From Arthrobacter sp. NicSoilB8 (GTDB lineage: Bacteria; Actinomycetota; Actinomycetes; Actinomycetales; Micrococcaceae), in the NCBI RefSeq assembly GCF_019977355.1, contig NZ_AP024655.1, forward strand, positions 4,526,001 to 4,590,000: a DNA stretch of 64,000 nucleotides, read 5' to 3'. The notes below the pieces were generated by a model, which had not been told where the DNA came from, searched no databases, and saw nothing but the letters and a program-made list of their open reading frames with translations. This document shows, one piece after another, positions 1-64,000 of the stretch (the stretch's first letter is position 1; each line of letters opens with the position of its first letter). The translations under genes were made by a program, and so were the position numbers.

Positions 1-1
1 G

Positions 2-133
2 TACCCCGCACCGGACGTGGCCCGGGCCGTGGCCGCGGCGGTGCGGCGGCACCTGAGTCCGCAGCCTGTGACCGTGCAGGTCGGCATCGTTCGGATCAGC
101 ACCGCCCCGACCGACAGCCCGCAGAGCGGCTGA
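2..133 (+). CDS. C-terminal end of an unrecognised protein (partial)
   Basis: An open frame enters from the left edge and ends at a TGA. About 43 residues are visible: an alanine- and arginine-rich helix-like stretch, then a Val/Ile-rich strand (VTVQVGIVRIS), then a short polar tail. The helix-then-strand ending loosely recalls the last part of Asp23/Gls24-type small proteins, but there is too little to assign a family. The frame fits the local codon preference (G or C in the third position), which is the main reason to accept it as coding. Confidence 0.4.
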   Translation, partial: YPAPDVARAVAAAVRRHLSPQPVTVQVGIVRISTAPTDSPQSG

Positions 134-628
134 CGGGCAGCGTGCAGACCGGCAGCGCGCAGACCGATACCGCCAAAGCGGCACCCGCTAAGTCGGCGCC
201 GACCAGGCCGAAACCGCCTGCGCCCGGCAAAAAATGTGACAAAAGACAGCGGACGACAACTGAAGCTAAGATGATCGACAGTTGTCGAACGCGGCCGGGG
301 ACGGGCGACCCGTGAACAGGCGGTGCCGGCGGCCGCGGATTACGGCCGTGCCGGCGTCGCGTTTTGCGCCCAAAGCCCGCGAAGGACGCGGGTTCCGGGC
401 CCTCGCCGGCACTGCGCGGGAGGGTGGCGCCGCCGGGAGAACGCGGCATGTCACCGACCAGACGGTCCACTTTCGCGGACCGACGCGACAACAGGGGCCG
501 CGAAATACCGGCCCTAATCTTGACCTACCCGCCAAAACTGTTACCTCCGTCACACTCTGACGGATCCGTGCGGCCCGCATCGCGGAACCCCCGCCCGCTG
601 CGGCCGCCTGTGACAAGGAAGAAGCCTC
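134..628. other. 495-bp intergenic region upstream of cycA
   Basis: Short open frames exist on both strands, but none has a convincing start, ribosome binding site or recognisable protein. The region holds an inverted repeat (listed separately). A weak promoter-like TTGACC at 520-525 is followed about 15 bases later by TTACCT. The cycA ribosome binding site AAGGAAG lies just before 629. Its length suggests a regulated, long leader for the permease. Confidence 0.4.
254..287. promoter_or_regulatory. Inverted repeat, possible operator upstream of cycA
   Basis: CGACAACTG at 254-262 is repeated perfectly in inverted form as CAGTTGTCG at 279-287, with a 16-base spacer. It sits in a local AT-richer patch, as expected for a regulator site or an upstream promoter. 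The bound protein is unknown; GntR-type regulators often use TTGTC-like half-sites, but that is only a suggestion. Confidence 0.35.
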
Positions 629-2143
629 ATGTCTGAACGCACCACCGCGGCCGCACCGGCCACTGCAGAATCTGACATTGCCCACTCTGGAACCGCCGCA
701 ACCCGTGACGCCGCCGCCGGGAACCGCGAGCCGCACCTCGCCCGCGCCCTTGGCAACCGCCATATCCAGCTACTCGCCATCGGCGGCGCCATCGGTACCG
801 GCCTGTTCATGGGCTCCGGCAAGACCATCTCCCTCGCCGGTCCGTCCGTCATCTTCGTCTACATGATCATCGGCTTCATGCTGTTTTTCGTCATGCGGGC
901 CATGGGCGAGATCTTGCTCTCCAACCTGAACTACAAGTCCTTCAGCGACTTCGCCGGCGACCTGCTGGGCCCCTGGGCCGGCTTCTTCACCGGCTGGTCC
1001 TACTGGTTCTTCTGGGTAGTCACCGGCGTCGCGGACATCGTCGCCATCGCCGGCTACGTGGACAAGCTCGCGCCGGGCACGCCCCTGTGGATTCCTGCCC
1101 TGATCACGCCCGTGGTGCTGGTCCTCCTGAACCTCCCCACCGTCAAGGCGTTCGGTGAAGCTGAGTTCTGGTTTGCCATCATCAAGGTGGTGGCCATCGT
1201 GGCCCTGATCATCACCGGCGCGGTCATGATCGCCACCCACTTCACGTCCCCGAACGGCGCCGAAGCCAACCTCGCCAACATGTGGAACGACGGCGGCATG
1301 TTCCCGCACGGCATGTTCGGCTTCATCCTCGGCTTCCAGATCGCCATCTTCGCCTTCGCCGGCATCGAGCTGGTGGGCACCGCCGCCGCCGAAACCAAGG
1401 ACCCGGAGAAGAACCTGCCGCGTGCCATCAACTCCATCCCGGTCCGCGTCCTCCTGTTCTACGTGGGCGCCCTGGTGGTCATCATGGCCGTCAACCCGTG
1501 GCGCACCATCGATCCGGCCAGCAGCCCGTTCATCGGCATGTTCACCCTGGCCGGGCTGGGGATCGCCGCCGTGGTCATCAACCTCGTGGTCCTGACCTCC
1601 GCCGCCTCCAGCGCCAACTCCGGGATCTACTCGACCTCCCGCATGATCTACGGGCTCGCCCAGGACGGTAACGCGCCGAAGGCCTTCGGCAAGCTGAGCC
1701 TTCGCAAAGTCCCGCAGAACGCCCTGCTGTTCTCCTGCATCTTCCTGCTGGCAGGGCTCGTCCTTCTCTACGCCGGAGACTCGGTGATCGGCGCATTCAC
1801 GATCGTCACCTCCGTTGCCTCCGTGCTGACCATGTTCGTGTGGTCCATGATCCTCATCAGCTACATCGTGTTCCGCCGCCGGCGGCCGGCCCTGCACGCG
1901 GCCTCGGCCTTCAAGATGCCCGGCTCCGCGTTCATGCCGTACGTGGTGCTCGCGTTCTTCGTGTTCATGCTCGTGGCGCTGGCCCAGGCCGACGACACCA
2001 GGCTGGCGCTCTTCGTGGCCCCCATCTGGTTCCTCCTGCTGGGTGGCGCCTGGCACTTCAACCGGAAGACACCGCTGCAGCAGGCGCGGATTGTGGAATG
2101 GCAGGCCGTCCGCGCGGAGGAGGACGTCCGCGCGGCTGTCTGA
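629..2143 (+). CDS. cycA: D-serine/D-alanine/glycine permease, CycA type
   Basis: A 504-residue amino acid:proton symporter of the AAT branch of the APC superfamily, located in the cytoplasmic membrane. After a roughly 45-residue polar N-terminus, the first segments (NRHIQLLAIGGAIGTGLFMG, then FVMRAMGEILLSNLNYKSF) match E. coli CycA almost word for word, including the GTGLF substrate-binding turn. About 12 membrane segments follow. The start at 629 is supported by AAGGAAG about ten bases upstream. The gene is monocistronic: a strong hairpin follows it and the next gene is convergent. Substrate specificity is inferred from similarity to CycA; other small neutral amino acids are possible. Confidence 0.9.
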   Translation: MSERTTAAAPATAESDIAHSGTAATRDAAAGNREPHLARALGNRHIQLLAIGGAIGTGLFMGSGKTISLAGPSVIFVYMIIGFMLFFVMRAMGEILLSNLNYKSFSDFAGDLLGPWAGFFTGWSYWFFWVVTGVADIVAIAGYVDKLAPGTPLWIPALITPVVLVLLNLPTVKAFGEAEFWFAIIKVVAIVALIITGAVMIATHFTSPNGAEANLANMWNDGGMFPHGMFGFILGFQIAIFAFAGIELVGTAAAETKDPEKNLPRAINSIPVRVLLFYVGALVVIMAVNPWRTIDPASSPFIGMFTLAGLGIAAVVINLVVLTSAASSANSGIYSTSRMIYGLAQDGNAPKAFGKLSLRKVPQNALLFSCIFLLAGLVLLYAGDSVIGAFTIVTSVASVLTMFVWSMILISYIVFRRRRPALHAASAFKMPGSAFMPYVVLAFFVFMLVALAQADDTRLALFVAPIWFLLLGGAWHFNRKTPLQQARIVEWQAVRAEEDVRAAV

Positions 2144-2212
2144 CTCTTGATTGCCTGACCCTTCTGTCGACTGAGACTGCCGTCTGAGCATCGACTCGAA
2201 CCCCCGTGATGC

Positions 2213-2251
2213 GCAGGAGCCCCGGCCGGACCTTCCGGCCGGGGCTCCTGC
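2213..2251. terminator. Strong hairpin terminator between convergent genes
   Basis: A perfect 18-bp GC-rich stem (2213-2230 paired with 2234-2251) closes a three-base CCT loop. It lies between the cycA stop and the convergent MFS gene. There is no U-tract, which is usual for actinobacterial hairpin terminators, and it could work in both directions. Its right arm runs into the tandem repeat that follows. Confidence 0.75.
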
Positions 2252-2336
2252 GTGCAGTGTCCCTGCGTTCGGTGTCCCTGCGTTCAGTGTCCCTGCGTGA
2301 AGTGTTCCTGCATACAGTGATGCCGGATGCAGTGAC
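2247..2336. repeat. 15-bp tandem repeat, six units, non-coding
   Basis: Six consecutive units with an exact 15-base period, consensus cctgcgttcagtgtc, fill the spacer between cycA and the convergent MFS gene. The units drift progressively: the middle ones are nearly identical and the last is degenerate. No gene is encoded. It is one of several 15-bp arrays in the window. Confidence 0.85.
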
Positions 2337-2367
2337 CTGCGCAGCAATCCTGCGCGGGGCGGGGACG

Positions 2368-3870
2368 TTACGGGCGCGCCTTGCCGGCGGCCGGAACGAC
2401 GGCGACGCGCGGCGCGACGGCCACGGCGGCGACGCCGATCACCGCCGTGAGCGCGAAGACGCCGGCGAACGACGACGCCGTCGTCGTCGAAAACGCGGCG
2501 AATACGATTCCCGTGCCGGCGAGGGCCAGGGCGCCGCCGAGCGAATCCGAAATGGACATGGCCGAACTGTTGAAGCCCTCAGTGTCCTTGGTGGAGAGGG
2601 CCAGGGTCATGACGCTCAGGCGCGGATACATCAGGCCCATCCCGCCCCCGGCGAAGATCCAGCCCGCGATCGCGACGGCGGCCGGCCACGCCAGGACCGT
2701 CGTCACGAGGGCGAGGACGACGGCGCCGAGGACCATGGCCGAGCCGATCCGCACCGCCTTCCGGTGTTCCAGGCGGGTCCCAAGCCTGCCTTGGACGGCC
2801 GAGGCCGCGGCCCAGGCGATGGCGCCGCCGGTGAGCGTGAGGCCTGCAAAAGTCGGGGCGAAGGCGTAGCGTTCCACGAGCAGATACGGCAGGTACACCT
2901 CGGCGCCGAAGAACGCGGCGGACGCGAGGCCGCGGGTGAGGATGACGCTCGGCAGGCCCCGCCGTGCGGTCAGCGTTCCGCGCGGCATGAGCGGACGGAC
3001 GGCCAGGAGTGCGACGGCGACGGCGGCCCCTGCGAGCGCTCCGCCGGCCCCCGGGACTTGGGCGGACAGGTTCAGGCCCAGGACGGCGAGCGCCGCCAGT
3101 GCCGCCAGCGCCAGCTTGGCCGGGCCTCCCGGCGGTCGGGCCGTGCCGCCCGCGGTTTTCACCCCGGGCTCTCCGGGGGCTGGTTCTCCCGCGGCTGGTT
3201 CTCCCGCGGTTGCGGGGTCCGCTGCGGGGACTCCGTTCAGGCCTCGCAGCGCCGGGGCAGTCAGGAGCAGGGCCGGGACCACGAGCCCGACCACGCCAAG
3301 GAAGACCCACTGCCAGCCGGCAAGTTGCGCCACGACGCCGGCGGCGAATGGGCCCACGAGCGACGGGATGACCCAGGCCGCGGAGAAGGCGGCAAAAATC
3401 TTCGGATGCAGTACCGGCGGGTAGACCCGGGCAATCACTACGTACAGGGCCACCGTGAGCCCACCCCCGCCGAGCCCCTGCACGAGCCGCCCCGACACGA
3501 GAACCGGCATGGTCCCGGCGGTGCCGGCGATGAGCAGGCCGAGAACGAACATGCCCACCGCGGCCAGGAGCGGCGCCACGGGTCCCTTGCGGTCCGACCA
3601 ACTGCCGGCTGCCACCATTCCGATCACGCCGGTGGCGAGCGGCCCCGCAAAGGCCAGAGCGTAGAGGCCCGCGCCGTCCAGTTCCCGGCTGACGAGCGGC
3701 ATGATGGTGGTCACCGCCAGCGACTCGAAGGCTGCCAGGAACACCAGCGCGCAGGCCCCCAGCGTCACCAGCAGGTAGCTGCGGTGGAAGATGCCGGCTG
3801 ATTCCGGCATGGAATCCCGGCCGGATTCCCGGCTGGAATCCTGATGAGGAGGCGGGTCTGATCGGGGCAC
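2368..3870 (-). CDS. MFS drug/solute exporter
   Basis: A 500-residue major facilitator superfamily protein with about 12-14 membrane segments. The first helix carries the FLAAFESLAVTTIMP pattern of DHA-type multidrug exporters, followed by the loop motif GSWSDRKGP (motif A variant of GxxxDRxG) and RLVQGLGGG. A central 40-residue Ala/Pro/Gly/Glu-rich loop contains a short AGEPA/PGEP repeat encoded by 15-bp units. The frame begins at a GTG (3870) without a clear ribosome binding site; the ATG at 3810, just before the hydrophobic part, is a serious alternative. Substrate unknown. It is convergent with cycA and has no operon partner. Confidence 0.8.
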   Translation of the reverse strand: MPRSDPPPHQDSSRESGRDSMPESAGIFHRSYLLVTLGACALVFLAAFESLAVTTIMPLVSRELDGAGLYALAFAGPLATGVIGMVAAGSWSDRKGPVAPLLAAVGMFVLGLLIAGTAGTMPVLVSGRLVQGLGGGGLTVALYVVIARVYPPVLHPKIFAAFSAAWVIPSLVGPFAAGVVAQLAGWQWVFLGVVGLVVPALLLTAPALRGLNGVPAADPATAGEPAAGEPAPGEPGVKTAGGTARPPGGPAKLALAALAALAVLGLNLSAQVPGAGGALAGAAVAVALLAVRPLMPRGTLTARRGLPSVILTRGLASAAFFGAEVYLPYLLVERYAFAPTFAGLTLTGGAIAWAAASAVQGRLGTRLEHRKAVRIGSAMVLGAVVLALVTTVLAWPAAVAIAGWIFAGGGMGLMYPRLSVMTLALSTKDTEGFNSSAMSISDSLGGALALAGTGIVFAAFSTTTASSFAGVFALTAVIGVAAVAVAPRVAVVPAAGKARP

Positions 3871-3931
3871 GTGCCACAGCTTACAAGCGGGACACGCCGT
3901 GTCCAGCCAGGCCCGGCCCGGACAGCTCAGT

Positions 3932-4978
3932 TCAGCCGACCTCGTCGAGCCCCCGGGCCGGGACCACGACGGCGCCGCTCGCCCTGGAGTCCGGGTTCAG
4001 CATCCAGCCCACGCGCTTCACGGTGCTCAGCATGACGACGCTTTCCACGAGCACGATCCCGGGCACCTTCTGCTGCAGTGCCTGCTCGATGTTCATGACA
4101 TCCGCCAGGGACTGCAGCCACATGATGATCACGAAGTTCGTCGGCCCGGTGGTGGAGGCGCTGAGCCGCACGTTCCGCATGGACCGCAGTTCGGCGGCCG
4201 CCGCCTCGTGCCGGCCGGCGGGGACGTTGACAAACCATTGGCAGGTGACGGGGAACGCCGAAAACTTCTGGGCCACCTCGCACCGGAACGACAGGATGCC
4301 GCTCGCGAGCACCCGGTTGAGCTGCCGCTGCACGGTGGCAGGGTGCCGGCCCAGCCCGCGGGCAATGTCCGCCGCCGTGGCCCGTCCGTCCTTGGCCAGA
4401 AACGGCAGGAGCGCCAGGTGGCTTTCCGGCAGCGCCTCCCGGGCGGCAGCCTGGGTGACGCCAGTGGCTTCGGGGCCGGCCAACGCCCGCACGGCGGCCT
4501 GCTGCGCGCGGCTCAGCACATTGAGCCGCCAGGCGCCGCCGCTCGCGTGCAGCCTCGTGCAGAGGGCGGTCTGGTACTTGAGGAGGCCGTCAATCTCCTT
4601 CAGCCGTGAAATGACCTTCATGCTGAAATCGTCCAGGGAGGGCGTAATGACGGTCAGCATGAGGTCCCGGTTGCTGGCCGCCTCCTCCACCGTGACGATT
4701 TCCGGCATCGCGGCGAGCCTGGCCGTGACTTCCTTCCGGCGGTGCATTTCGCAATCCACGGCGACGAACGCCAGGCACATCTGAAGGGGATCGCCGATCA
4801 GGTGGGCGGTGATCCAGGAGACGCCGGAGGCCCGCAGCCGTTCCCAGCGGGCGGCGAGGGTGGTGGCGTGAACGCCCAGCACCTCCGCCGCATCCGCCCA
4901 GCTCAGCCGCGGAGCGATCTGCAGGACGTTGATCAGGGCGAGGTCATCCTCGCTGAGTTCCACTATTCTTCCCTCCAT
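3932..4978 (-). CDS. Tandem Lrp/AsnC-family regulator
   Basis: 348 residues made of two Lrp/AsnC modules in a row. Each has a helix-turn-helix (residues about 10-55, LSWADAAEVLGVHATTLAARW; about 190-235, ATAADIARGLGRHPATVQRQ) followed by a RAM-like ligand-binding sandwich. Single-module Lrp proteins are about 150 residues, so this is a natural fused dimer, a form common in actinobacteria. It is transcribed divergently from an M20 amidohydrolase/MHS transporter pair across a 185-bp spacer with an inverted repeat. It is therefore likely the local activator or repressor, responding to an amino-acid-like or N-acyl substrate. That role is inferred from position. Confidence 0.88.
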   Translation of the reverse strand: MEGRIVELSEDDLALINVLQIAPRLSWADAAEVLGVHATTLAARWERLRASGVSWITAHLIGDPLQMCLAFVAVDCEMHRRKEVTARLAAMPEIVTVEEAASNRDLMLTVITPSLDDFSMKVISRLKEIDGLLKYQTALCTRLHASGGAWRLNVLSRAQQAAVRALAGPEATGVTQAAAREALPESHLALLPFLAKDGRATAADIARGLGRHPATVQRQLNRVLASGILSFRCEVAQKFSAFPVTCQWFVNVPAGRHEAAAAELRSMRNVRLSASTTGPTNFVIIMWLQSLADVMNIEQALQQKVPGIVLVESVVMLSTVKRVGWMLNPDSRASGAVVVPARGLDEVG

Positions 4979-4997
4979 TCATGCATGAAACCTGCGC

Positions 4998-5032
4998 CCA
5001 AAGGCATTTTTTGCATTTTTTCAGACCTTTGG
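4998..5032. promoter_or_regulatory. Probable Lrp/AsnC operator between divergent genes
   Basis: CCAAAGG at 4998-5004 and CCTTTGG at 5026-5032 form a perfect inverted repeat around an AT-rich core. The core contains a direct repeat of GCATTTTTT. Lrp-type proteins favour AT-rich, bendable, partly palindromic sites, so this is a good candidate for the site of the adjacent tandem regulator. No binding evidence is available. Confidence 0.5.
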
Positions 5033-5163
5033 CCGCGTGTGAACCATGTCACTTGAGAATAGACGCAGGAAGTCCTTGCCGGACCCAGACCACGCCAAAT
5101 CGACAGATTTCGGCAGCCACGCCACACCGACAACACAGCGATCTCGACAACCAAGGAGAACAC

Positions 5164-6432
5164 GTGCCGATCACCGCAGACGCCCGGGACATGCAGACGG
5201 ACCTTGCCCGGTTCCGCCATGAGCTGCACCGGGAGCCCGAGATCGGGCTGACGCTTCCGCGGACACAGGAGAAGGTGCTCAAGGCGCTCGACGGGCTCGG
5301 CTACGAGATCACCCTGGGCCAGGAGACGACGTCGGTCACCGCGGTACTGCGCGGCCAGGCGTCCGGGACCGGCGCCGGTGACCGCCCGGCCGTGCTCCTG
5401 CGCGCGGACATGGACGGCCTGCCGGTGCAGGAGAAAACGGGAGTGGACTACACGTCCAGGATCGACGGGGCCATGCACGCCTGCGGCCACGACCTTCACA
5501 CGTCCATGCTGGCAGGAGCCGCCACCCTCCTGGCCGAACGCCGGCACCGGCTCGCCGGCGACGTCGTCCTGATGTTCCAGCCCGGCGAGGAAGGGTTCGA
5601 CGGCGCCAGCCACATGATCCGCGAAGGCGTGCTGGATGCCGCCGGCCGGCGCGTGGACGCCGCCTACGGCATGCACGTATTTTCCGCCCTGGAACCGCAC
5701 GGCACGTTCTGCACCAAGCCCGGCGTCATGCTCAGCTCTTCCGACGGCCTGGTGGTCACCGTGCTCGGCGCCGGCGGCCACGGATCGGCCCCGCACTCGG
5801 CCAAGGACCCCGTGACGGCGGCCGCCGAAATGGTCACCGCCCTCCAGGTCATGGTCACCCGCCAGTTCAACATGTTCGATCCCGTAGTGCTCTCGGTGGG
5901 GGTCCTCCAGGCCGGCACCAAGCGCAACATCATCCCGGAAACCGCACGCATTGAGGCCACCATCAGGACCTTCTCCGAGGAATCCCGGCAGAAAATGATG
6001 GACGCCGTGCCGCGGCTGCTGAAGGGCATCGCGGCGGCGCACGGCCTCGAAGTCGACGTCGACTACCAGCAGGAGTACCCGCTCACCATCACCGACGAGG
6101 ACGAAACGCACACCGCGGAGAACGTCATTGAGGGCCTGTTCGGTGACTCCCGGCTCGCCCGCTGGGCCACCCCGCTCAGCGGCTCCGAAGACTTCTCCAG
6201 GGTTCTCGCCGAGGTCCCCGGCACGTTCATCGGGCTGAGCGCCGTCCCCCGGGGCGCCGACCACTCCGCATCCGCGTTCAATCACTCCCCGTACGCCACG
6301 TTCGACGACGGCGTGCTGGCTGACGGCGCCGCACTCTACGCGGAGCTCGCCATTTCGAGGCTGGCCGCGCTTGCGGCTGCAGACGCTTCCGCCGCGGCCA
6401 ACGCTGCTGCCGCCGGCTCCACCCTTTCCTAG
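5164..6432 (+). CDS. M20 family amidohydrolase (hippurate/IAA-amino acid hydrolase type)
   Basis: A 422-residue zinc peptidase-like amidohydrolase. Metal-site motifs are visible: LLRADMDGLPVQE, the HACGHDLHTSML metal-binding segment, FQPGEEGFDGA with the catalytic Glu pair, and a late DHSASAFNHSPYATFDDG segment. The family hydrolyses N-acyl amino acids such as hippurate or auxin conjugates. The GTG start at 5164 has AAGGAG seven bases upstream; the frame stays open back to 4981, but that part lacks a ribosome binding site and would overlap the promoter. The C-terminus is Ala-rich. The MHS transporter follows after 24 bases, so uptake and hydrolysis of one acylated substrate is likely. Confidence 0.88.
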   Translation: MPITADARDMQTDLARFRHELHREPEIGLTLPRTQEKVLKALDGLGYEITLGQETTSVTAVLRGQASGTGAGDRPAVLLRADMDGLPVQEKTGVDYTSRIDGAMHACGHDLHTSMLAGAATLLAERRHRLAGDVVLMFQPGEEGFDGASHMIREGVLDAAGRRVDAAYGMHVFSALEPHGTFCTKPGVMLSSSDGLVVTVLGAGGHGSAPHSAKDPVTAAAEMVTALQVMVTRQFNMFDPVVLSVGVLQAGTKRNIIPETARIEATIRTFSEESRQKMMDAVPRLLKGIAAAHGLEVDVDYQQEYPLTITDEDETHTAENVIEGLFGDSRLARWATPLSGSEDFSRVLAEVPGTFIGLSAVPRGADHSASAFNHSPYATFDDGVLADGAALYAELAISRLAALAAADASAAANAAAAGSTLS

Positions 6433-6456
6433 CCCCCACCCCCGAGGGAGACGACC

Positions 6457-7746
6457 ATGACTGCAACCACGTCCACACCGCCGGCAACCCGGACATCGAC
6501 CCGCAAGACGATCATCGGCACCGGCATCGGCAACGCCGTCGAATGGTACGACTGGGCCATTTATGCCACGTTCACGCCGTTCATCGCCAGCCAGCTTTTC
6601 AGCAAGGCCGATCCCGCCTCGGCGGTGCTGTCCACGCTGGCGATTTTCGCCGTCGGCTTCGTCGCCCGCCCGTTCGGGGGCTTCCTGTTCGGCTGGATCG
6701 GTGACCGGATCGGCCGCAAGGCCTCCATGACCCTGGCCGTGGGACTTGCGTCCGTGGGCAGCCTGATGATTGGCATCGCGCCGACCTTCGCGGTGGTGGG
6801 CGCATGGGCATCGCTGATGCTCCTGGTGGCCCGCCTGGTCCAGGGCCTGGCGCACGGCGGCGAGCTCCCGTCGTCGCAAACGTACCTCTCCGAAATGGCG
6901 CCGAGGGAACACCGCGGCTTCTGGGCCACCCTGATCTACACCTCCGGCACGGTGGGGATCCTGTTCGGGACCCTCCTGGGGGCCGTGCTGAACATGGCCC
7001 TGAGCACCGAAGTGATGAACGCCTGGGGCTGGCGCATCCCGTTCCTGGTCGGCGCGGCCATGGGTCTCTACGCCCTGATCATGCGGTCCCGGCTGCACGA
7101 AACGGACGTCTTCGAAGGCGAGGCCTCGGCGGAGAAGCGCGCTCCGATCTGGCCGCAGATCGTCCGCCACCGCAAGCAGGCCCTGCAGGTGATCGGCCTG
7201 ACGGTCGGCCTGACCGTGATCTACTACATCTGGGGTGTCGTCGCCCCCAGCTACGCCACCACCGCCCTGAAAATCGACCGCGGCGAGGCCCTGTGGGCAG
7301 GCGTGATCGGCAACATCGTGTTTATCGCGGCGCTGCCCTTCTGGGGCAAGCTGTCGGACCGCATCGGCCGCAAGAAAGTGTTGTGGGCCGGCGCGATCGG
7401 CGCAGGCATCATGCACTTTCCGATGACCGCACTGCTCAAGGATTCCGCCTGGCAGCTGGCCGTCAGCATGTCCGTCATGCTGATCTTCATCGCCGCCAGC
7501 GCGGCGATCGTTCCGGCGGTCTACGCCGAGCTGTTCCCGACAAGTATCCGCACCGTGGGCGTCGGAGTGCCCTACTCGATCTGCGTGGCACTGTTCGGCG
7601 GAACCGCGCCTTACCTCCAGCAGTGGCTCGGCACAACCCTGCAGATGCCCCAGCTGTTCAACGTCTACGCCGTGCTTCTCCTCGCCGTCTCCGCGGTGTT
7701 CGTCTTCACCATCCCGGAAACGAAGGGCAAGGACCTGCGCGCATAG
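6457..7746 (+). CDS. MHS-family (metabolite:H+ symporter) MFS transporter
   Basis: A 429-residue MFS protein with 12 predicted membrane segments. Typical features of the metabolite:H+ symporter group are present: GTGIGNAVEWYDWAIYAT in helix 1, the motif GWIGDRIGRK, RLVQGLAHGGELPSSQTYLSE in helix 4, and the repeated GKLSDRIGRKKVLW in the second half. The family takes up carboxylates such as ketoglutarate, proline or shikimate by proton symport. A GAGGGAGA ribosome binding site precedes the ATG. It is co-transcribed with the amidohydrolase upstream and probably imports that enzyme's substrate. A 66-bp palindrome follows the stop by 20 bases. Confidence 0.88.
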   Translation: MTATTSTPPATRTSTRKTIIGTGIGNAVEWYDWAIYATFTPFIASQLFSKADPASAVLSTLAIFAVGFVARPFGGFLFGWIGDRIGRKASMTLAVGLASVGSLMIGIAPTFAVVGAWASLMLLVARLVQGLAHGGELPSSQTYLSEMAPREHRGFWATLIYTSGTVGILFGTLLGAVLNMALSTEVMNAWGWRIPFLVGAAMGLYALIMRSRLHETDVFEGEASAEKRAPIWPQIVRHRKQALQVIGLTVGLTVIYYIWGVVAPSYATTALKIDRGEALWAGVIGNIVFIAALPFWGKLSDRIGRKKVLWAGAIGAGIMHFPMTALLKDSAWQLAVSMSVMLIFIAASAAIVPAVYAELFPTSIRTVGVGVPYSICVALFGGTAPYLQQWLGTTLQMPQLFNVYAVLLLAVSAVFVFTIPETKGKDLRA

Positions 7747-7766
7747 CTCCGGGACCTCCGGGAGCG

Positions 7767-7832
7767 CCCAACTGACTAGCAGCAGGGGCCGTTTTGAGCG
7801 CTCAAAACGGCCCCTGCTGCTAGTCAGTTGGG
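7767..7832. repeat. Perfect 66-bp palindrome, copy 1
   Basis: Two 33-base arms with no loop pair perfectly. The core is GCAGGGGCCGTTTTGAG and its complement, with outer ends CCCAACTGACTAG / CTAGTCAGTTGGG. It abuts the stop codon of the convergent gene on the right, so it can act as a bidirectional terminator here. A near-identical 66-bp element lies at 43242-43307 in a setting where termination is not the obvious job. Confidence 0.9.
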
Positions 7833-9104
7833 TCAGCCGCCGACGAAGCGGTCCCGCCCGGCCCGGTAGCCGAACACCGCGGCGAGCGAGCCCACCAGCA
7901 GGAACAGGACACCCGCCGCGGCGAAGGACCCCGTGGACTGGTGGAGCTGGCCGACCAGGAGGGTGCCACTGGAGCCCAGCCCGTAGCCCACGCCCTGCAT
8001 CATGCCGGAGAGGTGGGCCGCGGTGTGCCCGTCGCGGGTGCGGACCATGATCAGGGTCAGGGCAGCGGCGGTCAGGCTGCCCTGACCCAGGCCCAGCAGC
8101 CCGGTCCACAGCCACAGGAATTCGGTCGGACCGAAGATGCTCAGCGCGAAGCCGCCGCCGGTCATGAGTGCCACCACCGTGTTGATGGCGCGCTGGTCCC
8201 GGAACCGGGTGGCCAGTGCCGGCGCGAACAGCGAGCCCAGCATCTGCAGCACAATCGAGGCCGAGACGATCAGGCCGGCCGTGCCGCCGTCCACGCCGCG
8301 TTCGCGCAGGATCGGGGCCAGCCACGCGAAGACACTAAAGGACATCATGGCCTGCAGGACCATGAACAGGGTGACCTGCCAGGCCACGGCGGAACGCCAG
8401 ACGTTGACACCCTCGCCCGTCCGCGGCGGCCCGCCGGGACGGGCCCGCAGCGCCGGGGGCAGGAATAACAGGAGCACGACGCCGGCCGGCAGCGCCCAGA
8501 ACCAGAGCGCCCCCGTCCACTGCCCGGTGGCGCGGAAGACCGGGAACGTGAAGCCGGCGCCGAGGGCGGCCGAGGCGCAGATCGCCGTGGTGTACAGCCC
8601 GCCCATGAGGCCCAGGCGGTGCGGGAAGTCGCGCTTGACGACGCCGGGCAACAGCACGTTGCACAGCGAAATCGCGGCGCCGCAAGCGGCGGTTCCGGCG
8701 AGCAGCGCCGGGAGATGGCCGGCCCCGGGCAGCTCCACGGGCCGCAGCAGCAGCCCCGCCGTCAGGACCGCCATGGCACCGAGCAACACCCGCTCGGCGC
8801 CAAACCGGCGAGCCAGTCCCGGGGCGAGCGGAGCGAACACGCCCAGCAGCGTCACCGGAACGGTGGTGAGCACCATGACTGCCCAGGCCGGAAGCCCGGC
8901 GTCGGCCGTCACCTCGGGCAGCACTGCAGCGAAGCTCGAAAACACGGTGCGGAGGTTTAGCCCGATCAGGACCAGGCAGACGCCCATGTACGCGAGCATG
9001 CGGCGGCCCGCGGCGCGCGGAGGTCCGGCGGGTTCGTCCCGTAGCACGGCACTGGCCGAAAGGTCCTGCTCGTCAGTTTTCCCAGCTGAGGTCACCCGCC
9101 CCAT
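7833..9104 (-). CDS. CynX/NimT-family MFS transporter
   Basis: About 423 residues with 12 membrane segments. The opening helix pattern (GVCLVLIGLNLRTVFSSFAAVLP) and APLAPGLARRFGAERVLL are characteristic of the CynX/NimT branch (cyanate or nitroimidazole transport by homology; real substrates are mostly unknown). The frame is open to a TTG at 9182, but that would run into the trmB promoter. The ATG at 9104 preceded by a G-rich stretch is preferred; a GTG at 9095 is also possible. It is divergent from trmB by 92 bases. Its stop codon directly touches the palindrome. Confidence 0.82.
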   Translation of the reverse strand: MGRVTSAGKTDEQDLSASAVLRDEPAGPPRAAGRRMLAYMGVCLVLIGLNLRTVFSSFAAVLPEVTADAGLPAWAVMVLTTVPVTLLGVFAPLAPGLARRFGAERVLLGAMAVLTAGLLLRPVELPGAGHLPALLAGTAACGAAISLCNVLLPGVVKRDFPHRLGLMGGLYTTAICASAALGAGFTFPVFRATGQWTGALWFWALPAGVVLLLFLPPALRARPGGPPRTGEGVNVWRSAVAWQVTLFMVLQAMMSFSVFAWLAPILRERGVDGGTAGLIVSASIVLQMLGSLFAPALATRFRDQRAINTVVALMTGGGFALSIFGPTEFLWLWTGLLGLGQGSLTAAALTLIMVRTRDGHTAAHLSGMMQGVGYGLGSSGTLLVGQLHQSTGSFAAAGVLFLLVGSLAAVFGYRAGRDRFVGG

Positions 9105-9196
9105 TCTTGCAGGCCCCCGCCCGCACAGCCTGCTCCCCGCGGCGCTGGCGGATTCCCCGGGCGGGCCGGCCGGCAAACTCAACTATTCTGGAAAGG

Positions 9197-10153
9197 ATGA
9201 ACGAATCCCCAGAATCCCCCGCCACCACCGGAACGCCAGAGTCCGGCGCCCCGGAAGAGACCCAGCTGCCGCGCCCCGTGACCCCGGGCAGCCAGGCCTC
9301 ATTCGGCACGTACGGGGGCCGGCCGGTCAGCTTCGTGCGCCGCGGCACACGCCTGCAGGGCCGCCGCCAGGCTGCCTGGGAGGAGCACTCCGACCGCTGG
9401 GCGGTCGAGGTTCCCCGCCATGTCGCCAACACCTCCGTCCACCCGGACTACATCTTCGACGCGGAGGCCGAGTTCGGCCGGACGGCTCCGCTGATCGTGG
9501 AGATCGGTTCCGGGCTGGGCGACGCCGTGTGCCATGCCGCGGAGGAAAACCCGGACAAGGACTTCCTGGCCGTGGAGGTCTACACCCCTGGCCTGGCCAA
9601 CACACTGATCAAGATCAACAGCCGCAAGCTGAGCAACGTCCGGGTGGTGGAGGCCAACGCCCCCGAAGTGCTCGCGACCATGCTCCCCGCAGGCTCCGTC
9701 ACGGAACTATGGGTCTTCTTCCCGGACCCGTGGCACAAGTCCCGGCACCACAAGCGCCGCCTCATCCAGCCGGCCTTCGCCGAGCTCGCCGCCCGGGCCA
9801 TCAAGCCCGGCGGCATCTTCCGGATCGCGACCGACTGGTCCAACTACGCCGTCCACGTTCGCGAGGTCATGGCCGGGTCCGCGGCGTTCGACAACCTGCA
9901 CGAGGGTGAGCGCACCGGCGCGGAAAGCCCCCTGACCCAGGTGTGGGAATCCGGCGTCGAATCCCGGGTCGGCGGAGCCCCTGTGAAGGAAGGCCGCGCG
10001 CCGGTCAGTACCGAGCACACCGGGCCCAATGAGGGCATCGATGCCACCGGCGGCTGGGCGCCGCGGTTTGAGGGACGGATCCTCACCAGCTTCGAGAACA
10101 AGGCGCACGAGGCCGGCAGGCTGATCTTCGATCTCAGCTACCGCCGCCGGTAG
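9197..10153 (+). CDS. trmB: tRNA (guanine-N7-)-methyltransferase
   Basis: 318 residues. The enzyme methylates G46 in the tRNA variable loop using S-adenosylmethionine. Visible family motifs are the SAM site LIVEIGSGLGDAVCHAAEENP, the acidic strand FLAVEVYTPGLANTL, the signature VFFPDPWHKSRHHKRRL and RIATDWSNYAVHV. The first roughly 60 residues are a low-complexity Pro/Glu/Ser extension common in actinobacterial TrmB. A Gly/Pro/Glu-rich insertion (about 245-290) lies before the conserved end TSFENKAHEAGRLIFDL. The ATG at 9197 has GGAAAGG just upstream. The frame is open to 9107, but that part has no support. Confidence 0.95.
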   Translation: MNESPESPATTGTPESGAPEETQLPRPVTPGSQASFGTYGGRPVSFVRRGTRLQGRRQAAWEEHSDRWAVEVPRHVANTSVHPDYIFDAEAEFGRTAPLIVEIGSGLGDAVCHAAEENPDKDFLAVEVYTPGLANTLIKINSRKLSNVRVVEANAPEVLATMLPAGSVTELWVFFPDPWHKSRHHKRRLIQPAFAELAARAIKPGGIFRIATDWSNYAVHVREVMAGSAAFDNLHEGERTGAESPLTQVWESGVESRVGGAPVKEGRAPVSTEHTGPNEGIDATGGWAPRFEGRILTSFENKAHEAGRLIFDLSYRRR

Positions 10154-10271
10154 GCACACCCGGATCGCGGGAATCTGTTCCTGAACGCCGTCGCGTGGCA
10201 CGATTACGGAAGTGGAGTTGCCGGAGACACCGCTCCGGCACGAACCACCCTGGTAGCACTAAGGAAACATC

Positions 10272-11090
10272 ATCAAACGAGAACTTAAGGACGCCGCTGA
10301 CGTCGCCGAAGACGTCACCAATTCGAAGCCGCTCGAAGTGATGGCGCGGGCCGGGTTTGCTGTGTCGGGACTGCTGCATTTCCTCATCGGCCTGGTCGCG
10401 ATCCGGCTCGCCATGGGCCGTCAGGGCCAGGCCGACGTCAGCGGCGCGGTGGAAGAGCTCGCCGTGCAGCCGGCCGGCCCGCTGCTGCTCTGGACGGCCT
10501 TTGCCGCCTGCGTTGCGCTGGCCATTTGGCAGACGTCGGACGCCATCTTCGACTTCCGACACCTGCCGACCAAGAAGAAGGTCGGCAAGAAGCTGAAGGC
10601 AGCCCTGCAGGCCGTGGTCTATGCGGGGTTCGCCCTCACACTGGCAACGGTCGCCACCGGTGCACGCGCCGACCACCGCCAGTCGACCAGCGACCTGACC
10701 ATCCACCTCATGAAGGCGCCGGGCGGCGTCGCGCTCCTGATCCTGATCGGCGCAGCGATTGCTATCACGGGAATCATCTACGGCATCCGCGGCTTCAGGA
10801 AGTCCTTCCTCAAGTACCTGCGAATGCCGGCCCAGAAGCAGGCGCGCACCGCGGTGACGACTATCGGCGTCATAGGCTACGCCGCCAAGGGCTTCGCCCT
10901 GCTGCTGGTGGGCCTGCTCATCATCATCGCCACCGTGAAGGCGCACCCCGAAGAGTCCACCGGGCTCGACGGCAGCCTGAAGGCCCTGAGGGAACAGCCG
11001 TTCGGCGTCTACCTGCTGGCCGCCGTCGGTATCGGCCTGATCTGTTACGGCATCTTCATGGCGGTGCGGGCCAAGCTCGCGAAGATGTAG
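10272..11090 (+). CDS. DUF1206 membrane protein, apparent ATC start
   Basis: A membrane protein with three DUF1206 repeats, each a pair of helices (ARAGFAVSGLLHFLIG..., VYAGFALTLATVATG..., GVIGYAAKGFALLLVG...). Function unknown. The first ordinary starts are GTG 10338 and ATG 10341, with no ribosome binding site. The frame continues upstream as KRELKDAADVAEDVTNSKPL, which looks like the usual charged N-terminus of this family. AAGGAA at 10261-10266 is ideally spaced for ATC at 10272 (ATC at 10269 is also possible). I therefore annotate a 272-residue protein with a non-standard start. A lost or miscalled ATG is the alternative. It stands alone, 118 bases after trmB. Confidence 0.7.
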   Translation: MKRELKDAADVAEDVTNSKPLEVMARAGFAVSGLLHFLIGLVAIRLAMGRQGQADVSGAVEELAVQPAGPLLLWTAFAACVALAIWQTSDAIFDFRHLPTKKKVGKKLKAALQAVVYAGFALTLATVATGARADHRQSTSDLTIHLMKAPGGVALLILIGAAIAITGIIYGIRGFRKSFLKYLRMPAQKQARTAVTTIGVIGYAAKGFALLLVGLLIIIATVKAHPEESTGLDGSLKALREQPFGVYLLAAVGIGLICYGIFMAVRAKLAKM

Positions 11091-11157
11091 CCGCGCCGGG
11101 GTCCGGTGACGCAGCACGTCCGTAGCCGGCCGGTCTCCCGGACGCAAGGGAAGTTCG

Positions 11158-11841
11158 CTAACCCTGCGGCACGGCAATGACAGCAACGGCCTGTTGCTGC
11201 TCGTTGCGCATCTCGACGCTGGCGATCCTGGCCAGCTGCAACGGCGTCGCCCCGGTGATCCGGACCCTGCCGGTGGGCGTGGCGGTCCAGGCGCAGGCGC
11301 GGTCTTCGCCGCCGTCGCGGTCCTTCACCCACAGCGAGAGGGTGCCGGCGACGGGCAGGCTGCGCCCGTCCACCGCCAACTCGGTGCCCCAGGTTTTCTT
11401 GACGAGTCCCACTGTGACCTCCAGCCCGCTGCTGGCCGCCACGGAATAGCTTGCGTCCGGCTTGGCTGGCGGGTTCAACAGCGGTCCGGCCGCGATCCCC
11501 AGCGCCAGGCACGCCGCCGCCGCCGCGCCCACGGCGGCCGACCAGCGGCGCCGCACCTTGCGGCGCCGGGCGGCGAGTTCATCGAGGAGCCGGCGCGGGA
11601 CGGGTTCGGGTTCCGGCGGAACCAGCGCCCGCTCCCGGGCGGCCGCAGCCGCCGCGGTGAGCGCGACGGCGTCGGACACCGGGACCGCGTCGAGCAACGC
11701 AGGGATACTGGCGACTTCGTCCAGCTCCTGGCGGCAGTCCGCACAGACGGCAAGGTGCTGTTCGAAGGCTGCGGCGTCGGCCGGCTCCAGCCCGCCGAGC
11801 AGATACGCGCCGAGGAGCTGATGCGGTTCGTTCTCGTTCAC
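11158..11841 (-). CDS. RskA-type anti-sigma factor
   Basis: 227 residues. The N-terminus has an anti-sigma zinc-binding motif of the HxxxCxxC kind (H29, C33, C36 in EQHLAVCADCRQEL) that would hold the cognate sigma factor at the membrane. A linker follows, then a single membrane helix near residues 99-120 (AAVGAAAAACLALGIAAGPLL). The extracytoplasmic C-terminal half is of RskA type and begins with SYSVAASSGLEVTVGLVKK. Its start codon overlaps the stop of the sigma gene by four bases (ATGA), so the two are translationally coupled. The signal it senses cannot be read from sequence. Confidence 0.88.
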   Translation of the reverse strand: MNENEPHQLLGAYLLGGLEPADAAAFEQHLAVCADCRQELDEVASIPALLDAVPVSDAVALTAAAAAARERALVPPEPEPVPRRLLDELAARRRKVRRRWSAAVGAAAAACLALGIAAGPLLNPPAKPDASYSVAASSGLEVTVGLVKKTWGTELAVDGRSLPVAGTLSLWVKDRDGGEDRACAWTATPTGRVRITGATPLQLARIASVEMRNEQQQAVAVIAVPQG

Positions 11842-12356
11842 CGCTGCACCCCCATTTCGTCGAGGATGGTCCTGAGCGCCCGCACGGCGTAGAACGCCCG
11901 GGACTTCACCGTGCCGCTTGGGATCTTCAATTGGGCGGATGCCTCCTGGACTGTGTAGCGGCGGTAGTGGAGCGCTACGAGGACTTCGCGGTGCTCGGCG
12001 CTGAGCCGCAACAGCGCCTCCTCCATCAGGACCTTGTTGAGCAGGTCGTCGATGCGTCCGGCGCCGTCCGAGCCGCCGGCGCCGTCGAGGCTGGCCGGGA
12101 CATCGCGTTCGCCGGTTTCCTGCGGCCGCCGCTGGGCCTTGCGGTAGTTGTCGATCATGATGTTGCGGGCCGTCCGGAACAGGTAGCTGCGCAGGCTGCC
12201 GGTGATCTGCGGCGCCTGCTGCCAGACCCGCAGCACGGTCTCCTGGACGACGTCGTCGGCAAGCTGCGGATCGCGGGAGGCGCTGAGGACGAAGCGCTTC
12301 AGGGCCGTCCCGTGGTCACGGTAGATCGCAGCCACCACGTCTTCGTCCAGCGGCAT
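11838..12356 (-). CDS. ECF RNA polymerase sigma factor
   Basis: 172 residues with sigma-70 region 2 (about 15-80, with DPQLADDVVQETVLRVWQ and YLFRTARNIMIDNYRK) and region 4 (about 108-165, LSAEHREVLVALHYRRYTVQEASAQLKIPSGTVKSR). The ATG at 12356 follows AGGAGG; a GTG two codons earlier overlaps that site and is less likely. It is cotranscribed with its anti-sigma gene. Two matching ECF-type promoter motifs in the spacer, one facing each way, indicate autoregulation and control of the divergent lipoprotein gene. It is closest in form to SigK/SigL-type ECF factors paired with RskA-like anti-sigmas. Confidence 0.92.
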   Translation of the reverse strand: MPLDEDVVAAIYRDHGTALKRFVLSASRDPQLADDVVQETVLRVWQQAPQITGSLRSYLFRTARNIMIDNYRKAQRRPQETGERDVPASLDGAGGSDGAGRIDDLLNKVLMEEALLRLSAEHREVLVALHYRRYTVQEASAQLKIPSGTVKSRAFYAVRALRTILDEMGVQR

Positions 12357-12406
12357 CTCCACCTCCTACGGAGTTATTGCTCTCGAGTCGTTGCTGTGCA
12401 CTGTAT

Positions 12407-12432
12407 GACGTACGGGCGGACGCAATAGTTCA
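12407..12432 (-). promoter_or_regulatory. ECF-type promoter of the sigma/anti-sigma operon
   Basis: Read on the minus strand, TGAAC (12432-12428) is followed by a 17-base spacer and CGTC (12410-12407), then ATACAG. This is the classic -35/-10 layout of ECF promoters. It lies about 50 bases upstream of the sigma ATG. The same motif with the same spacing faces the other way at 12478-12503. Confidence 0.55.
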
Positions 12433-12477
12433 GTGTGCCCCCGGCACAGCCCCGACGTGAACATGTCAGCTCCGCCA

Positions 12478-12503
12478 TGAACCATTCCGTGCTCCTTGGC
12501 GTC
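12478..12503 (+). promoter_or_regulatory. ECF-type promoter of the lipoprotein gene
   Basis: TGAAC at 12478-12482, a 17-base spacer and CGTC at 12500-12503, followed by TTATCG. The motif and spacing are identical to the promoter facing the sigma operon. It sits 55 bases before the lipoprotein start, so both transcription units are probably read by the ECF factor encoded next door. Confidence 0.55.
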
Positions 12504-12557
12504 TTATCGGGTAGCGCCGGCCTGGCGAGTTGGGCTGGCTCGAGCCTAGGAGCAGCA

Positions 12558-13091
12558 ATGAAGAAGCACCTCAGCATTGGCTTGTCCGCGTTTGCCCTGG
12601 CCGCGCTACTGTCCGGCTGCGGTGGCGGTGCGACCACGACGACGCCGACATCGGCGGCACCGGCCACCTCCGCTCCCGCAGAGACCAGCGCGCCGGCGGC
12701 TTCGGCGCCCGCGTCCACGGCCGCTGCGGATCTCTCGGTGGGCCAGTCCAAGGCGGGCCAGATCGTGGTGGGCGGCCAAGGACTGAGCGTCTATTACTTC
12801 ACCAAGAACACGAAGGACTCCGGGAACAGCGCGTGCACCGGTGCGTGCCTGACATCGTGGCCCCCGGTCACCTCGACGACGGCGACTCCCACCGTTAATG
12901 GCGTCACCGGCAAGGTAGGCACCATTCCGACGGCTGACGGAAAGATGCAGATCACCATCAACGGGATGCCGATCTACTACTACGCCAAGGACCAGGCCGC
13001 GGGAGACATCACGGGTCAGGGCGTCGGCGGGGTCTGGTACCTCGTGGCACCGTCCGGGGAGATGATCAAGACCGCGGCGGGCGGCTACTAG
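12558..13091 (+). CDS. Secreted lipoprotein with 'secreted repeat' domain
   Basis: 177 residues. A type II signal peptide (MKKHLSIGLSAFALAALLSG then Cys, lipobox LLSGC) is followed by a Thr/Ala/Pro/Ser-rich linker of about 40 residues. Two copies of a short domain of unknown function (PF03640-like) follow: GLSVYYFTKNTKDSGNSACT with the ACTGACLTSWPP motif, and MPIYYYAKDQAAGDITGQGV ending in WYLVAPSGE. AGGAG precedes the ATG at 12558; the longer upstream frame lacks a signal peptide. It is divergent from the ECF sigma factor and shares its promoter motif, so it is a likely regulon member acting at the outer face of the membrane. Confidence 0.88.
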   Translation: MKKHLSIGLSAFALAALLSGCGGGATTTTPTSAAPATSAPAETSAPAASAPASTAAADLSVGQSKAGQIVVGGQGLSVYYFTKNTKDSGNSACTGACLTSWPPVTSTTATPTVNGVTGKVGTIPTADGKMQITINGMPIYYYAKDQAAGDITGQGVGGVWYLVAPSGEMIKTAAGGY

Positions 13092-13164
13092 AGGGCACTC
13101 AGATAAAGACGCCGCTACCGCCGCGGAGGGCCGATTAGGCCCCGGCCGGACCAGGGAAGGCCGC

Positions 13165-14073
13165 TTAGGCGCCAGCCTCCTCGAACTGCACGGCGGCGAG
13201 GATTTCCTTGGTCCGGGGGTTGAGCATGAAGGCCTCGTCGTCGTCTTCGAGCATGAGGAATTCGCCCTGTTCCGTGGTGAAGTGCCAGGCCAGGGTGCTC
13301 TCCCCGTTGTGCTCGTAGTTCGGATCGCCCATGGTGATCCGCTGCAGGCTGTGTCCGGCAATGCCGCACAGCTCGCGGATGATCTGCTCGAACTCCGGGG
13401 CGTCCAGGAGGGCTTCTTCCGCGGCGGCGGCCTGGCGCTCCGCAAGGTCGGAGATCCGGGCGACGCGTCCGGCAATGTGGGCGTCGAGGTCGTCGTCGGC
13501 AAGGACCAGCAGGTCCGGCTGGCCGCGCAGCCAGGCGGCGTTCAGTGCCACGATGTCCTCTGTTTCCAGGACCGATTCGAACTCCCCGTCCAGTTCTTCC
13601 AGGCGGCGCACGGCCTCGGAGACTCCGCCCTCCGTGCCGTTATCCTCCGTGCCGTTATCCTCTGTGCCGCCTTCGGCCTCCCAGCCGCTGCCGCCGTCGA
13701 GGTAAGTGTCGACGTCGGTGTCGGTCAGGGCGCCGAAGGCCGCCACGGTGCGGTTGAAGAGATCAAGGTGCGCGGCCGCGCCCATGCCGGCCAGGCCTTC
13801 CCGGACGTACGGATCGATTTCCTCGCGTTCCGGCGCGGTGAACACATACTGGGCGAAGCCGCCCGCCAGTGCCTGCGTCAGGTAGAAGTCCACATAGTAA
13901 CTGCGCAGTGCGGCCGGGGAGATCTCGTCCTCGTTCAGCAACTCCTCGAACATTCCGCTCACCACATGGACGTTCGCGTCAACGACGTCCTCGTTTCCGC
14001 CCGTGAGGCTCTGGGTGGTCAGCACGGTCGGGTAGCTGGGGGCGGACTGGCTGGTGGGCTCACCGTTGGTCAT
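13165..14073 (-). CDS. Acidic DMP19/DUF4375-like protein
   Basis: 302 residues, very rich in Asp and Glu. The segment ALRSYYVDFYLTQALAGGFAQYVF resembles the YY(V/A)DxxxxQVxNGGFxQYF signature of the DMP19 (DUF4375) family, some members of which mimic DNA. A low-complexity stretch (GTEDNGTEDNGTEGG, about residues 133-150) is encoded by three 15-bp repeat units. The C-terminal third (GDPNYEHNGESTLAWHFTTE) is not recognised. AAGGA precedes the ATG. It is divergent from the SNF2 helicase gene by 194 bases. Whether it binds proteins as a DNA mimic is conjecture; the family match is by eye only. Confidence 0.6.
   Translation of the reverse strand: MTNGEPTSQSAPSYPTVLTTQSLTGGNEDVVDANVHVVSGMFEELLNEDEISPAALRSYYVDFYLTQALAGGFAQYVFTAPEREEIDPYVREGLAGMGAAAHLDLFNRTVAAFGALTDTDVDTYLDGGSGWEAEGGTEDNGTEDNGTEGGVSEAVRRLEELDGEFESVLETEDIVALNAAWLRGQPDLLVLADDDLDAHIAGRVARISDLAERQAAAAEEALLDAPEFEQIIRELCGIAGHSLQRITMGDPNYEHNGESTLAWHFTTEQGEFLMLEDDDEAFMLNPRTKEILAAVQFEEAGA
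13631..13675. repeat. 15-bp tandem repeat, three units, coding
   Basis: Two identical units tccgtgccgttatcc followed by a variant unit encode the Glu-Asp-Asn-Gly-Thr pentapeptide repeats of the acidic protein. The period equals that of several non-coding arrays in the window. Confidence 0.8.
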
Positions 14074-14267
14074 GCGGAATCCTTACTTCTGTGACGGCTG
14101 TTTCTCCGGACCACTCCACGGTAGGTCCGTCTTAGCGGCCGGCGGCCGAGCCGCGGTTGAACGTCAGGCGAAGTTTGGGGGACGTCCGCGGACACCGGCG
14201 ACGTTCCGGCGCCCCGGAAGGCTCGGTAAGATGGATCAGATGACCACCTGCCGAAAGTAGCGCGCAC

Positions 14268-17200
14268 ATGCCATCCCATCCGGACGAGAGTGCGGCACTG
14301 GCAATTCAGACTCCTGCGATCAACGACCGCTCCCTCGCGGCCGGGCTCGCCTACGCCATGGGGAGCCGCGTTTCCGGGATCTCCTTCGACGCGGCCACCG
14401 GGCTGCTGCTCGGCAAGGTGCGCGGCGGTTCCGACGTGCCGTACTCCACCACGGCGAAGCTTGTCCGGAAGGCGGGCGGCTGGAGCTGCACGGTGGGCGT
14501 CTGCAGCTGCCCGGTCCGCAAGGACTGCAAGCACGTGGCGGCCCTGCTCTTCTCGGCCGAGGACAACCCGGCCACCCGGCTCCAGCTGCTGGCCCCGGCC
14601 GAGTCCACGCGGCTCTCACGCCAGAGTGCGCCGCCGGAACTGGCCGACTGGGAGCAGGCGCTCAGTCCGCTGATCGCCAGCCCGGGCATCACCCCCTCCG
14701 CCAACGGCACGCCGCTGGCGCTCCAGTTCGACGTCGAGGAACCCGCCCCGCACTTCTCCTACACGGGCCGCCGCGATCCGCTCCGCAGCGTGCGCCAGCT
14801 CAAGGCGCGGCCCGTGATCATGGGGGCCAAGGGCAAGTGGATCCGCGGGGATGTCTCCTGGAGCACGCTGAGCTACCTGAGCTACCGGCGCGAATGCAAC
14901 GAGGCGCATGTGGAGTGGATGCAGGAATTCCTCGCCTCGCACACCGCTGTGGCGAACCGCCAGCACTCAGGCACCGGTCTGTGGCTGGGGCTCAATACCT
15001 ACGCCGGCAAGAACCTGTGGAGCCTGCTGTCCCAGGCCCAGAAGATCGGCGTCGCCCTGGTGCACAGCCGCGGCCCGGAGCCGGTACGGCTCGTTCAGGA
15101 ACCGGCCGCCGTCGGCCTGAACCTGGCCCGGTTCGGCACCGGCGGGGACGACGGCGGCCTGGAGCTCGCGCCCACCATCACGGTCGAAGGCGAGGTGGTG
15201 GACCCGGCGTCGGTCGGAACCATCGGCCGCCCGGCGCACGGGATCTTCCTGGTCTCCGACGGCGACGCCCTGCCCGGCGTCGCCCCGACCGACCCCGCCA
15301 TCACCCTGGCCCCGCTGGAAAGCGGCCTCAGCGAGGAACTTCTGACCTTCGTCACGGGCGGCACCACGCTGCACATCCCGGCCAAGGACGAAAGCCGTTT
15401 CCTGACCGGGTTCTACCCCAAGCTCAAGCAGAGCGCCCGGGTGACGGCGTCGGACGAGTCCGTCGAACTGCCCACGCTGGCCGTCCCCACCCTGTCCCTG
15501 CTGGCCAACTACGGTGCCGATCACCGGGTCCGGCTGCATTGGGAATGGCACTACAAGTCCGGGAACCTCGTCACGGCGCAGCCGCTGTGGCGGCATCCGG
15601 GCGATCACGGCTACCGGGACGACCCCGCCGAGGCCCGCATCCTTGAAAGCGTGGGGCAGCCCTGGGACGTCGTGCCCGCGCTGGGCGAGTCGGCGACCGG
15701 CGGCTGGGGCACGCCGCGGCTCGCGGCCACGGCAGAACTGTCCGGGCTGGACACGCTCGCCTTCACCGAGGACGTGCTTCCCCGGCTCCGCGACCTGCCC
15801 GACGTCTCGGTGGACACCTCCGGTGAGATCGCGGACTACCGCGAGGCCGAGGAAGCCCCGGTGGTGGCGATCTCCACCAAGGCGACGGACAGCCGCGACT
15901 GGTTCGATCTGGGTATCGTCATCACCCTGGAGGGCCAGCCGGTTTCCTTCGCGGCCCTGTTTTCCGCCCTCGCCGCCGGCCAGACCCGCATGCTGCTGCC
16001 CAGCGGGGCGTATTTCTCGCTGGATCTGCCGGAGCTGCACCAGCTGCGGGCCCTGATCGACGAGGCCCGCTCCCTGCAGGACAACCCGGGTGACAAGGAC
16101 GCGCCGCTGCAGATCAGCCGCTTCCAGGCCGGCCTCTGGGACGAGCTCGCGCACCTCGGCATCGTGGACGAACAGGCGGCCGCGTGGCGCGAGTCGGTCG
16201 GCGGCCTGCTGGAAGGCGGCATTAAGGGGCTCCCTTTGCCCGCGACGCTGAACGCCGAGCTGCGACCGTACCAGCTGGAGGGCTTCAACTGGCTGAGTTT
16301 CCTGTACCGCCACGGGCTCGGCGGGGTGCTGGCCGACGACATGGGACTGGGCAAGACCGTGCAGGCCCTGGCGCTGATCTGCGCGGCCAAGGACGCCGCC
16401 GGGTCTGTCACAGGGCCCCTGACCGCAGGAGCCGACGCCGGCTCCGTCACCGCAGCGTCCGGCGCAGTGCCCGACGGCGGGACCGCACCGTTCCTCGTCG
16501 TCGCCCCCACCAGCGTGGTGGGCAACTGGGAGGCCGAAACGGCGCGGTTCGCGCCGGGACTGAACGTGCGCGCCATCGGCGAGACCTTCGCCAAGAGCGG
16601 TTCCGACCCGGCCGCGGCGATGGCCGGCGCGGACATCATCATCACCTCCTATGCCCTGTTCCGGATCGACTACGAGGCGTACGCCGCCCGGACCTGGGCC
16701 GGCCTGGTCCTGGACGAGGCCCAGTTCGTCAAGAACCACCAGTCCAAGGCCTACCAGTGCGCCCGCAAACTGCCCGCGGCGTTCAAGCTCGCCATCACCG
16801 GCACCCCGCTGGAGAACAACCTGATGGAGTTCTGGGCCTTGACCTCGATCGTGGCGCCCGGGCTCTTCTCCAGCCCCAAACGGTTCGCCGAGTATTACCA
16901 GAAGCCGGTGGAGAAGAACGGCGATAAAGGGCAGCTGGACAAGCTCCGGCGCCGGGTCCGGCCGCTCATGATGCGGCGCACCAAGGAGCAGGTCATCTCG
17001 GATCTGCCGCCCAAACAGGAGCAGATCCTGGAAGTCGTGCTGAATCCCCGGCACCAGAAGGTCTACCAGACGCACCTGCAGCGGGAGCGTCAGAAGATCC
17101 TGGGCCTCATTGAGGACGTCAACAAGAACCGCTTCACCATCTTCCAGTCCCTGACCCTGCTCCGGCAGCTCAGCCTGGATCCCTCCCTGATCGATCCCTC

Positions 17201-17723
17201 GCTCTCCGGGGTCCGTTCCAGCAAGCTCGATGTCCTGTTCGAGCAGCTCGCGGACCTTGTGGCCGAGGGCCACCGGGCCCTGATCTTCAGCCAGTTCACC
17301 GGTTTCCTGGGCAAGGTCCGGGAGCGGCTGGTCGAGGAGAACATCGAGTTCTGCTACCTCGACGGCAGCACACGCAACCGCTCCGACGTCGTCAATGAGT
17401 TCAAGAACGGCGCCGCGCCGGTATTCCTCATCAGCCTCAAGGCCGGCGGCTTCGGCCTGAACCTGACCGAGGCCGACTACGTGTTCCTGCTGGACCCGTG
17501 GTGGAACCCGGCGTCCGAGGCCCAGGCCGTCGACCGGACCCACAGGATCGGCCAGGCCCGGAACGTCATGGTCTACCGGCTCGTCGCCAAGGACACCATC
17601 GAGGAGAAGGTCATGGCGCTCAAGGCGAAGAAATCCCAGCTCTTCGCCGACGTCATGGAAGGCGACGCCCTCACCGGCGGCGCCCTGACTGCGGAGGACC
17701 TGGCGGGCCTGTTCAACGACTGA
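14268..17723 (+). CDS. SWIM zinc-finger SNF2-family DNA helicase
   Basis: 1151 residues. An N-terminal SWIM zinc finger (C79-S-C81, C87-K-H89) precedes a roughly 550-residue bacterial SNF2-associated region. The two-lobed ATPase follows: Walker A DDMGLGKTVQ near residue 690, VVAPTSVVGNWEAE, the DEAQ box LVLDEAQFVKN near 815, and ITGTPLENNLMEF. Lobe 2 has LIFSQFTGFLGKVRE, SLKAGGFGLNLTEADYV and RTHRIGQARNVMVYRL. Such proteins are translocases on double-stranded DNA; bacterial ones are linked to transcription or repair and sometimes to defence. An Ala/Gly-rich loop (about 708-735) interrupts lobe 1. The ribosome binding site is weak. No defence partner is adjacent, so a housekeeping role is the default. 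Confidence 0.92.
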   Translation: MPSHPDESAALAIQTPAINDRSLAAGLAYAMGSRVSGISFDAATGLLLGKVRGGSDVPYSTTAKLVRKAGGWSCTVGVCSCPVRKDCKHVAALLFSAEDNPATRLQLLAPAESTRLSRQSAPPELADWEQALSPLIASPGITPSANGTPLALQFDVEEPAPHFSYTGRRDPLRSVRQLKARPVIMGAKGKWIRGDVSWSTLSYLSYRRECNEAHVEWMQEFLASHTAVANRQHSGTGLWLGLNTYAGKNLWSLLSQAQKIGVALVHSRGPEPVRLVQEPAAVGLNLARFGTGGDDGGLELAPTITVEGEVVDPASVGTIGRPAHGIFLVSDGDALPGVAPTDPAITLAPLESGLSEELLTFVTGGTTLHIPAKDESRFLTGFYPKLKQSARVTASDESVELPTLAVPTLSLLANYGADHRVRLHWEWHYKSGNLVTAQPLWRHPGDHGYRDDPAEARILESVGQPWDVVPALGESATGGWGTPRLAATAELSGLDTLAFTEDVLPRLRDLPDVSVDTSGEIADYREAEEAPVVAISTKATDSRDWFDLGIVITLEGQPVSFAALFSALAAGQTRMLLPSGAYFSLDLPELHQLRALIDEARSLQDNPGDKDAPLQISRFQAGLWDELAHLGIVDEQAAAWRESVGGLLEGGIKGLPLPATLNAELRPYQLEGFNWLSFLYRHGLGGVLADDMGLGKTVQALALICAAKDAAGSVTGPLTAGADAGSVTAASGAVPDGGTAPFLVVAPTSVVGNWEAETARFAPGLNVRAIGETFAKSGSDPAAAMAGADIIITSYALFRIDYEAYAARTWAGLVLDEAQFVKNHQSKAYQCARKLPAAFKLAITGTPLENNLMEFWALTSIVAPGLFSSPKRFAEYYQKPVEKNGDKGQLDKLRRRVRPLMMRRTKEQVISDLPPKQEQILEVVLNPRHQKVYQTHLQRERQKILGLIEDVNKNRFTIFQSLTLLRQLSLDPSLIDPSLSGVRSSKLDVLFEQLADLVAEGHRALIFSQFTGFLGKVRERLVEENIEFCYLDGSTRNRSDVVNEFKNGAAPVFLISLKAGGFGLNLTEADYVFLLDPWWNPASEAQAVDRTHRIGQARNVMVYRLVAKDTIEEKVMALKAKKSQLFADVMEGDALTGGALTAEDLAGLFND

Positions 17724-17778
17724 CCCAGCCCTCAATGAGCGGCTCAGCCGCGCGTCAGCCTCAGCCCTGAATCAGCCC

Positions 17779-18252
17779 TCATCCGGCCAGCCGGGGCTGC
17801 GGCCGGAGCCGGGCCGTGAGCGTCGCGGCGAGCAGCGCCGTCGTCATCTCCAACGCGATGACCGCCAGCAGCGCTCCGGAGCCCGACGGCGCCGCGCCGG
17901 CCGCCGCGGCGGCTCCGGAAGTGGCACCGTGGTGGGCGTGGCCGGAACCGCCGGCCCCGAGAAGCAGGACCGCGTGCACCCCGGCCATCACCAGCGCCGA
18001 GGCCATGACCCGGCGAACGGCGCCGGCCCGGCGCGGATCGCAGTCGCGGCCGCGCCAGATGTGCACGGCGCAGGGCAGGCAGACCGCCACCATGGCGAGC
18101 ATGAGCAGGTTCAGCCACGTCCCGTGCTGGTTTCCGGCGACGATCCAGAGGTGCGCGAGGCACGACGACGCCGTCACGGTGGCGCAGATCCGGGAATGGA
18201 AGACTTTGCCGGCGATGCCGGCCGGACGGCCCCGGCCCGTTGCGACACTCAC
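17779..18252 (-). CDS. Small membrane protein cotranscribed with the amine oxidase
   Basis: 157 residues with about four hydrophobic segments (AHLWIVAGNQHGTWLNLLML, VRRVMASALVMAGVHAVLLL, ALLAVIALEMTTALLAATL). An exposed loop between the third and fourth contains the His cluster GSGHAHHGATSG. The family is not recognised. It begins at a GTG nine bases after the amine oxidase stop, so translation is probably coupled. Position and the His-rich loop suggest a possible role in copper supply or anchoring of the copper enzyme, but nothing in the sequence proves this. Confidence 0.65.
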   Translation of the reverse strand: MSVATGRGRPAGIAGKVFHSRICATVTASSCLAHLWIVAGNQHGTWLNLLMLAMVAVCLPCAVHIWRGRDCDPRRAGAVRRVMASALVMAGVHAVLLLGAGGSGHAHHGATSGAAAAAGAAPSGSGALLAVIALEMTTALLAATLTARLRPQPRLAG

Positions 18253-18261
18253 GGCGGCGGC

Positions 18262-20199
18262 CTAGCTGTGGCAGTGTCCGCCGGCGGCAGGCTGTGCGCT
18301 TGCGGGCACATCCAGCACGGGGCTGCGGTCGAAGAAGCCCTCGGGCCGGAGCTTGAAGCCGACCGTGTCCACGGGCATGATGGGCCAGTCCTCGGTCCGG
18401 GGGAAGTGCGTCAGCCCGAAGGTGTGCCACACCACGATGTCCTGGCCGTCGATGTCGCGGTCCTGGGCGATGTAGGCCGGCAGGCCCGCTCCCCCGGCGT
18501 GCTGGTTGACGAAGTCCCCGGTGGGGTAGCGCTCCTCCTCCGCGAACCGGGTGACCCACAGGTCCTTCGTGGCAAAGGCGGCGCGCCGGGCGATGGAGGA
18601 CTCCGGGTCGGCGAGCAAGGTGGGCTGGCCCTGGGCATGCAGCTTGTAGCCGACAGGCTCGCCCAGGCGGTTGCGTGATTCCGGATTGGAAATGATCCAC
18701 GTCCGGCCGCTGCGCGCGTCGGCTTCGCGGACCGCTTCCGACTCGCGCGCCAGGACAGTCCGCTTCCGGGAGAACGCGTTGCCGCGTTCGTTGCCTTCGC
18801 CCATGGCCTGCCGGACCACGTCCTCCTCCTCCACCCGGTTGGTCAAGCCGTCGATCGCCATGTCCAGCCGCGCGCTGAAGAGGTGCTGGTGGAACGGCGC
18901 GCCCAGGCCCGGGGCGAGCTGGGAGATGTTGGCCGAGCCGCCTTCCGGGTAGGCGGACGTGAAGACGATGCCGGTGGCCTTGGCCTCGAACTCGATGGTG
19001 CCGTCGAGGTAGAGGTACCAGTAGAAGCCGTAGTCGTAGTTGCCGATCGTGGTGAAGAAGGAGATCACCAGGCGGCGGTTGCGGCGGGTGTAGTTGATGC
19101 CCGTCCAGAGGTCGCTGTGCTTGGCCAGGATGCCCCAGTCCTCCTCATGCATGCAGATGCCGTTGCGGATCTCCCGGGGGTTGCCGAAGGCGTCGCTGAT
19201 GACGGGGCTGAGGTAGGTGATCTCGCCGAGGCAGTCACAGCCCAGTTCCAGCGAGTTGGCGTACTGGCCCACGAGGTATTCGCCGGTGTCGAAGTAGTTC
19301 TGCCAGGACCGGATCGGCGACGGATCCCCGTACGGGACCACCATTTCGGCGATGGATGCCCGGTTGATGATGGGCCGTTTGCGGTCGCCGTCCCGGAAGG
19401 CAAGGTTGTGCAGCACCACGCCTTCGCGGACGTCGAAGCCGACGTCGACGCTCCACTTCTCCCATTCAACGTGGTTGCCGCCGGTGACCGTGAAGCTGGG
19501 CCCGTCGGGCTGGGTGATGTTGATGGGCTTCTGCGTGGTGCGCAGCGGGCCGGTGAGCTCCGGATCGGTGTAGTTGCCATGCTCTGCGGGAACCGGGACG
19601 GCGCCGGTGTCCAGCACCTGCGTGACTTCCTTGCTGACGACGTCGACGTACGCCACGAGTCCGTCCACGGGGTGTGCCCAGGCGCTGTCCCCGGGGAAAT
19701 CCTGCACGAAGGCCAGGCCGCGCAGGATCCGCCGGCCTTTCTCCTCCGGGTATTCGAAGACCCCGGCAGACAGCGGGGCAACGCGGACCTTGCTGACGTC
19801 AAGGCCGCGGCCGGCCAGCGCCTTGAGCCAGCGTTCGTCCGTGGCCAGGAGCTCCTCGACGACTTCGAACTCCTCCTCCAGGACGGGGAGCTCGCCGGTC
19901 ACCGCCGTGTCGAGCTCGACGGCGGAAATCACCGCGCCGCTGGAAACCGAGACGGTCACGTCGGCAGGGCGTCCTCCCGCGACGTCGTGGATGAAGACCC
20001 GGAACCGGCGGTCCCCGGTTCCCTCCGGTGCGTTCCTGGCGGGGTCCACCAGGCCCAGGTACGCGATGCGCTTGGTCTCGCCCAGCAGGCCTTCCGCGCG
20101 CAGAATCCCCTGGACTGCGGTGATTTCGGCGCCAGCGGCCAGACTGTACGGGCTAGAAGGACTAAACGCGGTGCGGGTGTCGGTTTGTGCGGTCATCAT
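18262..20199 (-). CDS. tynA: Copper-containing primary amine oxidase (TPQ enzyme)
   Basis: 645 residues. It oxidatively deaminates primary amines (phenethylamine, tyramine or similar) to aldehyde, ammonia and hydrogen peroxide. All key residues are present with the spacing of Arthrobacter globiformis AGAO, shifted by six: catalytic base D304 ([11 protein letters not shown]), topaquinone precursor Y388 in the motif NYDY, and copper ligands H437, H439 (PFHQHLFS) and H598 ([12 protein letters not shown]). There is no signal peptide, so the enzyme is cytoplasmic or exported otherwise. The C-terminus ends in GGHCHS, a possible extra metal-binding tail. It heads an operon with a membrane protein and faces a TetR regulator across a palindromic operator. 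Confidence 0.96.
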
Positions 20200-20242
20200 G
20201 ACGGCCTTCGTTCGGGGACCCTGGGTGGGTCGGAACTTTATT

Positions 20243-20260
20243 TTCTATAGTTGTAGAGAA
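20243..20260. promoter_or_regulatory. Probable TetR operator upstream of tynA
   Basis: TTCTATA (20243-20249) and TAGAGAA (20254-20260) form an inverted repeat with one mismatch around GTTG. It lies in the AT-rich 119-bp spacer between the divergent amine oxidase and TetR genes, where it could cover both promoters. Assigned to the neighbouring TetR regulator by position only. Confidence 0.45.
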
Positions 20261-20318
20261 TACGGAAATGTAAGCTGTGCCACAAGAGTCCGACGCAAGA
20301 AAATTGGGGAGCTGTCCG

Positions 20319-20909
20319 GTGCCAAAGATTGTCGACCACGACCAGCGGCGGCTCGAACTCGTCGACGCCACGTGGCGGATCATCGCCCGGCTCGGGATCG
20401 AAAGTGCCACCATGCGCGAAATCGCCCTCGAGGCCGGCTTTGCGAACGGGGCCCTCAAGCCCTACTTCCCCACCAAGGATGACCTGCTGACCTTCGCTTT
20501 CGGGCACGTCTTCAACCGCACCAACGAGCGCATCGCGGCAGTCACCGCCGGGCAGGCCGGGCTCGCGGCCCTGCGGGCATTTTGCGTCGAAGTGCTGCCC
20601 CTGGATGAGGAGCGGATCAGCGAGGCCCGGATTGTCATCCCGTTCTGGCAGAAGGCCATCAACGATCCCCACAAGGCCCGGATCCACCGGGATTCGATGG
20701 AGCTGTGGCTTGCGGCAATGCGGCAGCACCTCGCCGAGGCGCGGCAGGCCGGCGCCGTGACCACCGCCGTCAACGACGCCGCCCTGGCGGGGCAGCTGCT
20801 CAATTTCCTCCTCGGCGCGCAGATCGCGGCGGCCCTCGCCCCGGAAGGCCAGGTGGAACTCGGGCTGAACGAGCAGCTTGAGGGATTCCTGGCCTTGCTG
20901 GGCTGCTAG
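20319..20909 (+). CDS. TetR-family regulator, probable repressor of the amine oxidase
   Basis: 196 residues. The N-terminal helix-turn-helix (about residues 15-60, ATMREIALEAGFANGALKPYFPTKDDLLTFAF) is canonical. The C-terminal half resembles the BetI/TetR_C_6-like ligand domain (VLPLDEERISEARIVIPFWQKA). The GTG at 20319 has GGGGAG seven bases upstream; an earlier in-frame GTG at 20277 lacks a ribosome binding site and lies too near the operator. Divergence from tynA suggests that it represses tynA and itself, relieved by an amine or aldehyde. Confidence 0.88.
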   Translation: MPKIVDHDQRRLELVDATWRIIARLGIESATMREIALEAGFANGALKPYFPTKDDLLTFAFGHVFNRTNERIAAVTAGQAGLAALRAFCVEVLPLDEERISEARIVIPFWQKAINDPHKARIHRDSMELWLAAMRQHLAEARQAGAVTTAVNDAALAGQLLNFLLGAQIAAALAPEGQVELGLNEQLEGFLALLGC

Positions 20910-21044
20910 GCCTCGGGCGATTTTTATTCGCCGGTTGTCGAAAAAAGATGACAGGAGCGGGCTGCGGCGCTACCCTGAAAGCAATGTGTCCCACGACACA
21001 TTCCCGTAAACAGTCCCCGAAATACGACGGCGTCAGGATCTTCT

Positions 21045-22016
21045 ATGACCGCAGTTGCAGCCCGCCCATCGCTCAGTCCCGCCGGACAGGACGTCCGCAC
21101 CAGCACGGCAGAATCCTTCGACCATTGGCGGCACCTCGTCGCGGAGTCCTTCGTCCCCCTGGCCGCCTCAAGCGCCGATGCGGACAACTTCCGCGGCCGC
21201 ATGCGTGCCCGCAGGCTGGACCGCGTGGCACTCGTGGAGGTGTCCTCCACGAGCCATGAGGTCCACCGCACGCCGGCACTGATTGCGCAGTCCAAGCAGC
21301 GCTATTTCAAGCTCAATCTCCAGCTGCAGGGCACCGGGCTCCTCATCCAGGACAACCGCGAGGCGGTCCTGCAACCGGGCGATCTTTCCATCTATGACAC
21401 CAGCCGCCCCTACACGCTTGCCTTCGAGGGCGACGCCCGGCTCATGGTGGTGATGTTCCCCTGGGACGCACTATCCCTTCCGCCGGATTGCATCGCGCAG
21501 CTTTCGGCCGTGCGGATGGCCTCCGACGGCGGCCTGGCCGCGATCGTCGGGCCCTTCATCGCCCATCTCGCGGAGAACCTGGATGCGCTAAGCGGCCCCA
21601 GCGGGTCCCGCCTGGCCACAAATGCCCTTGACCTCGTGTCCACGATGCTGCATTCGGAACTGGATATGACCCCCGACCGCATGCGGCCCCAGGCCCTGCT
21701 GGCGGCCTCTGTCCGGGAGTACATCGACGCCCACCTGGCCGATCCGCTGCTCTCACCCGCCTCCATCGCAGCGGCCCATTTCATCTCCACGCGGCACCTG
21801 CACAATGTCTTCCATGAATCGGGAACCACCGTGGCGAGCTGGATCCGGACCCAGCGGCTGGAAGGGGCGCGCCGCGAGCTGCGGGATCCGCTCCTGGCAG
21901 GGATGCCGGTGGGCGCCGTGGCCGCGCGCTGGGGTTTCTTGGATGCGGCCCATTTCAGCCGTTCTTTCCGTGATGCCTTCGGCGAGTCTCCCAGCGACTG
22001 GCGGCGCGGCGCCTGA
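21045..22016 (+). CDS. AraC-family activator with FeaR-like N-terminal domain
   Basis: 323 residues. The N-terminal half is an AraC_binding_2-type cupin (about 20-190, FDHWRHLVAESFVPLAAS and LQPGDLSIYDTSRPYTL), and the C-terminal half holds two helix-turn-helix units (about 220-320, SPASIAAAHFISTRHLHNVF and VAARWGFLDAAHFSRSFRD). This architecture is that of FeaR, the E. coli activator of the tyramine oxidase tynA and the phenylacetaldehyde dehydrogenase feaB. Both target types are present in this locus. AGGATC precedes the ATG. The amine-responsive role is inferred from architecture and neighbourhood. Confidence 0.88.
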   Translation: MTAVAARPSLSPAGQDVRTSTAESFDHWRHLVAESFVPLAASSADADNFRGRMRARRLDRVALVEVSSTSHEVHRTPALIAQSKQRYFKLNLQLQGTGLLIQDNREAVLQPGDLSIYDTSRPYTLAFEGDARLMVVMFPWDALSLPPDCIAQLSAVRMASDGGLAAIVGPFIAHLAENLDALSGPSGSRLATNALDLVSTMLHSELDMTPDRMRPQALLAASVREYIDAHLADPLLSPASIAAAHFISTRHLHNVFHESGTTVASWIRTQRLEGARRELRDPLLAGMPVGAVAARWGFLDAAHFSRSFRDAFGESPSDWRRGA

Positions 22017-22041
22017 AAGCAGCCGCGGGGATGCCGGGGCG

Positions 22042-22506
22042 TCAGTTGCCGAGGTGTCCGGTTGCGCCGAGCACGACATCCAGCCAGGAAACCCGGTTGG
22101 TGAAGCGGCGCGTTTTCCCGGGAGCAGTCCAGCGGTAGGAGTCATGCTCCCAGTCAATTTCCAGCCGGCGTCGCGCGGCGACGGCAGTGAAGGTGTGGAC
22201 GACCCACGGCCTTCCCGAATCATCATTGAGCAGCAGGGCAGGTCCCTGACGAAGGCCCAGGAGGTCCGAAGACCGCAGCCCGGTCTCCTCGAAGAGCTCC
22301 CTGGATGCCTGCTGGCGCGGTGACACGTCCGCTTCCAGAAACCCAGTGACGCAGTGCCAGCGGCCCCTGTCGTGATTCAGGTGCCGGCTGCGCTTGAGCA
22401 GTGCAATCTTTCCCCGCCATTCGATAACGACGGCGACGACGGCCCGGGCCGCCGGGGCTACGGGCGCCGGAGCGCCAGTCACTTCAGCGGTGATGCTCAT
22501 GGTCAT
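22042..22506 (-). CDS. Nudix hydrolase with an atypical Nudix box
   Basis: 154 residues. A Nudix fold is indicated by GRWHCVTGFLEADVSPRQQA followed by the core RELFEETGL. The usual Glu five residues after the Gly is Val here (V in GFLEADV), while the catalytic REUxEExGU part is intact. Substrate unknown; the family removes nucleoside-diphosphate-linked groups. Two in-frame ATGs two codons apart (22506 and 22500) are both possible. Convergent with the AraC gene, with 25 bases between stops. Confidence 0.78.
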   Translation of the reverse strand: MTMSITAEVTGAPAPVAPAARAVVAVVIEWRGKIALLKRSRHLNHDRGRWHCVTGFLEADVSPRQQASRELFEETGLRSSDLLGLRQGPALLLNDDSGRPWVVHTFTAVAARRRLEIDWEHDSYRWTAPGKTRRFTNRVSWLDVVLGATGHLGN

Positions 22507-22794
22507 GCCGCACTCGAGGGGCGCTCCGGGAAGTCCGGCTCAACCCGCCCCCCGCGCAGGTCGCCCTCGGGGGTCCAGGCAGCGCCAAGAGGCCGCGGTC
22601 AACGAGGTCCGGCCCAGCGTGCCGGGTTCACGGATTACCGCAGCACCTTGGGAAGGGTTGTACCTTGAAGTCGACGAGGCCGCGGACGGCGGCGTGGGGC
22701 CCGTCGCCTGACACATTCGCCAATGGCCCCGGCCGAAAGTAAGATCCGAAAGCCCAGCAGCTAGCGCGGTGGGCCCGCTCTTTGAAAGGACACA

Positions 22795-23169
22795 ATGGAA
22801 GTGCTTTGGGAAATCGCCGGATGGGCCGGCGCGGCTCTGATTCTGACGGCCTACCTGGTTGTCTCCATGGGCTGGCTGAAGGCCGGCAGGCGCTTCCAGA
22901 CGGCAAACCTCGTCGGCGCTTGTGCCTTCATTATCAATGGCGCGGTCCACGAAGCGTGGCCTTCCGTTGTCACGAACATCGCGTGGTTCCTCATTTCCGC
23001 CGTTGCGCTCCTGCGCATGCGTTCAGCGAGCCAGCCGCCTGCGCCGGCTGCTGATGCCCCACAGTTTCCAGGCCTCCCCGACACGACCGGCCAGCTCGCT
23101 GTTGTTGAGGTTCTGACCAGTGCCGTTCATGGTGACGCCGACGGGCTTGCGCCCAAGCATCAGGCATAA
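22795..23169 (+). CDS. Small membrane protein, CBU_0592-like
   Basis: 124 residues. Three hydrophobic segments occupy residues 5-80 (WAGAALILTAYLVVSMGWL, QTANLVGACAFIINGAVHE, VVTNIAWFLISAVALLRM), the layout of CBU_0592-like membrane domains of unknown function. A polar 40-residue tail follows. GAAAGGA precedes the ATG. The 288-bp spacer before it shows no gene. It is the last intact gene before the IS110 region. Confidence 0.65.
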   Translation: MEVLWEIAGWAGAALILTAYLVVSMGWLKAGRRFQTANLVGACAFIINGAVHEAWPSVVTNIAWFLISAVALLRMRSASQPPAPAADAPQFPGLPDTTGQLAVVEVLTSAVHGDADGLAPKHQA

Positions 23170-23238
23170 GCCCTTCCGCAGAGGCGCACCCGCAGCATTG
23201 ACTTCCCTTCCGGCTGCCCGCCACCGCCCCTAGACGAC

Positions 23239-23855
23239 CCTTCTATGGCGTCGAGTCAAGCCATGAGTGTTTGGAGTTGGCGGAAGATCTGTCTGGCGAT
23301 GAAGCGCTTGAGGCAGCGGCGGATTTCCCGTGGGCTCCTGCCTTCTGCGGTGCGTCGCTCGATGTAGGCGCGGGTGGCGGGGTCTGTGAGGCTTCTGGTC
23401 CGGGTGACGACGTCCAGGGCGCGGTTGAGTTGGCGGTCTCCGTAGCGGTTGAGCCGGTGCCGGTGCGTGTTGCCTGAGGACGCCGGGATGGGGCTCGCGC
23501 CGGCCAGTGCCGCGAAGGCCGCTTCCGAGCGGACACGGCCATGGTGCGAGTACGCGGCCAGGATGATCGCCGCGGTCACTGGGCCGACCCCACGGATGTC
23601 CAGGATTCCCGGGGCCATGAGCTGGACATGCTCGGCCAGGGCCAGCTGGTTGGCCTCCAGTTCCGTGCCGAGGGCAATGACGGCGGACGCGAGCCGCCGT
23701 GCCTCGGCCCGCGCGACAGTGGCGGCAGCGCCGTCGCCCTGTCGTAGCCGCCAGCCCTGGACTGTCGTGATTTGGGCAGCGGTCAGCGGGGAACGTGCGT
23801 CGATTCCCAGGTCGAGGGTGCGCAGCAGGGCGGTCAGCGCGTTACGCCCGACATT
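23239..23855 (-). pseudogene. IS110 transposase remnant, 5'-truncated
   Basis: The reading frame from about 23855 down to the stop at 23256 encodes the middle and C-terminal part of an IS110-family transposase: NALTALLRTLDLGIDARSPL, then LDIRGVGPVTAAIILAAYSH, PIPASSGN and the end RQLQTLMA. It aligns closely with the intact transposase at 24196-25242. The first roughly 150 residues, with most of the DEDD catalytic domain, are missing. The conserved end ATAGAAGG is retained at 23246-23239. An ATG at 23618 would give only a 120-residue fragment. It is a dead copy in opposite orientation to the intact element. Confidence 0.88.
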
Positions 23856-24077
23856 CCTAGACCAGCGGTGACCTCCAGCCGAGCACCTCGTCCTGCGGTA
23901 ACCAACCCGCGCATATCTCTAATGGTTAGTAGCCGACCCGAGGCTGGCTGGCAGACTGGCTGCCATTCCTGCCGGGTGTGACTCAGCGCATATCTGACCT
24001 GTTCGCTTTGCAGTGTCTTGAGACTGACCCGTCCGCCCGGCTGGAGCGGCACCAGTCTGGCCCACTGCGATGGCTTG
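23856..24077. other. Spacer between the IS110 remnant and the intact IS110
   Basis: No gene is visible. It contains a direct repeat of GCGCATATCT (23909-23918 and 23986-23995) flanking a small hairpin-like GGCTGGCAGACTGGCTGCC. Its last bases, ATGGCTTGA, copy the final codons and stop of the neighbouring IS110 transposase genes. This suggests a leftover tip of another element or a preferred insertion site. Confidence 0.5.
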
Positions 24078-24085
24078 ATAGAAGG

Positions 24086-24195
24086 TTGTCCGTCCCCGCC
24101 GTGACCGGCCGGCCGTGACTCGTTAGAGATTTGCCTCGAAGTGACTCTTCCCCGGACCGGCGCCGTGATGGCCCCTACCGAAAGGAGACGCCACA
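24086..24195 (+). ncRNA. Candidate IS110 bridge RNA region (left end)
   Basis: This non-coding left end lies directly upstream of the transposase and is GC-rich with short self-complementary parts (for example CGGCCGGCC near 24111). In IS110-group elements such as IS621, the equivalent region is transcribed into a structured RNA whose loops pair with target and donor DNA. No loop-to-target pairing was verified here, so this marks a place to look rather than a proven RNA. Confidence 0.35.
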
Positions 24196-25242
24196 GTGAC
24201 CATCGTGGCAGAGAAGTACACGCACGTCATCGGGGTGGACACCCACTCGAGAACCCACACCTACGCCATTTTGGCCTCGGCAACCGGTCAGGTCATCGAC
24301 ACCTCGACCTTCCCGGCCAGTCAGGCCGGCATTTCCCGCGCCATCAGCTGGATGCAGCGCCGAACAACCGGGGAAGTACTGGTTTCGGTTGAAGGCACCG
24401 GCTCCTACGGGGCAGGCCTGACCCGCGCCCTCCGCGCCGCCGGCCTTCCCGTGTGTGAGGCCAGACCGCCGAAGCGGCAAGACCGTGGCGCCATCGGCAA
24501 GTCCGATGCGATCGACGCCCGCGCGGCGGCCCGGGCCGTGCTCGGAACCGACACCGCAGCCCTGATCCAGCCGCGGGCAGAAGGGGCACGGGACGCCCTG
24601 CGGGTCCTGTTGGCCGCCCGGCGGTCCATGGACGGTCAGCGCACCGCCGACCGTCATGCCCTGACCGCACTGGCCCGCACCACGGACCTGGGCATCGATG
24701 CCCGCAAGCCCATCACGGACCGACAACTCCACACGATCGCGGCCTGGCGTGACCGCCCAACAGACGGCATCAGCACAAAGGTTGCCCGATCCGAGGCCAG
24801 ACGCCTCGCTACCGCGGTACTCCGGCACACCAGCGCGCTGGAGACCAACCGGGCTGACCTGGCGCAGCTCGTGGATCGGATGGCCCCCGGCCTCCAGGAT
24901 CTCCGGGGTCTTGGACCGGTCACCGGCGCGATCATCCTGACCGCATACTCCCACCCTGGCCGCATCCGTTCCGAGGCCGCCTTTGCCGCCCTCGCCGGTG
25001 TGAGCCCAATACCGGCATCCTCCGGCAACACCACCAGACATCGTCTCAACCGGCACGGCGACAGGCAACTGAACCAGGCCCTGGACATCATCGCCCGCAC
25101 CCGCATGGCCTCCGATGCCGCCACCCGCGCTTATCTTGACCGACGCACCCAGGAAGGCAAAACACGCCGGGAAATCCGCCGCTGCCTCAAGCGGATCATC
25201 GCACGGCAGATCTACCGCAAACTCACCACACTCATGGCTTGA
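24196..25242 (+). CDS. IS110-family transposase (DEDD/serine recombinase)
   Basis: 348 residues, full length. The RuvC-like DEDD catalytic site is complete: D15 (VIGVDTHSRTH), E66 (VSVEGTGSYG), D104 and D107 (GKSDAIDARAAAR). The C-terminal Transposase_20 domain has LRGLGPVTGAIILTAYSHPG and the SPIPASSGN segment with the expected catalytic serine near residue 275-276. The GTG start has AAAGGAG eight bases upstream. The enzyme recombines the circular element into RNA-specified targets. All key residues are intact, so it is probably active. Confidence 0.95.
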   Translation: MTIVAEKYTHVIGVDTHSRTHTYAILASATGQVIDTSTFPASQAGISRAISWMQRRTTGEVLVSVEGTGSYGAGLTRALRAAGLPVCEARPPKRQDRGAIGKSDAIDARAAARAVLGTDTAALIQPRAEGARDALRVLLAARRSMDGQRTADRHALTALARTTDLGIDARKPITDRQLHTIAAWRDRPTDGISTKVARSEARRLATAVLRHTSALETNRADLAQLVDRMAPGLQDLRGLGPVTGAIILTAYSHPGRIRSEAAFAALAGVSPIPASSGNTTRHRLNRHGDRQLNQALDIIARTRMASDAATRAYLDRRTQEGKTRREIRRCLKRIIARQIYRKLTTLMA

Positions 25243-25325
25243 CACCACCCATAGAAGGGTCTGTCTGACCGCGCCGTCGCCAACGACACGCTGACCACCC
25301 CCGCCAGACAACCCGGCATCCAAAA

Positions 25326-25364
25326 GGAAGCAGTCCCGGACACCCCCAGCCCGGGACCGCTTCC
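25326..25364. terminator. Hairpin terminator after the APC permease gene
   Basis: A 14-bp stem with one mismatch (25326-25339 with 25351-25364, core GCAGTCCCGG / CCGGGACCGC) lies 23 bases beyond the permease stop, on the side where its transcript ends. There is no clear U-tract. Confidence 0.6.
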
Positions 25365-25387
25365 CCACGCCCCTTGACAGACACGAA

Positions 25388-26863
25388 CTACATATCAGCC
25401 GCGAGCCCCGCAGCCGCGGCCTTGCGTTCCACACCCACTTCCACCAGCACGCCGGCCGCAAACACGATCGGGACCGCGATCAGCAGGCCCACGGCTGTTT
25501 CGGCATTCCCGCCGATCAGTGCGGTGAAGTTGCTGACCACTAGGTACAGCACCCAGGCAAGCAGCGCGGTGGCGAGCACGGGCGCCACCGCGGTCTGCCA
25601 GAGCTGGCCGGCCATCTTTTCGCGCCGGAAGTACGCCACGACGGCAAGGGAGCAAAGGACATACAGGACCAGAAGCGCCGCCACGGCCAGCCCGCTGAAC
25701 CAGAAAAAGAGGGTGAGGACCGGATCCAGGGACAGCACGGCAAACGGCGCCACGAGCAGGAACGCGATCACGGTCTGGATCCGCGCGGCCACGGAGGGAG
25801 CCCTGTGCCGGTTGGTCCGGGCCACGACGCCGGGCATTGACCCGCGCAGCGCCAGCGAGTGGAGGTAACGGTTGATGCCGTTGTGGAAGGCGATGATGCC
25901 GGCCAGCAGGGACGTCACAAGCAGGATGCCGGTGGCGATGCCGGCCCACGGCCCGAACAGCTCCACCATCGGGGTCAGAACGAAGGAGGTGGAGTCGCCC
26001 GATTCAAGGGCAGCGCCGGCGGCATCGATGACGTGCGAGGGGCCGTAGTAGCTGACCAGCATCCACGAAATGAAGGAGAAGAAGACCGCGATGACCCCCA
26101 CGGACAGGTACGTGGCACGGGCCACCGTGCGGTGGGCGTCCTTGGCCTCCGCCGAGTAGATGGCCGTCGATTCGAAGCCGAACATGGAGGCGACGGCGAA
26201 CATGATGGCCACGCCCGGGGCGCCGGTGGCGATTGCCGCGGGAGAGAAGGACGCAGCCAGGCTGATTCCCTCCGGTCCGCCGCCGCGCATCAGCACGGTG
26301 AACCCGAACATGAGCAGGATCGCAACCTCGAGGCCCACGAGCAGCGCCAGGACCCGCGCCCCGAGCTCGATGTTGAGGGAACCCAGCACCTGCACGCCCG
26401 CCATGGTGACCACGGCCAGCAGCCACCAGGGGACCCCGATCCCGGCGGATCCGAGGAGCCCTGAGAATGCCGCGCCGTACAGGCCGTACATCGCTGCCTG
26501 GACCGTGCTGTAGGCGAGGAGGGCCAGCCACGCGGCTCCCGCTCCGATCTTCCGCCCGAACGCGGCCGTCACGTAGGCGTAGAAGGCGCCGTTGGCCTGG
26601 ATCTTCCGGCTCATCGCGACGAACCCGACGGCGAAGATCACGATGACGATGCCCACCACGAGATACGCCCCGGGGGCGCCGGGACCGTTGCCGAGGGCCG
26701 CGGCCAGCGGTGAGGCGCCGACGATTCCGGTCAACGGCGCCTGGGCGGACAAGACGAAGAAGAGAATGCCCATGACGCCGACGCTGCCGGCGCGCAGGGC
26801 GGTGGAGTGCTCCGTGCGGGGACTGGATTCTGCGGTCCGGGACTCGGAATTTGAAATACTCAT
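25388..26863 (-). CDS. APC-superfamily amine/amino acid permease
   Basis: 491 residues with about 12 membrane segments. APC features include GILFFVLSAQAPLTGIVG at helix 1, SRKIQANGAFYAYVTAAFGR at helix 3, and FGFESTAIYSAEAKDAHRTV, the conserved segment after helix 6. AAGGA lies before the ATG at 26863; an extension to 26941 is open but unsupported. It is divergent from the aldehyde dehydrogenase across a repeat-bearing spacer. Together with the amine oxidase this suggests uptake of the amine substrate. The substrate is inferred from context; amino acids cannot be excluded. Confidence 0.85.
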   Translation of the reverse strand: MSISNSESRTAESSPRTEHSTALRAGSVGVMGILFFVLSAQAPLTGIVGASPLAAALGNGPGAPGAYLVVGIVIVIFAVGFVAMSRKIQANGAFYAYVTAAFGRKIGAGAAWLALLAYSTVQAAMYGLYGAAFSGLLGSAGIGVPWWLLAVVTMAGVQVLGSLNIELGARVLALLVGLEVAILLMFGFTVLMRGGGPEGISLAASFSPAAIATGAPGVAIMFAVASMFGFESTAIYSAEAKDAHRTVARATYLSVGVIAVFFSFISWMLVSYYGPSHVIDAAGAALESGDSTSFVLTPMVELFGPWAGIATGILLVTSLLAGIIAFHNGINRYLHSLALRGSMPGVVARTNRHRAPSVAARIQTVIAFLLVAPFAVLSLDPVLTLFFWFSGLAVAALLVLYVLCSLAVVAYFRREKMAGQLWQTAVAPVLATALLAWVLYLVVSNFTALIGGNAETAVGLLIAVPIVFAAGVLVEVGVERKAAAAGLAADM

Positions 26864-27173
26864 CGGATCCTTCTTAACGGTCATGAGTCTGAGATAGGGA
26901 GGTCTGAGAATGGGGGTGCTGAGCACCGTGAAATCCAGCATGGCAGGTGGCGCCCGTCACCCTTTTGTCGATCCGTGATCGGTTGTTGTTCCCCAGCGCA
27001 ATGGAATCCAGCGCAATGGAATCCAGCGCGGCCGGAACCAGGGCCATCGGGATCCTTCGCAGTGGGTCAACTGCAGTTCGCGCAAAGACAAGACTGGGGC
27101 TCCGGCGCCGGAGGACACTCGGACGTGACAGTACGGCCACCAGTGCCTCAACTACTCGATGTGGAGTACCCCC
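26864..27173. promoter_or_regulatory. Divergent promoter region of permease and aldehyde dehydrogenase
   Basis: 310 bases with no supported gene. The notable content is four tandem 15-bp units at 26993-27052 (listed separately). Both flanking genes begin at its ends with their own ribosome binding sites (AAGGA for the permease, GTGGAG for the dehydrogenase). This is the natural place for the FeaR-like activator to act, but no known FeaR box was identified. Confidence 0.5.
26993..27052. repeat. 15-bp tandem repeat, four units, in a divergent promoter region
   Basis: Units ccagcgcaatggaat (twice, identical), then two progressively diverged copies starting ccagcgc and ccagggc, with an exact 15-base period. 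It could be a direct-repeat binding site, as AraC-type regulators use, or part of the general 15-bp repeat phenomenon of this genome. Confidence 0.8.
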
Positions 27174-28583
27174 ATGGAAACCTACGACGCCCTTCTTGCC
27201 GCGATCGCCCCGACATCCGGGGAAACCCGGACCATCCTGGACCCCGCCACGGGGCAGCCGGTCGGGCAGGCGCCGGTCCACACCGTCCGGGACCTCGAGC
27301 AGGCCATCGCCGCCGCGGCAGCCGCGCAGCCCGAATGGGCCGCCCTGGGCCACGACGCCCGGTCCGCCGCGCTCCTGAAGGCCGCGGACGCCGTCGAACG
27401 CTCCGCCGAGGAACTCGCCCGTCTGCTCTCGCGCGAACAGGGCAAGCCGCTCAACGGCCCGAACGCTCGCTTCGAGGTCGGTGCCTGCGCCGCGTGGCTC
27501 CGCGCCGCCGCGGCCACGCCCCTGGACCCGGAGACCGTGGTGGACGACGGCGAAACCCGCGCCGAACTGCACTACCGGCCCATCGGCGTCGTCGGCGCGA
27601 TCGGACCCTGGAACTGGCCCATGATGATCACCGTCTGGCAGCTCGCCCCCGCCCTGCGGATGGGGAACGCCGTCGTGGTCAAACCCTCCGAATACACCCC
27701 GCTCTCCGTCCTGGCCTTGGTCCACGTCCTGAACCAGGAACTCCCCGACGGCCTCCTCACCGCAGTCTCCGGCGGCCGCGACGTCGGCGAGGCCCTGGCC
27801 GGACACCCCGGAGTCGGCAAGATCATGTTCACCGGCTCCACCGCCACCGGCAAGGCCATCATCAAGTCCTCCGCCGAGACCGTCAAACGCCTCACCCTGG
27901 AACTCGGCGGCAACGACGCCGGCATCGTCCTGCCCGACGCCGACCCCAAAGCCATCGCCGAAGGCCTCTTCTGGGGCGCGTTCATCAACACCGGCCAGAC
28001 CTGCGCGGCGCTCAAGCGCCTCTACGTTCACGACACCCTCTACGACGCTGTCTGCGCCGAACTCGCCACGGTCGCCGCCGCCATGCCGATGGGCAATGGC
28101 CTGGACGAGACCAACGTCCTGGGCCCGCTGCAGAACCGGCAGCAATACGACATCGTCGCCCGACTCGTGGACGCCGCCCGCGACTCCGGCGCCCGGATTC
28201 TCCTGGGCGGCGACCCGGACCCGGACCGGCCCGGCCACTTCTACCCGGCCACGCTCGTGGCGGACATCGAGAACAGCAACCCCCTCGTCACGGAGGAACA
28301 GTTCGGCCCTGCCCTGCCGATCATCCGCTACAGCACCGTCGACGAGGCCGTCGCCATGGCCAACGCCCTCGACGTCGGGCTCGGCGCCTCCGTCTGGTCC
28401 GCCGACCCCGCCGCGGCCCGCACGGTGGCGGCCCGGCTCGAGGCCGGCACCGTCTGGATCAACAAACACGGGGCCGTGGACCCCCGCATCCCCTTCGGCG
28501 GCGCCAAGCAATCCGGCTACGGCCTCGAATTCGGCGCCGAAGGCCTCAAAGCCCTCGGCGTCCCGCAAATCATCAACGGCTGA
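27174..28583 (+). CDS. NAD(P)-dependent aldehyde dehydrogenase
   Basis: 469 residues, typical for the family. Motifs are the cofactor segment IGPWNWPMMITVWQLAPAL, VVKPSEYTP, FTGSTATGKAI, the general-base Glu (about 243) in LELGGNDAG, and the nucleophile Cys (about 277) in NTGQTCAALKRL. The ATG at 27174 has GTGGAG upstream; the in-frame ATG five codons earlier is less well placed. In this neighbourhood it probably oxidises the aldehyde made by the amine oxidase (for instance phenylacetaldehyde) to the acid, as FeaB does, although sequence alone cannot fix the substrate. Its 3' end overlaps the convergent EF-G2 gene by 11 bases. Confidence 0.93.
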   Translation: METYDALLAAIAPTSGETRTILDPATGQPVGQAPVHTVRDLEQAIAAAAAAQPEWAALGHDARSAALLKAADAVERSAEELARLLSREQGKPLNGPNARFEVGACAAWLRAAAATPLDPETVVDDGETRAELHYRPIGVVGAIGPWNWPMMITVWQLAPALRMGNAVVVKPSEYTPLSVLALVHVLNQELPDGLLTAVSGGRDVGEALAGHPGVGKIMFTGSTATGKAIIKSSAETVKRLTLELGGNDAGIVLPDADPKAIAEGLFWGAFINTGQTCAALKRLYVHDTLYDAVCAELATVAAAMPMGNGLDETNVLGPLQNRQQYDIVARLVDAARDSGARILLGGDPDPDRPGHFYPATLVADIENSNPLVTEEQFGPALPIIRYSTVDEAVAMANALDVGLGASVWSADPAAARTVAARLEAGTVWINKHGAVDPRIPFGGAKQSGYGLEFGAEGLKALGVPQIING

Positions 28584-30768
28584 CACCGTTCTTGTTAGGG
28601 GCCGCTGGTGCCGCGGTGGCGGGCACCGGTTCGTGGCGCAGGTAACTGCGCCGGAACCGGCCGCTGCCGGCGGTCAAGGCCCGCAGCTCCACCGCGTACC
28701 GCAACAGTTCCTGGTCCGGAACCTCGGCGCTGATCTCGGTGCTGTCATCCCCGGCGGACGTGGTTCCGGTCAGGCGGGCCCGGCGGGAGGAGAGGTCGCT
28801 CATCACGGCGCCCACGTGGTCCTCCGAAACGCTGATGGTCACGGCCGAGACCGGCTCCAGGAACTGAATGCGGGTTGCCGCCGCGGCTTCCCGGAGGGCC
28901 AGGGCCCCGGCGGCCTGGAAGGCCGCGTCGGAGGAGTCCACGCTGTGGGTCTTGCCGCCGACCAGTGTCACCCGGATGTCCACCACCGGGAATCCGGCGG
29001 AGACGCCCTTCTGCATCTGGGCCCGGACCCCCTTCTCGACCGAGGTGATGAACGGCCCGGGAATCACCCCGCCCACCGTTTTGTCGACAAACTCGAACCC
29101 GGCACCACGGTCCAGGGGCTCCACCTCGATGTCGCAGACGGCGTACTGTCCGTGGCCGCCGGATTGTTTGACATACCGCCCGTGGCCGGCCGCCGGCGCG
29201 GCGAATGTCTCCCGCAGCGGTGTGATGACCGGGACGGTCTGGAGGTTCACGCCCTGGTCCCGCAGCCTGCCCAGGACGACGTCGGCGTGCGCCTCGCCCA
29301 TGCACCACAGGATCAGCTGGTGGGTTTCGGAGTTGCGTTCCACCCGCAACGTCGGGTCGCCGGCCGTGACCTTGCCCAGGTTCCGGGCCAGGGCGTCCTC
29401 GTCGCCGTGGGTGGCCGCTTCGATGGCCACCGGCATGAGCGGATCCGGCATGTCCCAGGGGGCGATCAGCAGCGGCAGGTCCTTGGCCGAAATCGTGTCG
29501 CCGGTTTCGGCGGTGCCGAGTTTGGTGAGGGCGCAGATATCCCCGGCCACGCAGAACGGGACCGGCCGCAGGCCCGATCCCAGCGGCGAGTACAGGTGCG
29601 TGATCCGCTCGTCGCTGTCGTGGTCCTCGTGGCCTCGGTCGGCCATGCCGCGGCCGCCCACATGGATGGCGGCGTCCTCCCGCACCGTGCCGGAGAAGAC
29701 CCGCACCAGACAGACCCGGCCGAGGAACGGGTCGATCGTCGTGCGGACCACTTCGCCGAGCAGTGGCCCCTCGGGGTCGCAGGCCAGCGGGCCCGCAGCC
29801 CCGCCGTCGAGGTCCGTCGCCGCAGGAACGGCTCGCTCCGCGGGCGTCGGAAACCCGCGCACCAGGACGTCGAGCAGTTCAGCCAGGCCGAGTCCGGTTT
29901 CCGAGGACACCGGGAGCACCGGATGAAAGGACCCGCGGGCCACGGCTGTCTCCAGATCCGAGACAAGGACCTCGGGGGCGATGTCTTCGCCTCCGAGGTA
30001 GCGGTCCATGAGCGTCTCGTCCTCGCTCTCGGCAATGATCCCCTCGATGAGCGCGCCCCGCGCGGACTCGGATGCGGCGAGTTCGGCGCCGGTCGCGGCG
30101 CGGGTGGCGGGCGCCGGTTCGTCGGGAGCGTATTCGGACACTGTCCCGGTCAGCAGCCCCAGCAGGCCGGTGACGGCAGCGTCATCGCGGACCGGAAGGT
30201 AGAGCGGAAGGACGGTGTCGCCGAATGCCAGACGGCAGCGGGCGACGGCGGTGTCGAAATCCGCGCGCGGATGGTCCAGGCGGCTGATGACTACGGCACG
30301 CGGCATGGCGAGCCTTTGGCACTCACTCCAAAGCGCGGTGGTCGCGGCGTCGACGTCGTCGGTGGCTGAGACGACAAACAGCGCCGCATCCGCCGCACGC
30401 AACCCTGCGCGCAGCTCACCGATGAAATCCGTGTAGCCCGGGGTGTCCAGCAGGTTGATCTTGATGTCCCCGGCCGTCACGGGCACCACGGCCAGCGCCA
30501 CGGAGCGCTGCTGCGCGATGGCGGAGGGATCCGAATCGCTCACGGTCGTGCCGTCGGCGATCGAGCCTTTGCGCGCGATCGCCCCCGTGGCGGCCAGCAG
30601 GGCCTCGGTGAGCATCGTCTTTCCGGAACCGGAATGCCCCACGAGGGCCACATTGCGGATCCTGTCCGGCTGCTCCGGCGGCGCGGCGCCGTTGGCGTCG
30701 GCGCGCCGTAGATCAGACGTGCCCCGGACCGGACTCCTCGACGGAGCCTTGGCGCCCTTCGACGGCAT
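28573..30768 (-). CDS. EF-G2-like translational GTPase
   Basis: 731 residues with the five-domain layout of elongation factor G. G1 is GHSGSGKT (about residue 44), G2 lies in a segment around IADGTTVSDSD, and G3 is DTPGYTDF. The usual NKxD G4 motif is replaced by SRLD (VVISRLDHP), a mark of the actinobacterial EF-G2 group rather than canonical FusA. Domain IV retains GHGRYVKQSGGHGQYAVCDI. EF-G2 proteins do not replace EF-G and their role is unclear. CAGGAGG precedes the ATG at 30768. It is monocistronic and convergent with the aldehyde dehydrogenase. Confidence 0.9.
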   Translation of the reverse strand: MPSKGAKAPSRSPVRGTSDLRRADANGAAPPEQPDRIRNVALVGHSGSGKTMLTEALLAATGAIARKGSIADGTTVSDSDPSAIAQQRSVALAVVPVTAGDIKINLLDTPGYTDFIGELRAGLRAADAALFVVSATDDVDAATTALWSECQRLAMPRAVVISRLDHPRADFDTAVARCRLAFGDTVLPLYLPVRDDAAVTGLLGLLTGTVSEYAPDEPAPATRAATGAELAASESARGALIEGIIAESEDETLMDRYLGGEDIAPEVLVSDLETAVARGSFHPVLPVSSETGLGLAELLDVLVRGFPTPAERAVPAATDLDGGAAGPLACDPEGPLLGEVVRTTIDPFLGRVCLVRVFSGTVREDAAIHVGGRGMADRGHEDHDSDERITHLYSPLGSGLRPVPFCVAGDICALTKLGTAETGDTISAKDLPLLIAPWDMPDPLMPVAIEAATHGDEDALARNLGKVTAGDPTLRVERNSETHQLILWCMGEAHADVVLGRLRDQGVNLQTVPVITPLRETFAAPAAGHGRYVKQSGGHGQYAVCDIEVEPLDRGAGFEFVDKTVGGVIPGPFITSVEKGVRAQMQKGVSAGFPVVDIRVTLVGGKTHSVDSSDAAFQAAGALALREAAAATRIQFLEPVSAVTISVSEDHVGAVMSDLSSRRARLTGTTSAGDDSTEISAEVPDQELLRYAVELRALTAGSGRFRRSYLRHEPVPATAAPAAPNKNGVSR

Positions 30769-30859
30769 GAGAACCTCCTGGCGTCGCATCCACTCGTGCC
30801 CTGCAGGGCCTTGTGTTAAGGATTGGACACCCTGGAACGCCCGGACAGCAAGGGCTTTT

Positions 30860-31258
30860 TCACGCCGCGGCCGGAGCAACCAGGGACCGGGAGGCCGCCC
30901 GGTCCCGGAGCCAACGGCCCAGAGCCTTGCCTTTGCCCTTCCACCAGCTGTCTTCATCGGTGTCATGGTGCCAGCGGAAGATCACGGCCACCATGACGAA
31001 GACCCCTGAGGCGACGTCCATCCAGGAACCGGAGGCGGCATCGATGAGCACGCTGAACGCCATGACCCCAATGGAAGGCAGGGCCAGCGTGCGGAAGACG
31101 GTGTTGGCCACATACCGGCGGTGAGACCGCGGCACGGACACTGCGCGGACGAAGTCGAAGCACACGCATACGACCACGAGGGTCTGCCCCAGGGTCATCA
31201 GGATGGCCCCCGGCAGGGAGGTGGCAAACAGGACGGCCGGCTGGAATCCCGTGCTCAT
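30860..31258 (-). CDS. Small integral membrane protein, unknown function
   Basis: 132 residues with three or four hydrophobic segments (LFATSLPGAILMTLGQTLVVV, TVFRTLALPSIGVMAFSVLI, MDVASGVFVMVAVIFRW) and a basic C-terminal tail. No family is recognised. The ATG at 31258 lacks an obvious ribosome binding site. Directly upstream is a six-unit 15-bp repeat array. It lies between hspR and the EF-G2 gene on the same strand, but the spacers of 321 and 91 bases argue against simple operon membership. Confidence 0.6.
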   Translation of the reverse strand: MSTGFQPAVLFATSLPGAILMTLGQTLVVVCVCFDFVRAVSVPRSHRRYVANTVFRTLALPSIGVMAFSVLIDAASGSWMDVASGVFVMVAVIFRWHHDTDEDSWWKGKGKALGRWLRDRAASRSLVAPAAA

Positions 31259-31267
31259 GGCGCCTGC

Positions 31268-31357
31268 GGATCAAACGTGGACGGATCACCCGTGGTTGGA
31301 TCCAAAATGGCTGAATTCAAAATGGCTGAATCAAATCTGGCTGAATCATGCATGCGG
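31268..31357. repeat. 15-bp tandem repeat, six units, upstream of a small membrane protein
   Basis: Six exact-period units, beginning ggatcaaacgtggac and drifting to gaattcaaaatggct and gaatcaaatctggct, occupy the leader of the gene starting at 31258. Read on the minus strand they would spell pentapeptide-like repeats, but that frame overlaps hspR and lacks support. The rest of the 31259-31579 spacer shows no gene. Confidence 0.8.
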
Positions 31358-31579
31358 TGCCCCCCGGCGTCTGCGCTGCTCGGCTGGCCCCGCACCCGGA
31401 CTTCCCGCAGAAGCTGTGAGTACGTCATGCCAGTCTTTCTGACACCCCAATTCAACGCGGGATCCCGGCAGGACGTCACGCGAAGGAGGTACCCGACTAT
31501 CGGACGGTTCGTTACCTGCTTAGGTTCCGGTGTACTCAGTTCGCTGCTGCGGCTACGTGCCGGGGCGCCCCCGGTGGTC

Positions 31580-32002
31580 CTAGTCGATTCCCCGCGGTCG
31601 CCAGACCACGAGCGCCTGCGACCTCGCCTGGGGGCGCTTACCGCGGGCCAGGCTGACGACGTCGCCCGCGGCTCCCGCGGCGAAGATGCGCGAGTCCACG
31701 GGGCGGGGGCGACGTTCGAGTTCTTCACTGAGCTCGGTGACGCGCCGTTGCAGGGCGGCCACCTGGTTCTCGAGCTGAAGGATCCGCTTGATGCCCTCCA
31801 GCGAGACCCCCTCCTGGGAGAGCCGCTGGACCTCGCGGAGCATGTTCACGTCCCGTTGCGAGTAGCGCCGCGACTTACCGGGCGCGCGGCTGGGCGAGAC
31901 GATCCCCAACCGGTCGTACTGGCGCAGCGTCTGCGGGTGCATGTCCGCGAGCTCGGCGGCTACGGAGATGACGAAGATCGGCTGATCGAAATCGATGGCC
32001 AT
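31580..32002 (-). CDS. hspR: Heat-shock repressor HspR (MerR family)
   Basis: 140 residues. A MerR-type winged helix (FVISVAAELADMHPQTLRQYDRLGIVSPSRAPGKSRRYSQRDV) is followed by a coiled coil (about 75-105, ILQLENQVAALQRRVTEL) and a short basic tail. HspR binds HAIR inverted repeats together with DnaK and shuts off its own operon. Here it is the last gene of dnaK-grpE-dnaJ-hspR, ten bases after dnaJ, and two TTGAG-N9-CTCAA sites lie at the dnaK promoter. Confidence 0.95.
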   Translation of the reverse strand: MAIDFDQPIFVISVAAELADMHPQTLRQYDRLGIVSPSRAPGKSRRYSQRDVNMLREVQRLSQEGVSLEGIKRILQLENQVAALQRRVTELSEELERRPRPVDSRIFAAGAAGDVVSLARGKRPQARSQALVVWRPRGID

Positions 32003-32012
32003 GGCTGGGCTC

Positions 32013-32996
32013 CTAGAGCCGGGCCTTGGCTGCCAGGCCCGCGCGGAGGTCCTCCCCGGCGGTTGCCGCGGCGAAGGCCTTCACGGCTTCCTCCGCTTCC
32101 TTGTTCAGCCGCCGCGGAACAGCGACGTCGATTGTCACCAGCAGATCGCCGGCGCCGCTGGCGTGCTTGACGCCGCGGCCCTTGACGCGCAGCGTACGGC
32201 CGGACGGCGTCCCGGCGGGGACCCTGACCTTCACCTTGTCGCCGTCGATCGTCGGGACCTCGACGTCGGCACCCAGGGCCGCTTCCGGGAAGGAGACCGG
32301 GACGTGGACGCGGAGGTTGTCGCCGTCGCGGACGTAGAAATCATGCGGCTTCACGGAGACGGTGACCATGAGGTCGCCGTTCCCGGCGGGACCGTACTGG
32401 CCCTTGCCGCGGACGCGGACCTTTTGCCCGTCCTTGATACCGGCCGGAATCCGGACGTCGATGACCTCGCCGTCGGGTTCGCGCAGCCCGATCGTGGTGC
32501 CGCGGATTGACCCGGCAAAGGAGATCGACGTGGAGGCGGTGCGGTCGGCCCCCTTCTGGGGACCGCGCTGGAACGACTGGCCCCCGCCGCCGAATCCGCC
32601 GCCGCCGAACAGATCCGCGAACTCGGGCGGAATCCCGCCGGCGGTGCTGTAGCCGCCGGAATGACGTCCCCCGCCGCCGGTGAAGAGGCCGCCGAAGAGG
32701 TCTTCGAAGCCCGCCCCGCCGGCAGCCCCGCCGCCACCGCCGGGGGCAAAGCGTGCGCCGCCGCCCATCGCGCGGATGGCATCATACTGCTGGCGCTCAT
32801 CGGCGTCCGAGAGCACGGAATAGGCCTCGGAGATGTCCTTGAACTTCTTCTCCGACGCCGTGTTGCCCGCATTGGTATCCGGGTGGTGCTGCCGGGCAAG
32901 TTTCCGGTAAGCCTTCTTGATATCAGCGTCGGAAGCGTCCTTGGCGACACCAAGGATCTTGTAGAAGTCCTTGTCCACCCAATCCTGGCTAGCCAA
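32013..32996 (-). CDS. dnaJ: DnaJ co-chaperone lacking the zinc-finger domain
   Basis: 327 residues. A J domain (about 8-75) with the HPD motif ([11 protein letters not shown]) stimulates the DnaK ATPase. A Gly/Phe-rich linker with many GGG runs (about 85-145) and two C-terminal beta-sandwich substrate-binding domains follow. The four CxxCxGxG zinc motifs of class I DnaJ are absent, so this is a class II (CbpA/Hsp40-like) protein, whereas DnaJ1 in the equivalent mycobacterial operon has them. The ATG follows GAAAGGAAACGCC. It is separated from grpE by a 313-bp hairpin-rich spacer, unusually long for this operon. Confidence 0.92.
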
Positions 32997-33034
32997 TGGC
33001 GTTTCCTTTCAAATCTGTTCTTGCCGAGCTCTCC

Positions 33035-33138
33035 GCGATACGTGGGCCCCCGCCCCTTCGCCGGGTGGCTTGGGATCTGCGATCCCAAGCCACCCGGCTT
33101 CGACAGGCCCGATGCCACTCCCGGGGCCCATGTATCGC
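33035..33138. repeat. Nested palindromic element 1 in the grpE-dnaJ spacer
   Basis: Outer arms of 16 bp (33035-33050 with 33123-33138, one mismatch) enclose an inner perfect hairpin with 18-bp arms and a three-base loop (33060-77, TGC, 81-98). Between inner hairpin and right arm is a 26-bp segment (33104-33129) whose inverted copy lies in element 2 (33199-33224). Confidence 0.85.
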
Positions 33139-33181
33139 TCCGAGCTTGTGATCATCTCACCTTAGGCGACGCGAACGCTGA

Positions 33182-33301
33182 ACGCCGTAGCGGATGAGGG
33201 GGCCCGGGAGTGGCATCGGGCCTGCCGGAGCGTGGCGGCTATGGTCCGCAGGACCTTAGCCGCCACGCGCAGGGGCGGGGTCCCCTCATCCGCGAAGGCG
33301 T
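33182..33301. repeat. Nested palindromic element 2 in the grpE-dnaJ spacer
   Basis: Outer arms of 20 bp (33182-33201 with 33282-33301, two mismatches) enclose an inner hairpin with 18-bp arms and a three-base loop (33230-47, GCA, 51-68, one mismatch). The architecture mirrors element 1 in inverted orientation, although outer and inner stem sequences differ. The two are linked by the shared 26-bp inverted segment. The right arm ends eight bases from the grpE stop. Confidence 0.85.
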
Positions 33302-33309
33302 GGAGGAGA

Positions 33310-33972
33310 CTACGCCGGTACTGCCACGATTACCTGTGCCGCTCGGAGGACGCGGTCTCCGGACTTGTAGCCCGAGCGCAGGACCTGGCTGACGGTGTCG
33401 AATTCGATGTCCGTGCCGGGCTGCTGGATGAGGGCCTCGTGGATCGTGGGATCGAACTCCACGCCGGTCTCATCAATGCGGACCAGTCCGTACGTCTTCA
33501 GCGCGGTCTCCAGCTTGGCGGCGATCGCGGCGAAAGGACCGTCCGTGAGGTCGCCGTGCTGGCGGGCGGCGTCGACGTCGTCCAGTACCGGGAGCAGGGA
33601 GTTCAGGACGCCGATGACGGCCATCTCCCCTGCCACGGCGCGGTCGCGTTCGACCCGCTTGCGGTAGTTGACGTACTCGGCCTGCAGGCGGCGAAGGTCA
33701 TCCCTGAGCTCCTCCGCCTCGGCCGCGCCGGGTGCACCCTGGGCCACCGACTCCGCGGCGGGCACCTCAACGCTGTTGAGGATGTCCTCCGCCTGGGACA
33801 GGGCGTCCCCGGAGCCGGCGTGCTCCTGGTTGGGGTGGCGGGCCTGGCCGGTCTTCGGGTCAACCTTGCGGTTGTCGTGGATCACCGGCTTCTGCGGCTC
33901 GTTCTCCCGCTGTTCAGCCTCGCGCCGGCTCTCGGAAGAACCGTGCTCTTCTTCGTTACCGTGATGCGGCAT
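33310..33972 (-). CDS. grpE: Nucleotide exchange factor GrpE
   Basis: 220 residues. A polar, charged N-terminus (about 1-80) leads into the long dimerising helix (AEELRDDLRRLQAEYVNYRKRVERD) and the C-terminal beta-wing, with the family signature around LKTYGLVRIDETGVEFDPTIHEAL. GrpE drives ADP release from DnaK. It starts two bases after the dnaK stop, which indicates tight translational coupling. A hairpin-rich spacer follows. Confidence 0.95.
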   Translation of the reverse strand: MPHHGNEEEHGSSESRREAEQRENEPQKPVIHDNRKVDPKTGQARHPNQEHAGSGDALSQAEDILNSVEVPAAESVAQGAPGAAEAEELRDDLRRLQAEYVNYRKRVERDRAVAGEMAVIGVLNSLLPVLDDVDAARQHGDLTDGPFAAIAAKLETALKTYGLVRIDETGVEFDPTIHEALIQQPGTDIEFDTVSQVLRSGYKSGDRVLRAAQVIVAVPA

Positions 33973-33974
33973 GA

Positions 33975-35837
<1,863 letters not shown>

Positions 35838-35931
35838 GGGTTGCTTCCTTACTTTCCTTGGAATCTTTGAGAAGGCCGCGGACCCGCAGAGGTTTCAACC
35901 GAAAAGGTCTAAACCAGGGGCCCGACAGTTA

Positions 35932-36009
35932 TTGAGCGATCTACACTCAACTTTACCCAGACCCGGAATTAAGTCAATCCAAAGTTGAGCGACATCGACT
36001 CAACTTTGG
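35932..36009 (-). promoter_or_regulatory. dnaK promoter flanked by two HspR (HAIR) operators
   Basis: Read on the minus strand, the -35 TTGACT (35977-35972), a 16-base spacer and the -10 TAAAGT (35955-35950) form a vegetative promoter. One HAIR-like site TTGAG-N9-CTCAA covers the start region (35932-35950). A longer, perfect one with 11-bp arms (CCAAAGTTGAG-N9-CTCAACTTTGG, 35979-36009) lies just upstream of the -35. Both match the HspR consensus core CTTGAGT-N7-ACTCAAG. Confidence 0.88.
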
Positions 36010-36201
36010 ATTCGGCGCGGTCCGCGGCCGCTCTTCATCGCCCGATTTCCCCGGGTTTCAGGCCATCCGGCGCTTTCCAGGGCAGCGTTTCGCCCTGCGC
36101 GAACCCGTGCCGCGCACCGGACCGCACGTCGGACCGCACACCGGATCTCGCGCCGGATCTCGCGTTGCGCCGGGCCCGGCGTTGTTCTCTTTCTGGTCGC
36201 G

Positions 36202-36265
36202 CCTGGTTTTCGTCAGGCCTGGTTCTCGTCAGGCCTGGTTCTCGTCCCGCCTAATTCTCGTCCTG
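36202..36265. repeat. 16-bp tandem repeat, four units
   Basis: Four units starting cctggttctcgtcagg with a 16-base period run through the stop codon of the repeat-protein gene and into the spacer behind it. The rest of the 35838-36250 region holds the dnaK control sites and no gene. Confidence 0.8.
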
Positions 36266-36703
36266 CCGGGTGTCGTCCGCGGAGGAGGTGCCGGCTTCCG
36301 GCCCGCCGAGGCGCCGCCCGTCGGCCGTACCGGCAGTGCCATAGTCCCCCTCCGGATACTCCCCTTCCTCGGCGACGGCGGCGGGCTCGCCGGCAACCCC
36401 GGCGTCGCCGTAGTCACCCTCGGGATAATCGCCTTCAACCTCGCTGACGGCGGCCCCTCCGGCCAGGCCGGCATCGCCGTAGTCCCCCGTCGCATATTCC
36501 CCCTCGACGGCGGTGGGCGGAACCTCGCCCGTCGTGCCGGCGGAGCCGTAGTCACCCTCGACATACTGCCCCTCGGCCAGGGCCGGCTCTGGCTCACCCT
36601 CCGCGGCGCCCGCTTCGACACCCCCCTCGGCGTGGACCGACGCCTGCTTTCCGGTGATGTTCTCGTCAGGCATGTTTTCGTCAGGGACGTTTTCTTCGGA
36701 CAT
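36251..36703 (-). CDS. Acidic repeat protein with 23-residue GDYG repeats
   Basis: 150 residues, family not recognised. After an acidic N-terminus with PDENMPDENITG, four repeats of exactly 23 residues begin at positions 44, 67, 90 and 113. Each has the core EG-(Q/E/D)-Y-x-x-GDYG-x-AG followed by a variable Ala/Val/Glu-rich half. There is no signal peptide or membrane segment and no Cys; the protein should be strongly acidic and flexible. GGAAGGA precedes the ATG at 36703. It lies alone, upstream of the dnaK operon and on the same strand. A structural, stress or hydration role is conceivable, but there is no evidence for any. Confidence 0.75.
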   Translation of the reverse strand: MSEENVPDENMPDENITGKQASVHAEGGVEAGAAEGEPEPALAEGQYVEGDYGSAGTTGEVPPTAVEGEYATGDYGDAGLAGGAAVSEVEGDYPEGDYGDAGVAGEPAAVAEEGEYPEGDYGTAGTADGRRLGGPEAGTSSADDTRQDEN

Positions 36704-36794
36704 TGATGGGTCCTTCCTGGAAGCATCGGGCGCGCCCGTGCGGGCGCAGGGGCAGTCTATCGAGCGCCACCCCGGGGCAACAGGGGGCTCCGGA

Positions 36795-37586
36795 TTACGG
36801 GGCGGCGGCGCCCGCCGGCAGTCCGGCGACGTCGGCCAGCACCGCGAGATGGTGGTCGAAGAGCTGCCCGCGGTCAGTGAACGTTTCCTCGCCGTACTGG
36901 CCAAAGACCTCGAAGCTGACCGCCCCGAAGAGCGAGGTCCAGGCCAGGGCGCCGCGGGCCAGGAGGTCATCCGGGACGGCCAAACCGAACTCCGCCCGGA
37001 TCGCTGCCAGGTCCCCGGCCAGTCCGGCTGCCACGGCAGGGCCCCGCAGGCCCCTCGCCGAAAGCTTCCCGGCCCGGAAGGCGCCGTCGAGGATCGCCAT
37101 CAGGGCAGAAATCACCCGGGTCCCGGGGCCGGTGGTCCGCTCTGCGGGCGCCCGATAGCCAGGCACCGGACTGCCGAAGAGAAGTCCGTAGCGGGCGGGT
37201 TCGCGCAGCGCCCAGTCCCGGACCGCGCGGCCCAGGGCCGCAAACCGGCCGCCGAAGTCACCCTCCGGCACCGCCCCGACGGCGGCATCCACCTCGTCGC
37301 CGAGTTCGTTGTACGCGTCAATCAGGAGAAGGGTCAACAGTTCCTCCCTGCTCTCCACATAACGGTAGACCGCCGAGGAGACGACGCCAAGATCCCGGGC
37401 GACGGCGCGGAGGGACAGCGCGGCGGCCCCGTGCAGCGCCAGATGCTCCCGGCCAAGCCGGAGGATGTCGGCGACGGTCCTGGCGCGGGCCCGCTCGCGC
37501 GGCGTGAGGGGCCGGGAAACTGCGGCGGCGGCGGGGCCGGCCGCCGTGGCGGCCTCGACGGCGGATGTGGTCCTGTCCTCTGGCAT
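36795..37586 (-). CDS. TetR-family regulator with WHG-type C-terminal domain
   Basis: 263 residues. The helix-turn-helix is at about 38-85 (LALHGAAALSLRAVARDLGVVSSAVYRYVESREELL). The C-terminal part has the features of the TetR_C_13/WHG group (RAVRDWALREPARYGLLFGSPVPGY). The first 30 residues are Ala/Thr-rich and probably disordered. It faces the epimerase gene across a 126-bp spacer containing three copies of one palindromic motif, so it likely represses that gene and itself. Confidence 0.87.
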   Translation of the reverse strand: MPEDRTTSAVEAATAAGPAAAAVSRPLTPRERARARTVADILRLGREHLALHGAAALSLRAVARDLGVVSSAVYRYVESREELLTLLLIDAYNELGDEVDAAVGAVPEGDFGGRFAALGRAVRDWALREPARYGLLFGSPVPGYRAPAERTTGPGTRVISALMAILDGAFRAGKLSARGLRGPAVAAGLAGDLAAIRAEFGLAVPDDLLARGALAWTSLFGAVSFEVFGQYGEETFTDRGQLFDHHLAVLADVAGLPAGAAAP

Positions 37587-37606
37587 GCGTCCAGCATTCC
37601 ATAAAC

Positions 37607-37690
37607 AAGAGCACTGTCAACAAATGTGAGCACTGCTCTTGACTTGGCTCGTCCGGCGGCGCATCTCTGAATTCAGAGAGCACTGCTCTC
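37607..37690. promoter_or_regulatory. Cluster of three TetR operator-like sites
   Basis: Three related palindromic motifs with core GAGCACTGCTC occur: AAGAGCACTGTC (37607-37618), GAGCACTGCTC (37628-37638) and GAGAGCACTGCTCTC (37676-37690). They lie between divergent tetR and epimerase genes. The third abuts the epimerase ribosome binding site. Repetition of one motif three times within 84 bases makes an operator role likely. Confidence 0.65.
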
Positions 37691-37712
37691 ATAACTTTCT
37701 AAGGAGATCGGA

Positions 37713-38675
37713 ATGTCACAATCTGTCCCCTCCGGGCGTCAATCGCCCCGGCTGTACGTCGTCACGGGAGCCGGACCGGTCGGCTGGACGGTAGCGGAAC
37801 AACTGGCCGGGGCGGGCCACCGCGTGCGCATCCTGACGCGGTCCGGGAGCGGGCCCTCGCACCCGCAGGTCGAAAAAAGGCCGATGGATGTTTCGGACCC
37901 TGCCGGGCTCGGCGAAGCCTTCCGCGGGGCGGCGGCAGTCTTTCATTGCATCCACGGCTCGCGGTACAACGCCGAGGTCTGGGCAAGGGAGCTGCCGGCA
38001 GCAGAGCAGAGCGTGCTCACCGCGGCGGGCGAGGCGGGCGCCGTCGTCGTCTTCCCGGAAAGCCTGTATTCCTATAGCGCGCCGGACCGGCCGATGACTG
38101 AGGAGGGCCCGCGCGGGGCCCGGGGCGGCAAGCGAGGGGTCCGCACGGCGCTCCTGAAGGCCCGCGCGGAGTCCGCCACGGACACCGTGAGCGTGGTGGC
38201 GAGCGATTTCTTCGGGCCGCGGGTCCGCGGTGCGCACGCCGGCGAGCGCATGGTGAAGCCGGTGCTGGCAGGCAAGTCCCTGATGGTGATCGGACGGGCG
38301 GACCAGCCGCATACTTTTACGTACGTTCCGGACCTCGCGGCCGCCATGATTGCGGCCGCGGACCGGCCGCAGCTGTGGAACCGGGTGTGGCATGCACCGA
38401 GCGGGCCTGCGCTAAGCCAGCGTGAAATCGCGGGGGCCCTCGCCAACGCCGCCGGCGCCCGGGCACCGCGGGTCACGGCACTCCCCGGCTGGGCGCTCCG
38501 GACGGCGGGGGTCTTTTCCTCCGACATGCGTGAACTGGCGGAGACGCTGTACCAGTTCGAGCGCCCGTTTGTGATGGACTCCGCCGCGAGCCAGGCCGCG
38601 CTGGGACAGGCGCCGACCCCGCTGAACGAAGCAGCCGCCGCGACTGTGGCCTGGTGGGGGGTCCAGAAACAGTGA
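37713..38675 (+). CDS. NAD(P)-dependent epimerase/dehydratase-like oxidoreductase
   Basis: 320 residues. The N-terminal Rossmann motif is VVTGAGPVGWTVAEQLAGAGH, followed by a basic residue pair region (RILTRSGSG). Further short-chain/epimerase elements are VVFPESLYSYS and FTYVPDLAAAMIAAADRP. The YxxxK catalytic pattern is not evident, so it may be of the NmrA-like or atypical extended SDR kind. AAGGAG lies nine bases before the ATG. Probably derepressed by the ligand of the divergent TetR regulator. Substrate unknown. Confidence 0.8.
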   Translation: MSQSVPSGRQSPRLYVVTGAGPVGWTVAEQLAGAGHRVRILTRSGSGPSHPQVEKRPMDVSDPAGLGEAFRGAAAVFHCIHGSRYNAEVWARELPAAEQSVLTAAGEAGAVVVFPESLYSYSAPDRPMTEEGPRGARGGKRGVRTALLKARAESATDTVSVVASDFFGPRVRGAHAGERMVKPVLAGKSLMVIGRADQPHTFTYVPDLAAAMIAAADRPQLWNRVWHAPSGPALSQREIAGALANAAGARAPRVTALPGWALRTAGVFSSDMRELAETLYQFERPFVMDSAASQAALGQAPTPLNEAAAATVAWWGVQKQ

Positions 38676-38700
38676 CGGCGGCTGCGGTTTTCGGTTTTGC

Positions 38701-40938
38701 CTAGCGGACCCCGGCCTCCTCATTTTCGGCCGGCCGGGAGGACGGGATTCCGCCGCGGGCCGCGGCGTCGTTCCCGGGCCGGCCGAGCTTGCCGGGCCAC
38801 CACAGGCGCGGGCCGATGTCGTAGGCCAGCGCGGGTACCAGCAGCGAGCGGACCAGCACAGTGTCCAGCAAGACGCCGAACGCGACGATGAAGGCCAGCT
38901 GCACCAGGAACATGATCGGGATGACTCCCAGGGCCGCGAAGGTGGCCGCGAGGACCACGCCCGCCGAGGTGATGACACCGCCCGTCACGCCGAGGCCGCG
39001 CAGGATGCCGGGCCGGGTGCCGTGCTTGAGCGATTCCTCCCGGACCCGGCTCATGAGGAAAATGTTGTAGTCGACGCCCAGTGCCACGAGGAAGACGAAG
39101 CCGAACAGGGGCACCGTCGCGTCCGCTCCGGGGAAGCCGAAGACGTTGTTGAACACGAAGGCTGAGACGCCCATCGCCGCGGCGTAGGAAAGGACCACGG
39201 AGGCGACCAGCAGGACCGGCGCCAGCACCGAGCGCAGCAGCAGCATGAGGATCACCAGGATGACGCCCAGGACCACCGGGATGATGGTGACGAGGTCGCG
39301 CTGGGCAGTGGTGTTCGTATCCAGGGCCGTGGCCGTCACGCCGCCGACCAGCACGCCGCCGTCGACCTCCTTCAGCTCCCGGCGGAGCGACACCACGACA
39401 TTCTCGGCTTCGGTGGAGTCCGCGGCGTAGTTCAGCGTCGCGTTGATCAGGACCCTTCCGTCGCGGATCGCCGGGGAAGCCGGGGCTGTCGGTGCCGCCG
39501 GGGCGCCCGGGATGGCCGCGGCTCCGGTCATGATGGGGACGCCGCCGTCGGCCAGCAAGTAGGCGTCTCCGACGCCGTCGCTGGTCTTGACCTTGGCCAG
39601 CACGTCCTGTGCCCTGTCCGCGTCGGCCACGATCACCGCGGGGCTCCCGGACCCGGCGTCGAAGTGCCGGCCGAGGGCGTCCTGGCCGTCGACGGCGTTG
39701 GAGGCAGTGAGGATGACGTCTGTCTGCGCGACGCCGTTGGCCTTGAGCTGCAGGATGCCGGTGCCCGCCACGAGGAGCAGCAGGACCGAGGCGACCCAGA
39801 CCGTGCGCGGCCGGCGGGAAACGAGCGAGCCGGTGGCCCGCCAGATTCCCTTCTGGCCCTCCAGCCCGGTGACCAGTTCGGCTTCCCGCTCGGTCTCCGG
39901 GAGCAGCTTGGGCCGGAACGGCCAGAACGCGGCCCGGCCCAGCAGTGCCATCAGGGCCGGCAACAGGGTCAGGGCCGCCAGGAGCGCGCAGAGGATGCCC
40001 GCCGCCGCCACCGGGCCGAGAGCCTTGTTGGAGTTGAGGTCGGAGAACAGCAGGCAGAGCAGCGCAATGATCACGGTGGCTCCGGAGGCAAGGATCGGCT
40101 CCCAGGCCGCCTTCCACGCGGTGATGGCGGCGGCCGTCCGGTTCTTGGTGTGGGTCAGGGCTTCGCGGAACCGGGCCACGTACAGCAGGGCATAGTCGGT
40201 GGCGGCGCCGATCACCAGGATGGACAGGATGCCCTGGCTTTGGCCGTTCAGCTGGATCCAGCCGGCCTTGGCCATGCCGAACACCAGCAGGATCGAGGCG
40301 CAAAGCGCGAACACGGAGGTGAACAGCACCATGACGGGCAGCAGCAGGGAGCGGTAGACGACCAGCAGGATCAGGAATACGGCGCCGAGGGCCACGAGCA
40401 GCAGGATGCCGTCGATGCCGGCGAAGGCACTCACCAGGTCCGCGATAAGTCCGGCCGGTCCGGTCACGAAGGTCCGCATTCCTGCCGGGGCGGACGCCTG
40501 GACCTCGCTCCGCAGTTCCTTGACCACCGTCTTTACTTCCGCCGAGGAATCGATGGGCACCACGAACTGGACCGCTTTGGCGTCCTCGGACGGGATGGGG
40601 CCGATCACGGTACTCCCGGCCTGAAGGTCCTCCAGCCTGCCCTTGAGGGCTGCCGCCTCGCCGAGCTGGGCCGGGGTGAAGGCGGAGTCGCTTTCCACCA
40701 CAATCACGGCGGGAATTTCCTTGGAGTCGCGGAATTTGGCCTGCCAGTCCTGGGCTTCGGTGGCCTCGGCCCCGGCGGGAAGAAATGAAGCCTGATCGTT
40801 CGATGACACCTCACTGAGACGGCCGAATGTCGGGCCCCCGATGCCGGCAATCGCCAGCCAGGCCACGACGAGCACGGCGGGGATCAGCCAACGCAGCCAG
40901 AACGGGACGCGCGGCGTAATGGGCGAATTCGTTTTCAT
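38701..40938 (-). CDS. MMPL-family RND-type exporter
   Basis: 745 residues. The layout is one helix near 14-35, a large extracytoplasmic loop, a bundle of about five helices (IDGILLLVALGAVFLILLVVY...), a second helix and loop from about 365, and a second bundle ending in GVLLDTVLVRSLLVPAL. Motifs such as ATDYALLYVARFREAL and GVDYNIFLMSRVREE, with buried Asp residues, are those of MMPL transporters for lipids or drugs. AGAAGGACCC precedes the ATG. It is divergent from a MarR regulator over a palindromic operator, a typical drug-efflux arrangement. Confidence 0.92.
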   Translation of the reverse strand: MKTNSPITPRVPFWLRWLIPAVLVVAWLAIAGIGGPTFGRLSEVSSNDQASFLPAGAEATEAQDWQAKFRDSKEIPAVIVVESDSAFTPAQLGEAAALKGRLEDLQAGSTVIGPIPSEDAKAVQFVVPIDSSAEVKTVVKELRSEVQASAPAGMRTFVTGPAGLIADLVSAFAGIDGILLLVALGAVFLILLVVYRSLLLPVMVLFTSVFALCASILLVFGMAKAGWIQLNGQSQGILSILVIGAATDYALLYVARFREALTHTKNRTAAAITAWKAAWEPILASGATVIIALLCLLFSDLNSNKALGPVAAAGILCALLAALTLLPALMALLGRAAFWPFRPKLLPETEREAELVTGLEGQKGIWRATGSLVSRRPRTVWVASVLLLLVAGTGILQLKANGVAQTDVILTASNAVDGQDALGRHFDAGSGSPAVIVADADRAQDVLAKVKTSDGVGDAYLLADGGVPIMTGAAAIPGAPAAPTAPASPAIRDGRVLINATLNYAADSTEAENVVVSLRRELKEVDGGVLVGGVTATALDTNTTAQRDLVTIIPVVLGVILVILMLLLRSVLAPVLLVASVVLSYAAAMGVSAFVFNNVFGFPGADATVPLFGFVFLVALGVDYNIFLMSRVREESLKHGTRPGILRGLGVTGGVITSAGVVLAATFAALGVIPIMFLVQLAFIVAFGVLLDTVLVRSLLVPALAYDIGPRLWWPGKLGRPGNDAAARGGIPSSRPAENEEAGVR

Positions 40939-40984
40939 GGGTCCTTCTAGGGTGCGCTGCGGAGTGGGACAGGGAATCAGCTCT

Positions 40985-41012
40985 ATAGTAGACTATCTCT
41001 ATCATGGAGATA
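40985..41012. promoter_or_regulatory. Probable MarR operator, two overlapping palindromes
   Basis: ATAGTAGACTAT (40985-40996) overlaps TATCTC...GAGATA (40994-41012) in an AT-rich patch between the divergent MMPL and marR genes. Either could bind the MarR dimer and block both promoters. Confidence 0.5.
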
Positions 41013-41168
41013 ACCCGGCGGCGCGGATTAGCGGAGGAGAATGGAAGGGACGGCCGGCGTCCGGCCGCTGCGCGGACACTGCAGTAGACTCCCGAAGGCG
41101 CCGTCGACAGTGCCGACCTGCCACGGTCAGACCGCCGCGGCAGGATCTAGGGACGAAGGAGGTCCGCC

Positions 41169-41747
41169 GTGTCAGCCGAATCCCTGGGCCCGCCCGAAGC
41201 CGCGGTCTCATCCGAAAACACAGTCCCCCCCGAAGCCGCCGGTCCGCCGCCCCTCGTCCGGATCCTGCAGGAATTCACCCTCGAGGCCAACCGCTACGTG
41301 GACTCCGCCGGCGGCCGCAATGACATGCACCGCACGGATCTCAACGCCCTTGCCGTCATCATGCGGCACGCGGCCCGGGACCAGATCGTCACCCCGGGAT
41401 TGCTCAGGAGAGAGCTGAACCTCAGCTCCCCTGCCACTACGGCCCTAATCGACCGGCTCCACAGTTCCGGCCACGTGGTCCGCGAGCGCGAGGGGGCTGA
41501 CCGCCGCCAGGTGCAGCTGCGCATGACCCCCAAGGCCTACCGGGACGGCGGCGCGATGTTCCTTCCGCTGGCCCGCCACATGGGCGCGGCGATGGCGAAC
41601 TTCACCCCGGAGGAACTGGAGATCGTCACCCGGTTCATGAACTCCATGATCGATGCCACCGTCCGGGCCGGCGAGGAAGCGGCCCGCGGCCCGATCCCGG
41701 AGCAGGCACAGGAACAGGATCAGCGGCAGGGGCAGCACCCCGGCTGA
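41169..41747 (+). CDS. MarR-family regulator of the MMPL exporter
   Basis: 192 residues. After a 30-residue polar leader, the winged helix-turn-helix runs from about 55 to 120 (LLRRELNLSSPATTALIDRLHSSGHVVRERE, then the wing GADRRQVQLRMTP). Flanking helices form the dimer interface, and the C-terminus is Gln-rich. The GTG start has AAGGAGG seven bases upstream. A tightly spaced divergent MMPL gene and a shared operator suggest repression of efflux, relieved by a small lipophilic compound. Confidence 0.88.
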   Translation: MSAESLGPPEAAVSSENTVPPEAAGPPPLVRILQEFTLEANRYVDSAGGRNDMHRTDLNALAVIMRHAARDQIVTPGLLRRELNLSSPATTALIDRLHSSGHVVREREGADRRQVQLRMTPKAYRDGGAMFLPLARHMGAAMANFTPEELEIVTRFMNSMIDATVRAGEEAARGPIPEQAQEQDQRQGQHPG

Positions 41748-41774
41748 TGCGCGGCTACGTCGCAGCCCGTGGTG

Positions 41775-43148
41775 TCACGGGCGGGCGGCAGCCTGCGACC
41801 GGCCACGAGGGACCGCTTCCGCCAGCAAGGGAGGCACCGTCACCGGCGTCGTCACCCGTTCCGGGGCCACACCAAAACGCCTGCCGACGCCGACGGCGGC
41901 GGCTGCCAGTACCAGCGGGACCACCAGGGCCCAGCCGCTGAAGAGCAGCACCGCCACCATGACGGCCGCCGCGACGATCACGCCGTACCAGGCGGCCGTG
42001 CGCGGCTGCAGCAGCCGGATGCCGGCGGCCAGGCCGAACGCGGTGACAGCAGTGAAACACGCCGACGCGGCCCCGATCTGGAACTGCATGTCGGTGAGTC
42101 CGCCAACGGCCGCGGCGAAGGACAACAGCGTCAGGACGGCCAGTGTTGCCAGGCTTCCGGCCGGGACCTGTCCCCGGCCCGCGCCCCGGGCGAGGTCACG
42201 CGGCAGCACGCCGTCGGACGCCAAGGCAGCCCCGAGCCGGCTGGCGCCGGCCACGAAGGTGTTGATAGGACCGAAGGTCAGCACGGCGGCGGCGACGGCG
42301 GTGAGCGGGGCCGCCAGTGAGCCCAGCCCCTTCTCCAGCAGGTCCGCGATGGGCACCGCCGAGGCGGGAAGCCGCGGTCCGAGGACGGCCACCGAGGCGG
42401 CGACGACCCCGATGTAGACGGTGCCGACCACAATCAGGGTGAGCCAGGTGGCCCGGCGGAGATCGCGCTCGGGATTCCGGAATTCCCCGGCAAGGTGGGA
42501 AACGGCCTCCCAACCGGCGAAGCAGAAGAACAGCAGGCTCGCGGCCCCGCCGACCGCCCAGTAGCCGTGCGGCGCGAAGGGCTGGAAATTCTCCGCTTTC
42601 GCGTGGGGAGCCGCGAGAGCGACGGCGAGCGCGAGCAGTCCCACAAGCAGCACCATGAGCGCGAGTTGGATGCGGCTGGAAACCCTGAGCCCGACGGCGT
42701 TGCTCGCGAAGGCGGCAAGCAGGATCACTGCCGCCGCGAGGACCGCGGTTTCCCGTCCGCCGCCGAGGGCGTGGGCGATGTAATTGCCGCCGATCACCGC
42801 CGTGGCCGGGGCACCGAAGGGGATTGAAAAGTAGAAGAGGTATCCGGCCACCACCGAGGCACGGCGCCCGAAGGCGCGTTTGACGAAGTGCGCGATCCCT
42901 CCGGCGTCGGGCTGCTGGCGGCTCATTTCGGCGAAGCTGAAGGCGACCGGGGTGCAGAACACCAGCAGGAGGGCCCACGCCAGGAGCGATGCCGGGCCCG
43001 CTTCCTTGGCCGCGATGGCGGGGAGCACCAGGACGCCCGAGCCGAGGATCGCCCCGACATAGATTCCGGTGGCCCGGAACAGGCCCAGTCCCTTGGCGCC
43101 GCTGTTGCTGTTGTTGTTGCTCTTGTTGCTTTCCACTCCTCTAATCAT
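41775..43148 (-). CDS. APC-superfamily permease, YjeH-like
   Basis: 457 residues with about 12 membrane segments. GIYVGAILGSGVLVLPAIAAKEAGPAS in helix 1 and FCFAGWEAVSHLAGEFRNPERD after helix 6 resemble YjeH, the E. coli methionine/branched amino acid exporter. The ATG at 43148 has GAGG eight bases upstream; an earlier in-frame start at 43178 is possible. Direction of transport and substrate are inferences. Its stop lies 27 bases from that of the convergent marR gene. Confidence 0.85.
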   Translation of the reverse strand: MIRGVESNKSNNNSNSGAKGLGLFRATGIYVGAILGSGVLVLPAIAAKEAGPASLLAWALLLVFCTPVAFSFAEMSRQQPDAGGIAHFVKRAFGRRASVVAGYLFYFSIPFGAPATAVIGGNYIAHALGGGRETAVLAAAVILLAAFASNAVGLRVSSRIQLALMVLLVGLLALAVALAAPHAKAENFQPFAPHGYWAVGGAASLLFFCFAGWEAVSHLAGEFRNPERDLRRATWLTLIVVGTVYIGVVAASVAVLGPRLPASAVPIADLLEKGLGSLAAPLTAVAAAVLTFGPINTFVAGASRLGAALASDGVLPRDLARGAGRGQVPAGSLATLAVLTLLSFAAAVGGLTDMQFQIGAASACFTAVTAFGLAAGIRLLQPRTAAWYGVIVAAAVMVAVLLFSGWALVVPLVLAAAAVGVGRRFGVAPERVTTPVTVPPLLAEAVPRGRSQAAARP

Positions 43149-43241
43149 CCGCAGAACCTCGGACGCCGGAAGCGGCAAAACTGACGGCCAGCCGCAAAAA
43201 ACTGCCTGCCGGCACGGGACCCCGGCTGCGCCCCCGCCTTC

Positions 43242-43307
43242 CCCAACTAGCTAGCAGCAGGGGCCGTTTTGGGGGCTCAAAACGGCCCCTGCTGCTAGCT
43301 AGTTGGG
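43242..43307. repeat. Near-perfect 66-bp palindrome, copy 2
   Basis: The same length and core as the element at 7767-7832 (GCAGCAGGGGCCGTTTTG and complement), with the centre changed to GGGG and the outer part changed on both arms to CCCAACTAGCTAG / CTAGCTAGTTGGG. Here it sits between two divergently transcribed genes, upstream of both, so it is not a simple terminator. Confidence 0.9.
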
Positions 43308-43349
43308 TGGGTGCACCCATTTCCGATCGCGGGAGGGTAGCGTTCCATT

Positions 43350-44165
43350 ATGAGTGCGCAGCAGCCTGACGATGTGTACACGCACGGCCACCACGAGTCG
43401 GTGGTCCGTGCCCATGCTTCCCGCACGGCGGAGAACTCGGCAGCGTTCGTGCTTCCGTACCTCACGCCCGGCGTGTCCGTGCTCGACGTCGGCTGCGGTC
43501 CGGGCAGCATCACGTGCGACTTCGCGGAGCTGGTGGCGCCGGGCAGGGTCACGGGCCTTGACCGCTCCCCCGACATCATCGCCCAGGCAACCGCCCTCGC
43601 CGTCGAGCGCGGCGTGGAAAATGTCCACTTTGGGACCGGCAACGTCTACGACCTCGACTTCCCGGACGAGTCGTTCGACGTCGTCCACGCCCATCAGGTC
43701 CTCCAGCACCTCACGGACCCCGTCGCGGCCCTGCGGGAGATGCGCCGGGTGGCCAAGGCCGGCGGCATCGTGGCGGTGCGCGACGCCGATTTCCACGGCA
43801 TGAGCTGGTACCCGGCCATCCCGGAACTCGACGACTGGATGGAGCTCTACCAGCGCATCGCCCGCCGCAACGGCGCCGAGCCCGATGCCGGCCGCCGGCT
43901 CGTGTCCTGGGCCCAGGCTGCCGGGTTCACGGACGTGGCGCCGTCGAGCAGCAACTGGCTCTACGCCACCGGGCAGCAGCGGCGCTGGCAGGCCCGGGTG
44001 TGGGGCGAGCGGGTGCTGCATTCCTCCTTTGCGGACCAGGCGCTCGAGTACGGCTTCGCCAGCGAGGCGGACCTGGCCCGGATTTCCGCGGGCTGGCACC
44101 GGTGGGGCTCCACCGACGACGGATGGTTCCTGATTCCCAACGGTGAAGTCATCGCCAGGGCGTGA
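43350..44165 (+). CDS. SAM-dependent class I methyltransferase
   Basis: 271 residues. The Rossmann methyltransferase motifs are clear: VLDVGCGPGSITCDFAE (motif I), VTGLDRSPDII (post I), FDVVHAHQVLQHLTDP (motif II) and LREMRRVAKAGGIVAVRD (motif III). It resembles UbiE/Methyltransf_11 small-molecule enzymes; the substrate is unknown. GGGAGGG precedes the ATG. Convergent with the OpgC gene, with 11 bases between stops. Confidence 0.92.
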   Translation: MSAQQPDDVYTHGHHESVVRAHASRTAENSAAFVLPYLTPGVSVLDVGCGPGSITCDFAELVAPGRVTGLDRSPDIIAQATALAVERGVENVHFGTGNVYDLDFPDESFDVVHAHQVLQHLTDPVAALREMRRVAKAGGIVAVRDADFHGMSWYPAIPELDDWMELYQRIARRNGAEPDAGRRLVSWAQAAGFTDVAPSSSNWLYATGQQRRWQARVWGERVLHSSFADQALEYGFASEADLARISAGWHRWGSTDDGWFLIPNGEVIARA

Positions 44166-44176
44166 TGCCCCGGCGG

Positions 44177-46669
44177 CTAGCGGGGGATGATCCGGAACAA
44201 GAACTTCGTCTTGATCATCGTCCACACCAGGCCCAGGACCAGCACGTAGGCGCCGGTATTCAGCCAGACATTGCCCTGCTGCAGCACGGGGATGTTGGCC
44301 AGGGCCAGTATCAGGAATACGTGGATGATGAAGACATACAAGGTGGCCTGCCCCAGCGGGATAAGGAACCAGCCCAGTGCCCGCTCCAGGAGCTTCCAGT
44401 AGGCGGTCAAAAGGGAGTAGGCCGTGATGATGACCACCAGGACGTTGAGCAGCCGTCCCGCGCCAAGGTAAGTCCGACCGAAATAGCCGCTGTAAAGCGT
44501 CTGATGCAGGGCATCAGGCAACAAGGCGAGGCGGACATCGTAAGCATTGGAAAGGTAGGGGTTGGACAAAGCAAACAGTGCAAAAAGTACCGCCAGCAGG
44601 GCGCAGAGGGCCAGCACGCTCTTGTGGCGGCAGAACCAGGCCACAAGCGGACGGCGGTAATAGCCCGCGGTCAGGCCAAGGACAAAGAGGACCTGCCATA
44701 CCATCAACGGGAAGGAATCTTCGAACTGGGACGGCAGGAGACGGACGCGGGACACGGACCCCACCGCGTAAAGGGCGGCACTCACCAGCAGGACCAGCCA
44801 CGCCAGCCTGCGGGACAGCGCCCATAGGATCAGGGGGCTCAGGAGCAGGAGCACCACGTAAAGGCCCATGATGTTGAACTGCCACGGGCCGAACTCCAGC
44901 AGCAGGATCTTCGGGATCAGCCAGGCCGGGACCGGGAAATGCAGCAGCCCTTCCACCTCCGCATACAAGTCGTAGCTGCGGCCGGACGCCGCGGCGCCCG
45001 CCGCTCCGGTCCCTTGGTCCGTGAACGCGGTCAGGACCGAGCTCTGGACGAGGGGCACGAGACTGATGAAGAAGACCGTCATGACAACGGTCAGGGCCGT
45101 CAGGTAAAGCTTCCACGACCGGCGGCTTGTCTTATCCAGCACCTCCGCGGGGTTGGCCTTAATCTTTGGCCCGTAGACCATGCCCAGAACGGCCCCGGAC
45201 AGCAGGACAAAGAATTCCGCGCCGGACACCGCGCCGATCGTTTCCTGGGTCAGCAGCTGAAAAAGTGAGGTGAGGCCAACATGGTTCACCACCACAAAGA
45301 GGATCGCCATGCCGCGCAGCATGTCCACGCGCCTGTCCCTGAAGTCCTCTTCCCGATACGCCCAGGAGCGCCCCGCGGACCAGCGGACAGGGAGCATCCA
45401 CAACGCGGCGGCCAGCGTCAATCCCGCCGCCGCAGCTACCCAGGCCCAGCCGCCGGAAATCACCCCGCCGGATGGGCTGTTCGCACCGCCTCCGGCGGCC
45501 GTCGCCGTCGCGGGGCCGGTCTGGAAGTTGGACTCCTCCAGTCCGTTGGCCAGGATCGAAGCGGTGCCGGCGTCCGCCGTAAGGCGCCAGTCGATCGCCA
45601 CCTCGCCGGATGCGCGGCGTCGGACCGTTTCGTTCCACAGCACGGCCCTGACGTTCTTATATCCGGAGCCTGGCGTTGCGAGTACCTGGCTCATCCAGGC
45701 GCCCTTGATGTCCGCCTCGGAGGGTCCACCGCTGGCCGGGCTGTAGAAAGCACCCGTTTCCAGGAGCAGAGGCTTGTTCCGGGACACCGAGTAGCCATCA
45801 TAGAAATTCAAGTCCACCGCGGGCTGAGCCGGCTGCGCGGGCCCCAGCATGCGGGCAAGGCCGCCCTCAGCAGGAAGAGTGTTGACCGGCGGGCCGCCGG
45901 CAGTGTCGTCGTGGAATGCGGACAACCCCACCCAGTCCACCGCGCCGTCCCCTGGGTAATATGGCGAGTATGCCGCATCCTCAAGGTTCCAGGCGCCGTC
46001 GGAATTCGTGTCCAAGGCGCTGAAGCCCGGGCTGCCGGGCTGCGCAGCGTCGGGAGCCTTCGGGAAGGGGTAGTCACTTCCCTGGAACGGCGACCAGACC
46101 ATCAGTGGCTTTTCCAGTGTTGCGCGCATGGCGGCCGTCACCGCCCGAAACGCGGCAACGTACTCGGCGGGCCTTTGGCCCCAAGCCGCCCAGCCCGCAT
46201 TCATGTTGGGCGCGAAACGGATGAACAGCTGACCTTTGAACCCCCCAGCCATCTCCTTGATTTTCTGCGCGAGATCGGTTGAGGTCACCGCGTCGACCTG
46301 CGCCAAGGGAACTCTCGGGTTGACCGTGATCAACGCATCGGCGCCTTCGGATTCTGCTTGCTCCAGGAACTGCGGGATGAATACCTCTTCCTGTTCCTGA
46401 ACAGGAAGCGACAATTCATGGGCATAGAGCGCCGCCGGCTTTCCCAGGCGCCCGGCGTACTGGGCGGCGGAGTCCGTCGACCAGTCCAGCTGCACACCCC
46501 ACAGCGGCCCTTTTCCGTCCTGCGCTGAAGGCCCGCGGTCCGTCGCCTCAGACACGCCCACATGCGGGATGGGCCCGCTGGCCTGCGCTGATGCACCGAA
46601 AGCGGCCGTAAACGCGAACACCAGAACCAGCAGGACCAACAGGACGGGCAACGCGCGGCGCAGATTCAC
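44177..46669 (-). CDS. OpgC-type acyltransferase fused to a GH26-like ectodomain
   Basis: 830 residues. A signal anchor (about 4-30) leads to a GH26-like extracytoplasmic domain (about 55-385, with RFAPNMNAGWAAWGQRPAEY). The usual acid/base Glu of the xEMN motif is Asn155; a candidate nucleophile (E304, LLLETGAF) remains. A membrane helix (405-427) and an OpgC-like multi-helix acyltransferase (about 445-825, DRRVDMLRGMAILFVVVNHVG) follow. The protein probably acylates a surface glycan, with the outer domain binding it. The likely GTG start at 46669 is seven bases after TACTAT, suggesting a leaderless transcript; the frame stays open further upstream without support. It is divergent from the PepSY-like gene. 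Confidence 0.85.
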   Translation of the reverse strand: MNLRRALPVLLVLLVLVFAFTAAFGASAQASGPIPHVGVSEATDRGPSAQDGKGPLWGVQLDWSTDSAAQYAGRLGKPAALYAHELSLPVQEQEEVFIPQFLEQAESEGADALITVNPRVPLAQVDAVTSTDLAQKIKEMAGGFKGQLFIRFAPNMNAGWAAWGQRPAEYVAAFRAVTAAMRATLEKPLMVWSPFQGSDYPFPKAPDAAQPGSPGFSALDTNSDGAWNLEDAAYSPYYPGDGAVDWVGLSAFHDDTAGGPPVNTLPAEGGLARMLGPAQPAQPAVDLNFYDGYSVSRNKPLLLETGAFYSPASGGPSEADIKGAWMSQVLATPGSGYKNVRAVLWNETVRRRASGEVAIDWRLTADAGTASILANGLEESNFQTGPATATAAGGGANSPSGGVISGGWAWVAAAAGLTLAAALWMLPVRWSAGRSWAYREEDFRDRRVDMLRGMAILFVVVNHVGLTSLFQLLTQETIGAVSGAEFFVLLSGAVLGMVYGPKIKANPAEVLDKTSRRSWKLYLTALTVVMTVFFISLVPLVQSSVLTAFTDQGTGAAGAAASGRSYDLYAEVEGLLHFPVPAWLIPKILLLEFGPWQFNIMGLYVVLLLLSPLILWALSRRLAWLVLLVSAALYAVGSVSRVRLLPSQFEDSFPLMVWQVLFVLGLTAGYYRRPLVAWFCRHKSVLALCALLAVLFALFALSNPYLSNAYDVRLALLPDALHQTLYSGYFGRTYLGAGRLLNVLVVIITAYSLLTAYWKLLERALGWFLIPLGQATLYVFIIHVFLILALANIPVLQQGNVWLNTGAYVLVLGLVWTMIKTKFLFRIIPR

Positions 46670-46904
46670 AGTCGCAATAGTAGCGACCCCGGATCCGGCG
46701 GCATCCCACTGGCGCGGATCAGTGTGGAAGTAACCGACGACGCCGTCCTCGCGGGGCTGCATCCGGAATACACCAAGTACTTTGCGATCGCCCACCCCGG
46801 CGAACAGCGCCGCCGAAGTGCTGCCACACCTGCCGCGCCGAGGCTGGGTACAGGCCGAATCCTCGGCCGGCCCGGCTCCCGGGCCCAAGCAAAGGAGTTT
46901 CACC

Positions 46905-47405
46905 ATGGCACAGATCAACAAGACCACGGCGGGCATCATGCTTGCCGCGGTGATAGGCGGCGGCGCCATCGGCGCGGCGGCCATCCCAGCAATGGCCGAC
47001 GACGGCACCGGCACCTCCTCGTCGAGCACCGCTGCCTCCGACGGCTACGGCGGCGGGTACGGGGCACCCGGCGGCGCCGGCGGCCAGGGCGGCCCGCACC
47101 AGGCCAACGGCAAGACGGAGGAGGTCCTCACCGGCGACACCGCGACGAAGGTCGAGGCGGCGGTGAAGGCCGCCGAACCCGATGCGACGATCGAGCGGAT
47201 GGAGACCGACGCCGACGGCGCCACCTACGAAGCCCACATCACCAAGGCGGACGGCACCCGCGCCACGGTCCTGCTGGATGCGAACTTCACGGTGACCGAA
47301 ACCCAGGATCAGGGCCAGGGCGGTCCCGGCGGCGGAGGCCATGGCGGCCCGAATGACGGGGGTTCGGGCGGCTCAGCCACGGACGGCTCCGCCTCCAACG
47401 GCTGA
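46905..47405 (+). CDS. Secreted PepSY-like protein
   Basis: 166 residues. A signal-like hydrophobic N-terminus (GIMLAAVIGGGAIGAAAIPAMA) is followed by a Ser/Gly-rich linker. A PepSY-like domain (about 70-125, DTATKVEAAVKAAEPDATIE then TYEAHITKADGTRATVLLD) and a Gly-rich tail follow. PepSY domains occur in protease inhibitors and cell-envelope sensors. AAAGGAG lies eight bases before the ATG at 46905. A hairpin terminator lies behind it. It is divergent from the OpgC gene, so both may serve the cell surface. Confidence 0.82.
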   Translation: MAQINKTTAGIMLAAVIGGGAIGAAAIPAMADDGTGTSSSSTAASDGYGGGYGAPGGAGGQGGPHQANGKTEEVLTGDTATKVEAAVKAAEPDATIERMETDADGATYEAHITKADGTRATVLLDANFTVTETQDQGQGGPGGGGHGGPNDGGSGGSATDGSASNG

Positions 47406-47475
47406 CCCCGAGGGCGCGGGCCCGGCAGTCCTGACCGGACAGTCCCGTCCGCCGGCCTGGGCCCGTTCACAGGCG

Positions 47476-47515
47476 CTGTTCCGGACAACGGCGGCACGGC
47501 CGTTGTCCGGAGCAG
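47476..47515 (+). terminator. Hairpin terminator after the PepSY-like gene
   Basis: A 17-bp stem with one mismatch (CTGTTCCGGACAACGGC, 47476-47492, paired with 47499-47515) and a six-base loop lies 70 bases after the stop. There is no U-tract. Confidence 0.65.
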
Positions 47516-47599
47516 TCCCAAACGAATGCACGCAGCCATTCCCTGCCGGCAGATCACCGGATAGGGTGCTCGAAAAGACCCACCGCTAAGGAGAATCCC

Positions 47600-48151
47600 A
47601 TGCGCAAAGTGACGGCCGGCCTTTTCTGCTCCGTGGACGGCGTGGTTGAAGACCCGTTCCTCTGGCAGTTCGACAGTTTCGATGAGGAACTGGGCGCCGG
47701 GATGGGCGAGATGATGGGCCGGATCGATACCGGGCTCCTGGGCCGCGTCGGCTATCAGCAGTGGGCTGAATACTGGCCGAACGCCGAAAGGGACGCCGAC
47801 TTCGCGGGCTTCATCAACCCGCTGCCGAAATATGTCGCATCCCGGACGCTGACGGGGGACCTGAAGTGGGAAAATTCGCGCCTGATTGAGGGGCCGCTGG
47901 AGGACTTCGTGGCGGCCTTGAAGAACGGTGACGGCGGCGAGATAGGAGTCTTCAGCAGCATCTCGCTGGTCCGCCAGTTGCTGTTCGCCGGGCTGCTCGA
48001 CACCTTGATGCTGATCGTCCATCCCGTGATCGCCGGCAGTGGCCGGCGGCTCTTCAACGACGGCGATCCCCTGACCCGGCTGGTGCTGCAGGAATCCCAG
48101 CAGACCAGCAAAGGCAACATGATTCTCAGCTACGGCCTCCGCGGCGACTGA
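47600..48151 (+). CDS. RibD C-terminal/dihydrofolate reductase-like protein
   Basis: 183 residues. The fold family is indicated by VTAGLFCSVDGVVEDP at the start, GLLGRVGYQQWAEYWPN, and the late segments IGVFSSISLVRQLLFAGLLDTL and HPVIAGSGRRLFNDGDP. Such stand-alone RibD_C proteins are NADPH-dependent reductases of unknown substrate, common in soil actinobacteria. AAGGAG precedes the ATG. No operon partner is visible. Confidence 0.9.
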   Translation: MRKVTAGLFCSVDGVVEDPFLWQFDSFDEELGAGMGEMMGRIDTGLLGRVGYQQWAEYWPNAERDADFAGFINPLPKYVASRTLTGDLKWENSRLIEGPLEDFVAALKNGDGGEIGVFSSISLVRQLLFAGLLDTLMLIVHPVIAGSGRRLFNDGDPLTRLVLQESQQTSKGNMILSYGLRGD

Positions 48152-48220
48152 CGCCCTGGCCAGCCGCGCCAGATCCTCAACGCTGCCAGCCCATCATCCA
48201 CCCCAGCCGGCCCCAGCCTG

Positions 48221-48280
48221 CACCGGCCGGGACCGGCTGGCCACGGCCGGGACCGTATGGCCACGGCCGGGACCGTAAAC
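48221..48280. repeat. 20-bp tandem repeat, three units, at the lysE promoter
   Basis: Three adjacent 20-base units, consensus ccacggccgggaccgtatgg, fill positions just upstream of the GTG at 48288. The first unit differs at a few positions; the last two differ only in the final four bases. The array takes up the space where the promoter and ribosome binding site would be. Confidence 0.85.
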
Positions 48281-48287
48281 TTGGCTG

Positions 48288-48911
48288 GTGCAACCCTCCC
48301 TTTGGCTGGCCCTGGCCGGCGCCGGCGTCCTGATCAGCTTCACTCCCGGCGCGGGCGCCATCAACACCATGAGCAACTCCCTGAACTCGGGATTCCGCCG
48401 CTCCCTGTGGGGCATCCTGGGCCAGCAGGCCGCCCTCGTGGTGCACATCCTGATCGTGGCCCTCGGCGTCGGCGTGCTCGTGGCGAGCTCGCCGCTCGCG
48501 TTCAACGTGATCCGCTACGCGGGGGCCGCCTACCTGGTCTATCTGGGCATCCGGCAGTTCCTGCACAAACCGGACCTGGACCAGGAGAAGGCCGCCGCCC
48601 TGCGCAACGAACCGGCCTTCTCCATGTTCCGCCGCGGCCTCTGGGTCAATCTGCTCAATCCCAAAGCCGTGGTCTTCTTCCTGGCCTTCATGCCCCAGTT
48701 CATCCGGCCCGAACAGCCGCTGCTGCCGCAGTACGCGGTCCTGTCCGCCACCGTGATCGCGATCGACATCCTCGTCATGTGGTTCTTCTTCGCGGCCGCA
48801 GCCAGGTCCTTCCAGCGCTTCACCCACGACGCCCGCGGGCAGAAAGTCCTGAACCGGACCTTCGGCGCGCTCTTCGTCGGCGTCGGCATCCTGCTGGCCG
48901 CGATCCACTAG
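48288..48911 (+). CDS. LysE-family amino acid exporter
   Basis: 207 residues with six membrane segments. The N-terminal FTPGAGAINTMSNSLNSGFR is the LysE/RhtB signature and is followed by GILGQQAALVVHILIVALG and FRRGLWVNLLNPKAVVFFLAF. The family exports amino acids or homoserine lactone-like compounds. The GTG start directly precedes the first helix, but no good ribosome binding site is seen because a 20-bp tandem repeat occupies the leader. Convergent with the acyl-CoA synthetase gene. Confidence 0.9.
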   Translation: MQPSLWLALAGAGVLISFTPGAGAINTMSNSLNSGFRRSLWGILGQQAALVVHILIVALGVGVLVASSPLAFNVIRYAGAAYLVYLGIRQFLHKPDLDQEKAAALRNEPAFSMFRRGLWVNLLNPKAVVFFLAFMPQFIRPEQPLLPQYAVLSATVIAIDILVMWFFFAAAARSFQRFTHDARGQKVLNRTFGALFVGVGILLAAIH

Positions 48912-48949
48912 GCGCCGTGTCCGCTCGTCCGGGCCGCCGGACCGCGCCG

Positions 48950-50557
48950 TCAGACGTGGCCCGGGGTCAGTTTCCGAAGGTCGGCCTTCCTGATCTTGCC
49001 GCTCGCGGTCCTGGGCATTTCCGCCACGAAGACCACCGACTTGGGGATCTTGTACCGCGCAAGCCGTCCCTCCAGATGGGAGCGCAGCTGCTCCTCCGTG
49101 AGCCGGGCCCCCTCCCGCAGCAGCACCACGGCCCGCGGCACCTCGCCCCACTTCTCGTCCGGCACGCCGATCACCGCGACGCTTCCGACGGCGTCGAGCT
49201 CGGCGATCGCCTGCTCCACCTCGGCCGGGTAGATGTTCTCCCCGCCGGAGATGATCATGTCCTTGAGCCGGTCGGAGACGAACACGAACCCGTCGGGGTC
49301 CTTGTAGCCCATGTCTCCGGACTTGAACCAGCCGTCAGCGGTGTAGGACTCCGCGGAGGCCTCGGGCCGGTTCCAGTACTGGGGGATGACGTTGGGACCC
49401 TTGATCTGGATCTCACCGACGGTTCCGGGCGCGGCGGGGCCTGCCGCCGGGTCCACGGGATCGGCCACCCTGACATCCGTGAAGAAGTGCGGCAGGCCCG
49501 AGGATCCTGCCTTGTCCCGGGACCTGGCCGCCGGCAACGTGGTGGCGCCCGGGGCCGTCTCGGTCATGCCGTAGCCGTTGGAGAAGCGCAGCCCGCGCCG
49601 TTCGTAGGCTTCCAGGACCCGCATGGGCACGGCGGACCCCCCGCACGTCAGCTTGTTCAGTGAGCTGAGGTCCGTGGCGTCCCAGTCGGGATGCTCGCAC
49701 AGCATCTGGTACGTGGTGGGCACACCGCTGATGGTCGTTGCGCGGTGCCGCTCGATCAGCTCCAAAGTCCGGCGGGGATCGAACTTGGCTTCGAGGACCA
49801 CGGTCCCGCCCTTCAGGAGCGTGGGCAGCACGCCCATGTCGAGGGAGGCGACGTGGAACATCGGGGAGATCATGAGGGCCACATCGGTGGACGTAAAGTC
49901 GAAGTCGACCAGCACGTTGACGCAGTTCCACGTGATATTGCCGTGGGTCAGGAGCGCCCCCTTGGGGTTGCCGGTGGTTCCGGAGGTGTAGAGGATCATG
50001 GCGGCGTCGTCCAGTCCCACGGGCTCGTCCGGCGGCAACACAGCACCGGAGGCGATCACTGCCTCAAACGCTTCGACGGCGGGTCCGCCGGCCGTACCGC
50101 CGGCCCCCGCGACGCCGTCGGGCACGGTTGAATCGGGCACGGTTGAATCGGGCACCGGTGAATCCTCGACGGCGATCCGCGTACGCACCGCCGTCCCCGC
50201 CGAGCCGCTTTCCGCCAGCCCCGCGAGCGCCGCCGAGTGAACCAGCAGGACAGCGCCGCTGTCCTTGAGCTGGAACTGGATTTCGGGCGGCGCCAGCCGG
50301 GTGTTCAGCGGGACAAAGACCGCACCGGCCAGTCCCGCGGCAAAGAGGGTCTCCAGGAAGGAAGGATCATTTTCGCCCAGGTAGGCCACCCGGTCTCCCT
50401 TGGTCACGCCGCGGTCCCGGAGGGCGTTGGCAAGCCTCGTGGAACGGTCTGCGAGCTCCCTGTAGCTGAGCGTCCGGTCCCCTGCGATCACGGCGGTCTT
50501 GGTGCCCGACTTCGGGCGGCGCCGTTGCAGCCACGAGCCGATGCCAAAATTCTCCAC
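48950..50557 (-). CDS. Acyl/aryl-CoA synthetase (CouL-like)
   Basis: 535 residues of the ANL superfamily. It activates a carboxylic acid to its CoA thioester with ATP. Motifs are the P-loop YTSGTTGNPKGALLTH, NGYGMTETAPG, the hinge DGWFKSGDMGYKDPDGFVFV, and the catalytic Lys near the end (RTASGKIRKADLRK). A Val-Pro-Asp-Ser-Thr insertion near residue 137 is encoded by three 15-bp repeats (50120-50164). GAAAGGA precedes the GTG. It is last in the six-gene operon starting at 55796, so the CoA ligase step belongs to that catabolic pathway. Confidence 0.92.
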   Translation of the reverse strand: MENFGIGSWLQRRRPKSGTKTAVIAGDRTLSYRELADRSTRLANALRDRGVTKGDRVAYLGENDPSFLETLFAAGLAGAVFVPLNTRLAPPEIQFQLKDSGAVLLVHSAALAGLAESGSAGTAVRTRIAVEDSPVPDSTVPDSTVPDGVAGAGGTAGGPAVEAFEAVIASGAVLPPDEPVGLDDAAMILYTSGTTGNPKGALLTHGNITWNCVNVLVDFDFTSTDVALMISPMFHVASLDMGVLPTLLKGGTVVLEAKFDPRRTLELIERHRATTISGVPTTYQMLCEHPDWDATDLSSLNKLTCGGSAVPMRVLEAYERRGLRFSNGYGMTETAPGATTLPAARSRDKAGSSGLPHFFTDVRVADPVDPAAGPAAPGTVGEIQIKGPNVIPQYWNRPEASAESYTADGWFKSGDMGYKDPDGFVFVSDRLKDMIISGGENIYPAEVEQAIAELDAVGSVAVIGVPDEKWGEVPRAVVLLREGARLTEEQLRSHLEGRLARYKIPKSVVFVAEMPRTASGKIRKADLRKLTPGHV

Positions 50558-50599
50558 GGAAAATCCTTTCTAGTTAGACGGTAGCGCCAGCGGACCGGG

Positions 50600-51994
50600 T
50601 TAGGACCCGACAGTCTGCAAATCGTTGTTCTTGGGTTCGCGGGTCAGCAGGATGAAGACAATCGACACGACTGACATGATGGCCAGGTACCAGACCACGG
50701 CGGCGGTGTTCTGTCCGGAATCCTTGAAGATCTGCGCCACAATGCCTGGCGTGAAACCCGCCCCGAGAAGGGTGGCGAGCTGGTATCCCAGCGAGGCGCC
50801 GGTGTACCGCGACGTGGTGCCGAACTGCTCGGACACGAAGGCAGCGAGCGGGCCGAACAGGGTGGAGTGGATCATGAGCCCGACGGCGAATGCCACGAAG
50901 ATCAGCCCGATGTTGTTCGAGGACAGGAGCTGGAACATCGGCGTCAGGTAAAGGATGAACAGCACCAGGCCGCCGATCATCACGGGCCGCCGTCCCAGCT
51001 TGTCGGAGAGCCGGCCGCCCATGATCACGAAGGCGATGGACACGAAGGAGGCTGCCGCGAAGGCGTAGAGCACACCCTGACGGTCCGCGCCCTTGGACAC
51101 GGCATAGGTCACGGAGAACGTTGCCAGCACCACCTGGAGCGCAAACCCGGCCGCACCGGCCAGCATGGTGAAGATCAGGGTCTTGGGCCGGCGCAGGACC
51201 TGTAGGAGGGGAATCTCGCGGCGCGTCGGCACGCCGCCCTGCACCGATCCCGCGCGCCGGACGTTCTCCCGCGCCGCGTTGTCCTGGATGTCCTGCTCGG
51301 CTTTCTCCTGTTCCAGCGCCGCCTTGAAGATCGGGCTTTCCGAGACCTTGAGCCGGACGAACATTCCGACGCCCAGCAGAACGAAGGACAGCAGGAACGG
51401 CACCCGCCAGCCCCAGGCCAGGAACTGCTCGTTGGGCAGGGCCGCGAAGGCGCCCATGACCAGGGTGCCCAGCACCGCGCCGGTGGGGGCGCCCGCGTTG
51501 ACGAATGAGGCCGCGAAGCCGCGCTTGCCCGATTCCGAGTGCTCGAGCGCCATGAGGGCGGCGCCGCCCCACTCCCCGCCGACGGCAATGCCCTGGCAGA
51601 CGCGGAGGATCACAAGCATCACGGCGCCCCAGGCTCCGGCCACCGCGGCGCCGGGCACGAGCCCGATCAGGGTGGAGGCGATGCCCATGACCAGCATCGA
51701 GACGATCAGCATGTTCTTGCGGCCCAGCCTGTCGCCGAAGTGGCCGAAGATGATGCCGCCCAGGGGCCGGGCCACGTAGCCGGCGGCGAACGTCCCGTAG
51801 GCGGCCACGACCCCCACCCACTCGTCCATGCCGGAAAAGAACACCTTGGGAAACACCACGGCGGCGGCCGTGGCATAGAGCAGGAAGTCGTAGTACTCGA
51901 TGGTGCTGCCGAGATAGCTGGAGGCGATGACGGTCCGTGCTTCACGGCGACGCGTACCCGCGTCCATGGCCTGCAACTGCGAAATCTGGGACAT
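50600..51994 (-). CDS. MHS-family carboxylate transporter (CouT-like)
   Basis: 464 residues with 12 membrane segments. Motifs include ASYLGSTIEYYDFLLYATAAA in helix 1, the repeated GHFGDRLGRKNML and GRLSDKLGRRPVM, and RVCQGIAVGGEWGGAALMALE in helix 4. AAGGAACAACG precedes the ATG. It lies between the MaoC and CoA-ligase genes of the same operon and so probably imports the aromatic or other acid that the ligase activates. Confidence 0.9.
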   Translation of the reverse strand: MSQISQLQAMDAGTRRREARTVIASSYLGSTIEYYDFLLYATAAAVVFPKVFFSGMDEWVGVVAAYGTFAAGYVARPLGGIIFGHFGDRLGRKNMLIVSMLVMGIASTLIGLVPGAAVAGAWGAVMLVILRVCQGIAVGGEWGGAALMALEHSESGKRGFAASFVNAGAPTGAVLGTLVMGAFAALPNEQFLAWGWRVPFLLSFVLLGVGMFVRLKVSESPIFKAALEQEKAEQDIQDNAARENVRRAGSVQGGVPTRREIPLLQVLRRPKTLIFTMLAGAAGFALQVVLATFSVTYAVSKGADRQGVLYAFAAASFVSIAFVIMGGRLSDKLGRRPVMIGGLVLFILYLTPMFQLLSSNNIGLIFVAFAVGLMIHSTLFGPLAAFVSEQFGTTSRYTGASLGYQLATLLGAGFTPGIVAQIFKDSGQNTAAVVWYLAIMSVVSIVFILLTREPKNNDLQTVGS

Positions 51995-52063
51995 CGTTGT
52001 TCCTTATATGCAGAGGAATGGGGGTGCCGAGGGATGGGGCAAAGGGCTGGTAGGGTGGCCGCC

Positions 52064-52097
52064 GCGGCTTACTTGTAGAAGCGGCTTACTTGTAGAA
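52064..52097. repeat. 17-bp tandem duplication over the end of the MaoC gene
   Basis: gcggcttacttgtagaa occurs twice back to back (52064-52080, 52081-52097). It duplicates the last codons and stop of the MaoC gene, so a second copy of the Phe-Tyr-Lys-stop sequence follows the real stop. Confidence 0.9.
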
Positions 52098-52541
52098 GCG
52101 GGCGAGGAACTCAGCCACGACCGCGGGGCGTTCCTGGCCTTCGATCTCAATGGTGTTGGCCACCTTGATCTGGGCGCCGCCCTTGACCTCGGTGACTTCG
52201 GCAATGGTCGCCCGCATGCGGATCCGCGAGCCCACTTTGACCGGGGAGGTGAAGCGGACCTTGTCGAGGCCGTAGTTGACCTTGGTGGTGACGCCGTCGA
52301 CGTCGAACAGCTCGCCCCAGAACGGGATGATGAGCGAGAGGGTGAGGAAGCCGTGGGCGATCGGGGCGCCGAAGGGGCCGTCCTTGGCGCGTTCCGGGTC
52401 CACGTGGATCCACTGGTCATCGCCCGTGGCGTCGGCGAACTTGTTGATCTGTTCCTGGGTGATTTCGCGGTAGTCGGTGGCACCGAGGTCGGTGCCGGCG
52501 AGGGTGAGCAGTTTGTCGAAGTCGACGACGAGGTTGGGCAT
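52086..52541 (-). CDS. MaoC-family enoyl-CoA hydratase (CouM-like)
   Basis: 151 residues, a single hot-dog domain of the R-hydratase type. The catalytic motif is seen in FADATGDDQWIHVDPERA with the Asp/His pair, and the second conserved segment is GAPIAHGFLTLSLI. CAGGAG precedes the ATG at 52541; a longer frame to 52652 would overlap the upstream gene and is unsupported. It would hydrate an enoyl- or cinnamoyl-CoA produced by the neighbouring ligase or dehydrogenase. Confidence 0.92.
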   Translation of the reverse strand: MPNLVVDFDKLLTLAGTDLGATDYREITQEQINKFADATGDDQWIHVDPERAKDGPFGAPIAHGFLTLSLIIPFWGELFDVDGVTTKVNYGLDKVRFTSPVKVGSRIRMRATIAEVTEVKGGAQIKVANTIEIEGQERPAVVAEFLARFYK

Positions 52542-52641
52542 CTTTGGCTCCTGTGATGGTTGGAGAGTTGCGGAAGTACGACGGCGGTGCGGTGCAGCCG
52601 CCGCCGGGTTTCGGTTGCTGGGTGGTTCAGCGTGCGCCGCG

Positions 52642-53889
52642 TCAGCGGGCAAAGGCGCTTTCGCCGGTGAGGGCGCGGCCGACGATCAGGGCATTGATCT
52701 CGTGGGTGCCCTCGTAGGAGTAAACGGCCTCGGCGTCGGCGTGGAAACGCGCGACGTCTGTGTCCAGCGTGATCCCGTTGCCGCCCACCACCTCGCGGGC
52801 CAGCGCCACGGTTTCCCGCATCAGCAGCGACGTCTGCATCTTGGCAAGGGCGGAGTCCTGGTCGCGGTAGATGCCCTTGCCCTGCTGGTCGTTCAGCCGG
52901 ACCACCAGGGACAGGGACGAGGTGACGTTGCCGAGCATCCGGGCCAGCTTTTCCTGGACCAGCTGGAAGGAGCCCAGCGGACGGCCGAACTGCTGCCGCT
53001 CGGTGACATACCGGAGCGCGGCTTCGAAGGCCCCGGCCTGGATGCCGGTGGCGATCCACGCCACGTCCGAGCGCATGGCCCGCAGCATCGCGGCCACGTC
53101 CCGGAAGGAGTTCACGTTGTGCAGCCGCCTGGCCTCGGGAACGCGGACGCCGTCGAGGGTGATGTGGGCGTTCTGCATCATCCGCAGCGCGGTCTTGCCG
53201 CGGATCTTCTCCAGGGTCACGCCTTCGGCCTCGCGGTCCACGAGGAAGGCCTTGACCTGGCCGTCGGCCGTGTCGCGGGCGAAGACGGCCAGGACGTCGG
53301 CGGTGGCGGCCCCGCCGATCCACCGCTTGGCGCCGTCCAGGACCCACGTGTCGCCCTCCGGGCCGGACCCACTCCCCCGTTCCCTCCGGGCTGTGGTGGA
53401 CAGGCCGCCCGCGATGTCCGAACCGGACTCCGGTTCAGTGAGCGAGAAGACGCCCTTGAGCGAGAAGTCGATGACCTTGGGCATCCACTCGCGCTGCTGT
53501 TCCTCGGAGGCACCGACGCGGATGGCGGTCCGGAACAGCCCGGCCTGGGCGGTGAAGTACGTGGCCAGCGAGGCGTCCGTCCGGGCGAGTTCGAAGATCC
53601 GGAAACCCTGGTAGATTCCGCGGGCCGGTCCGTCGGCCGTGAGCTCGGCGGGTTCCATGAGGTCCAGTTCGATCAGCGGCCGCGCCAGCTGGTCCGGAAA
53701 CTCGCCGCGCTCCCAGTAGTCGGCCAGGAGCGGGCGGGCCTGCGTGTCCAGGAATTCCCGCAGCCGCCCCAGCACCCTGCGTTCGCCGTCGGTGAGGAGG
53801 GACTCGGCGTCGTAATAATCGCAGACGCTGTAGAGGCGTTCCCGCTCCACAGAATCCGGAACGGCCTCCGCACTCGTCTCGACGCTCAT
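52642..53889 (-). CDS. Acyl-CoA dehydrogenase
   Basis: 415 residues with the all-alpha/beta-barrel/all-alpha layout. Motifs are FSLTEPESGSDIAGGLST (flavin and substrate binding), WVLDGAKRWIGGA, and the C-terminal YEGTHEINALIVGRALTG, where the Glu of YEGT is the likely catalytic base as in glutaryl-CoA dehydrogenases. The ATG at 53889 is preferred over an overlapping GTG at 53898. One base separates it from the stop of the upstream amidohydrolase. In the pathway it could desaturate a dihydro-compound to the cinnamoyl-CoA. Confidence 0.9.
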   Translation of the reverse strand: MSVETSAEAVPDSVERERLYSVCDYYDAESLLTDGERRVLGRLREFLDTQARPLLADYWERGEFPDQLARPLIELDLMEPAELTADGPARGIYQGFRIFELARTDASLATYFTAQAGLFRTAIRVGASEEQQREWMPKVIDFSLKGVFSLTEPESGSDIAGGLSTTARRERGSGSGPEGDTWVLDGAKRWIGGAATADVLAVFARDTADGQVKAFLVDREAEGVTLEKIRGKTALRMMQNAHITLDGVRVPEARRLHNVNSFRDVAAMLRAMRSDVAWIATGIQAGAFEAALRYVTERQQFGRPLGSFQLVQEKLARMLGNVTSSLSLVVRLNDQQGKGIYRDQDSALAKMQTSLLMRETVALAREVVGGNGITLDTDVARFHADAEAVYSYEGTHEINALIVGRALTGESAFAR

Positions 53890-53890
53890 C

Positions 53891-54784
53891 TCAGCCACCC
53901 AGCCCGAGCAGGCGGACGGCGTTGGCCTTGAGGATCTTGGGCCGGACCTCGTCCTTGAGCGGCAGGTCCGCGAAGGCGGCCAGCCATTTCTGCGGCGTGA
54001 TCAGGGGGAAGTCGGTGCCGAACAGGACCTTGTCCTGCAGGACGGAGCCGGCCATCCGGACCAAGGACTCGGGGAAGTACTTCGGGGACCAGCCGGAGAG
54101 GTCGATGAACACGTTGGACTTGTGGGTGGCTATCGAGTTCGCCTCGTCCTGCCACGGCACCGAGGGGTGGGCCATGATGATCTGCAGTTCAGGGAAGTCC
54201 GCGGCGACGGCGTCGAGCAGGAGCGGGTTGGAGTAGGCCAGCTTGATGCCGTACCCGCCGGGGAGCCCCGCGCCCATGCCGTTCTGGCCCGTGTGGAAGA
54301 TGGCTGGCAGGCCCAGTTCCTGCAGGGTCTCCCAGAGCGGGTAGAACTGTTCGTTGGAGGGGTCGAAGCCCTGCAGGCTCGGGTGGAACTTGAACCCCCG
54401 CGCGCCGAGGTCGATTGCCTGGTGCTTCGCGCCCTGCAGGGCGTCGGGGCCGGTGCGGGGGTCCACGCTGCCGAAGGGGATCAGGACGTCGTTGTTCCTG
54501 GCTGCCCCGGCAATGAGTTCGGGGATGCTGTTGGGCTCGTGCTTGAGCTGGGTCCGGGCGTCGACGGTGAAGACGACGGCGGCCATGTTCAGTTCGCGGT
54601 AGATCTCGGCGATCCGGTCCAGCGACGGCGTCCGGTCCTCGGCCTTGAAGTACTTGGCGGAGGCCTCCGTGAGGGCATCCGGCAGGGACCCGTGGCCGTG
54701 GCCGTCCACCTCGAGGTGGACGTGCATGTCGATCGCATCGAGTCTTGCGGCGTCGATGCCCAGTTCGTAGCGCTGCGCGGTCAT
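53891..54784 (-). CDS. Amidohydrolase-family (PF04909) metal enzyme (CouO-like)
   Basis: 297 residues, TIM-barrel metal-dependent hydrolase of the amidohydrolase_2 type. Metal-site motifs are AIDMHVHLEVD, ARGFKFHPSLQGF, PAIFHTGQNG, IIMAHPSVPWQDE and FGTDFPLITP. Relatives act as decarboxylases or C-C hydrolases. In cou-type operons such a protein cleaves the beta-keto thioester; here that is inferred from synteny. The ATG at 54784 follows the SDR stop by one base, which indicates coupling. An open frame continues to 54955, but that is only the SDR gene's repeat tail read in another frame. Confidence 0.88.
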   Translation of the reverse strand: MTAQRYELGIDAARLDAIDMHVHLEVDGHGHGSLPDALTEASAKYFKAEDRTPSLDRIAEIYRELNMAAVVFTVDARTQLKHEPNSIPELIAGAARNNDVLIPFGSVDPRTGPDALQGAKHQAIDLGARGFKFHPSLQGFDPSNEQFYPLWETLQELGLPAIFHTGQNGMGAGLPGGYGIKLAYSNPLLLDAVAADFPELQIIMAHPSVPWQDEANSIATHKSNVFIDLSGWSPKYFPESLVRMAGSVLQDKVLFGTDFPLITPQKWLAAFADLPLKDEVRPKILKANAVRLLGLGG

Positions 54785-54785
54785 G

Positions 54786-55796
54786 TCAGCCGACCTGTGC
54801 CGCTTCGGGCTGTGCCGGTGCTGGCTGTGTCTGTTCGGGCCGAGCCGTTGCTGGCTGTGTCTGTTCGGGCTGAGCCGTTGCTGGCTGCAGTTCCTCCGGC
54901 AGGGGCAGGAACTCTTCGCCGACGCCCTGCAGCTTGTTGCCGAACAGGGCATCAAAGTTCTCTATGAGGTCCTGGTAGCCCCAGCCGCCCTCGCGGTATT
55001 CGGTGGCCGATGCCTCGGGGTGGGTCCAGAGCTGCAGCCGGTCGCCGCCCGCGCCGATCGCCTGGCCGGTGATTGCCGCGGCCGCATCGGAGGCGAGGAA
55101 AGCGACCAGGCCGGCGACGTCCTCGGCCGTGCCGAAGCCGAGGTCGTGGCGGAAGAAGGCCGGCATGGCCTCGCCCCGCTCGTCGGCCTCCACGGCCTTC
55201 TGGAAATACGGGACGGTCTTGGTCATGGCGGTGGCGGCCACCGGGATGACGGCGTTGGCGGTGACGCCGGCCTTCTTCATTTCCAGGGCCCAGGTGCGGA
55301 CCATGCCCACGATTCCGGCCTTGGCGGCGGCGTAGTTGGTCTGGCCGAAGTTGCCCCGCTGGCCGGTCGGGGAGCCGATGGTGATGATGCGGCCGGCAAT
55401 GCCGTGCTCCTTGAAGTACCCGAAGGCCTCCCGGGCACAGGTGAAGGTGCCGCGCAGGTGGACGTTGATCACGGCGTCGAAGTCCTCGTCCGTCATCTTC
55501 AGCAGGCTCTTGTCCCGCAGTATGCCGGCGTTGGTGACCAGGATGTCCAGCCGGCCGAACTCCGTGACGGCCGCCCGCACCAGCTGTTTGGCAACCTCGG
55601 AGCTGCCCACCGGGGCTACGACGGCGGCGGCGCGGCCGCCGTCGGACTCGATGGTGCGGACCGCTTCCGCGGCGACAGCGGCGTCCACATCGTTGACGAC
55701 GACGGCGGCGCCCTGGCGGGCCAGCTCCCGGGCATAGGCCAGGCCGAGGCCCCGGCCGCTTCCGGTGACGATTGCTACTTTTCCTGACAGGCTCAT
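54786..55796 (-). CDS. Short-chain dehydrogenase (CouN-like 3-hydroxyacyl-CoA dehydrogenase)
   Basis: 336 residues. The SDR core has VAIVTGSGRGLGLAYARELA, VTNAGILRDKSL (NAG), the catalytic Ser in TIGSPTGQRG and the NYAAAKAG YxxxK, as in FabG and the dehydrogenase part of peroxisomal multifunctional enzymes. After residue 290 comes a Pro/Gln/Glu-rich tail with a ten-residue repeat (QPATAQPEQT) encoded by near-identical 30-bp units (about 54800-54890). AAAGGAG lies before the ATG. First gene of the catabolic operon, divergent from its probable MarR regulator. Confidence 0.9.
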   Translation of the reverse strand: MSLSGKVAIVTGSGRGLGLAYARELARQGAAVVVNDVDAAVAAEAVRTIESDGGRAAAVVAPVGSSEVAKQLVRAAVTEFGRLDILVTNAGILRDKSLLKMTDEDFDAVINVHLRGTFTCAREAFGYFKEHGIAGRIITIGSPTGQRGNFGQTNYAAAKAGIVGMVRTWALEMKKAGVTANAVIPVAATAMTKTVPYFQKAVEADERGEAMPAFFRHDLGFGTAEDVAGLVAFLASDAAAAITGQAIGAGGDRLQLWTHPEASATEYREGGWGYQDLIENFDALFGNKLQGVGEEFLPLPEELQPATAQPEQTQPATARPEQTQPAPAQPEAAQVG

Positions 55797-55920
55797 TGCC
55801 GCTCCTTTGCTAGCTGCCTTGTGCATCCGGCCCCGCGGCATGGGATGCTGTTCTGCATCCATGAAAATATGGATAGTTGAAAAAGTCAATGATTTATTTT
55901 TAGGACTATTGGAGTTGGGC

Positions 55921-56400
55921 ATGCCGACCGAAGTTGATGATGTGCCGGGCACCGAACCGGCGGAGAAGCTCATGGCGGCAACCATCAGCCAGGACGCGGG
56001 TTTCCTGCTGGCCAAACTGCATGCCGCCGGTTCGGTCCTGAACAACCGCGCACTGGCCGGGTTCGGCCTCAAGGAACGCTCCTATTCGGTGCTGGCCCTC
56101 GCCAACAGCGGGCTGGAGCCCACACAGCGGGAGATGGCCGAATTCCTCAGCCTGGATCCCAGCCAGATCGTGGCCTTGATCGACGAGCTGGAGAAACGGG
56201 GGCTTGTGATCCGCGCACCCGGGAGGCAGGACCGGCGCGCCAAAATCGTCTCGGCCACCGATGAAGGGGCGGCCGTTTTTCGGCGGGCCGAGGCCGCGGC
56301 GCGCGAGGCGGAGTCTGCCGCCCTGGCCGGCCTCAGCGGCACTGAAGTCGCGGCACTCAAGGGGCTGCTCCGCAAGGCGCTGTGGGGGCCGGCGGCCTGA
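55921..56400 (+). CDS. MarR-family regulator of the catabolic operon (CouR-like)
   Basis: 159 residues. The winged helix-turn-helix is at about 60-115 (REMAEFLSLDPSQIVALIDELEKRGLVIRAPGRQDRRAKIV). GGAG lies nine bases before the ATG at 55921; earlier in-frame starts back to 55765 run through the AT-rich promoter and are rejected. It is divergent from the SDR gene over a 124-bp AT-rich spacer (CCATGAAAATATGG and nearby AT-rich blocks are candidate operator parts). MarR proteins of this kind, such as CouR, respond to the CoA thioester of the substrate. Confidence 0.87.
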   Translation: MPTEVDDVPGTEPAEKLMAATISQDAGFLLAKLHAAGSVLNNRALAGFGLKERSYSVLALANSGLEPTQREMAEFLSLDPSQIVALIDELEKRGLVIRAPGRQDRRAKIVSATDEGAAVFRRAEAAAREAESAALAGLSGTEVAALKGLLRKALWGPAA

Positions 56401-56421
56401 TCACGGGGCGAAGAGCCAACC

Positions 56422-58278
56422 TCACGAGGGGAGGTGATCTTTGGCGTCCTTCCGCTGGGCCTTCAGGAGCCGCAGCCCGCTGGCCAGCACGCCCACGTGG
56501 CTGAACGCCTGGGGGAAATTTCCAAGGAATTCCCCGGTGTCGGGGTGGATCTGCTCGGGGAGCAATCCCAGCGGGTTGGCCCGGCCGCACAGGGACTCGT
56601 AGAGCTCGTGGGCCTCTTCCACCCTCCCCTGGCCTGCCAGGTTGTCCACCAGCCAGAAGCTGCAGAGCAGGAAGGCGCCCTCGCCGCCGGGGAGCCCATC
56701 CGGGGAAACCTGCGGCAAGTAGCGGAACAGCAGACCGTTTCCGGCATCGAGCTCGGCGGCAATCGCCGCCGTGGTGGCTACCATTCGCGGGTCATCGAAA
56801 TCGATCACGTTTCGAATGGGAAGCGTGAGCAAGGAGGCATCCAGTCCGCCGCTGCCGCCCAAATGCTCTGTCAACGTATGCCTCCTGTCGTCCCAGGACT
56901 GGGTCAACGCGGCCTGCCTGATCTGCCTGGCGGTGGCCTCCCAGCGGCGCTTGGGATACGGCAGCCCGTCCCTGCGGGCGATTCGGATGGCGCGGTCGAT
57001 GGCAACGTAGCAAAGAGCCGCCGAGTATGTGAATGTGCGGCCCGGGGTGCGGATTTCCCAGGGACCCGAGTCCGGGACGCGCCACCTCTGGATCGCCATC
57101 TCGACGATGGGCACCAGTGCCGCCCAAAGCTGCAAGTCCACCCGCTTGCCGCTTGCCGACCACTGATACGCGATGTCAATAATTTCGCCGTAGACATCAT
57201 GCTGCATCTGATGGCGGGCCCCGTTTCCCCAGCGGACCGGCGCTGAGCCGCGATAGCCCCGCAGCTGGGAATCCTGCCGCTCTTCGGGCGGCTGCGACCC
57301 GTCCAGGGCATACATCACCTGCGGCCTGCCATCGCGTTCAACATTTGTCAGGACCCAGGCCAGGAACACGTCCGCATCACTGGGGTCGCCGATGCGCCGG
57401 AAGACGTAGTTGGAGAACGAAGCGTCACGCACCCACGTGTAGCGGTAGTCCCAGTTCCGCGGCGTGCCGGGCCATTCTGGCAGGGACGACGTCGCGGCGG
57501 CCAGTATGGCGCCCGTCTCCGCATGATCCAGCAACTTCAGCGTGAAAGCCGATCGCTTCATGAGCTCCGCCTGGGATCCTTCACAGTCCAGGCCCGTTGC
57601 CCACCGGCGCCAGGCATAGACAGTTTGGTCGATGAGCTTCTTGCTTTCGGGGTGCTGGCGGAGACGGAACCGTCCCGACCAGTGCAGGACCATGGTCAGG
57701 GTCTCTCCCGCCCGCAGGGTGATGGCTGCGGACAGTCCGCGCCCATAAGGCCGGAGTTCAACAGACGACCAAAGATAGACTTCCTGCTTTCCGTCCTGTT
57801 GCCAGTCGAACCTCCACCCAGTGGCCAGGGCGTCAAAAGTCACACCGGCCTTCGGTATCAGGCTGATGCGCAGCGGGACGTCGCCGCCCACTGCGCGCGC
57901 TTGGCGGAGCAGCTCCGACCGGCCGGCGGGCACCGGTTCCGAGAGGTCGGCGCCCGAGCGCAGGGTCAGGGCATCCGTCACCTGGAGCAGGCCCCGATCC
58001 GACACGAGAGACGTGACCAGAACGCAGGAATCCTCGACATAGCGCTGGAATGACGCCACAGTATTAACCGGGGCGATTTCAAAGCGGCCGCCGTACTCAG
58101 CGTCAAGGATTCCGGCGAAAAAGGGAGGGCTGTCAAACTCGGGAAGACAAAGCCACGTAATCGCTCCGTCACGCCCCACCAGGGCACACGTGGAGCCGTC
58201 GCCGATTAGACCGTGGTCCTCGATGGGCAGGTACCCGTCCCGGCTAACCACCGGGCGCGCCGGCGCCGCAGTGATCAT
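56422..58278 (-). CDS. GH15-family glycoside hydrolase (trehalase/glucoamylase type)
   Basis: 618 residues. It starts with the conserved YLPIEDHGLIGDGSTCALVGRD segment and an N-terminal beta-sandwich (about 1-240). The (alpha/alpha)6 barrel follows with NWDYRYTWVRDASFS and PEQIHPDTGEFLGNFPQAFS, which carry the substrate-binding and catalytic acid/base Glu regions. Actinobacterial proteins of this form include trehalases and glucoamylases. There is no signal peptide, so it acts on internal sugar. GGAG lies ten bases before the ATG. Convergent with the MarR gene, 21 bases between stops. Confidence 0.92.
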   Translation of the reverse strand: MITAAPARPVVSRDGYLPIEDHGLIGDGSTCALVGRDGAITWLCLPEFDSPPFFAGILDAEYGGRFEIAPVNTVASFQRYVEDSCVLVTSLVSDRGLLQVTDALTLRSGADLSEPVPAGRSELLRQARAVGGDVPLRISLIPKAGVTFDALATGWRFDWQQDGKQEVYLWSSVELRPYGRGLSAAITLRAGETLTMVLHWSGRFRLRQHPESKKLIDQTVYAWRRWATGLDCEGSQAELMKRSAFTLKLLDHAETGAILAAATSSLPEWPGTPRNWDYRYTWVRDASFSNYVFRRIGDPSDADVFLAWVLTNVERDGRPQVMYALDGSQPPEERQDSQLRGYRGSAPVRWGNGARHQMQHDVYGEIIDIAYQWSASGKRVDLQLWAALVPIVEMAIQRWRVPDSGPWEIRTPGRTFTYSAALCYVAIDRAIRIARRDGLPYPKRRWEATARQIRQAALTQSWDDRRHTLTEHLGGSGGLDASLLTLPIRNVIDFDDPRMVATTAAIAAELDAGNGLLFRYLPQVSPDGLPGGEGAFLLCSFWLVDNLAGQGRVEEAHELYESLCGRANPLGLLPEQIHPDTGEFLGNFPQAFSHVGVLASGLRLLKAQRKDAKDHLPS

Positions 58279-58447
58279 GGCCGATCACTCCTTCAGGTGA
58301 GTCTGAGCTTCCTATCTGGATTCTCTCTCCCTTCCGCCGAGGACGCCACCCCCGAGCCGGCCCATCCGCAGGGAATCCGCAGCCTCAACGCGCACGGGCA
58401 CATCCGCGTCAGACAGATCGCCTCAGACAGCCTTAGGACAGGTGGCC

Positions 58448-58963
58448 ATGACCGTTCGGAGCGCCGGCATTCTGCTGTACCGGCTGCGCCCTGCGTCCCA
58501 ACTGGAGCTCTGGATAGCCCGCATGGGCGGACCGTACTGGGCCGGCAAGACCGCCCACGCCTGGTCCGTCCCCAAGGGCGAGTACCCGGCCGGGGAAGAC
58601 CCGCTGGCTGCCGCACGCCGTGAATTCGCAGAGGAAATCGGCACCCCGGCACCCGATGCCGACTACCACCGGCTGGGCGATTTCCGGCAGCCCTCCGGCA
58701 AGGTCATCACGGTCTACACGGCCGAATCTGACTTTCAGCCCGAACGCATCGTGAGCAACACCTTCGCCCTGGAATGGCCGAAGGGATCCGGCACCATCCG
58801 CAGCTTCCCGGAGATCGACCGCGCCGAATGGTCCACAGAGGCAGAAGCCAGGGTCCGGCTGGTGAAGGGGCAACTGCCGATCCTTGACGCCCTGCTCCGG
58901 CACCTCGGGCCCGGCGCGGGAAACCCCGCCCAGCCCGGCCAGCCAGGCCATGACACAAACTAA
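58448..58963 (+). CDS. Nudix hydrolase
   Basis: 171 residues with a complete Nudix box: GEYPAGEDPLAAARREFAEE followed by IGT. RSAGILLYRL and WIARMGGPYWAGK at the start resemble small NTP pyrophosphohydrolases that open with a conserved SAGLLLYR-like motif. A GTG two codons earlier is also possible. Substrate unknown; it is preceded by a roughly 170-bp spacer behind the divergent GH15 gene, in which I see no gene. Confidence 0.9.
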   Translation: MTVRSAGILLYRLRPASQLELWIARMGGPYWAGKTAHAWSVPKGEYPAGEDPLAAARREFAEEIGTPAPDADYHRLGDFRQPSGKVITVYTAESDFQPERIVSNTFALEWPKGSGTIRSFPEIDRAEWSTEAEARVRLVKGQLPILDALLRHLGPGAGNPAQPGQPGHDTN

Positions 58964-59038
58964 CCATCGATTGACAACTTCTGTAACACTGCGGGGGTTT
59001 CGGCTAGCCAAGAGGGCCGGGATCGTTCATGCTTAGCT

Positions 59039-59611
59039 ATGACCTCAATGTCGAGCCAGTACCGGATCATCGCGGTCTGCACCGGAAACATCTGCCGGTC
59101 TCCGATGGCCGAACTCATGCTGGCGGAGGCATTCCGGGCCGTGCGCCTCACGGGGGCCGTGGTCGATTCCGCCGGCACCACCGCGTATGAGGCCGGCCGG
59201 CCCATCGATCCCCGGGCCGCGCGCAAACTTACGTCCCAGAACATCGCCTCGGACCGGCACGTGGCCCGCGAATGGCGCCCCGAATGGTTCGTCAGCCGTG
59301 AACTGATCCTGGCCCTCGACGTCGACCACTACGGCTGGCTGCGGCAGGCGGCGCCGGACCGCGAGTCCCTGGCCAAAATCCGCATGCTCCGCAGCTTCGA
59401 TCCCGCGGTGGCGGACAAGGACCCGCTCGAGCAGGGCATCGAGGACCCGTGGTACGGCGGCCACACCGACTTCGACACCACGTGGAACCTCATCCGGGCC
59501 TCAGTGCCCGGGATCGTGGAGCACGTGCGCGCCGAGCTGCAGCGGCTGGACGGGCAACATCACGGCAGCGATCAGCCCAACGCACAGCACCGGGTACGCT
59601 CTATTTCATGA
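59039..59611 (+). CDS. Low-molecular-weight protein-tyrosine phosphatase
   Basis: 190 residues. The signature VCTGNICRSPMAE near the N-terminus carries the nucleophile Cys14 and Arg20, and the general-acid Asp is in the late loop EDPWYGGHTDF. It would dephosphorylate tyrosine-phosphorylated proteins, often in polysaccharide export or stress control. The stop overlaps the next start by four bases (ATGA), so it is translationally coupled to the kinase-PabB gene, an odd functional pairing. Confidence 0.93.
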   Translation: MTSMSSQYRIIAVCTGNICRSPMAELMLAEAFRAVRLTGAVVDSAGTTAYEAGRPIDPRAARKLTSQNIASDRHVAREWRPEWFVSRELILALDVDHYGWLRQAAPDRESLAKIRMLRSFDPAVADKDPLEQGIEDPWYGGHTDFDTTWNLIRASVPGIVEHVRAELQRLDGQHHGSDQPNAQHRVRSIS

Positions 59612-61674
59612 GCCCCGTACCCGTCATCATCGCAATCGACGGGCGGTCCGGTTCCGGCAAGACCACCCTGGCCATCGAACTGGCGGCGCGGCTCCGGGAA
59701 CACCACAAAGTCTCACTCTTCCACCTTGAGGACATCTACCCCGGCTGGAACGGGCTTGTGGCCGGGATCGAACGCTACGTCACCACCGTGCTGTCCCCAT
59801 TGCGGCGCGGGGAGCCCGCGGAATGGGTCAGCTGGGACTGGGAGCGGCACTACGACGGCGAGGTCCGCACCACGCGCCCGGCCGAGATCGTTCTGGTGGA
59901 GGGCGTCGGCGCCGCCGCGGCCGCAGCACGCCCCCTGCTGGACGCCGTGATCTGGGCGGATTCCTCCGACGCCGAGCGCCGGGCCCGGGCGCTGGCCCGG
60001 GACGGCGGGACCTACGAGCCCTTCTGGGATCAGTGGGCGGCCCAGGAAGCGGAATGGCTGGCGGCCGACGACGTCCCGGCAAGCGCCGACGTTCACGTGC
60101 TCAACCGTGCAGACGGCGCGGCCCCCGACGACGTTCTGCAGGCCCTGCAGTACCTTCCCGCCGTCGGCCCCGCACTGCTGCCCGAACTCGCCGCCCGGGA
60201 CGGCCAGGAGTTGCGGGCAGAACGGATCGACGCCACGCCCGATGCCGGCCGGCTGTTCGCAACGCTCTTCGGCAGCTCAACGAATGCAGTGTGGCTCGAC
60301 TCCTCGCTGGACCCGGCAGGCCTTGCCCCGGAAGCCGCGAAGCGCAGCCGCTTCAGCATCCTGGCCGACGACGGCGGCCGCTTCGGCCAGGCGGTCCGGC
60401 ACAGTTCCGGCCTGACCCGAGTCAGTTCGGGCCAGGCCACCGTGACCACCGACGGCCCGTTTTTCCGCTGGCTCGACGGCGTCTGGGGGCGCCGGGCGCT
60501 CCGCGCCCCCGAGGGCTATCCGTGCGAGTTCACGCTGGGCTGGCTCGGGTACCTCGGCTACGAGCTCAAACGCGAAACCGGCGGCACCGACGTGGCCGCC
60601 ACCACGCCGGACGCCTGCCTGATCTTCGCCGGCCGGGCCGTGGTCCTCGACCACGCGGCGGGCACGGCCTGGCTGCTGGCCCTGGACACCCCCGACGCCG
60701 CGGACTGGCTCACCACGGCCCGCGGGGCGGTGGCGGCCGCCTCGGCGCACGGCTCCCCTGCTGCGGACACCCCGGCACCGCCCGCCGCACCGCCGCGCTT
60801 CAGCGCCCGCGACGCGGAAGCCGGCTACAAGGCGAAGGTTTCCGCGGCCCAGCGTGAAATCGCGGAAGGCAACACCTACGAGGTCTGCCTGACCACCGCA
60901 CTCACGGCTGTCACATCCGCGGGACCGCAGGGCGTGGGGGAGCACGGGATGGATCCGTGGCGGACCTACCTGGAGCTGCGGCGCCGCAACCCGGCCCCCT
61001 TCGCCAGCTATCTGCGCTTCGGCGAGCTCACAGTGGCGAGCACGTCGCCGGAGCGATTCCTGCAGCTGGCTGCGGACGGCAGGATGCGCGCCGAGCCCAT
61101 CAAGGGCACGCGCCGCCGCGATCCGGCACCCGGGGCGGATGCGGCTCTGCGGCAGGAGCTGGAAGCATCGGCCAAGGACCGCGCGGAAAACATCATGATC
61201 GTGGACCTGCTGCGCAACGACCTGAGCCACTTCGCCGTCCCGGGTTCGGTGGCGGTCAGCCGGCTGTGTGCGATCGAGAGCTACGCCACGGTGCACCAAA
61301 TGGTGAGCACCATCGACGCCCGGCTGCGGCCCGGGACGCCGCGCGCTGAGGCAGTCGCCGCCTGCTTCCCCGCCGGCTCGATGACCGGCGCCCCGAAGGT
61401 CAGCACCATGGCGATCCTGGACCGGCTGGAGGCGGCACCGCGGGGCGTATACTCCGGGGCGATCGGCTATTTCTCCCTGAACGGCTCCGCCGACCTTGCC
61501 GTGGCGATCCGGACCCTGGTGACGAGGATGCTCGGCGACGGTACCGCGGAACTAAGCCTCGGCGTCGGCGGGGCCGTCACCGCCGACTCGACCCCGCAGG
61601 AGGAGTACGAGGAAATCCGGACCAAAGCGTTCGGCGTCCTCTCGGCGCTCGGAACCGCATTCCCGCAGGGCTGA
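59608..61674 (+). CDS. pabB: P-loop kinase fused to aminodeoxychorismate synthase component I
   Basis: 688 residues. The N-terminal part (about 1-190) is a uridine-kinase-like P-loop domain: Walker A DGRSGSGKTT with K18, HLEDIYPGWNGL, and VLVEGVGAAA. The rest is a chorismate-utilising PabB/TrpE-type domain with GYPCEFTLGWLGYLGYELKR, EGNTYEVCLTTALT, FLQLAADGRMRAEPIKGTRR, DRAENIMIVDLLRNDLSH and FPAGSMTGAPKVSTM, followed by YSGAIGYFSLNG. The C-terminal enzyme converts chorismate to aminodeoxychorismate for folate; pabC lies 1.6 kb downstream. What the kinase domain does is unknown. The PIKGT(R/K) motif supports PabB rather than TrpE. Confidence 0.92.
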   Translation: MSPVPVIIAIDGRSGSGKTTLAIELAARLREHHKVSLFHLEDIYPGWNGLVAGIERYVTTVLSPLRRGEPAEWVSWDWERHYDGEVRTTRPAEIVLVEGVGAAAAAARPLLDAVIWADSSDAERRARALARDGGTYEPFWDQWAAQEAEWLAADDVPASADVHVLNRADGAAPDDVLQALQYLPAVGPALLPELAARDGQELRAERIDATPDAGRLFATLFGSSTNAVWLDSSLDPAGLAPEAAKRSRFSILADDGGRFGQAVRHSSGLTRVSSGQATVTTDGPFFRWLDGVWGRRALRAPEGYPCEFTLGWLGYLGYELKRETGGTDVAATTPDACLIFAGRAVVLDHAAGTAWLLALDTPDAADWLTTARGAVAAASAHGSPAADTPAPPAAPPRFSARDAEAGYKAKVSAAQREIAEGNTYEVCLTTALTAVTSAGPQGVGEHGMDPWRTYLELRRRNPAPFASYLRFGELTVASTSPERFLQLAADGRMRAEPIKGTRRRDPAPGADAALRQELEASAKDRAENIMIVDLLRNDLSHFAVPGSVAVSRLCAIESYATVHQMVSTIDARLRPGTPRAEAVAACFPAGSMTGAPKVSTMAILDRLEAAPRGVYSGAIGYFSLNGSADLAVAIRTLVTRMLGDGTAELSLGVGGAVTADSTPQEEYEEIRTKAFGVLSALGTAFPQG

Positions 61675-61713
61675 GTAGCCTCACGGCTGTCGGCGTGCTG
61701 CCTGCCGCCACGG

Positions 61714-63189
61714 CTACTGCAGCGTCGCCGAGAGACGCGCGACGTTGTCCACGTATTTGACGCCCATCGGACGTTTCATCCAGTCCTCGAGCGTCAATTC
61801 GCGCGAAATGCCCCGGTAGGTGTCCTCCACGGCGCTGATCCGCCGCACGATGTCCTCCCCCAGGAGCATCACCGAGACCTCAAGGTTCAGCGAGAAGGAG
61901 CGCATGTCCATGTTGCTGGAACCCAGCACGGCAACCTCGTCGTCGATCGTGAAGTGCTTGGCGTGCAGCACGAACGGGGCCTTGTAGAGGTAGATCCGCA
62001 CCCCGGCTTCAAGCAGCGCCTCGTAGTAGGACTGCTGGGCGTGGTGGACCAGGAACTGGTCGCCCTTTTCCGAGACGAAGAGTTCGACGTCCACTCCGCG
62101 CTGCGCCGCCGTCGTCACCGCATACAGCAGCGAGTCATCCGGGACGAAGTACGGGCTGCAGATTGAGATCTTGCGCTGCGCCGAGTAAATCAGCGTGTTG
62201 AAGAGCCGCAGGTTGTTTTCGGTGATGAAGCCGGGGCCGCTGGGCACCACCTGGGCGGTGATGTTCCCGGCGTGAAGTTCGGGCCGGTGCGCGAGCTGTT
62301 CCTCGATGGACTCGTCGGTCTCACTGAGCCAGTCGGTGGCGAAGACGACATTGAGCGTGGTGACGATCGGCCCGCGAAGGCAGGCCATCAGTTCGACCCA
62401 TTCGCGGCCGATCTTGCGGTGCCGCGGGTTGTTGTAGGAGGGCTCGATCAGGTTCTGCGATCCGGTAAAGGCGATCTCGCCGTCGATCACCATGATCTTG
62501 CGGTGGTTGCGCAGGTCCGGCCTGCGCCACTGCCCCTGCAGCGGGTTGAGCGGCAGCATGGGCCGCCAGCGGATCTTGCTGGCGTTGAGCCGGGCGATCA
62601 GCCTGCGGTAGCCCTTGATGCGAAGCGTGCCGAGGTGATCGAAGAGGACACGGACCTCGACGCCACGCTCGGCGGCTTCTTCCATCGCGGTCAGCAGATC
62701 GTCCGTGACGTGGTCCGAGCTCATGATGTAGAACTCGGCGTTGACGAAGGACTTTGCGCCGCGGACCGCCTCTGTCATCGCCTTGATGGAGTCTGGGTAG
62801 CCGGGCAGGAGCTCCACCTGGTTGCCGTCCACCATCGGCAGCGAGCCCAGCGTCTTGTTCAGTTCCGCGGCGGACGCCACCCATTCGGGTCCGGCGTAGC
62901 CGCTTTCCAGCATCGCCAGTTCCGAGGTCCCGGCGCGCACCCGGGTGTTCACCGCGTCCTGCTGCGCGCGGCGCTTGCGGGAGAGCCGGAAGTTGCCGAA
63001 CAGCAGGAACAAGGCCAGGCCGATGGTGGGGACAATGAAGATGCCCAGCAGCCAGGCCATCGCGGTGGTGGGGCGCCGGTTTCCGGGGATGATGCCCAGT
63101 GCCAGCACGCGGATGGCGGAGTCGATCACGGTCAGGATCAGAATTGCCCAGGACGGTAAAGTTTCCGCCAGCGGAAATGGCCACAGCAC
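61714..63189 (-). CDS. cls: Cardiolipin synthase
   Basis: 491 residues. Two N-terminal membrane helices (ILILTVIDSAIRVLALGIIP; WLLGIFIVPTIGLALFLLFG) precede two phospholipase D domains with HKD motifs: NHRKIMVIDGEIAFTGSQN and LHAKHFTIDDEVAVLGSSN. It joins two phosphatidylglycerols to cardiolipin and glycerol at the membrane. The GTG at 63189 has GAGGGG upstream; the frame continues to a TTG at 63240 without a binding site. It lies between the two folate genes on the opposite strand. Confidence 0.93.
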   Translation of the reverse strand: MLWPFPLAETLPSWAILILTVIDSAIRVLALGIIPGNRRPTTAMAWLLGIFIVPTIGLALFLLFGNFRLSRKRRAQQDAVNTRVRAGTSELAMLESGYAGPEWVASAAELNKTLGSLPMVDGNQVELLPGYPDSIKAMTEAVRGAKSFVNAEFYIMSSDHVTDDLLTAMEEAAERGVEVRVLFDHLGTLRIKGYRRLIARLNASKIRWRPMLPLNPLQGQWRRPDLRNHRKIMVIDGEIAFTGSQNLIEPSYNNPRHRKIGREWVELMACLRGPIVTTLNVVFATDWLSETDESIEEQLAHRPELHAGNITAQVVPSGPGFITENNLRLFNTLIYSAQRKISICSPYFVPDDSLLYAVTTAAQRGVDVELFVSEKGDQFLVHHAQQSYYEALLEAGVRIYLYKAPFVLHAKHFTIDDEVAVLGSSNMDMRSFSLNLEVSVMLLGEDIVRRISAVEDTYRGISRELTLEDWMKRPMGVKYVDNVARLSATLQ

Positions 63190-63283
63190 AGGCGAACCCC
63201 TCAAAGTACAAGGCCCGCGGAACAGTTCCGGAACGGGCAACGTGCAAATCCTATCCCGGGACCTCCGAGACTAAGCTGTAGCC

Positions 63284-64000
63284 ATGACCACTCCTGCCCC
63301 TGTTCCTGCGCCCGCGACCGTTCTGGTCTTCCTGGACCCGGCGTTCGACGGCGGCCGCGTTGCGGACGCGTCGAAGCCGCAGCTGATGGCCACGGACCTG
63401 GGCGCCACCCGCGGCGACGGCGTTTTTGAATCACTGCTGGCTGTGGGCGGCCGGCCGCGCAAGATCCAGGCGCACCTGACCCGGCTGGCCGGCTCCGCCC
63501 GCCTGCTGGAGCTGGACATTCCCGCCGAGGACGTCTGGCGCCGGGCCGTGGATACCGCCATCAGCGAGTACCGGCGCCAGGATCCTGCCGTGGCCGCGGC
63601 CGGCGGCACGGCCCGGGACGAGGTCGTGGTGAAGCTGCTCGTCACCCGCGGGCCGGAGGGCGCCGCCGCCCCCACCTGCTGGGTCCAGGCCTCCGCCCCC
63701 GCGGCCGCGGGCCGCCGCCAGCGCGAGACCGGAATCGACGTCATCCTGCTGGACCGCGGTTACGACAGCGAAGTCGGCGAGCGCGCCCCCTGGCTGCTGC
63801 TCGGCGCCAAGACCCTCTCCTACGCCGTGAACATGGCCGCGCTGCGCTACGCGCACCAGCATGGCGCCGACGACGTCATCTTCACGTCCGCGGACGGCCG
63901 GGTTCTGGAGGGGCCGACGTCGACCGTTCTGCTGGCGCACCTGGAAACCGTGGACGACGGTGCCGGCGGCGTCCGCACGATCCGGCGGCTCATCACGCCG
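63284..64000 (+). CDS. pabC: Aminodeoxychorismate lyase (partial, runs off the end)
   Basis: The first 239 residues of a class IV PLP aminotransferase-fold protein. Visible are TDLGATRGDGVFESLLA, the PLP-binding Lys in LLLGAKTLSYAVNM, and VIFTSADGRVLEGPTSTVLL with the phosphate-binding loop. With the upstream pabB fusion, aminodeoxychorismate lyase (pyruvate release to give p-aminobenzoate) is the most likely role, although branched-chain aminotransferase-like members look similar. No strong ribosome binding site is seen. The gene continues past the window. Confidence 0.88.
   Translation, partial: MTTPAPVPAPATVLVFLDPAFDGGRVADASKPQLMATDLGATRGDGVFESLLAVGGRPRKIQAHLTRLAGSARLLELDIPAEDVWRRAVDTAISEYRRQDPAVAAAGGTARDEVVVKLLVTRGPEGAAAPTCWVQASAPAAAGRRQRETGIDVILLDRGYDSEVGERAPWLLLGAKTLSYAVNMAALRYAHQHGADDVIFTSADGRVLEGPTSTVLLAHLETVDDGAGGVRTIRRLITP

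Follow-up and report, generated by a model that had tools for sequence, protein, structure and literature searches.

The heat-shock operon of Arthrobacter sp. NicSoilB8 raises the question of what kind of element occupies the spacer between its grpE and dnaJ genes, where two palindromes lie in mutually inverted orientation, and what such structures might do there. The locus was analysed within a window of 64,000 nucleotides, the whole stretch of DNA under study, from whose first letter positions are counted. The operon is on the minus strand and comprises dnaK (33975-35837, named from its translation rather than from a library scan), grpE (33310-33972; PF01025), dnaJ (32013-32996; PF00226 and PF01556, with a TTG start and GAAAGGA upstream) and an hspR-like gene for a MerR-family regulator (31580-32002; PF13411), the name HspR being taken from operon position, so the dnaK-grpE-dnaJ-hspR context given in a preliminary description of the sequence was correct. 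GrpE had its best match in A. oryzae DSM 25586 (97% identical). The grpE-dnaJ spacer, on the same strand, is 313 nt long (32997-33309).

The two palindromes are nested and of one design, as first described. Here they were found to have 18-nt inner arms, 3-nt loops, and outer arms of 16 and 24 nt. Their shared layout consists of an outer arm, CGCCCCT(T/A/G)C, an 18-bp inner hairpin with a three-base loop, TYCGRCAGGCCCGATGCCACTCCC, and the second outer arm, and a core of 18 bases, AGGCCCGATGCCACTCCC, lies between the inner hairpin and this second arm. Unit A, near dnaJ and antisense to the operon transcript, spans 33035-33138 on the plus strand; its 16-nt outer arms (33035-33050 and 33123-33138) have one mismatch, its inner hairpin (33060-33098) forms 18 of 18 pairs around the loop TGC, and its core (33105-33122) has no mismatches. 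Unit B, near grpE and in the sense of the transcript, occupies 33182-33301 on the minus strand, with 24-nt outer arms that are 88% complementary (33278-33301 and 33182-33205), an inner hairpin (33230-33268) of 18-nt arms with one mismatch and a 3-nt loop, and a core (33206-33223) likewise free of mismatches. They are inverted around a small shared palindrome. The central motif CTCACCTTAGGCGA (33156-33169) is situated between them, about 34 nt past the end of the unit A core and, on the opposite strand, 3' of unit B. The segment common to both units is indeed present in inverted copy, as an inverted repeat with 33-nt arms (33097-33129 and 33199-33231, score 24), and the entire units can be aligned as 99-nt arms with 75% complementarity.

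Within the 64-kb window, five of the 14 inverted repeats scoring at least 13 fall in the grpE-dnaJ spacer; the control, a single block-shuffled window, yielded one repeat at that score. The transcript strand from 32990 to 33320 folds at -215.4 kcal/mol (z -12.8), and none of 100 shuffles was equally stable. Units A and B fold jointly at -212 and as separate halves at -177, and according to this model the two together could form one long structure in the operon mRNA. The element may control dnaJ-hspR expression or mRNA processing. A search of 32950-33450 for a hairpin followed by a T tract, as in an intrinsic terminator (loops of 3-8 only), found none, and Rfam gave no match at gathering score in 32000-34500, the two sub-threshold matches having E values of 0.32 and 0.5.

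The same genome holds a third copy of the element, in the infB-rbfA spacer, which brings its total to three; together with recurrent loci in relatives, this answers the search for a second locus that had been proposed, and at these sites the architecture is kept while the stems change, just as the pair in the spacer had suggested. The 18-base core, with up to two mismatches, matched in 188 of 198 genus genomes, a count in which lone weak matches prove little because a reversed control pattern of the core also matches many genomes. A covariance model built from 32 units scored unit A at 118 bits (4559031-4559142 on the contig) and unit B at 111 bits (4559186-4559297), both units being in its training set, and found matches in 22 of 197 family genomes, half of them (11) in the genus and the other 11 spread over six further genera; in genus g24 it recovered only short or partial forms. 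Matching genus genomes had one to seven matches each; G181 had none, and G088 had seven, all at the recurrent loci. An order-wide search with the model matched 7 of 297 genomes, all of the same genus, under strict filters and with 12 candidates scored per genome, so that weak relatives may be missed. Distant blastn of plasmid records with the element, a query weakened by its variable stems, gave no match, and the exact core was absent from viral contigs. A literature search, to which subscription journals were mostly closed, found no description of this nested palindrome.

The distribution of copies is narrow. Across the genus and five further genera of the same family, 169 distinct core matches were classed by adjoining proteins; all but two lie at eight loci, L193 and L222 being left out as matches without structure, which leaves 167 units. 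There were 66 units at grpE-dnaJ (a count inflated by loci selected through GrpE), 32 at infB-rbfA, 31 at rho-prfA, 14 in a DUF4194 gene, 13 in cysD, nine in a lipoyl-E2 acyltransferase gene and two at a minor site, and four of the 167 were not parsable. When the GrpE-selected loci are removed, 120 parsed units in 57 genomes remain (infB-rbfA 32, rho-prfA 29, grpE-dnaJ 21, DUF4194 14, cysD 13, E2 9, minor site 2), numbers that overstate independence, since copies sharing a locus have a common ancestry. Pfam confirms the host genes at the recurrent loci. Thirteen further regions were matched by the model, 11 at known loci (one of them repeating an earlier locus) and two elsewhere as a short form without the inner hairpin. 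Units in other genera were found at rho-prfA (g8, g18 and g31), infB-rbfA (g31), cysD (g7, g28 and g31) and grpE-dnaJ (g7). Short forms that lack the 18-bp inner hairpin were seen at L083, L084, L315 and L316; L083 and L084, together with L085, make up the short and core-less forms that are not among the 169. Beside the infB-rbfA copy of L042 the outer arm region CCGCCGATATGGGGG is tandemly doubled.

Most likely, a nested palindrome family of about 110 bp, often with CTCRCC on its 3' side and situated at about nine loci, is old in the family to which Arthrobacter belongs. CTCRCC, about 34 nt past the core, was found on the downstream side of 97 of the 167 units and on the upstream side of 12; its reverse complement is downstream in 36 units, nearly all of them in the grpE-dnaJ spacer, at its palindromic centre. 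The explanation that we lean towards, with somewhat more confidence than doubt, is that of an old, low-copy family of nested DNA palindromes, similar to the Rickettsia palindromic elements (RPE), whose arms would be matched during replication and whose copies would be exchanged by recombination, with those of the dnaK operon acting as an interchangeable intercistronic hairpin. It is a palindromic family that keeps to a few homologous loci, some between the genes of operons and others within enzymes, where copies of either orientation lie in frame.

The stems of the element are free to change, while its core hardly changes. In the 32 units, 89.7% of stem cells are paired, and in 27 of 35 pairs both partners vary. 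Double changes came to 284, where shuffling gave 90 on average and slid controls no more than 96. Because the core pattern led to most of the relatives, core invariance is overestimated; the GrpE-selected set avoids this bias, and in the 55 model-found units of loci selected by GrpE only, the core was 97% conserved and the stems 76%. The core is thus nearly invariant, and the stems vary yet remain complementary. Strong covariation around conserved unpaired segments is also what would be expected of a cis-acting structured RNA in the operon mRNA, such as an attenuator, a processing site or a ribozyme-like element, with variable stems and conserved unpaired nucleotides as in riboswitches, and such an RNA would be in keeping with the very stable fold of the transcript strand and with the sense orientation of every copy at infB-rbfA (32/32) and rho-prfA (31/31). 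However, in the direction of the transcript the stem mismatches comprised 26 G-U and 27 A-C (22 and 21 distinct events), counted over outer stems and the inner stems of spacer copies, with the inner stems of coding copies excluded for their unequal arms, whereas the RNase P RNA of 30 family genomes, used as control, gave 72 G-U and 19 A-C (25 and 6 distinct); the difference on distinct events is modest (Fisher p = 0.014). A count including the bulged coding hairpins gave 28 G-U and 32 A-C in sense outer stems, and in antisense inner stems no G-U and 19 A-C (G-U in the transcript), 14 of the 19 from coding copies; taken alone, this last count would lean toward pairing at the RNA level. As there is no G-U excess in the transcript direction, unlike in RNase P RNA, the arms are probably kept alike at the DNA level. 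Unit A is antisense to its transcript, reading frames hold the element in both orientations, and Rfam had no match at gathering score, all of which speak against a structured RNA. We consider that reading unlikely, and the RNA-based element under structural selection envisaged in the preliminary description is not supported, given the lack of G-U excess, the two orientations and the copies inside reading frames. The comparison of G-U with A-C mismatches against an RNA control offers a simple means of separating palindromes maintained as DNA from those maintained as RNA.

Template switching between inverted repeats homogenises their arms and inverts the spacer between them, also in coding DNA, according to a published account (PMC8604942). 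In the DNA family preferred here, switching of the template during replication would copy one arm onto the other, which would keep the stems matched, and could flip the interior; this agrees with the way the stems vary and with the occurrence of cysD copies in either direction. The element resembles template-switched quasipalindromes in arm homogenisation, spacer inversion and occurrence in coding DNA, but it has a conserved interior core at several loci, and the published spacer inversions altered 2-5 bp (PMC8604942).

Gene-internal units number 36 of 167, and 33 of these 36, in cysD, E2 and DUF4194 genes, continue the open reading frame of the host domain (copies sharing the frame of the domain motif: cysD 11/13, E2 8/9 and DUF4194 14/14); one of the other three, L081, was open across the element in a separate reading. 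Both orientations occur in cysD (six the same as the gene, seven opposite) and in the DUF4194 gene (three the same, 11 opposite), and all nine E2 copies follow the gene. The encoded peptides read DAAPAPSP...SDRPDATPGAA in one orientation and GVASGLSEP...GEGAGAA in the other. Interior lengths of the 38 parsed gene-internal copies, which include two at the minor site in addition to the cysD, E2 and DUF4194 frame set, all leave a remainder of 1 on division by three, also for the three given as 76, which are probably 70 with an altered first motif and have the same remainder; the 125 spacer copies are mostly 71 or 72. This constancy in coding copies may come from common descent. The core is exact in 36 of the 38, in either orientation, a figure subject to the ascertainment through the core pattern. 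In cysD, orientation largely tracks the hairpin haplotype, as two acquisitions would give. In L226 the element lies close to the N terminus of its DUF4194 host, before the domain motif, and in 13 others near the C terminus, after it; this position at the other end of the gene suggests more than one acquisition or insertion, and the DUF4194 gene has probably been hit more than once. The DUF4194 host protein (L043 and others) has a likeness, below cut-off, to the condensin-type MksE. It may resemble JetB of the Wadjet system.

Two further readings give the element an active partner. Integron attC sites are recognised as folded single-stranded DNA. By analogy with them, the extruded element, with its variable stems and an asymmetric, conserved internal loop of 9/24 nt, might be recognised as folded single-stranded DNA by a putative recombinase or single-strand factor that would place, flip and maintain it at preferred genes, also in frame; we regard this as no less improbable than a structured RNA. 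Slightly less probable is a MITE- or REP-like element that prefers certain genes and is still mobile, moved by a transposase from elsewhere in the genome. A palindromic form, a length of about 110 bp, presence at several loci with in-frame copies, and the occurrence of partial and nested derivatives all suit transposition, and the L226 copy slightly strengthens it and slightly weakens the preferred explanation. Against it, the loci recur across genera, matching genus genomes have few model matches, and copies within a genome were not significantly homogenised (p 0.13, 0.19 and 0.36, all three toward more alike); a search limited to the Y1 type of transposase (RAYT, PF01797) was positive in 5 of 14 control genomes and in 0 of 18 genomes here. 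An element driven by RAYT is therefore rejected for these 18 genomes. The derivatives L158 and L170 show deletions with CGC microhomology, as judged by eye, deletion derivatives being the only material compared for target-site duplication, and the units that were inspected showed no sign of cargo. The mobile palindromic element proposed at the outset is supported as a recurrent element, which L226 suggests was acquired more than once; the few recurrent loci and the copies that are not significantly homogenised speak against active transposition.

Known families of short palindromes differ from the element in instructive ways. It is like MITEs in being short, non-autonomous in appearance and built of inverted repeats. 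REP sequences and BIMEs are palindromes, sometimes in inverted pairs, and REPs are described as extragenic and usually in more than 100 copies per genome (PMC2817692). The element shares with the REP/BIME-RAYT system palindromes and inverted pairs, but has a 110-bp nested design at one to seven model matches per matching genus genome, lacks a high copy number, is partly gene-internal and was without a Y1 transposase in the 18 genomes. Closest are the RPE, palindromic elements that measure about 150 bp and occur in frame within genes unrelated to one another (PMC10969869). The likeness in description lies in the palindromes and in the in-frame position, whereas the present element is distinguished by the small number of loci at which it recurs, by copies lying either way round in the same gene, and by nested hairpins.

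Turnover was evident in the grpE-dnaJ spacers. From 80 named genomes chosen by GrpE, 77 spacers could be delimited, three having no detectable dnaJ start, and all 77 genus spacers contain an inverted repeat that exceeded every one of 20 shuffles in strength. The kind of palindrome differs: 46 spacers have the present element, 15 have type III and five have type IV, both of these being other hairpins, and there is also type II, a related nested palindrome. The preliminary description had proposed comparing these spacers among relatives; what held in all 77 was a strong palindrome, and the particular element only in the 46. On the dnaK tree the type changes 16 times; shuffled labels gave 18.7 changes, with a minimum of 16 among 200 shuffles, which means that spacer type hardly follows descent, and six pairs of spacers with 93-97% identical upstream DNA (blastn) differ in type. 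Orientation here is constant, with sense units near grpE and antisense units near dnaJ. In spacers with both units the sense unit was upstream in 8/8, its position having been checked separately from orientation, and 26 of 27 antisense units stop short of dnaJ by an estimated 17-35 nt. By eye, L099, L138, L140 and L146 are deletion derivatives with the outer stem only, and L101 and L136 with a single arm. Spacers from other genera had a hairpin above shuffles, of other sequences, in 19 of 27 testable (of 30), and failed this test in 8 of 27, among them the two that do not belong to the family. For members of the family, a hairpin at the grpE-dnaJ position is the rule, and the hairpin sequence is not.

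Least probable is a DNA site under direct selection, for protein binding, chromosome organisation or recombination, that requires the extruded palindrome: the near-invariant core in GrpE-selected spacers, its exact form in most coding copies (with the same ascertainment caveat) and the downstream bias of CTCRCC would agree with it, but the number of model matches differs among genus genomes (none in G181, seven in G088), and copies disappear and give way to palindromes that are not related to them. In the old, exchangeable DNA family favoured here, loss would occur by deletion and regain at a locus mainly through homologous exchange of the surrounding DNA, not transposition, and a trans-acting factor or a constraint at the DNA level would maintain the core. 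In the dnaK operon the element would then be one of several interchangeable intercistronic hairpins, which would lower or insulate the expression of dnaJ-hspR relative to dnaK-grpE; the hairpin may thus set dnaJ-hspR below dnaK-grpE. Intercistronic REP palindromes are found between malE and malF, unequally expressed genes of one operon. The likeness is that of palindromes between the genes of one operon. Distal genes of the dnaK operon of Streptomyces coelicolor are reported to have lower transcript levels, ascribed to general polarity (PMC2687793). With a palindrome always present in the genus and its identity changing, the grpE-dnaJ spacer makes it testable whether interchangeable hairpins set chaperone stoichiometry.

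Several other repeats were seen in passing. The type II sibling, the nested palindrome GTGCCCGCTTCGCGGTGCCCTCCACAC, was found with up to three mismatches in 34 of 41 genus genomes (L104 and others) and is absent from that of NicSoilB8; several genomes have two copies about 1.45 kb apart, and the CCGC-rich small hairpin of the short forms L315 and L316 recalls it. In L082, L086, L102, L143, L144, L150, L152 and L163 a further palindrome stands in place of the core GCCCG, nesting once more (those at grpE-dnaJ as judged by eye). Elsewhere in the window, a perfect 19-bp hairpin with a 3-nt loop lies at 2212-2252, and the strongest inverted repeats of all, near-identical hairpins of 30-31 bp at 7767-7832 and 43242-43307 (CCCAACT..CTAGCAGCAGGGGCCGTTTTG), belong to a separate repeat family.
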